From Terebella lapidaria (lineage: Eukaryota > Annelida > Polychaeta > Terebellida > Terebellidae): a stretch of 64,000 bases of DNA. Positions 1 to 64,000 of the stretch are shown here, one piece after another. Position 1 is the first letter of the stretch; each line of letters begins with the position of its first letter. The notes below the pieces were generated by a model that saw only the letters and a program-made list of their open reading frames with translations, did no database searches and was not told where the DNA came from. Made by a program: the position numbers and the translations under genes. The stretch is taken from NCBI GenBank assembly GCA_949152475.1, contig OX424561.1, positions 8,308,001 through 8,372,000 of the forward strand. Reading direction: 5' to 3'.

Positions 1-1500
1 TACCATGACAGTTGTTTATTGGCATGTTGTGCGAGAAAATGCATATGACATTATATTCTCGTGCTAGATCGCTAGATAAACCGATCTAGCGCTCGAAACA
101 ATGTCATATGCATATATTATGACATTGAGTTTCACGCGATGCTCGGACAATCAGACATTTTAATCAGTTTCACTTAATTTAGTTAATTAATAGTCTTGCT
201 AATGCTGTCTAACCACGTTCAAATTGATCAGACAAAACAAATAACACATCAGTTTCAATTAATTACTAATGCCTGTTCCATCATACAAGGCTGGTATGCT
301 CCATCGTGGTATTTGAATGGCATATTTCTAAAATACATCGGTTTGATTGTAACTATTGTATGGCAGACACCGGAGCAACACCGTTACCGTTAACACATAT
401 TTCTTGAAATGTCAATGCCCTGACGATTGCATATACACGATTTTATTTCGTATCAGGGTTATGGTGATATCAACTATTTCCCGGTAATATCAACGGCCGA
501 CCACACTCACCAACTGTTACATGGGTAAAGATCAATCATGCGACATTGAATTCAGCTCTCGATGTTATGGAATACACTTGGTAGTTTAGTGTCAAGACAT
601 GTGTCTGTCTGTGAGGACAATAGTAAATGGATAACGGAGCATGTATCCTAACCATTGACATTGTTGATTTACCAATGCAGCATTGTGGCACTTGGAGAAG
701 ACTGACTGAGGTTTTTTTTTCTTTTTACCAACATTGTGCAGCATAGTTTGTCACTGTAGCTGTGATAGGTCTCCCATAGGATGCATATAATTTAGAAACA
801 CCTCAGATTTGGGTTAGTTGTGATGAACAGTTAAACTGTTATGATTGCCCCACATTTCTTCACACATGGAAACTACCAGCGAATCCAGCAATGCAGTGAA
901 TGGCATTGAATAAGCGATACTCATCACACTCAATAAGAAGTCAGCGTTAAACCTTTTGTTGACCTTTGGCGCATGTGTTGAAGAACAAATATGGGATTCC
1001 AAACACTACATAGATCTCAGATAGCCTCTTCAACGTGCCACATTCCTGCATCAAATTAAGTATAGCCATTACTGGGAAGGAGATAGAATACCATTATGGG
1101 TGGATTACATTGCATAGGTGTAACAAAAAACATATTCAGTTTCACAGAGTAGCACATTATCAAACAAACCACAGCCATTTGTTTAAAAAGGACGGCAATT
1201 GCATAGACTTTCTCTGATATCACGCACATTTCCTATATATCTCATATTCACTTCATTTGAATTGTTCTGTTCTAGCAGGAGACCCAAATGAACAGTAATA
1301 TATCAGGTTGAAAGGAGGTGGAGTGGAGAAGTCATTGGGTTGAATTGGAGAAGTCAACGGAATGAACTAAGTCAAAACACCATGGAGATCCAAGGGATTC
1401 TATCAGAGTTGTCGATATGTTTTCGTTCGACATGAACAGATAGATATTCCATACATAACAATATAATGTTTGAATTGGAGACATCATTAGATAGCCAGTC
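1..1500. other. Unassigned AT-rich non-coding DNA
   Basis: Apart from the hairpin at 39-113 I see no gene, splice-flanked exon or repeat family here. The short open frames lie on both strands, lack recognisable motifs and look like chance. Confidence 0.5.
39..113. repeat. 75-nt imperfect hairpin
   Basis: The left arm begins ATGCATATGACATT and ends GCTAGATCG. The right arm is CGATCTAGC through AATGTCATATGCAT. The arms are about 32 nt each, pair almost throughout with a small central mismatch (TATATTCTCGT against GTTTCGAGC), and enclose a ~10-nt loop. It could be a short MITE remnant or a pre-miRNA-sized stem-loop. The sequence alone does not decide this. Confidence 0.6.
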
Positions 1501-1509
1501 CATTTCATT

Positions 1510-2060
1510 TTTCAATGGGGTATATAACATGTAGTGATCAGTGCAATGAAACCTACACCGTAGGCTATTCGTCAAGTATACAACCTTAAATCGAGTATAT
1601 GTAAATCGCGAAAAATGTGTTTGAGGGGACCCATTTTCATAGGATGTCAGCAACGAGGTTGATCCCTATCTATTTACTGGTAACATTATTTGTTCATTCA
1701 ACGGGCCTTAGTTCAAGAAATTACATCAGTGGTTGGAAAATTTGAATGGTTTACATGGGACAAACTACTCCCATGTGATATATGGGGGATTCCAGGAATT
1801 TGTTGAGTTTTGTCAATGAAAAATTAATCTAACTGGCCATAGACCATACACATGGCCATAGATGAATATTCAACATATATGCAGTCTGGAGACATAACTG
1901 GACAGGATTTTCAATTCCCTTTCCGATGGTATATAACATGTAATGATCCATGCCATGAAACTGACATAGTAGGCTATTTACCAAGTACATCCTCATCCTC
2001 TTATTTCGAACATGCGGAAATCGTGAGAAGTGCATTGAGGGTTACACATGTTTATACTTT
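1510..2060. repeat. Local direct duplication, period about 400 bp
   Basis: A stretch at about 1517-1650 recurs at about 1920-2055 with substitutions and indels. Shared landmarks are GGTATATAACATGTA, then TGATC, ATGAAAC, GTAGGCTATT and an AAATCG/GAAATCGTGAGAA segment. Flanking sequence also aligns weakly (1715-1800 against 2110-2210). No coding frame survives in both copies with certainty, although the minus-strand translations show a similar HFSRF...DHYMLYT pattern. Confidence 0.55.
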
Positions 2061-3290
2061 TGTTGACATGAAGTTCGTTCCTATATTTGTAATGTTGACA
2101 TGTTTCATTTCATTCAGTGGACCCTACTTGACAAAATGATACCAGTTGGTGAGGGTTCTGTGGGAATACACATGGTTCAAAATATGCCCAGGCACTATAT
2201 GGGTTCTGTCGAGCGATTCAAAGAGTTGTCGATTAAAAAAATGTTCAAACCTATGTAGAAGAGTGAATATTATGTCTACAGTGATGTTTGATAAATTATT
2301 CGAAATGTTATTCAATTCCCCCTCTTTTGATACCTCTTGTGTGAGGATATACCAATTAGAACTGATATTACAGACCTAAAGGCAACCATACCCCCTAGTG
2401 CTTTTTGTCGCGAAAGCGTCGAAAAGCGATTCAGGGTACCTTCAAATAAGTGGTGTAAACAGAGAGTACATCCCTACATTTTCAATGTTAACATTTGATT
2501 TCCAACTGAGGACACCCTGGGGCTTCTGAAACAATATGTTTCGCTGAGTTATAGTGGGGGGGGGGTGCATGGGGGACCCCCGTAGCCCGTGGCCTATAGC
2601 TGCCTGCTTTATTATCTATACGTCAATAATTCTCTAGCTGTGGGATGTGCTGTGCGTCGTGGGTTGGTGAACTGATAGGCTTGAGGGGTAAACGACCAAA
2701 TCATATGTGATCTGGCTACTCTCAGATAAGGATTAATGAAAATCACCATAAAGTGATTTGGCCATTGGTTTCTGAAATAAAAGTCAGTAAACTATACCTG
2801 TCAATGAGGCCGTAATACATGTAACTGTCTCATTCGAAAGAAGTTCGGTGGATACTATGTATTAGCTGTCGTCGCGCTGCCACTGCTTCGCTGCCACCAT
2901 ACATGTCTGACAGGCTTTGCGTAATTTCAAACCAAATCATAGTGCCGACCATCATGATGGTCGTATATCGTGATAACCTATGCTATGAAAGCAAATGCAA
3001 AGAATGCCACGAAAGAACAGATTTTTCTGTGAAAACGAAACAGGTTGGTAGGTAAGAAAGTAGGAAGGAGGGTTGTTTGAGAGGGGAGTGTAAAGTAGGT
3101 AGGTAGGTAGGCAGGCAGGCAGGCAGGTAATATAAATTATGAAAATAAATGATGAAGATTCAGCAAGGATTTAATCCCAATCTTTGGACAAGCTCTTTGA
3201 ACATGACAAAATCATGGGAAGTTAATGAATCTTCTGTAGGAGTTTTGCTAATACTAGTTCAGTTCTGAAACATAACGGCAATAATGAAAG
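2060..3290. other. Unassigned non-coding DNA
   Basis: This holds a G-rich run near 2558-2580 and the microsatellite at 3096-3128. I see no gene or known repeat. Confidence 0.45.
3096..3128 (+). repeat. GGTA/GGCA tetranucleotide microsatellite
   Basis: A run of AGGT units changes into a run of AGGC units and then returns to AGGT. Confidence 0.9.
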
Positions 3291-4130
3291 ACACTGACTG
3301 GAGATTTGGTTCGTAGGAACATATTTTAAGCGACGGACGATAAAGCACCAGCGGGATACACCTACGCGGAAGTCGACGACCGGAGAGCATTTAGTTTGGA
3401 TGTTTAGTTCTGGATGTATTGAATGAGTATTATATCAAGCTTCCTTTTTCCCACAAAGGCATCTCTTATATGAGTTACACAAATTATATGCCTTCATTTT
3501 TCACTGAAATATCATTCCTCAGTGAAATGATTATCTTCAATTATTTATGTGCACTTCCAAGAAAGTGAGTCAATGGTTGATGCTGGAGTCAGCAGACCAT
3601 GTAAGTAAGGCAAAACCATCAGGGAAAGCACTCGAATATACAGGAGATAATATTTAAGCTCCAGACAAGTGTTTACTAGTAGTTTAGATACGGGAATATA
3701 TTTCTACTTCTGTTTTATATATCGAGAATATTCAGTTTCATATTTTTGCCATAGTCGTAAGAGTACGTTCTGGTCAATAATAACAATTATTATTAACACA
3801 ATATACGTGCAAAATAAGAATTGAATAAACATATGAATGATATACAAAAATATCGACAGCCCTATATTTTCTTGGATTGTGATCTGTCATGATTTCTAGC
3901 ACATACGAACATTGAATTGTGATACTGTGGACTTGCGTCACCACTATTGAGTTTTCAGTGTAAATACATGCGATATTGGACAATATTAAAAAAGGTATCA
4001 GTTATCTGTTGCATATATTCAAATGTGATACAATTCCCATTTTAACTTCAGCTACACCAATCGTAAGGGATTGGTAAATTATGTTTAATTTACGTAATGT
4101 TTGATTACGTAATGTTTGATTACGTTTGTC

Positions 4131-4325
4131 CTAATTCGATCAGGTGTACAGTAGAAACAACTACATTTAACACACTGTCTGCCCCTGATGACGCCAGTGT
4201 GTCTTTGGATAAACTATTTGGTCGGGCTTTGTTTCTATTGCAAAATGTTGTATTTTACGTTTATTATTGACATGATCAAAATCTGATTGTATTGGTGGCA
4301 ATAGATTGATACTTACATTGCAACC
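4131..4325 (+). repeat. R1 repeat, partial copy
   Basis: R1 is a ~357-bp family defined in this window. Its landmarks, in order, are CAGTAGAAACAACTACAT, CTGATGACGCCAGTGTGTC, GGTCGGGCTTTGTTTCTATT, a CATCAAAATCTG segment and AATAGATTGATACTTACATT. This copy holds about the first 190 bp in forward orientation. Confidence 0.85.
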
Positions 4326-4900
4326 ACCTACCACTACATAGGCCAGAATACACACAAATAAGACCCTGACAGAAAAAGTGACCCAATACAGGTAGTCAGA
4401 GAAGCAAAATGTAAGCATCTAGATGCTTTTGTTTATGTGAAATACAATAGACGCAGAATCGATACCCAGTATAAAGTATTCCGAGCGAGTCCTCTGTCTC
4501 ATAGTCCGGGGACAGAAAGTCATATCAGGCATACCATGCATACGAAGTGAGAGAAAACAAAAATGACGGGGAAACTCATGAACCCCAAAATTTGCCATTA
4601 GGAGATAAAAATAGGTGTTCCGGAAAGAGTGGGCATTTCCTGCCCCACTAGTGGCACCCGTCATGAATTCCCCTAAATTAACATGCAAATAGATTTAGTT
4701 GCATGGCAGTCATGGATTTGGTGTATTTATCAACCAGATCACGAAGACGTCCATAGAATTTCTAGCTGGGCACTTCGATAAACACAGTCCTCATATTTGC
4801 AACTAACAAACACACCGTATGCTGGTGACACTTTCTCACGAATGGTAATGTGAGGCCCACTTGATATGATTTCGCTTGGATATAAATCATATATAATACA
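4326..4900. other. Unassigned DNA within unit U1
   Basis: No gene was recognised. Two short minus-strand open frames lie here without motifs or matching splice sites. Confidence 0.4.
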
Positions 4901-5175
4901 CTGTTTACGTTTGTTATTGTCATCTTCAAAATCTGGTTCTATTGGTGGGAATAGGATACCAACAAATGTAGTATGACTATTTTCGGATGTGGAATATACA
5001 AAACACAAAGTCGATATTCACAGTAGAAACAACTACATTTCACACACTGTCTGCCCCTGATGACGCCAACTATTTGGTTGAGGTTTCTTCCATTCCATAT
5101 GTGTCTTATTGTAGATTTTGTATCAACATCAACAAAACCTTATGCATTTGGTGTTAAAAGGTTGATACAAACAAC
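4900..5175 (+). repeat. R1 repeat, broken copy
   Basis: R1 pieces are out of order. A segment with CATCTTCAAAATCTGG lies at 4920-4965. The CAGTAGAAACAACTACAT to GATGACGCC part follows at 5020-5080. A diverged GGTTGATAC end lies near 5158. The order suggests either more than one R1 unit with internal deletion or rearrangement. Confidence 0.6.
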
Positions 5176-5234
5176 ATTGATTTGAGTCATATCACACAGT
5201 CGTAGAGACACCGACTAAACACTCACAAAGCCTT

Positions 5235-5480
5235 CCAAACGCACTCCTAACTATATAAAAGAATCACCAAGCGCCCCAAGCAGCCGATCGATCACCTTAG
5301 ATCTGCAAAGCTCCCGAGGTACCGGAGGCCAGCTGTGAATGGAATCTGTCACTGGTCACAGTCGTTAGGTGTTATACAGTGTTTCCGAGTACGATCTGTG
5401 AACCGGACGTATTGTGGGGATTACAAGCAAATGGCGGCAATATGACAAATAGTAGAATGTGGACAATAAACTATATTCGC
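5235..5480 (+). repeat. Shared module M5 with TATA-like box, copy 1
   Basis: This is the best conserved module of the tandem units. It contains CTATATAAAAGAATC followed by GCGCCCC...CAGCCGATCGATCACC, then GTGAATGGAATCTGTCA and TTATACAGTGTTTCCGAGTA. Copies lie at about 8060, 15010 and 20025. The TATAAAAG motif with a nearby GC-richer stretch resembles a core promoter, but U3 and U4 have GTATAGAAAT instead. Promoter function is only a possibility. Confidence 0.5.
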
Positions 5481-6004
5481 TCCTTCCAATGGAAAATGGG
5501 TGGAAATGTTTTAGCGTACGAATTGTAGCTGTACTAACATTGTTTGTAACTCTCATGGTACGAGTAAACGTTAGAAATCGAGAGTAGCAAAATTGGTCGC
5601 CGTATTAAATAGATGCGTTAGTCAAAATTGTTGATATGAGATCGTCAGTCAGTTGAAATTGAATGAAGTTTGTGCTGGGCGACTCTTTGTCATTTCGTGC
5701 GCAGAGCTGTCACTGTGCGAAGCGGCACCGGATGTTAAAGTTACTTTGTATTTGATTAAGGCCGCCGCTGATGTGGCGAGTAATAATGATGATACTGTGA
5801 TAAAACTTTAGGCTTCTATATATCACAAGTTCGAGTCCTATATCGTTACAATATTTACACCAACGTTCATTTTTATCTGAAATGACCGTAATTATACGAA
5901 TGACCGTATATACGAATGTAAACACCAACCAAACTATAATTTGATGATGATAATAACATACCTACAAATATTTTAAAATAAAAATGAAGCCCTACCTAGT
6001 ATTT

Positions 6005-6285
6005 ACAGCCAAAGCCAAATTTGTGTCATCAGGGGCAGACAGTGTGTGACATGTAGGTGTTTCTACTATGCACTAGGTGGAATTAGTATACATGTACAAC
6101 ATGTACAACATGTACAACGGCCCAATAACCTAGAATAAATAAGAGATCCGAAATGAGCCCATGAAATAGGTGTATGATGGTATCCTTCGGGACAGAATTA
6201 ACGTTCACCAGCAGTGACACCGGCTCATTGGTAGGAATGTAAGTTTCAACCTATTACCACCAACCCAAATCAATAATAAATGCGA
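6005..6285 (-). repeat. R1 repeat, minus-strand copy
   Basis: This is the reverse complement of R1. GTCATCAGGGGCAGACAGTG comes first, then GGTGGAATTAGTATAC, then GTGACACCGGCTCATTGGTA, and CAACCTATTACCACCAA at the end. A run of ACATGTACA repeats (about 6090-6120) interrupts it. Confidence 0.8.
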
Positions 6286-8639
6286 CCGAAATGGTTTGGT
6301 GATGTACCAGTCTACACGACTTTGAGCACAATTATAGGAAACCATCGCCCTCTTTAATCAACAACACTATTCCATTAACATCAACAACTTTAGCGATCTC
6401 TAGGTCGCTCAGACATTAACCGAGTGCCCCATGGAAGTTTCTGCTATATTTGTTACAAATAATTGTCATGGGTCATAAAGTCACATGAAAGATTAGTGTC
6501 TGCTGATATATCATCGTTTCTGTCCCCTGATTATGTTATGAATGACCTCACCTGACATAGAAATTGCATGCTGTATATTACTAGAAATGAACTTCTATAG
6601 CTCTGCTGGTGACTGTTTTACAACATATTTCCTGGTTAAATTTGGTATTTATGGTTAACATTGTGTGTCCTATATAGAGTGAACACGATGAATGTCGTTG
6701 TCATAGAATACATTATTTGAGCCAATAAAATTTGGAAACATATATATCATTTTTCTTACACCAGGTCTCATCATTAGAGAAAGGAGGTCAATGGACTGGT
6801 TTTCGAAGAAAGTATGGAAAAAGGCAAAACTATGATATCAAATCATCAAACTGTCGGAGCACAGTTAACGAAAAAAAATATTTAGCAATAATTTGTCAGG
6901 GAATGAAACAAAAGCTATACCATTAGCACCAAGCAAGATCCTGGCTACACATGCAGTTGATAACTGAATTTAAATAATTCATGCAGACCAGTAGAGCTCA
7001 CCATACTAGTGGTATGGCCGTTGGTTTTTGATGTTACTGTACTATAATTGTGTAACTTTGAACGTAGTTGCAGTTGAATTGAATTGAATTTTTTAAACAT
7101 TGGAATCGTTTGGTTCCATCATTATTACATATGAATATCCATCAAATTTCTATCCTTTTTCTCTCAATAGCATCAGGTGGGCGAAACAACGCAAATATAC
7201 GCTTTCGTTTATTATTGAAACATCCTTCCTGGGTTAAACGAATACCTCCTCGTCAATTAGTTATATGTACTTAAGAAAAATTGAGTCAGTGAGTATTATG
7301 CTGAAGCCAACAGACCATCTAAGTTTGGCAAAAATATCAAGGAAAACACACAGAACATACACGGTATACATGGTATATGTTGGGAGGTAGACATAAGAAC
7401 GACACGGCTTGTAAAAATGATGGTGTAGTACATGATTTATGCTCCATACAACGTAGGCGAAACTTCTCCAGAACCTCAGGTATGTTATAAGTGTTTAGTA
7501 GTAGCCCAGGCGTAAGGGAATATCTTTCTACTTCTGTTTAGAAAAAAATATCATCCCATTTCAAGATATTTGTCATAATCGTAAGAGTACCTTCAGATCA
7601 ATATTATTATAACAGCAAAAGCATCAACGCAAATCATGCACAAAGAAAAATATATTAATAAATATCGAGAGTCCGATATTTTGTTGGACTGATCTCTGAT
7701 TATTTCTAGCTCATACTTGGTACATTTCTACATTGAATTGCGACACTATGGACATGCGTTATCACTATCGACTTTTCAGTGTAACTACACACAACATTAG
7801 ACATTTAATATCAATTTGGTCGTGCATATCCAACAACCACAATAACTACAACCACAATAATGGCAAAGACTATATAGGCCATAATGGATCCAAGTTGGCC
7901 CGGATATAAGCAAGTGATCCACCGCAGGTAGTCGGAGATGCAAAATGTAAACATTTATACTTTCTCACGAATAACACTATGATCATGTAAGACAATTTAA
8001 TTTCATCATACATTGATATGAGTCATATCAAACACCCACAAAACCTCTGAAACACACTCCTAACTGTATAAAAGAATCATGAAGCGCCCTCAAGCAGCTG
8101 ATCAATCACCTGAGTTCTGCGAAGCTCCCGAGGTATTCGAGGCTAGCTGTGAATGGAATCTGTCAGAGGTCATGGTCTTCAGGTCATACAGTGTTTCTGA
8201 GTAAATTCCAATCAAAGGCTGACTACACAATCTGGCATATACTGGGTGGACAATGTGAACAATGTGAACAATAAACTATTGTCAGTCCTTTCAATGGACA
8301 ATGAGTTAATATATATTTAACCAACGAATTTTCTCTATTGTCACGATATAACGATACTGTGATAAAATTATAAGTTTCTATAAATCAGGAGTTAGAATCC
8401 TACGTTGATATGGTAGAGATCTTGTCCGGATACATTTCCAAATCAATGATCATTTGAATCTCATGAATATACGACAACATGCGACTCAATACTAAGTCCG
8501 GCAGGCGTGGCTTTGGGATGTACCAGAAATATGAAAATTATAGTTTTCCCCCGTATTTTATTTGTTTCAACCTTAGACGATGATGCCCTCCACCGTCCTA
8601 ATATTTATATTAAAACCAAACAGTCTTGCCACAACCACT

Positions 8640-8835
8640 ATCGATTAAAGTTGGAATCAATTTTAAAATCAGCCACGCAAACTTGAAAGTACATCTCAAG
8701 ATAGTCAGGAATATATAGGAAATATGCACAGTTCGACAACAGATATTTAGAAAATTGCCGTTAATCGTGCATGAAAACAATGGATAGCGAATAAAATGAT
8801 CGGCCTGCCTACATTGCCGGTTGTCTCGAAGATCT
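8640..8835. repeat. Dispersed repeat shared with 53770-53965
   Basis: AAGTTGGAATCAATTTTAAA begins both copies. Both continue with GTCAGGAATATATA, AGTTCGAC, AAATTGCCGTTAATCGTGC and GATCGGCCTGCCT. The second copy carries a short extra segment after AAATCAGCCA. A weaker third copy lies at about 8 kb from the right end (58000-58130). This links the left and right duplicated blocks of the window. Confidence 0.8.
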
Positions 8836-9689
8836 CGGAAATGACCCTTCAAAGTAAGGAATGAAAACTACTGTAAAACGACACCCTCTCTGAAAGTTCA
8901 ATACATGAATCTTATGTTCCTGGGTGCTACAACCCGTGAGTCAGGTTGTAACATTTAGTCAGTACAACAGATACAAAGCACCATTGTGGAGAGAAATATG
9001 ATTATTAGTTTTGTGTACATACAAGTAACATATCAGCGCAACCTCACAGAAAAACAACCAGAAGAGAGAAGGAAAATGACAGAACCAATTTATTATATTG
9101 CAAACAGTGTTCCCCCCAAAATAGCCAGGAATGTATCATAAAACAGGGCTGTTGAAACAATAGGCACACGCAAAAAAAACGAGAAACAATTGCGGTTGAT
9201 GAAATTGATGCTATATCCCAGTCCGAAGAGAAACTTCATACTATTTTGCATGAGCCACAATCTTCTAATTTCCTTTTTTGATAACACTGAAGTGAAAAAT
9301 GAATCATAATTTTACATATCAACAACATAAACAGGATTGAAATAATTTTGGGCATATTCTACTATCAAATCTAGGCAACTATCGAACTTACACACTCGGG
9401 AACATTATCCCAAATCACTTCTCCCAAGAGATTTCTGCTAGACTTGGTGCAAACTTGACAGAAATTGTAGGAATCTCTTGCTCGCTCAGACATTGACCGA
9501 GTGTCCTACACAAATTTCTGCTACATTCTTTACGAAGAATTGTCATGTGCCATGGAGTGACATAAAAAAAATTAGTGTCGGCTAATATATCATCGCGTCT
9601 GTCCCTTGGATGCGTTATGAATGACCTTATCTGACTTAGAAAGTACATGCTGGATATTACTGGAATAGACGTAGACCCAGTATGAAGTA

Positions 9690-9875
9690 TCAGGTGTACA
9701 GTAGAAAGAACTACATTCAACACACTGTCTGCCTTTGATGACATCAGTGTGTTCCTGGATAAACTATTTGGTCGGGCTTTGTTTCTGTTGCAAAATGTTG
9801 TATTTTACGTTTGTTTTTGGTATCATCAAAATCTGACTGTATTGGTGGTAATAGATTGATACTTACATTCTATAA
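9690..9875 (+). repeat. R1 repeat, partial copy
   Basis: Forward R1 from TCAGGTGTACAGTAGAAAGA to TTGATACTTACATTC, about 190 bp and close in sequence to the copies at 4131 and 12710. Confidence 0.85.
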
Positions 9876-10359
9876 CTCTGTTAACGAAAAATTACGTGGT
9901 TGTATTTTGTTTTGCTGGTTGTGGTGTGTTTTCTTGTATTGTCTGAACACGATGAATGCCGTTGTCAATGAATACACTACTACTACTGGTTTTTGAGCCA
10001 ATATAATTTAGCAACACATATCATTCTTCTCACGCAAGATACACAAGGTTGTCCATGTTAAACTCGTAGATTTGAGAACCTGCAGATCAATGGGCTGTTT
10101 TTTTTTCAAGAATGTATGAAAAAGATATCATCAAACATTCAAAGTACAGTTCGCAACAATTTAATTGCCAATATGCTGTCAGGACCAACAACCAACACCA
10201 CCAAGCAGGTTCCATTGTAAATTGATGCTAGCAACTACATAATGTTCCTCCATATTCCTTCCTGCCCCCTTAGACATAGTCTATGCTGGCACATATTATT
10301 CAAAGCCAGGTAAATTGATTCATGTCGAGAGTAGGCCTACGTGTAAATTCCATTCATAC

Positions 10360-10945
10360 GGAAGCCCATAGGTGACATGCGCGTAAAAAAATTCTGTGTC
10401 TTTTCCAGCAAAAAGCTAGCACGTTCGAACGTGGAAGCATTTAACACTATCACTTTCGCACGTGGAAACAGTTTAGGCTATTGCGTTCACACGTGGAAAG
10501 TCCTAATTTACCACGTTCACACGTGGGAGCATTTAACGCTTCCACGTTCGCACGTGGAAACTTCAGGAGCTACCACGTTCGCACGTGCAAAGATTTGGGT
10601 GTGGTAGCATCAAATACTTTCACGTGTGAACGTGGTAGCTTTGAATCTTTCTACGAGTGAACGTAGAAACCTAAATCTTTCTACGTGCGAACGTGGAAAG
10701 GTATAAATGCTTCCACGTGTGAACGTAGTAGCTTTGAAACTTTCTACGTGTGAACGTGGAAACCTACATCTTTCTACTTGCGAACGTGATAAGTTTTGAA
10801 GTTACCACGTGCGAACGTGATAGCGCTAAATGCTTCCACGTGGGAACGTGATAGCTTTGAACTTTCTACGTTCGAACGTGCAAAGTTTTTAATAGAAAAA
10901 AAACACCAAATTTTTTCCCGCACATGTCACCTATAATGGGCTTCC
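10360..10945. mobile_element. Element A: TIR element with nested inverted minisatellite of E-box palindromes
   Basis: The terminal inverted repeats are about 45 bp. The left end reads GGAAGCCCATAGGTGACATG, then GCG and an A-run; the right end is its near reverse complement. ATAC flanks both sides (10356-10359 and 10946-10949), a possible 4-bp target duplication. The interior is an array of ~31-36-bp units. Six units in the form ACGTTCNCACGTGGAA (10420-10590) are followed by about nine units in the opposite orientation, CACGTGNGAACGT (10621-10885). The whole element therefore folds as one large inverted repeat made of smaller palindromes. Nine exact CACGTG motifs occur. There is no coding capacity, so it is non-autonomous. 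Confidence 0.85.
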
Positions 10946-10949
10946 ATAC

Positions 10950-12280
10950 ATTCACTATATGAAAAAAGCCAACTATAGTTTTCATGTTAAAGTAACTGCC
11001 TTCGAAAGTATGCAATATTTTTCTCAAAACTAAATTTTAGTGCATCTAATACAAGATGACAAAACATGTGCACAATGATTTTGCCGATTAAGACCCATCG
11101 GAGTAGTATTTCCACCCGTTTTAACACACATTTGATGCAACTTTTGTACATAAACAAACGAAGTGTATCCATCAAACCCGAATGTAAACAGAGGCCCAAA
11201 TTGTCCCCAAAACTCCAGTACAAGTATTTTGTCGGTTTGTTTTAGCATATATAGAGTAACTATAAAAACTAATTAGTGATTTACTTTGGTGTGTGTGGAA
11301 TTGTTAGTCCATCTTGCACATTTATGCTTTGTTTACATCTGCGTGTGGTGGTAACAGTTCCTGTATTTACATTAAGAAACACCTGTAAAAGGAAGGGCTG
11401 TATTCATAGTATTTGATATGAGTACCTCCCAATCAGTTAATTTAACATGTTGGATATAAAATATAATTTTAAAAAAAATAATGCCTATTTTCTAAGGCAG
11501 TTGCTTTAACGTTTCATAGTGTTCGTCAAATGGATACTCTATCCTATAGTAGGTCTTAGCAATATTCAACATAATAATTATTTCATAGACGGTTCTCGTG
11601 ATGTTTGTGAACCTTCTCCTTGTATCGTAAAATTTCACATTAGATTCATCGCATTCGTCATTCATCATAAGTAATAACTTTTTATACTTCCATTTAGGTA
11701 CGCAAGGATATATGGACTCGCCTCTAGACTAAAATCATACTCTGAAACGTTTGTTTTACTTCTGACAGAGAATGCGATCAAAGCTGTTGCAAAAGGTGCT
11801 TTACTTTTTCTGAAACCACAACTTTTACTGAACATTTAATTGGAATGACCATTTTCATAAGTGGTGACAAACATATCTATCATCATAAATTTTATGTGAT
11901 GTTTTTTTATCAAAGAGCTGGTTAATATTTTATCTGCTACATAACTATTGCTACATCGTCCAGTTTCTATGGGCAATAAATGCACGAGAGAACACAAAGC
12001 TACATCTTGCGCATCATCGAAATGTACTTGGCTAATGGCATTTCTCTATCAACATTTACGAACAACAAACTTTTATTGGCCATCAAAACACTATAAACCA
12101 TAACACTGTGTTTAATGGTGATTTTGTGCTAGATTTTGTTTCTATTTTGTCGGCACTATATTACAACTACTACTTTTACATGGATTGTCTTTCGCACAAT
12201 TTCATAGAGTAATATATGCTGATACATGCGAAAGCAGAGTACCTGATTTTCAATTAGTGTTAGATGAATTCATGTGGTAG
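10950..12280. other. Unassigned AT-rich spacer between U2 and U3
   Basis: I see no gene or recognised repeat. The two overlapping minus-strand open frames at 10987-11248 are different frames of one stretch and carry no motif. Confidence 0.45.
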
Positions 12281-12284
12281 TATG

Positions 12285-12930
12285 TGATTAGGTACTTATG
12301 TACTTGTCATATATCTATTCCTTGGGTTTGTTTCGGAATTCTAATCTATTTTCATAGGTTGTTGGGCAGTTGTATGCCAATTCCATCAGGTGTATAGTAG
12401 AAAAAAAAAACTACATCTAACACACTGTCAGCCCCTGATGACGCCAGTGTGTCGTTTGATGAACTATTTGGTCGGGCTTTGATTCTATTGCAAAATGTTT
12501 TATTTTTCGTTTGTTATTGGGATCATCAAAATTTGGCTGTATTGGTGATAATAGATTGATACTTACATTCATACCACTGAGCCGGTATCACGTTAAGTCT
12601 GTCCCCGAGGATACCATCCACTCAGTAGCCCTTTGGTTTGTGATTAGGTACTTATGTACTTGTCATATATATCTATTCCATGTGGTTTATTTCGGATTTC
12701 TAAATTATTTTCATAGGTTGTTGGGCAGTTGTATGCTAATTCCATCACGTGTACAGTAGAAACAACTACATCTAACACACTGTCTGCCCCTATAAATAAC
12801 ACCAGTGTGTCGTTTGATAAACTATTTGGTCGGGCTTTGTTTCTATTGCAAAATGTTGTATTTTACGTTTGTTATTGGAATCATCAAAATTTGGTTGTAT
12901 TGGTGGTAATAGATTGATACTTACATTGAT
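12285..12930 (+). repeat. R1 repeat, tandem dimer
   Basis: Nearly two head-to-tail R1 units. TGATTAGGTACTTATG occurs at 12285 and again at 12641, giving a period of 356 bp. The full unit order is visible: TGATTAGGTACTTATG, TAGGTTGTTGGGCAGTTGTATG, CAGTAGAAA, GATGACGCCAGTGTGTC, GGTCGGGCTTTG, TTGATACTTACATT, CACTGAGCCGGTATCAC, GATACCATCCACTCAGTAGCC, then the start again. This shows that R1 began as a tandem repeat. Confidence 0.9.
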
Positions 12931-13405
12931 ACATACATTTATTATATAACGACAGCTGATATAGTAATATATTCATATTAACCAGCTTGAAAAATGTGGT
13001 CGTCGAATGGTTGTCATTCGGAAAGTTTGCATTAGATTTAAGCATCAGATTTATAAAACGTGTAGTCCAAATGGTCATTAGTTTTTTGGTTATGAACTCG
13101 GATAGGACTAGTATACCACCAAATATGAATAATATCTCCTTGAACTTTTCATCCATTGCTTTCAATTATGTGCAAACATGATTGTGTTAACTCTGTACAG
13201 GCTGAACTAGAGAGAAATGTCAGAATGAATATCATCACTTCTAGGTGGAATGTTAAGTGCGAAAATCAGTTATGTTCCTGGGACCTCGTCGGTCAGTTAC
13301 ATAACTGTAACATTATATACCATTTATCATAACCGCTTAGAGTATCCCAAATATCTTTGCTCATGAGCGCAGCCTCAATTATGCCCATGTGGACACAAAC
13401 GAAAT

Positions 13406-13431
13406 AAAAGGTTATTTACAAATAACCTTTT
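13406..13431. repeat. Perfect 12-bp inverted repeat
   Basis: AAAAGGTTATTT and its exact reverse complement are separated by AC. It lies in unit U3 and is not conserved in U4. Confidence 0.85.
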
Positions 13432-15009
13432 GTAACGGAATGACCTATTATCACAAGTATGAATATTGATACTGTGAATTTGGACCAGTTGTAAAATAAA
13501 CCTTACTGTAGAAGCCAACTATACGAACGGCCGCCATTTATGATTGTGATAGTGTGGAGATTCGCATAAACACATTTCCCCAATGCTTTGCATCATGATG
13601 AGCGATCGAGTGAGTATCCCCTGTGTGACATGCAAGCTGCTATATTAGCAGGTTGCTACTCATGATTGTGATAGTGGGAAAATATACTTGAATGATTTTG
13701 TTCATCACGACCATGTGCTGGTAATGATCTCTCTGTTCAAGATAATCGGCTTAAGACAGCACCTTCACATTTGTGTAATGTGTCCAATATAGCACGGATA
13801 CGTCTCCTGAAATATGGTGTTAAATCCGTTGCATGACAGTGAGCGAATATATACTCCTTTTGTGTGACATCACTGACATGCCATGTCCAGACCAATTATG
13901 TCGTTTCGGGTGAGGCAAGCATATACGACAATCTTCAATTATATCCACGATGGAAGCCTGACATAATGCGCTTCTGACCTTTACAAAACACGCAATAATG
14001 AACCCACGGATGCAGAGATTCTCGCACGTGGACATTCGGCTGCTCAAATGTATATCTCGTTCTCGACGCATTATAGCAATAATACGATGAATCTATTTAT
14101 TTTCTTCAGCCCCTCGGAAAAGCAGCTTCATTATTTTCATTTTCCGTAAGCCAGTTTGAACACCGAGCTGTTAATACAGAACACATATCAAAACAGAACG
14201 CCGGTGCAATATATTTGCAATATATATATATGTACACGTATATATATATGTATTTGCAATATATGTATAAAGTATCGAATTAACAATACTCCATTGTTCC
14301 AGATTGTGTAGGTTTTTTAGGATGTCGACACCTCATCAAATGCAGCTAAATATTTTGGAATACAGCTTACCATCACTTCTCGGTAGTGCCGCACTCAGAC
14401 ACACTCTGCATCACCTCAATCTTTTTGGATTGCTGCAAGGGTGCATCTTAAAATATCATTACATTCCCTCGTGACAGTATATTCTTAAATTCAGTTCAGG
14501 AGAAAGATTAAATTTGTATCAGCTCAATTTTCAACAGTTTTAAAAAATTCGCCATAATCATTCATGGCACATACTGTTAGCATGGATATCACATAAAAAA
14601 TGGACAAAAAATTGAACCTACATTTATATGTAAACATCCATTGAATCGTGGTGCCCAATACTTTCTGGATGGACGATATATATACAAATTCAAAGTGCTA
14701 AACGGCAGAATGAACCGCAGCAGAACCACGATTCCAACAACGCCATTACAAATTTGTTCTGAATGAAACATAAAATGTCATTCAAAAACAATGTCGTGGG
14801 ATTGCACAACAATCACCCACTAATCCTACAATCGTATGAAATGACATTTGGTACTATGGAACGGAATATGTTGACACCTAGGCTCTTTCTTCTGTGTAAA
14901 ATAAATTCTGCATGAGCGTATACACATCAATTTTAATAATCATTGTTATAAATCAAACCAACCCGAATCGCGAGAGGAAAACTTAACACCAACGTTACAG
15001 TGCCTCCCA

Positions 15010-15260
15010 AACACTTTTCTAATCGTATAGAAATACCTACAGCACCAACATCCCCAGCAGCCGGTCAGTCACCTGACACCTGACCCGGATCCCGTAGTGT
15101 CAGCAACTATTAGTGAATGGGAACTGTCAGAGGTTCCAATCGTGAATGTTCTACCGTGTCATCCGAGTACCACCTGTGAACTAGACGCATTGTGCAGATT
15201 GTAATCAAAGGATGACTACACAGTCAGACAGCATGTGGGTGGGTAATAATTTCTTAGTTT
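15010..15260 (+). repeat. Shared module M5, copy 3
   Basis: This matches 5235-5480, 8060-8290 and especially 20040-20340. Landmarks are CCCCAGCAGCCGGTCAGTCA, CCTGACCCGGATCC and AGTGTCAGCAACTA. Indels that are not multiples of three separate the copies, which argues against protein coding. Confidence 0.65.
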
Positions 15261-15400
15261 GTAGCCGTCAATGGAAGGCGATTGGATATATTCAGTCTTG
15301 GCTTTGTACTATTCAACACCCCTTTGTTATTTTAGGTAAAATGTGATGATACTGTGATGGAAATTTAAACTTCTAACTTCTATCACATGACCGAAGTCAT

Positions 15401-16909
15401 TTTTAGGTTACCGGACCTATGGTCCGATAACCTATTGCTGTGGCGTTGCGTCCGTCGTCCGTCCGTCCGTCGTCGTCGTCGTCGTCCGTCAACATTTTTA
15501 TCTTTAAAATTATGGTCCAATCTTTCTGAAAATTCGGGAGAAGATATCTTAAAATAATTTGAGAATTTTTTAGTTTTTTTTTTTTAATTTTTTTTCAAAA
15601 TGGCGGCCGTTTTCGTCAAAAACGGTCAATTTTGAACTCTGGCAGCCATTTTCTCAAAAACTGTATGATCAGATTTGAGATTTTGGGTTCAAAAGATTTC
15701 CCTTATGGACCTCTGTGATGTGTATAAGTTTGGTGGCCCTTGAATCACTGGTCTGCGTATGGCGGTCATTCTGAATTTTCGACGGGTCGCCGAAAAAAAT
15801 TTTCGGCCAAAATCGCATCACTATCCATTTTGGGCCATTTCTAGACAAACAAAAATTTTTTTCATCCTTTGAAAAAAATTTTGGACTTAAAAAATTTTCG
15901 CCACTTTTTTCCTTCATAATGGGAGCTGCCAGAACTGTACTCCTAGAATGCCTGAAGATAGAGCTTAGAAATTGGCACTTTCAAATGGGAAGTCATATAT
16001 GGCGACTTGTGTGGTGACCTCGAATTTGACCTTGGAAGACCTTGAAAGGTCAAAACAGCCATTTTTGGTCGAAAAGTTGCACCCTGTCTGTCTTTTGTCG
16101 AAAACTGTCTGATCAGTTTTGAGATTTTTGTTTCAAAAGATTCCCCTTATGTACCTTTATGATGTGTATAAGTTTTGTTGCCCTTGAATCGCCGGTCTCC
16201 GGGTGGCGGCCATTGTGAATTTTTGACGGGTCGGCGGAAAAAAATTGTTTTTGCCTCAAATCACATAACTATTCATTTTGGGTCATTTCTAGACAAAAAA
16301 AAAAAATGTTCACCCTTTGAAAAAAATTTTGGGGTAGAAATGTGTAAATTGTGTCTAAAGAAGGTCAAAAAGCCATTTTGGGGGCAAAGAATACCCAAAT
16401 TTGCCCCTACAGATGAAATGCATGTAGATAGAGCTTAAGTTTGCATTATGAACATATAGGAAGTCGTATGGAACCACTAATGACGACCTAGATCTCGACC
16501 TTGGATGACCTTGAGTGTCTACATTACATGTCTGACGTGAAATCTGGCCTCTGAGGCTTAAACACTTGCACATACAGGTTAGGATTGTGCATAGGCCTAT
16601 AGAAAGTCATGTATATATGGCATATGTTTTGGTGACCTTGAACTTGACCTTAAACGACCTTGAAGTCCAAATCTCAAAATCTTGCCTGACCTGGCATGTG
16701 TAAATTGGCCTCTACAGACGAAATGCTTGTTGATAAAGCTTAATATTCGTTTGTATTATGAACCTATAGTCATATGCAACATACCTAATGGAGAAATTGA
16801 AATTCATAAAGATGTCCTTGACTGGTAAATCTCAAAGTCATATGTCACCTACATTGCTTGAAACCAAAATTGTCCGGTAACCTATCTTAGGCCTTGGGCT
16901 AATTTTTCT
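15401..16909 (+). mobile_element. R2 repeat, longest copy
   Basis: R2 is a family with short inverted ends. The left end has AGGTTACCGGACCTATGGTC. The right end has TTGTCCGGTAACCTATCTTA, so AGGTTACCGGAC is inverted between them. A CGTC/CGTCCGTC-rich tract follows the left end (15447-15489). The interior holds two diverged copies of a ~430-bp module (15650-15920 and 16080-16350; GATCAG...TTTGAGATTTT...CTTGAATC). After it come ~120-200-bp units, each with TATAGGAAGT and TGACCTTGA-like motifs. I see no coding sequence, so it is probably non-autonomous. Confidence 0.8.
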
Positions 16910-17039
16910 ACATGTGGATCAGTTTTCCTATATTTAGGTCTAAACGTATCAAGCATATCATTGTGTAAATGACAAAAAAAAACTATTAAAATGAATATTC
17001 CTAAAATGGAATAGAAACAACCTCAGTTGAACATGCCCA

Positions 17040-17175
17040 TCCTAACCCCAAAGAAAGGCTGGTGTCATCAGAGGCAAAGAGTGTAAAAATTGTTGATGTC
17101 TCTACTGTACAAACCCAACTATAACGAAATAGGTGTATGACAAGTACATCACAATCAGAAAGGCTACAGCATTGT
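17040..17175 (-). repeat. R1 repeat, diverged fragment
   Basis: Reverse-complement R1 with GGTGTCATCAGAGGCAAAGAG, TTTCTACTGT and GGTGTATGACAAGTACATCAC-like segments. Confidence 0.55.
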
Positions 17176-20100
17176 AGTAGTGAGTGAATGCCTACACTGG
17201 TTATTTTGTTTTATTTTGCATGTGTCATTCTCCTCTAGTTTCCAAACTTTCAATTTGACAACAACGAAGAGATACGTATCGTGATTATTTCTTTTTCATT
17301 TCATCAACAATTCATGGGATCTTATGCCATGGCCTTTATATGTGTAAACACTCCCATACGCAAAAATAATCCACCCAAACACTTTCGCCCAGAAATGTAG
17401 GTTTCGCCAGGCTGATATGGTGCGAACGTGATAAATAATTTCAGAACATCTCGGTTGTGCACACAATGGTCAAGCAATCTGGCGAAAATCCTGCGCCATT
17501 TGTTACATATAATTGCCAGCTGTCATAAAGTCACCTGATTAATGAGCAGCTGCTGAAATATCGTGTTTCAGTAACCGGGATTTTTTATGAATGACTTTAC
17601 CTGACTTGCTACCAGACTCGCACTAGTGATTGATTTTATTGCTTTGTCAATGACCGGGTTTTTTCGACGTATTACCTTGTTCCATTTAGTTTACGTGTTT
17701 TATGATTGTGTTGTCGCGCTTAGTCGTGTGAACATAATGAATGTCGTTATTTCAAGATAATAGAATCAATAACAGTTATGAATAAACATCACCAGGTGCT
17801 TCATGATATGTCCAATAATTATAAATAAGTAGGAAATTGGAACATGACGTAGACGCACTAATTTGAAACGTTGGAAGAGGATATCATGTCAAACAGTCGG
17901 AGCACAGTTAGCAACATATTTATTGGCAATATGTTGTCAGGGAATGAAACAAAGAGTATATCATCATCGCCACAGCAAGTCTGTCTTTTAGCGCTTGCCA
18001 TGAGTCGTTCTGGCTGAAACAACCCCTCTCCCCACATTACCTCTTGACACGCATTTGTGATGATCAGAATGGATTCGCCAGACTTTGAATTCTGATGCCA
18101 AGCTATTTTTCAATTATTTGTGAATAAATTGTACCCATTTAATTCATCGCATCAGTTGGTTCCCTATATCACCTTTTGCCGAAATATAGGACAAAAACGT
18201 CAATCTTGTGTATGATATAGATCTGGTTTGCTAATGGAATATGTCTATGAATGTTTAACACAATAAATACGGTAAACAATGTTTTTGACTGTATAATGAT
18301 CTCCTATTTTTATACATGAATGGAAAGTTCCTCACGTTATCTTGTGTAGAATAATTCAAAATGATACATGCGAATGTATGATAAAATAATATCCATTCCA
18401 GTTCAAATTAATCAGTTTAATAACTGTTTTTTCCACTCCAATTCTGATACATCCTCGCCTCTTTGGGTCAAGTTATTCACGAGCTTATCATTGGTGTCAC
18501 TGCTACGATGTGTATGATAACATCGGCTTTTGCATATGGGCTGAACTGCGATGAAATGTCGGAATGTAATCAGCTGTATTTGGAGTGTCATATGCGAAAA
18601 TCAATTATATTACCGTGAGCTTATCAGTCAATGCCACACAGAGTATGCAAAACATCAGGTGACCAAAGTAGCTTTAATTATGGGGAAAGAGACAAGGACA
18701 AAACATGAAGTTAATCAGGAATCGTGTACCTGGAAGACGGATGAGCTGTCATTACACAGCGGTGTTCTGATTTTGGACCAGTTGTAAAGTTACCCTTGCT
18801 GCTGCAAGCTGCTAAAGTAACCACGGCCATTAATGATTGTAATAGCGCAAACATTTATATGAACACTTTTGGTATCATTAACATAATGATACTGATTTCT
18901 TAGTCCAGTTTTTTTTATGATATCAGTCCAGTTTTTTTTTTATATGTCCCTAATATTACACAGTATCCCAGAATATGAGATCAAAACCGTTGCATCACGA
19001 TGAGAGAGTTTGCATCCCTATTGTCTGACATGCAATGCCCAGACCAATTATTTCGTTTCGAGTGAGGTAAACGTATATGAATATCTCTGATTACATGTAT
19101 GATGAAACCCTGGCATTATACAATTGTGACCTTTCAAAACAGGCCTCAATGAACCATGGCAACATTCGGCTGGCCAAATCTAAATTCCAATCGTGAGGCA
19201 TTATATCAATAGTGTAATCAGTTCAAATATTTTCGTTAGCCTCTTAGAAATATCTCTTCACATAGGCCGGTCTGTAGACCAAGAGTTGATACACACATTT
19301 CAAGCGCAACGTCAGTGTGCACTTTGCAATACATTTAGCATCAAATGAACAACGATGAATGTGCATGGAGGTATCTGCTGAATAAATATCATCGCGTGAG
19401 CTCAATATTTTAGAATACAATGTACCATTTTTTCTCTGTAGTGCCCCAAGAACTCAAGCTCAGTCACTTCCTGCACCATCTCAATCTTCTTGGATTACTG
19501 AAAAGTGTAATGTATCATTTCGTTGCCTTTTGACATAATATTATTATATTCAACTCAGAAATATTTAATGTGTTTCAGCTCAATATTTATCAGTTTCAAA
19601 ACGGTTGAAAAAATCATACATGGCACTAAACCTGGCCAATTTGCAGAACATGAGAAGGATATCAACAAAGAATATGTAAACATTTATGTGTAAACATCTG
19701 TTGGATAGTGGTGCCCTATCGCTTTCGGATGGACGATATATTCAATTTTGCAATTAGAAAATGTTAAACCAGAGAGTGAACCACAACAGAACCACGATTC
19801 CCACGTGACACTGCAGATTCGTTTGCGTTTCTTCCTGATTGAAACACAAAATTTCATCCCAAAACAATGTCGTGGGATGGTATGACAATCATCATCTGTT
19901 AACACTTAGACGCTTTCTTTTGTGTAAAATAAATTTTCTACGTGCTTATACAGAATAAAATATAAAATTCATGTTATAAACCATACCAACCCGAATCACG
20001 AGTACCAAACTAAACACCCACAGTGCCTCCCAAACACAATTCTAGTCGTATAGAAATACCTACAGCTTCGACATCCCCAGCAGCCGGTCAGTCACCTGAC

Positions 20101-20786
20101 ACCTGACCCGGATCCTGTAGTGTCAGCAACTAGTTGTGAATGAAAACTGTCAGAGGTCCCAGACGTAGGTGTTATACCGTGCCATCTGAGTGTGAACCGT
20201 GAACATCTCTGGAGGTATCAGGCACCTAGATATTAATGGAATCTGTCAAAGGTCTGCCGAGTGATCTGTAAATTAGACGCAATGTGGAGATTGTAATAAA
20301 AATGTGACTACACTGTCAGACAGGAAGTGGATGCAGATGTCAATGGAAGATGAGTAGATATTTATCGAGCAAGTCAGCACTCCGTCAGTTATTTAACGTC
20401 ACGTTATGATGAAATTGGGACACATAATTTCAGGCTTTTGAATATATCACATGTTCTAAATTCATGTCCAATTATATTGCATGCTTTTGGCTTGGAGAAG
20501 ACATACGGCAGCACAAATAATAGAAACAAAATTAACTGTGCAATATAATGTAATTACTGAATACTCCAATCGAAGTGACATCGTATGAAGGAAATAATGA
20601 ATGCGATCAAACACGTTTCCATTTGGCTTGGGGATGTACCAGAGATATCATTTTTGTAGGTTTCCAATATTGTTTGTACAGATTTCGAAGCTTGCTCATA
20701 TAAGAGAACAATACCGGTATTGAGGATCTGAAACTTTAGACAACCAGAGAAAAGTTGAAACCATATCAGCATCCGAATCCCGAGAA

Positions 20787-20804
20787 CCCCCCCCCCCCCC
20801 CCCA
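20787..20804 (+). repeat. Poly-C tract
   Basis: An uninterrupted run of C. Similar runs occur at about 24636-24650, 28764-28778 and 29014-29030. Confidence 0.9.
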
Positions 20805-21100
20805 AGATAAAAACGACTAGAGTCTTCCCCAGAGTTATAACCATCATGAGTAAATTAAGACTCACGCGCAGCTTCTACATGTGGGTTAGTTTTCACTTAA
20901 GTGAGTAAAAAAAAAGAAACAATACATCATCTTCGAAAGAAAATATGACGAGTGGTTTGATACATACATACATGTATCATCGTTATCAAAACCGTGCTGC
21001 AACCAATCATACTGATTGACGGAGCACCAGAAATAAGAATAAGATTTCAGTAAACCAATTAATTTTACTGCAGACCATTTATTCCACAAACCCAATGGAT

Positions 21101-23121
21101 CACCCCCTGTTCGCGGCACAGTGGTAAGTAAATTTTTGACGTTATCGGTTCTAAATTCTTGACGTTATGCGCGAAATTCTTGACGATATATTAGTTTATG
21201 TTTTGTTCTATCGCGATCTCAGCATAAATTATCTAATTTTGTTCAGGTGAGTAATAAGAGGGTGACTATATATTCGATTTATGAGTTAGACGAAGCATTA
21301 TGGCATCCCAATCACGCGCTGAGATGTGAAAAAGTTGAAGATCGTGCCTTGCACTTATCCGAATGTACTAAATGCAATTTATTTCCATGCAATGAATCAG
21401 CTATGTACTGAAAATGAGCTTTAGCATATTGACAGCTCATTTATGATTAAGCATTGAAAGGTTCAAAGCCCAGATGTTAAATTAAACAAACCTGTCGTTT
21501 TCCACCGACAATGAAAAGTTCGGTTTTATTGACGTTAGTTCGTCATGCTTGACGTTATTGAAAGCCATGTTAGATATTTTTGTCATTATATTTTAGGCAT
21601 GATTAAGTATTAAAATTGAATTAAAGAGTGGTTCCTCTTGCAGATAATCGAGATGACAAATATACGATGCTACATATGTAAAAACAAATTCGGGAATATT
21701 TATGACGTATTACAACATGCAAGAAATAAACATCCTGACACATTCTATGATAATATATAAAACATAAAACTTGGTTACACAGTTTATTCCCATACGAAAG
21801 CGCCACACCAATATCTATACAGTTCATATAGAACGTCATACAATCAGTCACATTAAAATAAACGACACGGCAAATTGTGAACACCCTCAGCCAAATTATC
21901 TACCCCAGAGTCTACTTAGATGTGCCATATCCTTGCCAGACCACCAGGACTGGTTTTTGGCCCTGAGCTTTTGCAGCCGTCGGCAATTTTGTTAAAAAAG
22001 ACATCCTGCTAAATTCCTGCTGAAAACCAATGTATCACTGTCCATCGCTGCAATACAACACATTTCTAGTGGTAACTTTGTTGGCGTAGTTATAAAACGC
22101 AAATTTATCATACTTGGAGAGGTCCGAAATAAATAACTGCAGGAGAATACATAAAGGAACTGTCGCATACCAGCCGCAAACTAATTTAAAACATCACTTA
22201 ATTTTGTCACCAAATTTAAGACATTAGTATTAGGAGTATATTTGTGAGATATTTGTGAGATTACCGGAATGTCTCGGCTTTTATTGCAAATTCGCGAAAT
22301 TTACACCAATGCAGGTCTATGTTGAATCTAAAAGAGTCGTCGGAGAAGTGGGAAAAAATACATATAGGGTGACGTCAACGACCATCGGTCAATCACATAT
22401 ACCCTAAAGGACTTTCTTCACGCTGGAAAAAACATTTCTGTTGCGTACATATAGTTTTCTAGGCCATGGAATGAGTACACGGTTGTTGTGTAGCACCATG
22501 ATGCTTTATAACAGGTTAAACGTCAACATATATTAAATACTTATCAATAATGCATTTGATACTATAATTACATTTTTCTTTCTTTCATAAACATGTTTTT
22601 TCTCCAAATTAATAAAAACCAATATCGTAAAGCATGACGAACTTGTGTAATCATAACGTCAATAATTTAGCACCGTGCAAAATTGGGGACGTGTAGGTTT
22701 CCCTATTAATAACCACTTTTTCCGCGTGTAATATCATTGTACAAATTACTGATGAATCAAATAGTCATTACATATACTTATTGACCGTTTTTTGCGCCTT
22801 TTCAAGAGCTGGAGAACAATATTTAGAGTTAACCATCGAACGCTCATTGTATATTACTTACAATGATGTTTGAATCCACAGTTGGACTACATATCAAGAT
22901 ATATAGTATCTGCGTACTGTGCGCATAACTATCACGATATTAATTGTTCCATATCAGGTTTATTTCATTCTTAAACGTACTCAATGGTCCTTTCTGTGAC
23001 TACACAAAAGTATATCGTCAAGAATTTCGCGCATAACGTCAAGAATTTTGCGCATAACGTCAAGAATTTAAAACCGATAACGTCAAGAATTGATTTACCG
23101 CTGTGCCGCGAACAGGGGGTG
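21101..23121. mobile_element. Element B: 2.0-kb DNA transposon with subterminal TTGACGTTA repeats
   Basis: The ends are CACCCCCTGTTCGCGGCACA and its reverse complement. A perfect 6-bp target duplication, ATGGAT, flanks the element (21095-21100 and 23122-23127). The inverted ends run for ~90 bp on the left and ~115 bp on the right; the right arm has one extra unit. They contain TTCTTGACGTTATGCGC units. Further TTGACGTTA-type motifs lie inward at about 21527, 21550 and 22663, also in mirrored orientation, giving five per side. Such subterminal motifs are typical binding sites for a transposase or its partner (known for EnSpm/CACTA). A 35-aa C2H2 finger reading frame lies inside. No transposase is recognisable, and I cannot assign the superfamily. 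Confidence 0.85.
21653..21760 (+). CDS. Single C2H2 zinc-finger exon inside element B
   Basis: This is a 35-codon frame with a classic C2H2 finger: C6-x2-C9-x12-H22-x4-H27, with F13 and L20 as the core hydrophobic residues (motif RCYICKNKF...VLQHARNKH). A good splice acceptor, TGGTTCCTCTTGCAG, ends at 21643, and the frame stays open from there (IIEM...), so the true start may lie in an upstream exon. It ends at TAA at 21758. Its position inside a TIR element suggests the DNA-binding part of a transposon-encoded protein, such as a motif-binding partner or the N-terminus of a lost transposase. Function is inferred only from the finger signature. The rest of the protein was not found. Confidence 0.45.
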   Translation: MTNIRCYICKNKFGNIYDVLQHARNKHPDTFYDNI

Positions 23122-23344
23122 ATGGATGGCATTAAAAGGATAAAACATATTTCGCTGTGAAAACCTCAGGCACACACAAAAACAATGGCGGTTGACGACT
23201 ATGATGTCGTGTCCTAGTTGAAGAGAAACTCTGACGAGATCCGTTCCTGTTTTGCATGACCGGTTCTCTCTTTAGTTTGATTTTATTTCTGATTTCAACA
23301 ATATCATATTGATGAATGAACATCATAATATTTCTTTATGTCCA

Positions 23345-23530
23345 CAATATCCACCCGGATGACGCGAGTGTTTCTTTGGATGAAGTATTTGGTTGGGCAT
23401 TGTGTTTATTCCCAAATGTTCTTTTTTTTAGGTTCGCTATTATGGTTGTTTGATTCCGGCCCACCGGGGACAGTGAAAGCTATATGAGTTTCATCAAATC
23501 CTAGTTGTATTCATGGCAACAGGTTGATTC
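23345..23530 (+). repeat. R1 repeat, diverged copy
   Basis: Forward R1 landmarks with substitutions: GGATGACGCGAGTGT, GGATGAAGTATTTGGTTGGGC and CATCAAATCCTAGTTGTATT. The copy is interrupted by extra sequence at about 23440-23490. Confidence 0.6.
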
Positions 23531-24712
23531 TTTTATTCACATAATTATACAATTAATATATCATTAGCATTTCTCACAAACAATTCATTGAACTTTTATC
23601 GGTATTAATTTTCAACATACATACTAAGCAAATTCTGTATGTTCACAATAGCCCCAAGGTATACATGACACACATTGCTTTTATCTCTTGTCCGTTAAGA
23701 CAATAGCCCAGTGCCACACAGAAAAATTTGTACTTACACATAATTGTCAGATGCCATAAAGTCACATGATTAATTAGGAACTGCTAATGTGTCAACGTTT
23801 GTTTCCTCTGATTTTCTTATGAATGACCTTACCTGACTCAGAAAATACTCACATGCAAACACAGCGACTATTTCTAGTAATTGACATTCATCGCTTTGTT
23901 AATGACTGTTTTACCTGGTCGCAATGGGTATTCCTGTTTGGGATTGTGTCGTGGTGTATAAGATGTGTGAACCTATGAATGCCCTTGTCTCAGAACCAAC
24001 AATATTTATGAATACGCATGGGCTTATTCTACGTTAGATGTTTTATGAAATCCCACTAAATAAATCTAAACACGAGGTGAAAGTACTAAATCGCAAAACG
24101 TTGGGGAATGGATTCATATCAGTCTGAGCACATTTAGCATCAACTTTATTGGCAAAATGTTTTCAGGGAATCAAATAAAGAGTATGTTATATTCGCCACA
24201 GCAAGTGTTTCTTTTATTGCATCTGGATGGGTTGTTTGTGTTCTCTCGGTAAAACAGGTCTTCCACGTCCCTTCTTGACATGTTCGAAGTCACGTTTGTC
24301 CTCCAGTTATATGTGAATTAAATTGCAACATTTTTTTTTCATCGGGTCAGTTTATTATCATTTCACCCACTGTGTGACAGGTGCTTCGTTCAGTTTCCAC
24401 TGGACGATAGAACACATACGTCATCTTGTGTATGACAAAAATCTGGTGTGCTAATGGGATTTCTCTGTGAATGTTTACGAGCTCTCAACATTTATTGGCC
24501 AGGACAAGTCATCAGAACACAATAAACACAATTAACAACATGTTTAATGCTAACTTTGTAGTGGGTGATGTTTAATATCTGTTCAACAGTGCATTACGTC
24601 TAAAATCTTTCTACAAGTGAGGTCCACCCACCATTCCCCCCCCCCCCACTCAAACGTTGTACATCCTCCCACAGACTACCTTTATTCTAATTGATAGCGG
24701 TATACATGTACA

Positions 24713-25237
24713 GTGCCTCAATAGGACATGAGAAAATTTTCGAGCAATCTTTATTTCGTATGGACGAATTAATATTTCATCTAGACGAATTAGTATTTCG
24801 TCTTGACGGATTATGATGCATATAGTATGTTAGATCCATGGAATGAGATACATGGCAAGCTTTATTCCGTCCCAACGAATTACTAATTTGTTTCGACGAA
24901 TTATCAAGCATCATAGTCTCCACGATTTATTGCATGAGTATACGATCGAAGTGAGCGTGCCCCAATCCAGAGATGAGGTGCTATCTGGGGCTTTTGAGTG
25001 GGCGAATAGGGTTCTATTCCGGGTTTAATTGTGGTCAACTGGCGCTATTTAGAGCACCGAAGGTCCAATTAAAGCGAGCGTAGGGACACAGTACATGCGA
25101 AAGGAGAGGGAGCTGTTCTTCCCCTCAGATACACATTATTCGTCCAGACGAAATATTAACTCGTCCAGTCGAAACACTAATTCGTCGGGACGAAATAAAG
25201 GTTCCGAAATAATTTTCTCATGTTCTATAAGGGGCAC
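24713..25237. mobile_element. Element C: TIR element with ATTTCGTCNNGACGAATTA arrays
   Basis: The ends are GTGCC...ACATGAGAAAATT and its reverse complement (AATTTTCTCATGT...GGCAC). Both inverted ends run into arrays of a ~20-bp near-palindrome, ATTTCGTCNNGACGAATTA. There are five units on the left (24748-24905) and three on the right in mirrored position (25136-25200). The centre (about 24910-25130) is unique. I see no clear target duplication, although TATAC occurs just outside both ends. A minus-strand frame through the right array encodes an RLDE-type repeat, which is only the array read as protein. Confidence 0.75.
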
Positions 25238-25339
25238 CGTATACAGGTGCATGAAAATGTATAATGTAATGAATATTTTTCTTTCCTTTATATTATATAT
25301 CTTGCCAGTATGCTTCAAGATGAATCATAGTTATGCTCA

Positions 25340-25546
25340 TTGTACCGGAAATTCATAGTCGAAGTACAGTCTCTGACTTCCAAACTGCTTGAGCAGAGAT
25401 ATGCAATGTTTAGACTGAGGGCGACATTCAAGAAATGTTATGGTCCGCACAATGATCTGGTTGAACATGTTGCAGGTTACACCAAGCCACACATATGTCA
25501 CACATATGATGGAAGATATCCCGTCCTTGTAATTTTGTGCATATAA
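25340..25546 (+). pseudogene. Possible retroelement ORF C-terminal fragment
   Basis: A 68-aa frame reads YRKFIVEVQSLTSKLLEQRY followed by RLRATFKKCYGPHNDLVEHV. The pattern, a helix with LL-x-[QG]-Y followed by a TFKK-[CF]-YG-x-[HY]-x-x-LV stretch, resembles the tail found at the end of many reverse-transcriptase ORFs in invertebrates. That resemblance is from memory, not from a search. No reverse transcriptase core lies next to it. It is treated as an isolated fossil fragment and could be chance. Confidence 0.3.
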
Positions 25547-25689
25547 TATATTTGCGTCTCGATTTACCGGTGTGGATAACGCAGCGGGTGTCGCAAGCGG
25601 GGCTGGAGATAACTACTCTCCCAAAGCATATGATTCTGATCTCACACTCAGATCGCTAGACGTATATGATATCTACATGGTTTTGACTG

Positions 25690-26050
25690 TTCTTGCACGT
25701 ATTCAGTCTTGGTATATGAACTGGCCTGTTTGTTGGTATTCCTTCGAGCTTTCATGAGTTTTCCTTGGGATTAATCCCGTGGTATATATGAAAGTATCGA
25801 CTTTGTACGGACTGAACTGGGATAAAATGTTGAAATGAATAACATCGCCTGTAAGTTGAAGTTCATATATATGTGAAAATCAATTCTATTATTATATCAC
25901 TTGCCAGTCAGTTGGCCACATAGTACACAAAACCTCAAGTTATCACAATCATGGCTCTAATTATGCCGATAAGGTGGTATTAGTGAATAAACAAAAATTT
26001 CAAGACATCCCAAATAATTGTGGTTTTGGAAAGGCAAGTTTACATGTATT
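25690..26050 (+). repeat. Tandem segmental duplication, truncated unit U5
   Basis: GGACTGAACTGGGATAAAAT and the following 150 bp (GTGAAAATCAATTCTATTAT, GCCAGTCAGTTGGCCACA, CTCTAATTATGCC) match the start of U3 (13195) and U4 (18537). Homology stops near 26050. Confidence 0.6.
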
Positions 26051-26199
26051 CATTCAAAAAAATAAAAACCATATATGGCGGGGCTTCCCTGTGAAATAAT
26101 CTACATTCAAAAAGTTATGTCAGATTTCACAGTTGCCGGAAGATTGACATTGTTTTCAGTTACTGATCGCATAAGTGTCAATTTATTTTTTGTCTTCTA

Positions 26200-26600
26200 T
26201 TAAGACTAATTTGTTTTCAAAAAGTTTACGATTTTGTATATGTTGTACAAAAAAGCACTATGAATCGGATTATCAAGACAAAATAGGGGTCATGGGGGAA
26301 AATTGAGGTGTTTGATGTCAAGATATATCTGGTGATCAGGTGTTTTTCCCATAGTTTTTTGCCCATTTCCATTGCTAGTCAGGGACATCGTATCCATTTT
26401 TTTCTTTCTATCACTGCTAATTTTTTCAAGAAATGTCTAGATTTGGTGTATTTTGTAGCCAGGAACACAAAGATTTTGATTATGAAGAAAAAATTGGGGG
26501 TCACGGGGGAAATTGTGGTGGTTGGAGCCAAAATATCTGGTGGTCGTGTGTTTTCACCTGTGTATCCATGTGCGTTAAATCTGTGTTATTGAATGTTTGG
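26200..26600 (+). repeat. Two-copy tandem duplication, period about 210 bp
   Basis: GGGGTCATGGGGGAAAATTG at about 26286 recurs as GGGGTCACGGGGGAAATTG at about 26496. Both are followed by ATATCTGGTG[AG]TC and a GTGTTTT segment. The open frames across it look incidental. Confidence 0.6.
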
Positions 26601-27616
26601 AAGCAAACAATTTCTCACGATTAATTTCAAGGTTAAGTTAACAGTGTATACCACAGTTAATAATTTAGGATGCATGTTTACCAGTACAATGGATGTTGCT
26701 ATGACAACCGATGTTGGTACTGTAATACTATAACCATGAATATCAATTACTAAACCACACGGTGATATTGGCGAAGAATGTAAGCTTCCTTTTCGTGACA
26801 TCAACGGCGAATAGATCTATATTCCAAATCAGTACCCGAATCAATCAATACAGAGGGTAGAAACCACTTTTCTATGACTGATGGTGCTGTTGTCTATGCA
26901 TATACAGAAAAAAAGAGTAAAATATGCTCATCACTATGACTAGTTTATTGTTTAGCATGTATATCATTATTAGCTAATTTAGCATGCTTCAAATACATGT
27001 TTCTGCCCATAGCAACATGATCGAATCTTCGATTTCATTTTATGCTGTATTAGTACTCTGCCTGTCATATTTTATCACGTCTGTTCAAATTTTCATTCAA
27101 GTTCAAGATATAGCATGCGTACGGAACAAGCGGGAAACTACATTGGTCAATTATCATCAAATTTGCACAAATGTGTAATTTAAAACAGTACAACATGGAT
27201 GCAACCACACAATTATTAGCCCTAAAGCAGCTAGAGCCAACAATTTTATCATGATATTACTGGAGTTTGACCACCAAAATGGTCCAAAGTGTTCGGAAAA
27301 GCAAGCATGCAGAACATTGCCGTACTAGAACATCGTTGTCACGCTTGATTGAGCATGCGCGTTATGATGCGCACAGCGTACTCACTCATACCACCTTACA
27401 TCGCACATGGACATTATACTGGTCCAATACACGTCTCAACCCTGACGTCTTGCATCACGAGAGCATATTCCTGTTAGTCTTTATATAATGTTCAGTTTTT
27501 CGTTTTTCGGTAAACCAGTTTTCACAGCATCATTTATCAATTTTGAACAACTCGAAGCCTTTTGGCCTGTCATTGGGTATTTACGTAATTTGTCATGCAT
27601 CTATTTCACACATTTT
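26600..27616. other. Unassigned non-coding DNA
   Basis: No gene, hairpin or repeat family was recognised. The 73-aa frame at 27267-27488 has no motif. Confidence 0.45.
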
Positions 27617-28506
27617 TAGATCACTTTTTTGGTTGGACTTGCCATGGCGTTGCATTCGTCTTCCTGAGTCAACATCATCATAGTTAAAGTTTACGATCGA
27701 AATTTTAAACAAAAATACTGCAAATGTTGCAAAAGCTAGTTATTTTTGAGTATTTTTCGCTTTTTTTCAAAATGGCTGCAACTTTAAAAAAAACAGCTAA
27801 TTTTGGAATTCGACTGTCGTTTTCTCAAAATCTGTTCAGTAAATTTTTTCTTATTGGTGCATAAGACTCCTCATACGTTTTCCTGTGATGTGTATAAGTT
27901 TCGTTACCCTTGAATTGCCTGTCTGCGTGTGGCGGCCATTTGATTTTTCGAGGGATCAAGTCACTATTTGTTTTGAGGCATTTTCAGCGTCACGTTTTTT
28001 GTTCCCGCATTGAAAAGTTTTTTTGGACTTTTTTTGTTGAAAAATGATATTTTTACTTTGAGATCTCTCGAAATCTGTTTAGTTTTCTGTAACTGCTGAA
28101 TAAGACTCCCCAAAAGTACCGTTGTGATGTAAGTTTTGTTGTTCTTGAACTGGTAGTCTGAATGCGGCGGCAATTTTGATTATCTGCCGGGTCGGCGAAA
28201 AAAAGTTTGGTCCGGAAATAATTCACTATCTGTTTTGAGGCACACTTAAGCCATATTTTTAAACTACATGTAATAGGAGCAGTGTGTATTGTACTCCCAG
28301 AATGCATGGAGATAGAGCTTAGTTATTGTCGCATTCAAATAGGAAGTTAGTTGAAGATTTGATTGGTAACCTTGACTTTGACCTTGATGACATTGGGTCG
28401 AAATGCTCATTTTGTCGAAAAAAATACCACTTCCGACTTTGACTGCTTACCACTACATTGGCCGACATTTCTCCGGTAAACTTTTGGACTTGGGATAATT
28501 TTTAGG
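27616..28506 (+). mobile_element. R2 repeat, degraded copy
   Basis: The left end (TTTTTAGATCACTTTTTTGG, then TGCCATGGCGTTGCATTCGTC) and right end (TTTCTCCGGTAAACTTTTGG, then CTTGGGATAATTTTTA) are diverged R2 ends. Two internal modules with GTGTATAAGTTTCGTTACCC and CTTGAATTG/CTTGAACTG match the 15401 copy. This is the most diverged full-length copy. Confidence 0.7.
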
Positions 28507-28564
28507 AGCTTGTTGGGTAGTTGTGCCCTGATCCAATCTGGCGTAGAAAAATAATATCACACTC

Positions 28565-29060
28565 TCAGTTCACCAAACGAAATGAAACTCGACATCTCGC
28601 CAAGGGCGCAAACCAACTTTTTTGGTGACCCCCCTAACTTTGGGACAACTTTGTTTTTTGTGGGAGATATAATGTTTATGTGTGTGGAATTGATGCTAAA
28701 AAGCCATCAGATGAAACCAAATACCACCATTTATCATGTGTGGCGCAACCACTTTGTCGCGACCCCCCCCCCCCCCCTCAACTTTTGGGGTGACCCCCTC
28801 CCCCCCAACTTTGGGACAATTGTTTTTTGTGGGAGATATAATGTTATATGTGTGTGGAATTAATGCTAAAAAGCCATCAGATGAAACCAAATATCACCAT
28901 TTATCATGTGTATTTCCATTTTTTAAGGGGGCATGCCCCAAGATCATCCTATAGTGTTGCTTCGCCCCTTCGTGGCTCGCGTTAGAAAATCATGTTTTAT
29001 CCAAACATTGGACCACCCCCCCCCCCCCCACCCCCACCCCAACTTTTACACCGTGGTTGC
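28565..29060. repeat. Tandem duplication (about 171 bp) with poly-C tracts
   Basis: AACTTTGGGACAA at about 28636 recurs at about 28807. Both are followed by TTTTTTGTGGGAGATATAAT and GCTAAAAAGCCATCAGATGA. Long C runs precede the second copy. A related end with C-rich CACCCCAACTTTTACACCG lies at about 29010-29060. Confidence 0.8.
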
Positions 29061-30050
29061 GCCCCTGCATCTCGCCACTTGCAGCTAAATATTTTCAATA
29101 GTGCGTATGCCATCTCCTTTATATGGCCTCACGTACTCTCATGCTCAGCCACATGCATCATCACAAGTTCTTTTCGTTCATTAAAGGGACTCTACTAGCA
29201 GTATGGGGCCTCGCGACATTATATTCATGTTAATTCTTATAATAATTTCGTGATTTCACAATAAGCTAGAATGTTCACTGAAATAATTCTTTTGTTGAGA
29301 GTATTACCATGAATTAATATACTTTATCTTAATAAAACCTTTTTCCCCACTGATTCATAAAAATCAATTGCTGTGTAAATGTTTCGTTCGAAATCATAAC
29401 GGATTCTGCGAATATACCAGCAAGGAGTCCAATTTTATGAGGCCGGGAATCTAGGCCTGAAATACATTACATTATATACATTACATGTTAGCATTACATT
29501 TGGATGGGTATATAACAAATTTCACTATAGTTTAATTAGATTTGTGCAAGAAATTTCTCTTTTTACGTATTTTGTGGCCTAAAGCACTGCGTGTTTTATG
29601 CCGTCGCAAATACCGGAAACGTCAGCTTGCGAAGCGCTTCAACTTTCCCATGCTATTTCCATGCTTCAACTTCGTCATGCTATAAGGAGACCTTCTGACT
29701 GCATTATTACAGTATAGTGTGGCCGAGGCCGTACGATAATACATGTACAGTATTTTATTTCACAAAACTGATTATATCATTCAGTTTTGAATGATATTTA
29801 TGGAAACAAAATAGGAACGCATGGGTTCCATTGTTCATATGCTATTTTAGGATATCGTGGTTATAATTTCTACACACATTTCGAGAATATTTCTGCAATA
29901 TGATACCCAGTGTGTGATACAAACTGTAAACGATCTAATTTGTCAGACGTTTAAACAGCCATTATTTCGACAGGCCTCGTTGCCTTCTGACCCACGAATT
30001 AAGTTTACATTCCAAGGTACGACCTTTATACTGCTATAATGTGAGAGAAG
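29060..30050. other. Unassigned non-coding DNA
   Basis: No gene or repeat was recognised. A slightly GC-richer patch near 29590-29650 has no clear function. Confidence 0.4.
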
Positions 30051-30870
30051 ACATTTGTGCTGTCTGCATGGTATGAAGGAGCTGCGGTATGGTTTGTGTT
30101 AGTCGCGATGTGTCTATTAGAGCCCTCGGGTATAGCATGTCTTCGCTGGAGTAGGGCTGAGATCACCGGGACTTGGTCACACAGCGACTGTGGGCGCGCT
30201 ATCATTGGTCACGTGTTCATACAGGGAGTATACGATAGTCCGCGCACATTATCGTCCAGATCCATGGAGGAAAGAAATAGCAACTAATAAGTGATCAAAA
30301 AACCTTGGTATTCAGGGAAATGCAGGGTCTGGATTTGCAGAATAACGAACTGATAGCCGAATCTGAATGATTAGTGCACAAACACGGTTTATCGCTTGTG
30401 ACTTTCATCGCGTTCCTATCTATTGGGTGTAAGAAATAAATAGGACTGTTCGATATTCGAGGTATTCACGATAAATCTGTTGATTGTGAATTTTCCGAAC
30501 ATGGATGATTTAACAATGACCGGAAACAGGGAGATTAATTAAACGACCATCGGCCGGGGGTTTTCCAAGCAAATGACACGAAGAAAAATCGGTACTTCCT
30601 GTATCAGATACACTCAAAGACGAGGTAAGTCATTCCTAAGAGGTATCTGTCATAAATCTATATCTTCTCTTGCATATTTGAGAGCATTTCACGTTGTCCG
30701 TCCGAGAAGCACTGGCGGAAGTCCAGAAGCACTTTGACCGCCTTGCAGCTGCTGCACCCTAGCGTGCGGTCCGGGTGATCGAGTATCAGATTGTGCTAAT
30801 TTAACCCATCTCACGCCTTCAGAGGTCATTAAATGTAAGTCCCGCGAAGGAACATCGGCACATATTAGCT
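30050..30870 (+). promoter_or_regulatory. GC-richer region, possible upstream promoter or 5' UTR exon
   Basis: Base composition rises above the surroundings at 30080-30290 and 30680-30860. CATTGGTCACGTG (an inverted CCAAT box next to an E-box) lies near 30203-30215. A consensus splice donor, GAG|GTAAGT, lies at about 30623. This could be an upstream promoter and non-coding first exon of GPA2, which starts 5 kb further on. It could also belong to a gene not seen. Nothing here proves transcription. Confidence 0.2.
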
Positions 30871-32555
30871 ACGATGACGGTACAATTGGCGCTGCTTTTT
30901 TGTGTACTTTCCGTTGCTGTTGAGCTGTCAGCCGTGTGTTTATTTTACTTATAATTAGACGAAAAAAGTTATTTTAACATTGCTAATAAGCCCGTTAGTG
31001 CACTAAAAATTTGTACATTACGTGGAACATTTATTTATTTTTCTTGATGTTAATAATAATAAAACTACTGCAACAATTGAAACAGTTACTTCGCCGTCAC
31101 ATAGGCAATGTGTTACCCAAGTGACATGTTTCAGTCTCGTTGGATGGGAGGGGGTTGTTGAATGGAAATCCAGAACTGACAATAAGTTGATAAAACAATT
31201 GTGTTCGATTAAAATAGGTCGCAATTTTCACAATTCGTGCGCACAACTCATGCCGCACATGTGCCATACAACTTTTGATATGTCAAGATCACGTCGTGGG
31301 TGGTCTGTTTGTAAGCTGATGTATCGATTATTCTCGCCACACGAATCTGGAGGGTCTAAACATTTCGCTTTTTAAAACTGAAGTGGCACCTTGAGGTTCA
31401 CTATAATCAGTGTGAATGTGTGGTTTATATTCCAAATTTGAAGGCGGGATTGGTTTCTGTCTAAGATCTAGTTGCAGAGCGTTCCAGTATATTAGCTATT
31501 CATCACATTACAATCAAGTATCAACTTTGACTGTGTCATGATAAATTTACATGTATGTTATCGACTGTAAATAGAACAAAAATATACGAGTATTTTCCAA
31601 GAAAACCATGAAACAGATTAGGTAATATCACATCCCTCATGTATTGATACGTGTGGGCCGGTAGTGGGCACGATGCCTACAGACATTAGGGGTACGTGGT
31701 TTAAGGGTAATCTCGAAGGAGGGGGCGGCATGGAGTCTTGGAAGTTGACGCACGAGACCCAATGCACGTGGGTGTCAAGAGCACAGACTATGTATCCTCT
31801 CACGACTGGAACCAAAATGCCCCACGTCTAAGCATTTCGGATTTGTTCTGTCCATCACAATCAGGCATTTACAGGTTTGTAACGAGGCACAATTGTACTT
31901 TCATAGATTCAAGTAATGCTATTTCCAAGCGTAGTTTATTTTGGCAGGCTATTTACTGTGTATGCATGCATCATATTACATATTTCCCTCATTTCGTGGA
32001 TAACAACATTGAAAAAATGGACATCGACAGAAGCGATTAATAGTTCTGAATTCTATATTAGAAGGGGAGATGGTAAGAAACAACTTTACATGCGGAACAA
32101 AACGCAACCAGGAAAGAAAGAAAGGAACAGAATTAGTCCCGAGATGTGAGGAAGTTTCCCGAGGAAGCGTGTTGCAGACAATGACAAAGCAACTGGAGAA
32201 ATATTGAGCGCGCTGAGTCTGAGCTGCTTAACTGACGCAGACAAGAATAATCCATTGAACTCACCGATGTCAGAGAAGGGGGTAAACGCGTGGGCATTTC
32301 GTTAATTGACGTCTTTGATGAATTAAAGCAATTCTGTATTCAGAAGTACAATGTATTAGCACTGAAAAGACCTAAAAAGGTAGCACTGGAGTGAAACCTG
32401 AAGGCAATATTACGACCTTTTCTCGAGGTTCAGTGCGTATGATGCAGGAGGAATGACAAGTGTGTTGGAACAGGCAAGGGTATGCACTTTTCTTATGGAC
32501 GTAGTGACACTACTACAAATTCCTTTCATATCATAGTGCGAATTGTATGAATTAT
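30870..32555. other. Unassigned non-coding DNA
   Basis: Open frames of 100-117 codons occur here (31022-31375 and 31738-32040, + strand), each overlapped by a minus-strand frame. They have no domain signature, so I do not call genes. Confidence 0.4.
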
Positions 32556-33030
32556 GTAAGTATCAACCCATAATACTACCAATGCAACCAGATTTTGATG
32601 ACGACATTAGCAAACCTGAAATACAACATTTTGGTATAGAAACAAGCCCAACCAAATAGTTTATCCACAGACAACCTGGCATCATCAGGGGCAGGCAGTT
32701 TGTGAAACGTTGTTGTTTCTAATGTACACCTGATGGAATTAGTATACAACTGCCCGACAACCTATCGAAACAGTTTAGAAAAACAAACCAACCCCATGGA
32801 ATATATGTTATTGTATGACAAGTGCATGAAAACCCAATCACAAGCCAAAAGGCTACTGATTATATGGGGACAGATTAAACGTCCACCAGCTGTGACACCG
32901 GCTCAGTGGTATGAACGTAGGTAATAACCTATGAACACCAATGCAACCAGATTTTGATGATGCCAATACGCGCAAACCTAAATTTCAACATTTTGGAATA
33001 GAAACAAAGACCAATTAGTTAATCAAAATA
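32555..33030 (-). repeat. R1 repeat, about 1.3 units in tandem
   Basis: AATGCAACCAGATTTTGATGA occurs at about 32580 and again at about 32940, a 359-bp period. A complete reverse-complement unit lies between them, including GGGGACAGATTAAACGTCC and GTGACACCGGCTCAGTGGTA. This independently confirms the period seen at 12285. Confidence 0.9.
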
Positions 33031-34690
33031 TATACTGGTATGTATATTTGATACCGAAAACTTTTCTGTGTGTTTTTATATTTTTGCCAACAACTTAGTG
33101 ACGACTCCATTCAGCAGCAAGTAGTATTATTCTGTTCGAAGAGTTAGCTCTATAAGAAACACTACTTATTCTTCAGGTAAGTAAACAGACATATAGCCGG
33201 ACAGGATCCGCCTTTGAATTATGTAGTATTTCATGTAAATGAAGTATTTATTTCAAGGCATTCCAACACTAGTTACTAATAAGTCAAGCGATAATGTTTA
33301 TACATAAATTATTTTCCCACAATATGAACTGTAGAATGATGTATACCAGTGAAATTACTTTGATAATAGTGTAATCTGTACATTCTTCAAATGTTACATT
33401 ACATGTAATGCGATATGAAAATCTTGTGCAGCAATTAGGTGGTATGCATGACTTCGAACAGTTATACAAACATTGGGGCGGTTCCGTCAGACAGCATCCG
33501 ACTACTGCAGAGGCAGTCTGGTAAACGCTTCATTAAGTTTTGTGTTAAAAAGATGTGGTATATGGTGCAAAAATAGGACAGTGTCGTTAACGCATATAAC
33601 ATAACCGCAAAATATGTATGACTTAGTTGCGTTTAGCACATCATCCAAGGTGTGGAATTCAACACGTGTCTAATTCTAATTTAACATTATGACCTTGCCT
33701 TCTGATGGAGGCGAGTTAGTGATTTTGTATGTAACAACTTAGCCAAGACACTGACAAATCCATTTCACATATTAGCGTTTTTCTTTGTTTGAAACAAAGT
33801 TGGGGAATCATGATTGGGGACAACAAACCATGCAATGTTGTTCTTCTGTGGGCCAAGTACCGGTACATTGCACTGTCAGCGATGGTAATTCGTCGACTAG
33901 TATTACGCATGCGACAAGTCATAATTTCATATGATACATGGATAATTCGATCCGTGGAATGATCTATGAAAACATTACTAGGAGAGACTTGTGACGCATG
34001 AAATTTTGACAGTTTCAAAATTATTATAATTTTATTATGCGTATCTCTATACGTATTCATAGTTACCATCTTTTCCCGGTCTGGGGATTTTGTCTGGTTA
34101 ACATTCTGAACAAATTTTTACTATTACTTCGTCACGTCCAAACTTATTTATTTCGACAGGCATCAGTCGAAATGTCATTTTCAAATCTGCTGTATCAATT
34201 TATGAAGTAAAAACGAGCTTGACGTTCTGAGTGCTGAGGGAATATTTTCCAGATTACTTCACTGGTTTTGTTGATGTTTTGTTGTGTAGCATTACAAATT
34301 GCATCAAAAACTTTTCAAATGATGTGCGTGTATATTTGCGTGACGTTGGTCGTGATGGAAGCAATAATTAGGACACGGTGCTGCCTAATTACTCGCGTGG
34401 TTGGACCTCACAAATATTATATGACGCCACATATTCTTAAAATACCATACACAATACACAGCAATTTTATATTGGTAAAATAGCAAAGTTTACATAGGAA
34501 CCATCAAAACAGAGACCTAGCAGAGTATAGCAATATATGGTACATTTAATTGGACAGAAGTAATTTACATGGCTGTCTACTTTATTATCAATTAATAATA
34601 TCGGGTCTATTGAGCATCTTCAATGAACATTTATAAATTGGCCACATGCCGTATTTTGTCTATTATAAGTGGGCGTATGTTTATTTCTGT
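33030..34690. other. Unassigned non-coding DNA
   Basis: No gene or repeat was recognised. The 117-aa minus-strand frame at 33716-34069 shows no motif. Confidence 0.4.
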
Positions 34691-35537
34691 ACGTGAGGTG
34701 CTATATGTCGTGCGTCGAGAGATCTTGAGTTTTTGCTGAGCAGCCGCCCATTGTGTATCAATAAACACTGCGAGACTGTCTGGAAGCCAGTACATAGTTG
34801 CAGATAATGCGTATCTCTGCTATGTGGAGTGGGATCCCATTGTACTAGTCCAGTCCGAGTACACGAGGAAAAGTTTCGGTATCTAAGAAAAAAAAAAACT
34901 CTGAAAACATTTTCCCAGTATTGCTGAGTCTGCGGATATTATGGCTTGTTATTATGGCATAAAAACCGCACTTTCTCATCCCGGTTGCTACGTGGGATTA
35001 GGATACGATGCTTTGATGGCTTAAGGAAGGAAGATGACTTTACGTGATGAAAGCAAATGGACATTATGAATGCAAATCAACACGAATTGGTTTCTCTGCG
35101 TCATTATTGTGTATTGCACAATAACGAGTTGTAGTGGGGGGTAGACTCCGCCCTAGGTGTTCACTCATGTAAGTCTTCATGTGATGCCTTCATTTGCCGC
35201 CTCGCCAAATTTTATTATGCATATCTTGGACATTAATATCGAGAACTCAGCTCTGAAGACTATTGGCTCGTAGATGGCTTTACAATGCAATTTATCAAAT
35301 ACTCCACGTGGATGATACATCAATAAACACCTCACAGAAGTAAGTGATGGACACGAGAATGGTCGGAAGGGAGATTTGGCTGCTGAGTGATTGTAGTTGT
35401 GTCAAAATATAGTCTGCTACCAGTAATGTGAACGATGGTGCCTAACAGCAAAGGTTAATGCACCGATCCGCAGCGTATCACGAACTCCAGCGATTCTTTA
35501 CATGGTATATGTACGTGTACGTTATTTTTCTCTGCAG
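34690..35537 (+). promoter_or_regulatory. Candidate GPA2 promoter and 5' UTR
   Basis: A TATA-like GGCATAAAAACCGC lies near 34957-34970. A consensus octamer, ATGCAAAT, is at 35070-35077. A GTAAGTC splice donor is at about 35169, and an AA|GTAAGTG donor is at about 35340. Either donor could join to the acceptor TTTTCTCTGCAG that ends at 35537, just before the GPA2 start codon. This placement is inference; no transcript evidence is available. Confidence 0.25.
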
Positions 35538-35547
35538 GGGGACTGTT

Positions 35548-35671
35548 ATGAAGCTTTCAGCGATCTTCGCACATATTATGAGGATATTGCTGGCTCTGCT
35601 GTACATGCTCCACACTATGATACCTACCGTCTCGTCTCACTCCTGGGAACGGCCCGGCTGTACCATGCTCG
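35548..35671 (+). CDS. GPA2: GPA2 coding exon 1
   Basis: It encodes the signal peptide and the first cysteine (SWERPGCTML). The acceptor TTTTCTCTGCAG ends at 35537, ten bases before the chosen ATG. The donor is CTCG|GTCAGT at 35671/35672, leaving phase 1. The frame is also open upstream to 35458, but the acceptor argues that the upstream part is intronic. Confidence 0.88.
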
Positions 35672-38600
35672 GTCAGTAACTGCGACTATTATCATTTATA
35701 AATGTTGTAGTTCTCATCTCATTTGTCTAATGCCTAATCTGTCTCCCGTCACTGCCTTGTAATCGCTCGTGTTTCGGACAGCGAAATGATCGCAACAATG
35801 ATAAGAAGTGATATGTGGATAACACGTCTGGTGATTCAGGATAGTGTAAGAGTTGAGCTCAACATTTCGCCAGCTATTCGCTTTTTCTGACATGGATAAT
35901 ATTGTCACATTATTACGACTTACAAAAGTATAAAAATGAAATTATCACGGTTGAAAAGTTCTTAATATGTTGCACGATACGGAAACAATTCAAACTTTGA
36001 AAGTTCATTAACTGCACTTCTCCAAAGTAGACGCCGTTAAGCACTGTAGACAGATTCAATTTACGGGACTGAGAGAACGATTCCCGTGGATTTTGTTGCC
36101 CACAAATCACATTGCTTATTCATGAAGACACTGGGGCGTGTACTTCGGTGGATTACGTTCTCGCGCTGATGAGCTTTGCTTACGTGCTCTTCTCTCTTAA
36201 GCTTGCAACTTATTTTCAAACAGGCCTTTTTTTCTCAGGGCCTTCGCTTAATCCCATCACTCATATACTTTTATAGCTTTTATTCCTCTCGGTATATCCG
36301 AGTAGGATTGACTACAGTATCGTAAATAGGATTAGTGGGCAAAATGCACGTCAATGTACAGTTGGCGTAGCTGGTCTGCGTTGGGAAGATGTCTCTCCCC
36401 ACCACTTACCACGTATTGAACATTCCGTACGGAATTCAAACCCACGCGTAAGTGTTTGTTTGTTTGTATGCAAACAATCCACTGGAAGCGATACAATCAC
36501 CGGTATCGGATCGGGAGTGCTATCACAATTGTTTCACATGAAAATAATATCTATTATCCTAGCGATCTTAGCGTTACACGTCTATATTTCTCTACAAGTT
36601 TACCGGTAAAACTTCAAACAGTTCCCTTCAACCAGGACTGGAGGACATGTTATCGCTGAATCGGTACAGACGCACATTTGAAGTTTTTTTTTAGCTTACC
36701 GAACCTATGGTCCGATAAGCTATTGTCGTCAGGTTGCGTCCGGCGTCCGTCCGTCGGCGTCGGCGTTGTCAAAAGCTGGGAAAAATCTGTTCGATGAATA
36801 TTGCTGTAATTCACAAAATATGTTCTATGGACCCGTATCTCCGGACCATTTTTTTTTTCGTCGATTGAATCGTTTTTTCAAAAAAGGCGGCCATTTTTGT
36901 CGAAAAATGGCCAATTTTGGACTTTGGCGGCCATTTTCTCAAAAACTGTCTGATAAGTTTTGCGATTTTTGTTTCAAAAGATTCCCCTGATATACCTTTG
37001 TGCTGTGTATAAGTTTCGTTGCCCTTGAATCATCAGTCTGCGTGTGGCAGCCATTTTGATTTTTTTCGACCGGTCCCAGATAGGACTTTCCCATGTTAAA
37101 TTAGCCTATGCTTTATAATGGAGACAAATTTCTTCTAATATCTCACTTAATATTGGGATTAGACATTAGGAATCAATTGTGCACATATAGGAAATTATAT
37201 ATGCCGATTATTCTCGTGACCTTGAATTTGACCTTCGACCTAATTTTCAAGGTCACGGCACAAAATGGCTGCTAACTCGCTTATTATCGACTTTACAGCT
37301 TAGGAATCAATTGTCAGCATATAGGAAATGATATATTCTGAATATTATCGTGACCTTGAATTTGACCTTTGACCTCATTTTCAAGGTTACAGGACAAAAT
37401 AGCTAATGTCTTCACAGCTTTACAGCTTAGAAATCAATTGTGAACATATAGGAAATGATGTATGCCGAATATTTCGATGACCTTGAACCTGACACATGAC
37501 CTCGTTTTCAAGGTCAGAGCATGAATGATTTGCAATTATTCTCATGACTTCATGACATCGCTTTCAGCTTACATATAACTGAAACACATATCTTGGGTTC
37601 GGTAAGCGCAAGCCCTACGGCTCTATGTTTTTCAGTTACTATATTGCTGCAATATGCATGCACCCATGTGAATGTCGCACATGGATATGTTCAGACTTAT
37701 CTGGGGAGAAATAAAATACTTGACAGTTGTCATACACGCCCATAAACCAAACACCAAGGTCCGGAACTAACTATAGCTGAACATATGAATCCAATCATTA
37801 TTGTTTATTTGCCGAATGTCTCTGATATGCAAGGATATAAAGCTCCGTGTGCAGTATCTGTTCGAGTACTTTCAAATATCGGGTCAAAAAACATTACCAT
37901 GAGGATTGGTTCGGCTTTTTTTTCATTAAAAATATTGGGTAATCTCTGGTATTTTACTTTGATGTTTATGGGGATTTTTAGCTTACCGGCCCATATGGGC
38001 CGATAAGCTATTGTCGTGGCTTTTCGTCCGTCGTCGACGTCATCGTCCGCATCGTTTGTTAACTTTTTTAATCTTTTTTTTTGGGAAATGGCTGTTTTTG
38101 CTTGTTTTTCAACTTTAAAAATTATTTTCTCAAAAACTGTCTGATCAGTATTGATATTTTAGTTTCAAAATGTTCTCCTCATGTATCATTATGGTATGTA
38201 TAAGTTTCGATGCTCTTGAATCGCCAGTCTGCGTGTGGCGGTCATTTTGATGTTTTCTACTGGGCCCCAATAGGACTTTTCCATGTTAAATTCTCCTATG
38301 CTTTAAAATTGGACACTAATATCTCACTTAATATTGAGATTAGAGACTAGGAATCAATTGTGGACGTATAGGAAGTTATATATGCTGAATATTCTTGTGA
38401 CCTTGTATTTGACCTTTGACCTCAGTTTCAAGGTCAAAGCACAAAATGGCTAATATCTCGCTTATTATTGCCTTTATAGCTTAGGAATCAATTGTTGACA
38501 TATAGGAAGTGATGTATGCTGAATATTCTTGTGACCTCGAATTTGACCTCATTTTCAAGGTCAAAGCACAAAATCTCGCTTATTATTGCTTTTACAGCTC

Positions 38601-41600
38601 AGGAATCAATTGTGGACATATAGGAAGTGATATATGCTGATTATTCTTGTGACCTCGAATTTGACCTTTGACCTCATTTTCAAGGTCAAAGCACACAATG
38701 GCTAATATCTCGCTTATTACTGCCTTTACACCTTAGGAATCAACTGTGAACAGGAAATGATATATGCTGAATATTCTCATGACCTTGAACTTGATTTTTG
38801 ACCTCATTTTCAGGTCAGATCACAAATGGCATCTCACTTATTACCAACTTTACAGCTTAGGAATCAATTGTGGTCAAACACCAAATGATATATGCTGAAT
38901 ATTCTCGTTACCTCGACTTGATCAAAGACCTTATTTTCAAGTTTCCTTTGACCTGATTTTCAAGGTGACAGGAAAAATGTATAAAATCTCGCTTATTGAC
39001 TTCATAGTGTGGGAATTAACGATAGACATATAGGAAATGTTACACGCCAAATATTCTGATGACCTCGAATTTGACCTTTGCCTTCATTTTCAAGGCCACA
39101 TGACAAAATTGCAAATATCTCTCTGATTATTGAATTTACAGCTTAGCAATCAACTGCGCACATGATATATGCTTAATATTATATATGCTGAATATTCTCT
39201 TGACCTTGAATTTACCCAGTGACCTGGCTAACATCTACAATATTAAACCTATATTGTTCGGTAACCTATCTTTGGCCCTTTGACTAATTTTTGTTGTACG
39301 CGTTAATGCAGGAGGTCTTGTTTTGGCACGCCGTGCTACTATTAGGACCAATACGGTATCTTGAGTGAAGGGCTTGTTTAAGTGAACTATCGATTTAATA
39401 AAACGTTCACGCAATTTATTTGTTAAAACATTCCTTCAATTCATTAAAGGAATTGGTCTTTCAAACCGTTTGAAAACAATGTATTGAACGAACGATTTAA
39501 CAATGTGAGTATCAACCTATTATCAACAATGCAACCAGATTTTGATGATGACAATAGTAAATTTAAAATAAAACATTTTGCAATACAAAGTTTATCCGAA
39601 GATAAATTGAGCGACCGGTTTACTATTTTTAACTATTTAAAAGTAACCGGTTAAGTAGGTAAACCGGTTTTTAACTATTTTCCTCGCCATGTTCCATTAA
39701 ACATGTTAAAGGGTTGAGTACTCATCGACGTTTCGACAACCAGGATTGGCAAGTCACTTGTAACTGATTTTGGAAGGGTTTCACTTTCGTAGGTCAGGTT
39801 AGAAGGGTTATATATAATATCCGTGATGAACATGACCATGGCGATTCCGAGCCACCGTACCGCGTAATATCTTGTTGTTGTTGTTTCAATAACTTCATGA
39901 CGTCTCCATACTCATGATACTCAAATGATACGCATCGGCTTAAAAAATCATTTCTTTCATATAATCCTTTGCCTCTAACTTAACATGGTGTTTTTCGTCT
40001 GGTGTATATGTCAGCACTTTCTCCCGTGTTTTGGCAAATAGCAATCTTACAGCTTAAATAGTCTGCACACAAAATGACCAGATTGTGGTGAGCGAGTCAT
40101 ATGTGCTATTGTTCTTGCTGAAAAAAAAAATGAGTTTCGAAATTACGAACTTGGAGACAAATTTGATTAAATTCATTTCATTTCAGTGTCAACCTTTGTT
40201 ATTGACTTTTTTTGGAGCTAATCAGTATGAATGGCCCGACTAAATATTGTTGTCTGAAAGAGCACGTGACATGTTTTATCTAAATGTTGAAAAACTCTTT
40301 GGAAAACAATTAACTTTACGCCTAAAATGGCGTAATTATCCACCTGGTATATTTGTGTGGAGTATTGTTGTATGTAAACAGTTACTAGTATATGGGTATA
40401 TAACTTACTGTTGAAAAAAAAACTAGACTCTGAAAAGAAGTTTGAAGTGGGTGTGTTGATGCAGTAGTCAAATATGAATATATAGCGCCAAAATTATACA
40501 TACTAGCCTTCAATATATCCGTCACAATTCATATTTTACAAATTGTGTATAAAATGTAACCAAAAGCACGCTGAAAAATGAAATTGGGAGTTACGAATAC
40601 CGATTTTGACACATGTTTGTTACGGGATATTTAGCGAAATTCACACCGCCTGCCTAGTCTGTGTGATATATTTGAGAATGACACAATACATTTGAGAGAA
40701 GCATCAACCCTGTCTATTGAGTATCATGTTTATCAAATATCCAGCTGATAGAAACAGATATGACACTGTGCGTTAGTGTGATGCACTGAATTTTGTAGCT
40801 TGATATGCGACGTGGGAATCTTCGGTCCGCTTCATTTATCACGATATCTTCCCCAATTCCGAGACAGTAATAGCCGTATTTTTGTTGCTGATAGGCCCAC
40901 TCGTGAAGTGGCTGGTTGACGACGGCTGACATGTAACAGGCCGTGGATGTTGTTTCCAATTTCGTGGCCAATTTGTTCATGACTTTACGTGTATTGGGTG
41001 CGTTATTGGAACATTTGGGTACCTGTTTTTCTCAAGTATACCTTGTCGCTAGCAGCCATAAACTCCTAGAAGCGCCGTGAGAAAGATAGCCTTTGCTTGT
41101 TTAATTTCCATGCAGGGTATAAGTTTTTGTCTCCTGGGGTCACCTGACAACCTGCTGTTTTCTTTATAAAATGTCCCAAGTCGTGGGATACACAGCAGGC
41201 GTGACCGAGATCAAGTGTCCATGCCTGTAGGTTGTTGGGGGAGGAATTAATAAAGTTTTGATTGAAAGGAATACAATATTCTGTGACAAGGGTGTTGGCT
41301 TGTTGTTCCCACAGACTGAGTACACTGAAGTCGTCATGCTGCAAGTATATTTCTCATGCACATTTACTTTACAGGTTTTGAACTGAAAAACGTTACAACC
41401 GAGAAAAAAAATGGATATAATGTGTAATACATAATGGCGACGATAATATTGTTGAGACTCACTCCTATCTTAGGTACCTCGATCTTAGGTAAATGAATGC
41501 ATTTACAAATTGTGAAATAATTTTACAATCGTAGGATGGCAGACTAATAGTCACATGATACATCTCTCACCTGTGTGCAGATAAAAAGCTATTATGAAAG

Positions 41601-44548
41601 TTCGTATTTCTGCAAACCGATGTCAATACTAGTATACGAATTTCAACTGCAGACACTCGATTCCCACCACAACTAGAGAAATATAAAAAAAACATGCACG
41701 AACCAGGCAGTTCGCAGACAATTCTTCACTTTTTGTGTACTTTGTAATGCTGTTAGAGTTTGATACAGTAGGATATCAGTTGGTGTGCCATTATGAGGCA
41801 AAATTATTCTTTCAACAAAACTTCAATATCTCTGATTGTATTCTCCAGGTCACACGCGGACGGTGCACATTGAAGGGTGCCTTCTGTTTAACGTGACGAC
41901 AAACGCGTGCCGCGGGTACTGCCTCTCGTACGCTCACCCCTCGCCCTACGCAACATTACAGAAGAACCCCAACCACAGGATCACCTCCAAAGCCGAGTGC
42001 TGTGGCATTGCCGACACACACGACGTGAGTGACATTGAAACCCACACACGTGACACTTCTCACTGGCACGCAAACACGTAGAATCGTCCCATATGTCAGG
42101 CTAAATTGTTCCTAGGAGTGAACACTCACCAGTAAAGTCAGAGACACATATCGTTCCATCACCACGGACATTTTGTCTTCGCTAAAAGAGTATGTTTTAT
42201 CGAGTCGACCTATATACTGAATATTGTGGGGGTTCGCCCATCGTCCGTCTTGAAGAGTGTATAATCTGATGGATTTTTAAAAAAAAACTGACGACAACCC
42301 ATTCCAAATTGGTGGTCAATTTATACAACGATTTCCGTTTTTCTCAAATATGACATCACGTCTTTGTTACAAAATATGACCTCTAACCTCCCGATTATGT
42401 CTACCTAAAAATTGTAGAAAACGTGACCTACAAGTTCTTACGTAGTTTATTCGAAGTTTTAGAGCCATTGTTAGGTACACTCAATGTAGGTTCGCTACAT
42501 TACCATTGGTGAATTGATCACCCTGGGCAGAACATTCGAGTTCATGGTTTAGGATTGTAGGGTTCGCATATAAGAAGTCATATTTGATGCATCTGTAATG
42601 TCCTTGAACTTGGTCCTATAAGACCTTGAGTAATTGAAACCAATCATGTTCACATCCAATTGTAAACTGGACACCAAATGTTTTAGTTTGTATTATTTAT
42701 GAAGTCATTTATATATCGTGTATTTCACGGTGACCTCGAGCTTTACCTAATATGACTTTGAGATACCGAACACAATGTAATGTTATCGCGAGACAAAGCC
42801 CGTAGAAAAAAGATAAAAATCAGATTTGCTTGTAATGTATTCTTTTGGTAACACTGTGTCTAATATAATTTTCGATGTTTAATTTTCATAGTTATAAGTT
42901 ATATTTACCATGGAAAGAGTAAATCGTCTATTGAGGCAAGAGTCTTTGAGACTGAGTCCCCGAACAAATTACCCGTAAGCTCCAATACCATTGCACATAA
43001 TCGTGAGAGTAAGTAGGTAGGCAGGTACCTGAAACTTGCACATTCCATCCAGGACTTCAGATGACAGATATTTGATACGGGTGGATGATAACATATTGGT
43101 TGATACTTCAAACATCTTTGATTCCGATTACACGTTTTATCTATGATGCATATAGTACATTAATACAAACATTCATACAATTCATGCATAGTACATGCAT
43201 GGAATTTGTCTGTTTGTCGGTATCTTTTTGTGCTTTCATGGTTAAAGGTACTTCGTAAACGTTGACATTTGATGTTGAATAATCAACGAATATTAATCAA
43301 GATTGTGCCCTTTGAGTGGAGTGAGCAAGGTAATTTGATAGAGTCCTACTATTATCAGTGTGGACCAACTCACCTGACTGAATAAAAACATCTACATTTA
43401 CAATTGTAGGTTAGCATTTACACGTGCAACGATGTGCATTTCAATAATTATCAATTCGAAACGGACGTCTCGGATTGTCACATGAAAAAAAAATTGCTGG
43501 TATATATACTATTTTGATTACCAGTAATGATTTTGTTCTACACGGAATATTTCGATATGTGAATATAATAGTGATAATATTGATGGGGTTTGTTTCGGAT
43601 TTCAAAAATCTTTTATTATGTTGTTGGGCAGTTGTGTATTATTTCCACAATAGAAACCACTATATACCACATATTGTTTGATCTTGAGGGCGCCAGTGTG
43701 TCTTGGGACAAAATATTTCATTTCTATTCCAAAATGTTGTAGTTTATAATTGTCATTGGCTCCATCAACATCTTGTTGTATTGCTAGTAATAGGTTGCTA
43801 CTTACATTCAAACAACGGACAATATAATATCGAAATACATATTCGTTATTTCAACCATCTTAAACTTAGATACCCAACTGTTAATATAAAATGTTTAGGC
43901 GTATGTCAGGTACTCAATTGTTTAAAGTACTCAATTGAGTCACGTGTGGCCATGTATGTGTCCACTGACACATGACATTGATGATCACAATAAAACAACC
44001 AATATTAAACACTTCGGGATAACAACAAAGCCCACCCAAACATTTTGTGCATGCTAAATATCTGATTGTACATTGTACAGTATAGTGTGTACCTACAGAT
44101 ACTGTATACATAAACAGCTTACAACTGCCCAATGACCGATTAAAACAATTTCGAAATACTACACAGACCTCATGAGATAAGTTTTGACAAATAAAGCACC
44201 AAATAAGTGATAAGTAGGTAACCAAATACGTACCAAATCACACCCGAAAAAGGATATTCTTTTGACGTCGACCAACAGTGACACTGACAAGTTTGATACT
44301 TATATTATCACGAAAATTGATGTATATAACTATGTGGATCCAGATACTGTAATAATAATTAAGTGAAATCCTGAAATATAACATGTGTTATAGTATTTGT
44401 AGATAATGTAAGTCTATGTGATATTTTGCAGGTTTATGTGGAGGTCCGCTGTCTTACGTATGCAGGAATAGACACTCGAACTCTGTTATTCAAATCGGCG
44501 AGATCGTGCTCGTGTACAATATGTAGGAACACCCTGTCATTCAACTGA
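35548..44548 (+). CDS. GPA2: Glycoprotein hormone alpha-2 (thyrostimulin alpha subunit), three coding exons
   Basis: This is a secreted cystine-knot hormone subunit. In known animals GPA2 pairs with GPB5 and signals through an LGR-type receptor. The coding sequence is the join of 35548-35671, 41849-42024 and 44432-44548, giving 138 aa. Introns are GT-AG, with phase 1 then phase 0, and are 6177 and 2407 bp. Residues 1-30 form a signal peptide with a hydrophobic core (ILLALLYML). The mature part starts around HSWERPGC. All ten family cysteines are present: C38, C52, C62, C66, C92, C93, C107, C126, C128 and C131. They include the knot signatures C-R-G-Y-C (62-66) and C-S-C (126-128). N56-V-T is an N-glycosylation site. 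The length fits the family. Three R2 and several R1 repeats fill the introns. Start alternative: the in-frame Met at residue 11. No disabling change is seen. Confidence 0.93.
35672..36683 (+). other. GPA2 intron 1, left part
   Basis: This is intronic sequence before the first R2 insertion. No further gene or repeat was recognised. Confidence 0.5.
36684..37633 (+). mobile_element. R2 repeat in GPA2 intron 1, copy 1
   Basis: The left end TTAGCTTACCGAACCTATGG (36691) and the right end GGGTTCGGTAAGC (about 37594-37606) show the inverted GCTTACCGAAC ends. A CGTCCGTCCGTCGGCGTCGG tract follows the left end. Three ~130-bp units at 37120-37520 each carry CAATTGTG...CATATAGGAAATGAT, TGACCTTGA and TTTTCAAGGT. 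The units contain a perfect TGACCTTTGACCT at 37363-37375. Confidence 0.85.
37210..37520 (+). promoter_or_regulatory. Nuclear-receptor-like motif cluster in R2 (intron 1, first)
   Basis: TGACCTTGA occurs at about 37218, 37350 and 37478. TCAAGGTCA occurs at about 37248 and 37508. TGACCTTTGACCT occurs at 37363. TCAAGGTCA is the extended half-site known for ERR and NR5A receptors. AGGTCAAAGGTCA is the DR1 site known for RXR heterodimers, HNF4 and COUP-TF. The motifs are in the DNA; receptor binding is inference. Confidence 0.5.
37634..37974 (+). other. Spacer between two R2 copies
   Basis: Unique intronic sequence. No feature was recognised. Confidence 0.5.
37975..39292 (+). mobile_element. R2 repeat in GPA2 intron 1, copy 2
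   Basis: The left end is TTTTTAGCTTACCGGCCCAT. The right end is ATTGTTCGGTAACCTATCTTTG. It contains about seven ~120-150-bp units (38300-39230) with the same layout as the first intronic copy. Unit number therefore varies between R2 copies, as expected for internal tandem repeats. Confidence 0.85.
38390..39230 (+). promoter_or_regulatory. Nuclear-receptor-like motif cluster in R2 (intron 1, second)
   Basis: Perfect TGACCTTTGACCT (DR1) lies at 38410-38422 and 38662-38674. Perfect TCAAGGTCA lies near 38429, 38555 and 38681. TGACCTTGA lies near 38782 and 39193. Near matches occur in the other units. Confidence 0.5.
39497..39600 (-). repeat. R1 repeat fragment in GPA2 intron 1
   Basis: GTATCAACCTATTATCAACA, then ATGCAACCAGATTTTGATGATG and ACATTTTGCAATACAAAG, match reverse-complement R1. 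Confidence 0.75.
39600..40713. other. GPA2 intron 1, unassigned part
   Basis: An imperfect local repeat of ACCGGTTTACTATTTTTAAC type lies at 39613-39685. Nothing else was recognised. Confidence 0.45.
40714..40980 (-). CDS. Uncharacterised 88-aa ORF on the antisense strand of GPA2 intron 1
   Basis: This complete ATG-to-stop frame begins MNKLATKLETTSTACYMSAV and includes WAYQQQKYGYYCLG and EADRRFPRR. Codon choice looks less AT-driven than in the chance frames of this window, and no long frame overlaps it on the other strand. No domain is recognised. It lies 85 bp downstream of another minus-strand frame (41066-41344), so the two could be exons or pieces of one nested gene or of a decayed element. 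It may still be chance. Confidence 0.25.
   Translation of the reverse strand: MNKLATKLETTSTACYMSAVVNQPLHEWAYQQQKYGYYCLGIGEDIVINEADRRFPRRISSYKIQCITLTHSVISVSISWIFDKHDTQ
41066..41344 (-). CDS. Uncharacterised 92-aa ORF on the antisense strand of GPA2 intron 1
   Basis: The frame begins MQHDDFSVLSLWEQQANTLV and contains LDLGHACCVSHDLGHFIKK and TPGDKNLYP. It has a complete start and stop. Composition resembles the neighbouring frame at 40714-40980 in the same direction. A second frame (41164-41361) overlaps it on the same strand and is probably its shadow. I recognise no family. A possible donor, CAAG|GTATAC, lies about 25 bp after the stop. Confidence 0.25.
   Translation of the reverse strand: MQHDDFSVLSLWEQQANTLVTEYCIPFNQNFINSSPNNLQAWTLDLGHACCVSHDLGHFIKKTAGCQVTPGDKNLYPAWKLNKQRLSFSRRF
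41849..42024 (+). CDS. GPA2: GPA2 coding exon 2
   Basis: It encodes HTRTVHIEGC through IADTHD with five of the ten cysteines (EGC, NAC, GYC, ECC) and the FNVT glycosylation site. The acceptor TGTATTCTCCAG ends at 41848 and the donor is GAC|GTGAGTGAC. The exon is clearly GC-richer than the flanking introns. Confidence 0.93.
42190..42790 (+). mobile_element. R2-like repeat in GPA2 intron 2, degraded
   Basis: TCGAGTCGACCTATATACTG, GGTTCGCCCATCGTCCGTC and later CTATAAGACCTTGAGTAATTG and GGTGACCTCGAGCTTTACCT follow the R2 layout. The ends are too diverged to fix exactly. Confidence 0.5.
42791..43575. other. GPA2 intron 2, unassigned part
   Basis: No gene was recognised. A TTTGTCTGTTTGTCGGTATCT segment near 43205 resembles 25725 in U5. 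Confidence 0.4.
43575..43810 (+). repeat. R1 repeat copy in GPA2 intron 2
   Basis: Forward R1: GGGGTTTGTTTCGGATTTC, TGTTGGGCAGTTGTG, GCGCCAGTGTGTCTTGGGA, TCCAAAATGTTGTAGTTTA and AATAGGTTGCTACTTACATT. Confidence 0.8.
43960..44310 (-). repeat. R1 repeat, diverged minus-strand copy in intron 2
   Basis: ATAACAACAAAGCCCACCCA, AACTGCCCAATGACCGATTAAA, CCTCATGAGATAAG and CCAACAGTGACACTGACAAG follow the reverse R1 order with many changes. Confidence 0.55.
44432..44548 (+). CDS. GPA2: GPA2 coding exon 3 and stop
   Basis: It encodes VYVEVRCLTYAGIDTRTLLF, then KSARSCSCTICRNTLSFN and the TGA at 44546. It holds the last four cysteines. VRCL and the C-S-C-x-x-C ending are the conserved C-terminus of GPA2. 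The acceptor TGATATTTTGCAG ends at 44431. Confidence 0.93.
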   Translation, partial: VYVEVRCLTYAGIDTRTLLFKSARSCSCTICRNTLSFN

Positions 44549-45162
44549 CACCTGACCGCGGACGCACAGACACGTGAATTAGACATATATGCCTCGCAAA
44601 CTTCGAGCTAAAGCTATTCATTCGCCTCGGCTGACCCAACACAATGGACCAATCGCCTGAATTCTACAACAGTTGTAACGTTGTGTTGTAAATATATATA
44701 TATAGATAAACAAATAGCTTCTGCTTTGATGTGTATATATAAGTCTGTGTGTGATGGTATGCTGTAAACATGTTGAGCTTTACGTATTATGTGATTGGAC
44801 ATGTGTGCATTTTGCTATGGGGTAAAACTTTATGCCATGTATCTGACGATAGTTTGTACATTGTATCCAACCACATGATTCTAGTTGTCCTAGATTTTGA
44901 TGGTACTGAGAAAGTACTTGCTTGAAGGTATGATTAGGAGGAGAATGAACCTCAGTGAGGATGCAATTATATTGAGATACTATATATTTGTTGTCAGTGC
45001 CTTTGTTCTGTGTATTGTGTACCCAATTGTTGCTCAGTGCAAAAGGTGAAATTCTGTGAGGCTGATACTTCTGCAACCTGTACATTCGAAGATGTTATAC
45101 CTGATGAAGACCCGGGAGTTGTTCACACGTTCTGTCTAGTATCCCGAATTTGTGCAAAGGGC

Positions 45163-45168
45163 AATAAA
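45163..45168 (+). terminator. Candidate GPA2 poly(A) signal, proximal
   Basis: AATAAA lies 615 bp after the GPA2 stop codon. A second AATAAA at 45676-45681 would give a 1.1-kb 3' UTR. Which one is used cannot be told from sequence. Confidence 0.3.
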
Positions 45169-46049
45169 TACAAGGAATGAACGAAGAATACTTAGGGGCA
45201 ATTGTCACCGCAATGCTCATTCATATACCATGTATACCAAAGGCTTAAAACGAATTCAATGGAGATGAAGTAAATGAGTAGAAGTCGCATAGTATATCAT
45301 TGTTTCGAAATGCAATATTGATCATGTTGATGTGGGGATAAAAAAAGTAGTTAAGAGTACAGATACGGGAAGGACACGGACTGTCGTTTACTTGTCTTCG
45401 ACGAAGAAATGTCAGTGGTTGACATAACAAGATTTTATAAACACTGTAGTCCGTCTCGTCAGTTGCGAACAGATAAAACCCAATTTATTCTAGAGACAAT
45501 CAGACTGTTCGTTGTGAAGTGGTTTAAATATTTGCACGGTTATGTTACAAGTATATGGTGATTAACACACGAGTTTTCACTAAAAAATATCGATGTACCT
45601 GTGGAGTGTTGAGTGTTTGTCTATATTTTTGAGATTTGACAGATAATGTCTGTCCCGAGTAATATTTTCCTGTGTAATAAAGTCGATGCAATATGGTACT
45701 TTTGTTTCATTCCCCCTCATAATGTAAAAATTAGCACAAGGGCTGAGGAAGCTCATCGGAGAGATGTCAAATTTAAAAAAGCAACTGTAAAATTGCTGCT
45801 TTGAACCTTCAAGGTCACCACTGAAATCACTACATATGAATTCCAGTTTAGATGTGCCAATATTAAATCACTATTTGGAGTATTTTATGAGTTTACAGTC
45901 CATTTGCTTATTATTGACAGAAAAATAACGTAAGGAATAGGAAAGAGAACCGTAGAAATGTAAAATTTTAAGCTGTCAAAATCTGAAATGGTCCTTTTCA
46001 AACTTAATCAGTCGACCTTTTGAATTGTGAATGTCATCATTCAAGGTCA

Positions 46050-46730
46050 CCTTGAATCGCAATATATGAAATACCATTTGAATGGGCCACTGATTAAGCT
46101 TTGTCGCCATACATTCCAGGAGTACAGTCCACACTGCTTCTATCCTGTTATGAAGGGAAAATATGACTAAACGTTTGTATTCAGTTCAAAACTGTTATCA
46201 AAGGATAAGTTTTGTTTTGCTAGAAATAGCTCGAAACGTATCATAAAACAAACACATAATATCTCCTTGAGTTATTTTTAGGTATCTAAATATTTTTAGG
46301 TATTTTGAGAAAATGGCAGGAAACGTCCAAGGTTAGGCACTTTCCAACAATAACGGTTGCCATTTAACGACTGAATATAAAAATCCCCCTTGAATCATTT
46401 TGAGGTATTCAAAAATATTCCACCGTAAACTAAACGTGGACAATTAATTTAATCATTCTTTCCTACATGCTCAAAAATAGATCGTAACTAAACGCAACGC
46501 CACGCAATCATGTTATCGGACCACGAGTACGTACCTGAAAACTATAATCCGATGAAATACTAGAACTGACGTACCTTTCGGTTGGTGAGCGTGTAACGAC
46601 GTAGTGGTGTATATTAGGTCTGGGAATGGTCTTTTCAGTTTGTATATTGGATATACCTTCAGGAAATAACCAAACAGTGTTTTATGTAACGGTTATCGGG
46701 AACATGATACATAACATACACAGGAGCAAA
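46050..46730. other. Unassigned sequence in the duplicated flank
   Basis: TCAAGGTCACCTTGA at 46041-46055 is a partly palindromic ERR/NR5A-type motif, and another TCAAGGTCA is at 45809. These suggest a worn R2 relative at about 45720-46120. I see no gene. Confidence 0.4.
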
Positions 46731-46950
46731 CATGATGAAAACAATGAAGCAAAGCCCGACCAAATATGCACAACTAAAGCCACCTCAGTGTCGTCAGGGG
46801 AAGACAGTGAAAGTAAATATCAATCTACTACCACCAATACAATTAGATTGTTATGATAACAGTATCAAACGTAAAATACAACGTTTTGGAATGGAAACAA
46901 AGCTTACCAAATATTTTTTGTTAATGGAATTAGTATACCAGTACAGTGGC
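46730..46950 (-). repeat. R1 repeat, rearranged minus-strand copy
   Basis: CACCTCAGTGTCGTCAGGGG, ATCAATCTACTACCACCAAT, ATACAACGTTTTGGAATGGA and AATGGAATTAGTATACCAG are R1 landmarks. The order shows an internal junction. Confidence 0.7.
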
Positions 46951-47080
46951 TGATAATCGACATTGCAAAAACTTATTTATCATATGCCAGAATGACAGTC
47001 GATGTGAATAGCATAGTTAATGCTATTATACAGTAATTTGAATTACTGTCAACAAACTCAGACCTGAAAAGACATCATTT

Positions 47081-47299
47081 CTATGTATTTTGTTTTTCAA
47101 TAGCTGTGCCTATTCTTCCAATAACAAACTTCTGCCCGGCGGGCTGTAAATTCCACACTTGCCCGGGCAGCTCCCAGTTCAAGAAAACGTCATTAGTTTG
47201 AAGGGTAAACAAAAGCACATGGTCGCTCTCCTGGCCCGATTCCGTTATGTTTGACGTTTTTGCCACCAATTTACGTTTTACGCTGATGCTCTTGGAACT
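47081..47299 (-). CDS. Candidate terminal coding exon on the minus strand
   Basis: Read on the minus strand, a good splice acceptor (ATTCACAGGCCATTTCAG) ends just before 47299. A 73-codon open frame follows to a stop at 47081: SSKSISVKRKLVAKTSNITE, then DHVLLFTLQTNDVFLNWELP and GQKFVIGRIG. GC content and codon choice are above the local background, and an N-I-T glycosylation motif is present. I recognise no domain. If real, it is the last exon of a gene whose other exons I did not find, or a captured gene fragment. This block is missing from the duplicate at 62.1-63.7 kb, so it may have been inserted. Confidence 0.35.
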   Translation of the reverse strand, partial: SSKSISVKRKLVAKTSNITESGQESDHVLLFTLQTNDVFLNWELPGQVWNLQPAGQKFVIGRIGTAIEKQNT

Positions 47300-47432
47300 C
47301 TGAAATGGCCTGTGAATCGGAAAAATGTGTGAATAAAAGCTGTATTCCTTGCTTATTTCTTTCTAATCGGATATGATTCGGTCATTTGAAACATACTAAA
47401 ATGTCCCCGACATCCACTGGCATATGATAAAC

Positions 47433-47555
47433 GGGTTATTGCACAATATGGGGTTTCATGCCCTCGGGCCAAGTCTTCAAGAAGCCCTCCGCTTCGCGTC
47501 GGGCTTCTCAAAGACTTGGACCTCGGGCATAAAACCCCATATTGTGCAATAACCC
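47433..47555. repeat. 123-bp near-perfect palindrome
   Basis: GGGTTATTGCACAATATGGG with the following ~40 bases is mirrored by its reverse complement around CTTCGCGTCGGG. The arms are ~60 bp with a few mismatches. Stem features include GCCCTCGGGCC and AAGTCTTCAAGAAGCCC. It looks like a foldback MITE. Confidence 0.85.
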
Positions 47556-47599
47556 TATATTATTTCCAGAAGTAATCCTGACTGATACATAATTAACAT

Positions 47600-47735
47600 A
47601 ATTTACGCGGAAATAAGTTTTTTTTCATGCGGAAATAACCTTTGTTTATGCGTAAATAACATTTTTTCTCTGTAAATAACATTACTTCCGCTGGAATACA
47701 TTATCTACGCGGAAGTATTTACTCCTGCCGTGTGT
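47600..47735. repeat. Array of TTTACGCGGAAATAA-type units
   Basis: About six diverged units of TTTAYGCGGAAATAAC spaced 20-30 bp, the last ones in inverted form (TTACTTCCGC, TACGCGGAAGTA). It lies between the palindrome and element D and may belong to the same foldback structure as the palindrome. Confidence 0.6.
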
Positions 47736-47780
47736 GATAAATACCGCCTACTCGTGCTTTTATATTTCCCCTGGTCGTTT

Positions 47781-48082
47781 CGGAAGCGCAGTGCTGCCAC
47801 ATCAGAAAAAAAAATAAGTCGTTTTAACGAGATAATATGTCGATTTGACGAGATAATTAAGTCGTTTTAACGAGATAATAAGTCGATTTAACGAGATAAT
47901 TAAGTCGTTTTAACGAGTTAATAAGTCGATTTAACGAGATAATTACGTCGTTTTAACGAGATAATAAGTCGATTTAACGAGATAATTAAGTCGATTTAAC
48001 GAGATAATATCTCGTTAAAACGACTTATAATCACGTTAAAACGACTTAATTTTTTCTCTCATGTGGCAGCACTGCGCTTCCG
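47781..48082. mobile_element. Element D: TIR element with TCGTTTTAACGAGATAAT array
   Basis: The ends are CGGAAGCGCAGTGCTGCCAC and its exact reverse complement, about 22 bp plus an A/T-rich tail (~35-40 bp in all). The interior is about eleven ~20-bp units alternating AAGTCGTTTTAACGAGATAA and AAGTCGATTTAACGAGATAA. Two inverted units (CTCGTTAAAACGACTTATAA) follow just before the right end. It has no coding capacity and no clear target duplication. Confidence 0.85.
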
Positions 48083-48104
48083 TAACAATCACTGTATACT
48101 ACAA

Positions 48105-48290
48105 ACTATGAAAATAATTGAGAAATCCTAAACAAGCCCCATGGAATAGACGAATGGCAAGTACATAATCACAAGCCGAAGGATTACTGAGTTTATGGTA
48201 TGAGGGCAACCCGGCGGCTTTGGAATGTGCTGACGACTCTGATACCATCTTTGCCTATTAAACACACACTATTGAAATGTAATATCGCTG
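48105..48290 (-). repeat. R1 repeat, diverged minus-strand fragment
   Basis: AACAAGCCCCATGGAATAGA, GGCAAGTACATAATCACAAGCC and GAAGGATTACTGAGTTTATGG match the reverse R1 middle part. Confidence 0.7.
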
Positions 48291-48901
48291 TGAGTAGTCA
48301 CTCCTCATTTAGCGATGACATAGATTCGCCATGTGCCAAAATGGAGTTAAACGACACGTGACTCATATGTATGGAAAAAATTAGTAATTTACACAAAACC
48401 ATTAGTTCTTGATACACAGTTGGTAAGTTGGCTTGATACTGCTTTTGTCCTTTGATAGATCGATCAGTTAGACCTCTTGTCTGAGTAACATGTGCACTCC
48501 TGTCTCCCTGAGGGACCAATCAACTCCCGTGTCGGCCTCTGCCGTAAACAGGTTTGTGTATGATACATGTGATACCACCATTCATGCATTGCTGGAGTTT
48601 TAATAGTAGGTAGTGTGGCAATAAAACATTGTCACATTTGTGAAACATTGTTTGTCATTCATTTGCTTTATAATTATGTTCTGTCAATGAATTCCATTCC
48701 GATAATTGCATGCAGCAGACATACCAAATTAACTAACACCTGAACATGATGAATAACCGTGCCTAGTCAACGGGTAAGGAAAAATAATTCGATCATATAT
48801 TGAAACATCATGGGGAACCATTTCGTCTGAAATCTGAAGTAAGGAAGCTGCGTTGTAAAGACCAAATGAAAAGTAAAAAGAAAATGTTATCATGAAACTC
48901 T

Positions 48902-49027
48902 GGGCCCAAGTATCATACACTGCGCCTTCCTCTATATTCAATAACGATTAAAAAGGTGACAGACGGATTAAATGGCATTCATTAAGTGGACGAGTAGTAT
49001 TGAGGCGCAGTATATGATACTTGGGCC
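48902..49027. mobile_element. 126-bp MITE
   Basis: GGGCCCAAGTATCATACACT, then GCGCC, is inverted at the right end (GGCGCAGTATATGATACTTG, then GGCC), with an ~80-bp centre. The paralogous segment near 63222-63245 lacks this insert: AATTCTGGATGTGATAATAATTCGAT runs straight through. That empty site supports a mobile insertion. Confidence 0.75.
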
Positions 49028-49140
49028 AAATTCTGCATACAGTGGTAATTCGATACACAAGAGTATATTGTGCTGCCTATTATACATCTATGTTCTGTCC
49101 TCGCTACTAAATTGCCCATTCAGAAGTAAACGTTTCGTTT

Positions 49141-49541
49141 TTAGATTACCGGACCTATAGAAGAAATGCTTGCAGATAGGGCTTATGTTTGCATTATGAA
49201 CATATAGGAAGACATATATGGCACAACTAATGATGACCTTGAACTTGACCTCGGATGACCTTGAGTGCCAAATGTCTGACTCGGAATGTGTAAATTGGCC
49301 TGAGCGGCCTATACGCTTGCACCCAGATGTATCTTTGTATTATGAACATATAGAAAATCGAACACCGCACACGTACATGTATTGGTGACATTGAAGTTCA
49401 CGTGGATGACCTTGATTGGTAAATCCGAAGGTCATATGTTCACACTGATAACCTGGATTGGTAAATCTCAAGATCTGTTACCTGCCATTATCCAAACCGA
49501 AATTGTCCGGTAACTTATCTAAGCCTTTGGGCTAATTTTTT
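49141..49541 (+). mobile_element. R2 repeat, short internally deleted copy
   Basis: The left end TTAGATTACCGGACCTATAG is followed directly by the right-half units: CATATAGGAAGACATATATG, then TGACCTTGAACTTGACCTCG. The right end is AATTGTCCGGTAACTTATCT. The first ~1.1 kb of a full R2 is missing. The paralogous locus near 63405-63420 lacks the insert. Confidence 0.8.
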
Positions 49542-50040
49542 TGAAGGCGATGTCTAGTTTTACATGGTGAAAAAATCACGAACGATGAAAACAATTGCTA
49601 TCGCGTTTAACGTGCACAATTCTTTCTTCTCCCATTTTATGAGAGTGGATTCCTTCAGCCATAAATCGCCGAGTGAGTGGTCATGCACGAATGTAAGGCA
49701 CGATAACACCATTATAATGTCATTCCTGATATTTCCTTACCGAAAATCGTATACTTTACAGGTCTGCTTCCGTGTTTATGATGTCATTTTGTGCAGCTCT
49801 GTATTTGCATGTTCATTTCTAAGTTCTCTGCTGTGATACTATCAACAAAAACTTCTTCATCATATTGCGCAACCTGATCCATGTGGGCAATATTTGAGGT
49901 ATTTGTGAACAAGTATTACAAAATCAAGCATAGGGCCATTATTTTTTATACAATTGTTTTAGAAACCCGCCGACTCTAGTCAAAAGTGGCCACTAAGAAA
50001 TAAATTTAGCAGTTCATGTTTTTATTTTCATTATCCCGCA

Positions 50041-50242
50041 GACTCGTAACAAAATGCGCCGAAGAAAGCTGAGAACTGTTATATGGAGTCGCAATTCATG
50101 TTGTCAGCAATTGTACGTTGATGAAGCATGGAAAGATGCGAGTATACAGCAGCAGAGCTCTCCTAATGACGCTCTCGAACTTTGTCACAAATCTTATGCA
50201 GTAATCAACAAAACAATCACAGCAATTCTTTCGTTTTGTTAA
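50041..50242 (+). CDS. Candidate 66-codon exon
   Basis: An acceptor-like TTTTCATTATCCCGCAG ends at 50040. An open frame follows: TRNKMRRRKLRTVIWSRNSC, then LYVDEAWKDASIQQQS and ALELCHKSYAVINKTI, to a stop at 50242. An ATG is available at 50054. GC content is above background. No family is recognised and no partner exons were found. Chance remains likely. Confidence 0.22.
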
Positions 50243-51328
50243 TATACATGCTCCTGGTGAGTCGTTATTTCTGGTCGAGTTTTCTGTTCTACTTTAGTTT
50301 GCTTTTTTAAATGAGTGTTTAGCACTCTTATGTGTTTTTATTTGGCTCAGAATATCATGACATGTTCATTTCGTGTCATTTTTGTTTCCAGAAGTCGCGT
50401 ACATCATACTTAATGTTGAGTGATATTTTTGAAGCAATATAAAATCATTGCCGACATTCCATGTGTTTCCTAACATGTATAATAACACATCATGGTGGCA
50501 TCCCACTACAAAAATTACAGGAAAGTTTGGTAATATTGAACAAGAAGTCACCAAGGCCGAGGAATGTATAATATTGAATTTATTGTCCGAAATTATTATG
50601 TATTTTTTTTTACCCGACCGACCACATATTTTCAGCAACAATTTATTTTTATTCGCCCCTACAAGATTGTAAAGCTTCAGCAATTTTTGCTTCGTAAAAC
50701 AATTAATTGAAAAACGATGGCCTAAGTCGCAAATATTGATTTTAAAATACAGGGGCAAATACATAATAAACACTCACTGTGACAAAAATGAATTTTTGTC
50801 ATTTAATTGGAAAATGGATCTAGTTTGGAATGAAAGGTTTTTGGGGGGATTTTCTACCCAAATTTCTGAAATTTAGTTGCTATTGTAGATTGTGATCATC
50901 AATTTACATTGATCATACTTGAGAAAACATCGAAAATGTATATTCATATAATATCCCCTGTGTGTCAAGAGAAATACTTTCATACAATACGAATATGATT
51001 GTTGGATAGATGAAGGGTAAATGTCTTGCTTTTTCGAGTGATACCAATATTATAATTTAAAAAAAAATGTGATCGTCATAAAGAAAACTTGTAGTCAAAA
51101 TATTAGTTCAATTTTTATTTTGCGTGTCTGTGTGTGTGTGTGTGGGGGGGGGAGGGATTGACTTCCATCTTTTGGCGCCATTTTTGACTTTTTACTGTCT
51201 CGGAAACAGTAAATCAACGATATCAATCTTCAAATGAACGTAACTTCACCCCTAATTATGATAGACTATCAATTTTGATATTTGTCACTTATGCCTGATT
51301 TTGTGGTACAGGGTCACATTTGTGTGCA
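50243..51328. other. Unassigned AT-rich DNA
   Basis: It contains a 135-aa minus-strand frame (50366-50773) that is probably chance and a GT/G microsatellite at 51127-51160. No gene is called. Confidence 0.45.
51127..51160 (+). repeat. GT microsatellite running into poly-G
   Basis: TGTCTGTGTGTGTGTGTG is followed by a run of nine G. Confidence 0.9.
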
Positions 51329-54300
51329 TTCCTCTTGGGTTACGAGGTAACTGGATTGTAGCGACAAGAGATTGGTTTATGTAATGACGAACACAATATT
51401 CGCTAATCTATCTAGCAAGGGACAGGCCCCGTGCTCTGGTCAACACGAACAACCAGAGTTGTAATAATATGGATGAAGCTGAGTATATTTGTCAATCACC
51501 AAAATGGTCAACGTACATTCGCTACTTAATGGCATATGAAATTTTCATATTTGATTACATCTCTAGGCTCATTTGAGTGCTATGCCCTGATGCCAGCAAT
51601 GTATCCCCCTACAAGTACTATTCATGATGAATATTGCATTGTCAACACAACAATGACGGAGTGGGCTTAATTGCACCAGTCATTTTTCCTCTCCATGTGG
51701 ACAAGTCATCCAGTCCCTGACAGATGCATTCTGCCGATTCCGCTTCAGCAAGGATGGACATCACCTCGAGGCCAGATGCTGTGACTATCCAAATAGACCA
51801 CAATTTATGTTTTTATGATCCCTTCATGGTCGGAAATAGCTTTCGTCATGTTTGTCTTGTGACCGCGAAAGCCTACCCCCGTGTCACATGTGTCCCAGTG
51901 GTTCACCAATGACGACTTGTCTCCTGGAAACTACTTCCATATTCATACAGATATAGGTTTCACAGCATTTTGAGTGTTGCCTGCCGTCCATTTCAGATTG
52001 AAAGGTCTCGGTTGTGTATATTAATTTGGACATTCTCAGGAAACTAATTCATCTCACAACATGCGAATATTTACAGTGTGGTGTAGTACCATAACATTGA
52101 ATTCAACTGAATTCAGATATAAAATCATATTACAATAAAACCATATTGTAGTAGAATAATAATGTAACAATGGACGATTAGATGACATAATTTAAACACA
52201 ATCCGTTTGCTTATAAATCTCTTATTTCATAGAACCTTCCACAAACGTGTTGAAATACTTGATTGTAATCGGGAATGGCAATAAACCTCGAGGTTTTAGT
52301 GATCTGGGACCCAATCCAGGCCAGATATTTACAACCAAAGCCACACTCACGTGGAGGCAAATATCATGGCAGAAAAGAAACCTCGCAGATACACTGCCCA
52401 TTCGCAATTTAAATTTCTAACTATTTTTGGTGTGACCCAGACTCAATTAGAACAGTTTCAATTAATGTGTTCCACGAGATTGGTCGTTAGTGATATATTG
52501 CATTTCAGTCGCCAGAGAGATGATCGAAAAGAATGCGTATTTCCCACTCCGCCCTTGGCACATGTAATCGGTTAAAATTATTATAGAATACATAGCATTT
52601 TTATGTTTCATGTCAATTTCTACGTCTGATTGGTTAGTTGATTCCGATGTTGCCATTATCAACTCCTTGTGATTTTCAATTTATGTTTCAAATTCATTAA
52701 AGGAAGATATTTATGACATCCATGCATACATAGAACAACCAATTAGTTATGTAAATTTGTGTAGGCGAATCCATGGGACTCTGTCTGTCTAGTATCTGGA
52801 ATAATTATAAAATGCATACAAATTAAGTTAATCACATACAAGAAACATGCTTGTCATCAAGATTGATTATGAAAAGAACTGCAATTTGCGTGATCGTCAG
52901 GGCGCCACTTCGAGTTGAAAAATGGTTTGGATGACATACACGTACGTACATAATAGATTAGTTTCATAAATCACGATTGTGTATTTACATGGGTGGAGTA
53001 CATACATGGACTTTTACTTCATATTGCCTTCTTTTACTAAGATTTTAAATGTTTCACAAACACGGGAGATTTCGGGGAAAGGAGTGACAATTATGTTTGA
53101 CATTTGGAAACTTAGTTGAGATGAAACTTGTAATAAAATACGTCATGGCAAGGGGGTTGACATCTGATTGCTGTGCTTCATACTGGATAATCCGTTTCGT
53201 GAACTAGTCAAGTCTGGGTCAATAACTCAAAGTTTGATCCAATTTCAAAATCAACCAATTTTAGCATTCAGATGGCAGATACTTAGAATGTCAAATTCAG
53301 TGTGCATGGAAAACTGGATAAAGAATGATCGGCTTGTTGAACTTGTCGGTTGCCACAGTATCCAGACATGCAGCAGAAATACCAAATAAACTAACAAGAT
53401 GTATAATCATTAAATAGATAACAACGTGTAGTCAATTGGTACGACGAAATTTGATCACATACCGCCATTACGCATTATGGGGACCCGTTTCATCTTAAGG
53501 AAGCTGTATTGTGAAAACTGATTGGAATGTGAAAAAATGATATGGATATAAACACTCATGATATTCTAGATAGGATGATAATTCGATACACAAAACGATA
53601 TTCCACCAGTGTTGCATGTTATACATTTACGTTCTGTGGTTTAAAAATAATACATGATGGCTCGTATAGGACATTGCTTTTTATTTATTTATTTTTTTGT
53701 TTGTTTGAAATATTGTAGTGCGTGTTTAATTATCTTATAATTGTATTTAACATTTTATATGCGTATTTAAAGTTGGAATCAATTTTAAAATCAGCCAAAT
53801 TTAGCAATCTTGTTTATCACGCAAAATTCAAAGTGCATGTCGAGAGAGTCAGGAATATATAAGAAATATGCGTAGTTCGACGACAGATACTCAGTAAATT
53901 GCCGTTAATCGTGCATGAAAACACTGGATAGACAACGATCGGCCTGCCTGCATTGCCACATTATCTACACAAATACCAATGGAGTCACGAGACTGTGTGT
54001 GGAACTCGCCCGCAACGCGGGCCGCTTTGAAGAAAAAAATGATTCGAGATTGATTTGCCCAAGTTTGAATCTTGACTTGGCAACTCAATCTAAGTACGTA
54101 ATGCATAATATCAGACCCAAATTTGTATGGTTTCTCATTCTATTGACAAAGTAAAGCTATTGCACAATGAATGAATTTTGTCAATTCTAAAAGTGGTTAT
54201 CATGGTTATAGCTTTAATCATTGATTACGCATATTTAATACTTTATATGCATATTTATTCATTTACTAAGCATATTTAATACTTTTTTATGCATATTTAT

Positions 54301-54445
54301 TATTTTTATGCATATGTAATCATTTATTACGTGTATTTAATAATGTGTAGACGTTTTATTTTAACGTTATATTTATATTTTTGATATTTTATATGCTTAT
54401 TTAATCATTTATTACGCATATTTAATACTTTAAATGCATATTCAA
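51328..54445 (+). repeat. Right-hand tandem duplication, copy 1
   Basis: This matches 54446-58380 in order. Landmarks are: 51334/54451 (CTCTTGG[GC]TTAC), 51470/54597 (ATGGAT...GCTGA[GA]TATATTTGTCAA), 51660/54787 (GACGGAGTGGGCTTAATTGC), 51890/55045 (CCCAGTGGTTCACCAATGA), 52240/56120 (GTGTTGAAATACTTG), 52320/56978 (GGCCAGATATTTACAA), 52860/57580 and 53155/57910 (GACATCTGATT). Short translated stretches look similar in both copies, but none gives an identifiable protein. Confidence 0.75.
53300..53660 (+). repeat. Third copy of a 48700-49100 segment
   Basis: CAGCAGAAATACCAAATAAACTAACA, then GTAGTCAATTGGTACGACGA and GGAAGCTGTATTGTGAAAAC, match 48714-48880 and 63040-63200. This ties the two right-hand duplication systems together. 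Confidence 0.7.
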
Positions 54446-54460
54446 TCATTTATCCTCTTG
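54215..54460 (+). repeat. A/T minisatellite of about 40 bp
   Basis: Diverged units of ACGCATATTTAATACTTTAT, then ATGCATATTTATTCATTT, occur about six times. Three units carry ATGCATAT, close to the octamer ATGCAAAT. Confidence 0.8.
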
Positions 54461-56186
54461 GCTTACAAGGTAAGTGGATAGTAGGAATGATTATGATGTA
54501 AGAAAATAGATTGGTTTATGTAGTGGCGGAAACAGAATTTCTGTGAAAGGGACATGAAATAGGCTTGGGAGATACATAAGCATCAGACTTGTGATAACAT
54601 GGATATAGCTGAATATATTTGTCAACAACCCCCATGGTCAACGTATTTTCGTCAGTCAGTTATACATGAATTTCTCATATCTGGCTATATCTCTTGTTTC
54701 AATTGTGCGCAATGCCCGAATGACTGCAACGTATCCCACCAGCAACTACTATTCATAATGAATATTGTATTGTCAACTCAAAAAAGACGGAGTGGGCTTA
54801 ATTGCACCATCCATATCCCATAAAGTTATGACTCTCCATGTGGACAAGTCATCCAGTCCCTGACAAATACATTCTGTCGATTCCGCTTCAGCAAAGTTGG
54901 ACCTCACCTCGAGGCCATGGTGATTTCTATGCTGAGACAAGTCAAACAGACCACAATGTATGGTTTTATGATCCCTTGGTGGGCGGAAACAGCTCTTGCC
55001 ATGTTTACCTTGTGACTGCGAAAACGTACCCGCATGTCACCATTGTCCCAGTGGTTCACCAATGATGACTCCCCTCATGTATCTCATACAGATGTAGTTG
55101 ATACCGCGATTTGAGTGTCGCCCAGGATGCACTTCAGGTTGAAAGCTCTCGGTGTAGTGTGTTACTTTGGACAACCCAGACATATTTATTTCATCACCCA
55201 CAATTTTCTGAGTACCATTTCATTGTGTTCATCTGAGTATAGATTTTGAAACCGTATCATATTGCAACAGTAGTTTTGGAGCATTGAATTAAAGGCATTT
55301 CCTCGCATATCGTGTTCATCTAGATCTAGGCTGTTTCAGGATTTGTATAGAATCCATAAAGTATGTGGATTGCGCGCAAACAAAAAAGTATATGAGATAA
55401 TAATTTTTACCAAATTTTTGGAACGTATAAGGCCTCTATTTGGAGAATGTTTGGGTAATATGTGAATAATATAGTTCTCATCACATAAGCTAGACTATAC
55501 CTAATTAATTGGACACCTCCACAGGCTGAATGAAAAGACCGATGCACAACTGATGACATAAAAACATTTTCTGGTTTGGTCTTGAATCAATCACCTCATG
55601 GAACCCTCCCCAAACTTGTTGAAATACTCGTGTCACCGTGGTCTCAGTGGTTCACCAATAAAAAGTTGCATCCTGGAACCTACTTCTATATTCATACAGA
55701 TGTAGGTTTTACAGTTTTTTTAGTGTTCTTCACCATTCACCTCAAATTAAAAGTTCTCATTGGTGTATATTAGTTTGGACAATCCCAGAAATATATTTCA
55801 TTTCACCATATACAATTTGCAGTGTGGTGCGGTACCAAAACCTTGAATTCAACTGAATGTATTCAACGGAATACATGTAGGTGTGAATGTGTTTGTCATC
55901 ACATAAATCGGACACTACCAGAATTAGTTACATCTATACGTGTGTGGTCTTCACAGCATGAATAGTCAAAAAGTAATTCACACACTGTATTAAACACTCC
56001 AGCATCTCCTGACGGCAACAACGTCTATTAGGCAGAAGGTAATACTAATGCACGATGAGATAACATAAAAACAACGATCGGTTTGTTTATGATTCACTTA
56101 TTTCATGGAGCCTCCCAAAAACGTGTTGAAATACTTGGTTGTAATCGGGAATGGCAATAAACCTGAAAGGTTTTAGTGATCTGGGA

Positions 56187-56977
56187 CCCACGAGCAGTCG
56201 TCATGTCACCCACTCATCTATCTTCCTGGTTCATCCATTGGACAAATTACACGTTTTTGTTGCAATATATTTTTCTTTTCGCACTTATCACTCGGTCTTT
56301 ATTATTCTATCTGATTCAACTTGTCTAGTGTAGGCGCCATAAATACGGAATTAGAATTAACGCTAATTATGATCACAGTGTTTTTTTTCCAACTTGTCAA
56401 AACCGACCAACTGAACACAAGTGTGGTAGAGAATTTTTCTGTTGATTCCGAGTGTCTCAATGTTGCGTTAATGGCTTCACCTTCCAACGCTGTCATACAT
56501 GACACACAACTCAAATGTGAGCCACGCAATAAATCTATCACTACATACATTGTCGTGTGTAGTCGTATATACTGTATATACCAGTCGTATTGTAAGAAAA
56601 ATGAACAGTGTATTATAGCATGTCGTCGATAACATAACTTTCCACAAAATTGCGTTTCGTTCTTGTCCAGATTCGATAACAAAAAATGGTGGAACATGTG
56701 GGCCCAGTGGATATTTTGAGCTATTTTATCACAATGATACATATTAGCTGGAGGTTTGTTACTCTAACACCTCGTGCCCAAAATATGTACCTAATGAGAT
56801 ATTGATTAATAATTCATACACTAAAACTGAAATCATCGCATCGTAATCCTCCGTCATGGAATCCCTACATTACTTTATGGATGAAATGTGTGTATCTACA
56901 TATTACTACCAATGAAACCAAAATTTTACGGGGACAATTGGAAACAGGTAAAAAAAAATTTCGAATAAAAAAAAACA
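56187..56977. mobile_element. 0.8-kb insertion relative to the paralog at 52313
   Basis: Copy 1 reads GATCTGGGACCCAATCCAGG, then CCAGATATTT. Copy 2 reads GATCTGGGACCCACGAGCAG, and AGGCCAGATATTT resumes only at 56977. The insert ends with A-rich runs (GGTAAAAAAAAATTTCG and AATAAAAAAAAAC), as a retroposed sequence would on the + strand. It holds the frame at 56321-56632 and a small R1-like piece (56890-56940). I see no target duplication, and element identity is unknown. Confidence 0.55.
56321..56632 (+). CDS. Uncharacterised Cys-containing ORF in the 56.2-kb insertion
   Basis: A 103-aa frame begins with a weak hydrophobic segment (LTLIMITVFFFQLV). It continues NTSVVENFSVDSECLNVALM, then HDTQLKCEPRNKSI, and ends YCKKNEQCIIACRR. 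It has seven cysteines and three N-x-S/T sites, a composition typical of a small secreted or extracellular domain. A longer minus-strand frame of 146 aa overlaps it, so at least one of the two is chance. It is absent from the paralogous copy. I recognise no family. Confidence 0.25.
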   Translation: MSSVGAINTELELTLIMITVFFFQLVKTDQLNTSVVENFSVDSECLNVALMASPSNAVIHDTQLKCEPRNKSITTYIVVCSRIYCIYQSYCKKNEQCIIACRR

Positions 56978-57524
56978 GGCCAGATATTTACAATCAAAGC
57001 CACATTCACATGGAGGCAAATGTCATGGCAAAAAAAGAAACCTTGCAGATACACTGCCAATTCGCAATTTAAATTTCCAACTATTTTTGGTGTGACCCAG
57101 GCTCAATTAGAAAAGTTTCAATTATGCGTTTCACGAGATTGGTGGTGAGTGATATATTTCAAAGAGATGATCTAAAAGAATGTGTATTCCAACTGTACCT
57201 TTCGCACATGCAATCCGCCATAAAATTATTATGGATACACATTTTTTTCTGTTTCTGTTATGGCAACCACGTCTGTCTGACTGGTTAGTTGATTCCGATG
57301 TTATCATTCTCAACTCATTGTGATATTACAATTCAAAGTTTAATTTCAATAAAGCATTTTATTTATGACATCTATGCATACATTTGAACAACCAATTAGC
57401 AATGTAAATGTGTGTAGGCGAATCTATGGGACTCAGTCTGTCTGTGGAATAATGATCAAATATGCTATTTAAGGTAATCTTCACACAAGAAACAAATTGC
57501 TCGTCATCAAGCGAAAATTCTAAA

Positions 57525-57545
57525 AATCGGGGGGGGGGGGGGGGT
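57525..57545 (+). repeat. Poly-G tract
   Basis: A long uninterrupted run of G within the duplicated block, absent from the paralog. Confidence 0.9.
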
Positions 57546-58450
57546 TCTTATCTCACTACCACGTACAAAAAATCTGGATTGATTATGGACATTTGTTTAT
57601 CAGTTAATCAGATTGGTTGGAGCAATGTGCGCGATCGTATGGGTACCACTAGAGTGAAAATGGTTTCGGTGATATACATGTACTTATATTAAATTATTTT
57701 CATAAATCACATTTGGTTATTCATGTGGGTGTAAAACGCGGATGTCCCGTTCGACATGGACTTTTTCTTCATATAGCCTTCTTTTGAAACTACTGAGATT
57801 TAAATTTTTCACAAACATGGGGGCTCTCCGGGAAGCAAACGTCCATTATGCTTGACAAATGGGAGCTTAATGAGGGTGAAACTTATAATAATACGTCATG
57901 ATAAGGGTTTGACATCTGATTACAGTGCTTCATACTGGAAAATTCAGTCCATGAACTAGTCCGGTCTGAGTCAATAACTTACAGCTCCATCCAAATTTAT
58001 AATCAGCAAATTTTAGGACATGAATTTGAAAGTACAAGTATGAGAATGTCAGGAATATAAATACAATGTACACACTTCAGGAAATCACAGTGTTCATGAA
58101 AACACTGTATTGAGTATGATCGGCTTGTTGACTCATAAAAACCTATTGCCACAGTATCCGGACAAATTCTGATGACGTCACAAGACTATGTGTAGAATTT
58201 GCCACCAACCAAATTTGCTACCAACCAAAATTCGAGTTCGAATTTTGGTTTTCGCAACTCATTTTAAGCACATAATACAAAACTAGAACCAATTTTTGAA
58301 TGACCTGTCATCGTATAGACAAAATAGGCTAATGCAGGAATAAATTGGGTCAGTTCAAAAAGTGATTCTAGCTTTAAACCAACATTATGTGATTTTGGTT
58401 TACACTGTTTCACACCAGTTATTCTGTTCATTTTGTTTCTTTACACACTA

Positions 58451-58620
58451 GGGGCCGAGTGCTGAACTTTCACTTTAACCCTACTTTCAAGAAAGTTTAA
58501 CTTTGGTTACACTTTTCTGGTGCTGACGACTCACTATCTGGGAAAGTAGCCCTTTCAAAGCCCAAATTTTAAGTGAAAACTTAAGGAAGTATGGAATTTC
58601 CTGAACGGCCACCTTCGTGA
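58451..58620 (+). mobile_element. Possible left end of the Harbinger element
   Basis: GGGGCCGAGTGCTGAACTTT begins a stretch rich in short repeats of CTTTCACTTTAA and AACTTTGG, about 230 bp before the transposase start. G-rich starts are usual for Harbinger ends. I could not find a matching inverted end to the right of the transposase, so the boundary is uncertain. Confidence 0.35.
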
Positions 58621-58678
58621 CAGTGAGTAAGATATTTGGTCATATTATGTCAATGACAAAGACAACACATTGTTGGAA

Positions 58679-59929
58679 ATGGACGTGTACGTGGATTTCA
58701 TTGACCAATCAGATCATAATGAGGGGATACTAGTTAGCCCAGAACGGGTTTTGCGTGACAGGCAGAGCCCATTTGAGATGTACACGGAATTGGAACTTTA
58801 TGTACGCTTCCGATTTCCAAAAAAAACTCTCATTGATATGACCGACTTATCATACGGGGCAAAAGTATGGGATATACCACAGCATTTGCAGATTTATTGC
58901 TATTCAGTTTTATGCCACTGGAACTTTCAAAAACGCCAGTGGCAGATCTGTTCGGTATACACAGAAAAACTGCATGTCGGATCATAAACAAGGTATCACG
59001 AGCTATTCATGTAGCTGCTCTGAGAGGCACTTTCATTGTCATGCCCAATGGCAATGGAATCCCAAATGTTCAACAACATTGCTGGCTTCCCAGGAGTAAG
59101 TGTTCGCAACATTGCTGGCCTCCCAGGAGTAATTTGTGCAATTGACTACACACACATAGCGATTCAGTGTTCTGGTTGGGATACAGCGGAACAGAAATCG
59201 GAAGAATTACTTTTCGATCAATGTCTAAGTCATTGGTGACGCCGACCATTCGAAACATCGTTGTGAGGTGGCCTGGATATACCCATGACATACACATACT
59301 GGATATCAGTGCTGTATGTACAGTCCTGGAATGAAAACATGAAGAGTGCGGTTTGGGTGACGGTGGATATCCCTGTTGGCATAACACAATGACGCCGTTA
59401 ATAAACCCGACAACAACAGGACTGTGAGCGTAGGCACAAAAGGATACCGACAAACAGACAAATTCCAATTCCAAGACCGAATCCATGGCAAATTACACTG
59501 AAGTTTACAAATTCAGTGTAAGTGGTCAAATCCGAGGGATACTACCAGTATCATAGTCAGAGCCATGTGAATATCGCAGACACCCAGCCAGCTGAGTGTG
59601 AGATCAGGTGCTCCAGAAGAGTGAGCATCTCCTTCCCCGCATACTATGCCCATTCGAAGACTCGCAATACGGTTGTTCGTGTTATGGAAAAGAAGATTCC
59701 CATCGATGAGAGCAACACTCCGTAACAAGGTTAACACTTCCCTGGTGATGATGATTGCCCACTGCAAGCCTGTACAATATCGCGCGAAATCACAACCTAC
59801 CATATCCGGAAGATTTTGAAGACGCACAGTTGGAAAACCATGATCAACCTGCAGTCTGCTTCCATGTTGATTGACAACCAACAGGGCGCAGCTATCAGAA
59901 GAACACTTGTGTTTAATCAGTTCAGCTGA
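58679..59929 (+). pseudogene. PIF/Harbinger (HARBI1-like) transposase, decayed
   Basis: This is the DDE nuclease of a Harbinger DNA transposon. The start at 58679 reads MDVYVDFIDQS. The next blocks follow the HARBI1 order in changing frames: RDRQSPFEMYTELELYVRFR, then PVADLFGIHRKTACRIINKV, then VICAIDYTHIAIQC with the first catalytic Asp at 59144-59146. VRWPGYTHDIHILD and LGDGGYP follow, with the second Asp at 59359-59361. The last blocks are LWKRRFPSMRATLRNKVNTS (59682 on) and GAAIRRTLVFNQFS with the stop at 59927. Several frameshifts and stops break it. The region around the third acidic residue before WKRRFP is lost. A 25-bp stretch is duplicated with 33-bp spacing (59075-59132), repeating NIAG[FL]PGV in frame. 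Gene-poor context fits a dead transposon. Confidence 0.85.
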
Positions 59930-60022
59930 ACGGAGAATGATATAATATTATTCAGGTACACAATATGGTAATCATCTCAATGAAAATAGCAATTATGAAC
60001 AACTTAAGTTTATTCTTCTCAC

Positions 60023-60300
60023 TCATGAAGGTGACAACTGTAACACACATGAGTATTGTTCATTGCAACTCTTCCGAGGGATGAAATGTGGTCGTTCGGA
60101 AGGCAATGACAGAACATTGGGCCCGCTTGCAACTACGGTAGCTTTATCAGGAACTACGCTGCTGACAGAAGTTACCACTTCACCACTGACAACACCTGAC
60201 GACGTCTTACCAACAGCATCATCTCGCTAAAAAGAGGGCCTGGATCGTTGTCGGTTGCATTGATATCAGCTTGGGCATCTGCAGTGAAATCGGACATACC
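60023..60300 (-). pseudogene. Possible second Harbinger protein (Myb/SANT-type partner), C-terminal remnant
   Basis: Harbinger elements normally carry a second gene for a DNA-binding partner. On the minus strand, about 90 bp after the transposase stop, an open stretch reads DDAVGKTSSGVVSGEVVTSV, then VVASGPNVLSLPSERPHFIP, with a stop at 60023. Upstream in a shifted frame is ADAQADINATDNDPGPLF. The low-complexity, acidic and Ser/Val-rich style suits the linker of such a protein, and convergent orientation is common. The SANT domain itself is not visible, so the assignment is tentative. Confidence 0.3.
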
Positions 60301-60509
60301 GGATTAGTTATACCGGGTACATCTATATATATTCAGCCTGTCATGTATTGTTTTACAACAAAAATAGATTTGTAAGTTACATTTATAATTAGGCCTTCTG
60401 ATATATTACTTTCGGTATGACCAGTTGATTTTCTCTCATGCATTTTGTCAAATTAGTGAGATCAGCTCCAATAAATGTCTGCAAATAATATCATGCACTA
60501 TGAATGCAT

Positions 60510-61561
60510 TAGAGCCCTGCGTGGGTCGCGGGTACCCGCGCGGGCTGCGGGTACCCGCGGGGTGGGGCGGGTGCGGGTTACCCGCATTGTCATGTTGCGG
60601 GTGCGGGGCGGGTGCGGGTTGTATCTCTATGTCGCGGTGCGGGTGCGGGTACCCGCTGTAAAACTGGTGCGGGTGCGGGGCGGGTGCGGGTCGAAAAATC
60701 CATGTGCGGGTTTCTTGATAACCCGCAGCGTTGTTATGGCATGTGATATATTTGATTTCATTGAGTCCTTTTCAGATGCTACCTGACACATGTAATTATT
60801 GCATGTTGTATGGCCTCAAATAAGCAGATGACTATTATTATCACTATGTATTGCATGTAATATTGTGTGGTTTCTAATTAGTGCCTCTACCCCAACACCC
60901 ACATATTGCCCAAACATATGTCTTTAAATTACTTTCATTAGTGTGATTTCTATTGAAAGGAACAATAGGGAACTAGAAATTCACTTGTCAGGGGGGATTC
61001 AAACATATTCCATTTTGGAAACTATGGGCTAATGGTGAAGTAATATCCGCATGCTGTGGTAATCCACACGTCATGGTGAGGGACTTCAAAGTACAATATA
61101 CTCGTCTGGCTGTGTGTTGTGACAAAGGCGACTGGACCACGTACTGTAATCACACTGCCCCAGTCTATGCATACATCTTGTAATCATCTGCTTCTGGATC
61201 TTTAGAAGTTACTAAAATATGGATCAAACTGTACTTGTGATACAAAGTTGATCCGTATTGGCAGGGACCGTAGTGGGTTTCACTTGGATATAAATATGAA
61301 AGATCTCTGATGTTTCACGCAGATAAAAACAACACGGCTGAGTAAACCTCCAGTACTGTGTTGTATTTGTTGCGGGTTTGATGCGGGTTCATTGCGGGGC
61401 GGGTGCGGGCTCAATCACTGCGGGGCGGGGCGAGTGCGGGTCGAACTTTGCACATGCGGGCTGCCCGCAGGCTAAGGGTGCGGGTGCGGGGCGGGTGCGG
61501 GTTTAATACTTGCGGGGCGGGGCGGGTGCGGGCCACTTTTTGCGGCCCGCGCAGGGCTCTA
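60510..61561. mobile_element. hAT-like element with GCGGGT arrays
   Basis: The ends are TAGAGCCCTGCG and its reverse complement. A perfect 8-bp target duplication, GAATGCAT, flanks it (60502-60509 and 61562-61569). The 8-bp length and the TAGAGCCCTGC-type end indicate the hAT superfamily. GC-rich arrays of GCGGGTGCGG and GCGGGTACCC units fill 60525-60725 and 61375-61555. They run in the same direction on both sides rather than mirrored. The centre (60730-61370) is AT-rich without a recognisable transposase, so the element is non-autonomous. GC content contrasts sharply with the surroundings. Confidence 0.88.
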
Positions 61562-61569
61562 GAATGCAT

Positions 61570-62090
61570 GCGTTTGTGTTTATGTTCAGAACCATAGTTA
61601 CCAAGCCATTGTGATATCTGAATGTGTATTATGGACACATATGTGATAACTACGGGTACTAAACGACATATAATTTATAGTTCCTGACATCTTTATCAAA
61701 TAAGCCTCTCTTGCATGGAGCTGTATTTTTATTGAGCATACCATTTTCGCGATGACATTGACACCATGCAAGTCTGTATCGTCATCAAATGGATTTGGCA
61801 ATGGATGCATCTGATCAGGTATTATAGATTTTGTTTTGGAAATCAATATGTCGATCTTGATGTGAGAAAGGCATGAAACCCTGTGAGTGTAAGGATAAGT
61901 TGTCTGAATTACCATTACATATATTAATAGCGTTTCGCTCAGGCCAACTCATATTAACTGATACTAGTTTTACAAGTATGGTACACACCCGGATTGTCAG
62001 TGCGGGTCGCTGTTGCTGCACTTTCCTGTGTTTGCTCAGCACGGTGAAAATGCGTTCGAAATACTTAATTCTGCTAGCACTTGCTACTCG
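61570..62090. other. Unassigned DNA
   Basis: A 92-aa + frame (61873-62151) ends in a signal-peptide-like MRSKYLILLALATRHW but has no supporting structure. No gene is called. Confidence 0.4.
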
Positions 62091-63670
62091 TCATTGGATA
62101 TATGATAAACAAAATCAGAGTGGGAGTACAGGTCTGTCTTTTCAGTTGTGAACAGAGAAGTGCCGATATATATATTTTAGAGACAGTCCCACATGAAGTT
62201 TTTTTTACTATATTTGTTATATTATATTTTGATTTGCATTAGCTAACCACATTGATTTGAGTTTTTACTAAGAAATATCGACATATCTGTGGAATGTAGA
62301 TTGTAATATGTTTTTTTGTCTCATTTCACATCGTAATGTAAAAATTAGCAGAAGGGCTATTATTAAAAAAAGTTACCAGACAAATTTTATTGTTCAGCCG
62401 CAACTTTTTTTCCACCAAAATTGCTGCTTTGACATCTCAAGGTGACCACTTGAAACATTATATATGAATTCTAATTTAAATGTAACATCAAAATGGGATT
62501 TTTCGGCTGGAAATAGCTCAAAACAAATAGACTTGACTTCGGACTCAATTTGTAAGAAATCCGAAATTTACAAATAACCGTTAGCTCTTGATATCCATGC
62601 TAAAATGGGTAATGATAATTATCCAGTTTACCCTTTTGTTCATCATGAATCAATCATTACATGACGTGTATCATCACGATAATGACAACTTGTACAAGTA
62701 ATGTGTACATTCCTTTCTCCCTGAGGTACCAATTATCTCCCATGTCTGTCTCTGCCGCAGACAGCTTTGTGTGTGGTAAATGGGATTGCAGCAACGTCAT
62801 CCATTTATACATTGCTGCAGTTTTAATAGTTCTATACAAATATTCAATTATTTGGACGTGAATCACACCAAGAGCTGATAATGTATTTTGCTGAATGTTC
62901 TGGACACGATTGGCGCTTGTTGGCATAGTGGAACATCGCGTGTCATGTTCATTTGCTCTATAATTGTGTTATGCAATACAATATACATGTATACCTTAGC
63001 AGTTTTGTCAATGAGTTGCATTCCGATAATTCCACGCAGCAGGCATACTAAATTAACTAACACAATGAATAATCATGCCTAGTCAATTGAGAAGAAATAA
63101 TTCTATCATATATTGACAAATGAAGGGAACCGAGTCTGACCTCAACATTCCTTTGTAAGGAAGCATTGAATTGTAAGGAAGAGTTGTGAAGACCAATTGA
63201 AATGTAAAAAAAAACTGTTACCATCAAATTCTGGATGTGATAATAATTCGATACAAAAAAAGTTTTGAGGATCGATTGATATTTTTGTTGTCATGAAATG
63301 TATGTTGGCATGAAATTCTAAACTGGAAATGGTGTAAACTCGGAACGCAGAAATATATTCAATTAGTGTTCAGTGCCATACATTTATGTTCTGTGGATTA
63401 AGATTGCTGTTGAATTGGCACGTGTCTAGTTTTACGTAGTGAAAATCGTGAACGATAAAAACAATGCTATTCATTTTAAGTGCACATTACTTCCTTCTCT
63501 CATTCTCAGAGCGGATTCGTTGAGCCACAAATCACAGGGTGAGTGGTCCTTAATGTAATGCACGACAACACCATTGTAATGTCATTCTTAATATTTCAAT
63601 AGCGTCTGCTTCCGTGTACATGATGTACATTCTAAGTTCTCGGCTGCCACACTATTAAGGTAGTCCGCTC
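62090..63670 (+). repeat. Duplicate of the GPA2 3' flank
   Basis: This is the compact copy of 45400-49870 (matches listed there). It lacks the palindrome, element D, R1 pieces, the 126-bp MITE and the short R2, so it gives empty-site evidence for those insertions. No GPA2 exon 3 copy precedes it. Confidence 0.75.
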
Positions 63671-63740
63671 CAAACAGTGAGGGGAGGGGGTCAAAGAGTT
63701 TCCCAAAATAAATGACTGTATTAACGAAATCTAGAGCTTC

Positions 63741-64000
63741 AAAATGACATATTTTATAGAGTATCTGATCAGCATCCTAAAACTGAAAAGGAAAAAGGAG
63801 GTCACCGTATCCGTTCACATGGAAAACACGATGCAAGATGTGAATATGGGCAAAAATTTTGTGAAAATACCATAAATTAAGTCACTTTAGTAAATGTTTG
63901 TGATGATTGATCGAATATGTCGAAGAAACCAGCACGGTGACCCCCTATTTTCTTTTCAGTATAGAATGCTGATCAGTTACTCTATAAAATATGTTATTTT
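63741..64000. mobile_element. Inverted-repeat element cut by the window end
   Basis: AAAATGACATATTTTATAGA through GGTCACCGT (63741-63808) is mirrored from 63934 to the window end, ACGGTGACCCCC through AAAATATGTTATTTT. The arms are ~67 bp, about 85% identical, with a ~125-bp loop. The true outer ends probably lie near GGTAGTCCGCTCC (63661) on the left and beyond 64000 on the right. Confidence 0.75.

Follow-up and report, generated by a model that had tools for sequence, protein, structure and literature searches.

A probable, intact GPA2 (thyrostimulin alpha) gene linked to two GPB5 genes in the annelid Terebella lapidaria

Three short exons in the genome of Terebella lapidaria can be joined into a single cystine-knot precursor. 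Do they form an intact gene, to which cystine-knot family does its product belong, and with which partners would that product act? We addressed these questions in a window of 64,000 nucleotides (the whole stretch of DNA that was analysed) and in the rest of the genome. Positions below are those of the window unless a contig is named.

Gene model and its surroundings

The putative GPA2 gene comprises the following features:

35522..35537, + strand: acceptor-like tract TTATTTTTCTCTGCAG, read directly, immediately 5' of the start codon
35548..35671, + strand: GPA2 coding exon 1, with start codon, hydrophobic leader and SHSWERPGCTMLG (Cys I)
35672..41848, + strand: intron 1, 6177 bp, phase 1, GT...AG
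36675..39292, no strand assigned: dispersed repeat inside intron 1, with matched parts at 36675-37641 and 37974-39292 and internal tandem units of ~120-135 bp
41849..42024, + strand: GPA2 coding exon 2, with the knot core including EGC, the N-V-T sequon, CRGYC and AECC
42025..44431, + strand: intron 2, 2407 bp, phase 0, GT...AG
44432..44548, + strand: GPA2 coding exon 3 with Cys III, CSCTIC and an in-phase stop codon (44546-44548)

The frame that begins in exon 1 remains open through the downstream exons for 138 aa, with a donor GT at 35672. The initial annotation had proposed three exons with GT-AG splice sites and phases 1 and 0, and we reproduced this model exactly, down to a product of 138 aa that ends with the stop at 44548. 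Since the exons measure 124, 176 and 117 bp, none exceeds 59 codons, just as had been claimed. A simple ORF scan was therefore expected to miss the gene; ordinary homology or RNA-based annotation should nevertheless find it. The acceptor-like tract possibly marks the boundary of a 5' UTR exon.

The base composition of the coding sequence is distinct from that of its surroundings, with a GC content of 52.8% (GC3 66.2%) versus 37.8% for the window. Exon 2 reaches 58.5% (flanks 37.2%), and 15 of 3192 stepped windows of 176 bp match it in GC content. Exon 1 has no further copy within 264 kb and none was found genome-wide, the exon 2 protein has no match elsewhere in the genome, and a second GPA2 copy was not found in the 762 Mb. 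It is exceedingly improbable that the locus is a decayed or unexpressed copy of a GPA2 gene: the genome search yielded no other copy, the frame and GT-AG splice sites are intact, all 10 cysteines are present and GC3 is high. Moreover, a processed copy would be without introns.

Intron 1 has the claimed length of 6.2 kb, but the accompanying description of it as mostly transposon-derived goes beyond what we observe. The dispersed repeat covers intron positions ~1004-1970 and 2303-3621, i.e., 2286 of 6177 bases or at least 37%, a lower bound because only 40 of 23,116 candidates were scored; local self-comparison gives a share of 36%. Among those 40 scored candidates, 39 places elsewhere are 90-95% identical to intron positions ~1004-1850. 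Tandem arrays lie within the repeat at 37166-37521 and 38348-38941. The phrase "repeat desert", used for the surroundings of the gene, was loose wording, with 37% of the window having another copy within 264 kb.

The window holds 84 open frames of >=80 aa, and 20 of these were scanned against Pfam. Two stood out: exon 2, and a frame with a weak transposase helix-turn-helix match (HTH_Tnp_4, 4.1e-4, below cut-off). The latter frame also has two weaker helix-turn-helix matches. Matches in two other frames, at 0.017 and 0.099, were taken as chance.

Placement among the cystine-knot families

The 138-aa precursor has 10 cysteines, at residues 38, 52, 62, 66, 92, 93, 107, 126, 128 and 131. All of the signatures initially described are present, with one each of CxGxC (CRGYC), CxC (CSC) and N-x-T (NVT, at residue 56, a predicted glycosylation site). 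The leader is hydrophobic by hydropathy alone, with IMRILLALLYM as its peak segment. Across the six frames of 264 kb, a regular expression for the core cysteines (C...CxGxC...CC) has a single match, which is this gene, whereas 60 random 64-kb windows from a first-order Markov model give 0 matches; the cysteine pattern exceeds chance expectation. GPA2 is described, in passages of PMC3224965, as having ten cysteines that form an 8-residue ring with additional I-III and II-IV bridges and no extra cysteine in the ring. The layout of the precursor agrees with this arrangement, with the disulfide pairing predicted, although by the same passages DAN proteins have much of this layout too.

In a PDB search with the 138-aa product, the top match was 8enb_A (E=1.3e-6), followed by NBL1 (0.016). 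Chain 8enb_A is listed as "Bursicon", a label that would favor a bursicon-type identity; however, we take 8enb to be the C. elegans alpha2/beta5 complex and 8enb_A to be nematode GPA2. Passages of PMC10319355 report a structure of the C. elegans alpha2/beta5 complex, for which they list no PDB code.

We compared the precursor with seven references and three paralogs from the same genome, judging local alignment scores by z against cysteine-fixed shuffles. The highest scores were obtained with human GPA2 (129, z 9.6) and 8enb_A (113, z 11.0). Lower scores were obtained with NBL1 (76, z 5.4), human GPB5 (68, z 4.9), CGA (64, z 4.3), fly bursicon (52, z 2.4), T. lapidaria gremlin (48, z 2.5), the T. 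lapidaria GPB5-B (47, z 2.3) and GPB5-A (31, z -0.4) described below, and 8enb_B (37, z 1.5). Thus, none of the other cystine-knot families in this set of seven references and three paralogs matched better than GPA2, and the initial identification withstood the comparison. In the reverse direction, both human GPA2 (129, next CGA at 75) and 8enb_A (113, next NBL1 at 98) score best with the T. lapidaria precursor. Two results speak against reading 8enb_A as GPA2: it scores 98 with NBL1 versus 73 with human GPA2, and a PDB query with human GPA2 did not find it at E up to 0.1.

These scores bear directly on bursicon. The precursor scores 52 with fly bursicon versus 129 with human GPA2, and 8enb_A, despite its label, reaches no more than 36 (z 0.1) against the fly protein. 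The precursor has 10 cysteines, one fewer than the 11 of the fly bursicon segment. A bursicon query of the genome, with four candidates scored, matched C6:32160568-32160774 (E=1.0e-5) and C6:32167391-32167501 (E=0.086), and the GPA2 locus was absent from its matches at E up to 10. We therefore regard bursicon alpha or another bursicon-type subunit as a very unlikely identity.

A BMP antagonist of the DAN/NBL1 type has the following in its favor: DAN (E=1.1e-6, 29.1 bits against a cut-off of 22) is the only above-cut-off Pfam match of the precursor, NBL1 is the second PDB match and DAN proteins likewise have 10 cysteines in a similar bridge layout (passages of PMC3224965). Hormone_6 stays below its cut-off (14.9 bits versus 25), and in the open frame of exon 2 both Hormone_6 (6.3e-4) and DAN (0.002) do so. 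Pfam alone would thus mislead here. The 8enb_A stretch also matches DAN first (34.4 bits), with Hormone_6 at 14 bits and below cut-off, so that the DAN match is not specific if 8enb_A is GPA2; human GPA2 gives Hormone_6 below cut-off (23 bits) and no DAN match. Two observations argue against DAN/NBL1: the NBL1 score of 76 compares with 129 for human GPA2 and 113 for 8enb_A, and in the alignment NBL1 has C-x-x-C where the precursor has CC. With the linkage described below, the chance that the gene encodes such an antagonist is slight.

Linked GPB5 genes and candidate receptors

GPB5 is the beta subunit that partners GPA2, and two GPB5 genes lie in tandem ~69 kb downstream of GPA2 on the same contig (C7), pointing towards it:

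C7:8425807-8424111, - strand: GPB5-A, scoring 121 with human GPB5
C7:8421910-8421169, - strand: GPB5-B, scoring 126 with human GPB5

Each has 10 cysteines and an intron at the same place, and the two proteins are 48% identical (51/107), with CGGLC in GPB5-B where GPB5-A has CWGRC. The GPB5-A model lacks its start exon. The best PDB match of GPB5-B is 8enb_B, the other chain of the 8enb_A entry (E=1.7e-7). For GPB5-A, 8enb_B comes up at no better than E=0.18, ranked under a chance ferredoxin match at 0.14. GPA-GPB linkage has been reported for most invertebrates (in passages of PMC8522476 and PMC4200219), as we find in T. lapidaria, and section 9 of PMC4079206 describes the synteny of GPA2 and GPB5 as conserved among human, amphioxus and limpet. 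With 69 kb between them and convergent orientation, the T. lapidaria genes are, however, less closely arranged than a tight tandem would be.

This linkage, which lies outside the window, is the strongest new evidence for GPA2 identity, and it speaks against DAN/NBL1. Sequence scores, the published cysteine layout and the linkage agree, and they make GPA2 (thyrostimulin alpha), as first proposed, the well-supported best identification.

Candidate receptors were sought with a human TSHR 7TM query:

C7:9994568-9995428: TSHR-like 7TM sequence
C7:1650308-1651162: TSHR-like 7TM sequence

Identity at these two loci is 49/48% with the TSHR query and 28/28% with LGR5. Both look nearer to TSHR than to LGR5, in comparisons that do not separate a bursicon-type from a type A receptor. 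A third match, split, lies on C12 (46-57% over parts). A profile search for the receptor hinge (PF12369) gave one sub-threshold match, in which no receptor sequence was seen.

The best explanation of the observed gene structure, family resemblance, GPB5 linkage and TSHR-like 7TM sequences, with a probability of about 95%, is an intact gene for GPA2, the thyrostimulin or ancestral glycoprotein-hormone alpha subunit, with a product proposed to be secreted, to pair with GPB5 and to activate an LGR1-type receptor. The precursor would lose its leader, fold into a cystine knot with an 8-residue ring and two additional disulfides (I-III and II-IV) and presumably be expressed and secreted. It would then pair non-covalently with GPB5 from the two tandem genes, and the target of the dimer may be a TSHR-like receptor of the LGR1 type.

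Only one aspect of the locus is mildly unusual, namely that a single GPA2 is accompanied by a tandem pair of GPB5 genes. We tentatively suggest, as a possibility less probable than not, that one GPA2 serves two diverged GPB5 subunits in two thyrostimulin-like heterodimers, possibly with two TSHR-like receptors on the chromosome, as a small and independent parallel to the vertebrate system of one alpha and many betas. Because a starfish species with several GPB5 precursors has already been described (PMC4772807), this arrangement, if true, would be new for its lineage and layout and not in principle.

Relation to known systems

The T. lapidaria gene is a sound but ordinary ortholog within a known family. 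Its value lies in a clean gene model and in a further genome with GPA2-GPB5 linkage, and the two tandem GPB5 genes are a natural setting in which to ask whether beta subunits of invertebrates can specialize around one alpha, as in vertebrates.

Other cystine-knot genes are more distant relatives. Bursicon alpha, a hormone of the same superfamily, scores much lower and has its own candidate exons on C6. NBL1/DAN and gremlin share the 8-residue-ring knot and the Pfam DAN match, again with lower scores, and a gremlin-like gene separate from GPA2 lies at C7:12276226-12276546. A genome search with Pfam Cys_knot at the default cut-off gave one match, at C13:22112279, which by eye is a CCN-like CT domain.

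The closest likeness is to GPA2/thyrostimulin alpha (human GPHA2; C. elegans FLR-2/GPLA-1), with a common 10-cysteine layout, CxGxC, CC, CxCxxC, a hydrophobic leader and GPB5 linkage. Identity is 36% with human GPA2 (34/94 ungapped) and 30% with 8enb_A (25/83). Two potential glycosylation sites have been described for GPA2 (PMC4341566), and passages of PMC8522476 describe such sites as highly variable among invertebrates; the T. lapidaria precursor has one sequon, placed differently from the NIT site of the human sequence. The locus itself differs from known GPA2 loci in that the GPB5 partner is duplicated, 69 kb away and convergent.

A three-exon GPA2 gene

The T. lapidaria genome assembly comprises 761.6 Mb in 438 contigs, and the window corresponds to C7:8308001-8372000. 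The initial annotation proposed a three-exon GPA2 gene, and the exons splice exactly as described.

35548-35671 (+), GPA2 exon 1
41849-42024 (+), GPA2 exon 2
44432-44548 (+), GPA2 exon 3
36675-39292, dispersed repeat of high copy number in GPA2 intron 1; units of about 120-135 bp form an array inside it

The spliced frame runs from the ATG at 35548 to a stop codon ending at 44548 and encodes 138 residues; the introns (6177 and 2407 bp) are both GT-AG, with phases 1 and 0. The product begins with a hydrophobic leader, as judged from hydropathy, and has the predicted 10 cysteines, one CxGxC, one CxC, and one N-V-T. A regular expression for the core cysteines matched only GPA2 itself in six frames of 264 kb, with 0 matches in 60 Markov-simulated windows. 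GC3 is 66%, in a window of 38% GC. A whole-genome search (five candidates scored) returned the three exons and one chance-level match on C16 (E=0.25), i.e., it found no second copy. The locus could be read as a processed or decayed copy; the intact gene, the presence of introns, and the lack of a second copy in that search argue against this.

Intron 1 had been described as mostly transposon-derived. The matched share is lower: dispersed-repeat matches cover 2286 of 6177 bases (37%), at intron positions 1004-1970 and 2303-3621, although the transposon-derived share may be larger. Intron positions of about 1004-1850 are 90-95% identical to 39 other places, and scored copies of the repeat lie on 16 of contigs C1-C17 (40 scored out of 23,116 candidates in each case). 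Elsewhere in the window are a weak transposase helix-turn-helix match that looks Harbinger-like by eye (58837-59142; HTH_Tnp_4, 4.1e-4, below cut-off), adjoining arrays of 30-31-bp units in both orientations with CACGTTCGNACGTGG-like cores (10415-10884), and a 21-22-bp array (AATAAGTCGATTTAACGAGAT) followed by an apparently inverted unit (47813-48048).

Family assignment

Alignment scores were judged against shuffles with cysteines held fixed. In a check for a better match to another cystine-knot family, the window protein scored highest with a provisional human GPA2 sequence (129) and PDB chain 8enb_A (113), followed by NBL1 (76), GPB5 (68), CGA (64), bursicon (52), T. lapidaria gremlin (48), GPB5-B (47; one of two T. 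lapidaria GPB5 genes), 8enb_B (37), and GPB5-A (31). Conversely, the provisional human GPA2 sequence scored best with the window protein (129), then CGA (75) and 8enb_A (73). A gremlin identity is opposed by a separate gremlin-like gene on C7, 3.9 Mb from GPA2.

A PDB search with the window protein returned 8enb_A (1.3e-6), then NBL1 (0.016). The PDB label of 8enb_A is “Bursicon.” In direct alignments, 8enb_A scored best with the window protein (113), then with NBL1 (98), human GPA2 (73), and fly bursicon (36); it is therefore not bursicon-like by this measure. 8enb is probably the C. elegans alpha2/beta5 complex reported by Gong et al. (2023), which would make 8enb_A a GPA2. Against this reading, a PDB search with the provisional human GPA2 sequence missed 8enb_A at E values of 0.1 or less. 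A bursicon identity for the window gene itself is opposed by a genome query with bursicon, which returned exons on C6 and not the GPA2 locus (E up to 10; four candidates scored). A structure of the C. elegans complex is reported in PMC10319355, in passages that give no PDB code.

In Pfam, the window protein matched DAN above cut-off (1.1e-6), with Cys_knot (4.8e-4) and Hormone_6 (0.027) below. This ranking is not decisive on identity, because the provisional human GPA2 sequence stays under the cut-off of both families it touches, and DAN also ranks first for the 8enb_A stretch.

A linked GPB5 pair and candidate receptors

Two weak matches, from Cys_knot (E=0.016) and a provisional human GPB5 sequence (E=0.21), pointed to C7:8421169-8421378 (-). 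Two GPB5 genes lie there in tandem, 2.2 kb apart and tail to tail with GPA2 (the stop codons of GPA2 and GPB5-B are separated by 68.6 kb).

C7:8425807-8425556, 8424323-8424111 (-), GPB5-A exons; first exon without a start codon
C7:8421910-8421656, 8421363-8421169 (-), GPB5-B exons; 149 aa
C7:9994568-9995428 and C7:1650308-1651162, two TSHR-like 7TM sequences; GPA2 and GPB5 lie on this contig too

An acceptor at the first GPB5-A exon implies an upstream exon. The two genes share an intron position, have 10 cysteines each, and are 48% identical (51/107), with CWGRC in GPB5-A versus CGGLC in GPB5-B. A whole-genome query with GPB5-A (E up to 10; four candidates scored) returned only their four exons. 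In the PDB, GPB5-B best matches 8enb_B (1.7e-7) and GPB5-A matches it weakly (0.18, beneath a chance match at 0.14), which fits 8enb as an alpha/beta pair. Near GPB5-A, at about C7:8427811-8426663 (-), is a long open frame that looks by eye like a mobile-element tyrosine recombinase.

Receptor-like sequences are present in the genome: against a provisional human TSHR 7TM region the two 7TM loci reach 49% and 48% identity, and against a provisional LGR5 sequence both reach 28%. We infer that GPA2 is expressed, paired, and active; by analogy with known GPA2/GPB5 biology, its product would be secreted, would pair with GPB5, and would act on a TSHR-like receptor.

Comparison with known GPA2/GPB5 systems

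GPA2 occurs across bilaterians, so the window gene is one more GPA2 rather than a new type. The fly GPA2/GPB5 heterodimer activates LGR1 (PMC8522476). GPA2/GPB5 dimers are argued, in PMC3224965, to be possibly unstable at low concentration, such that separate or paracrine roles are conceivable. GPA and GPB genes are linked in most invertebrates, according to excerpts of PMC8522476 and PMC4200219, and GPA2/GPB5 are syntenic in human, amphioxus, and limpet (PMC4079206). Among partial texts, a literature search on duplicated GPB5 returned vertebrate paralogs and no invertebrate tandem pair, although an earlier publication may exist; an excerpt of PMC4772807 reports three GPB5 precursors in one starfish species. 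Scallop GPA2 has 10 conserved cysteines (PMC5996578, in part). The excerpt of PMC3224965 gives the GPA2 layout as 10 cysteines with CC and a ring without an extra cysteine, and places DAN near GPA2 in this respect; the layout of the window protein is identical in type to that of GPA2.
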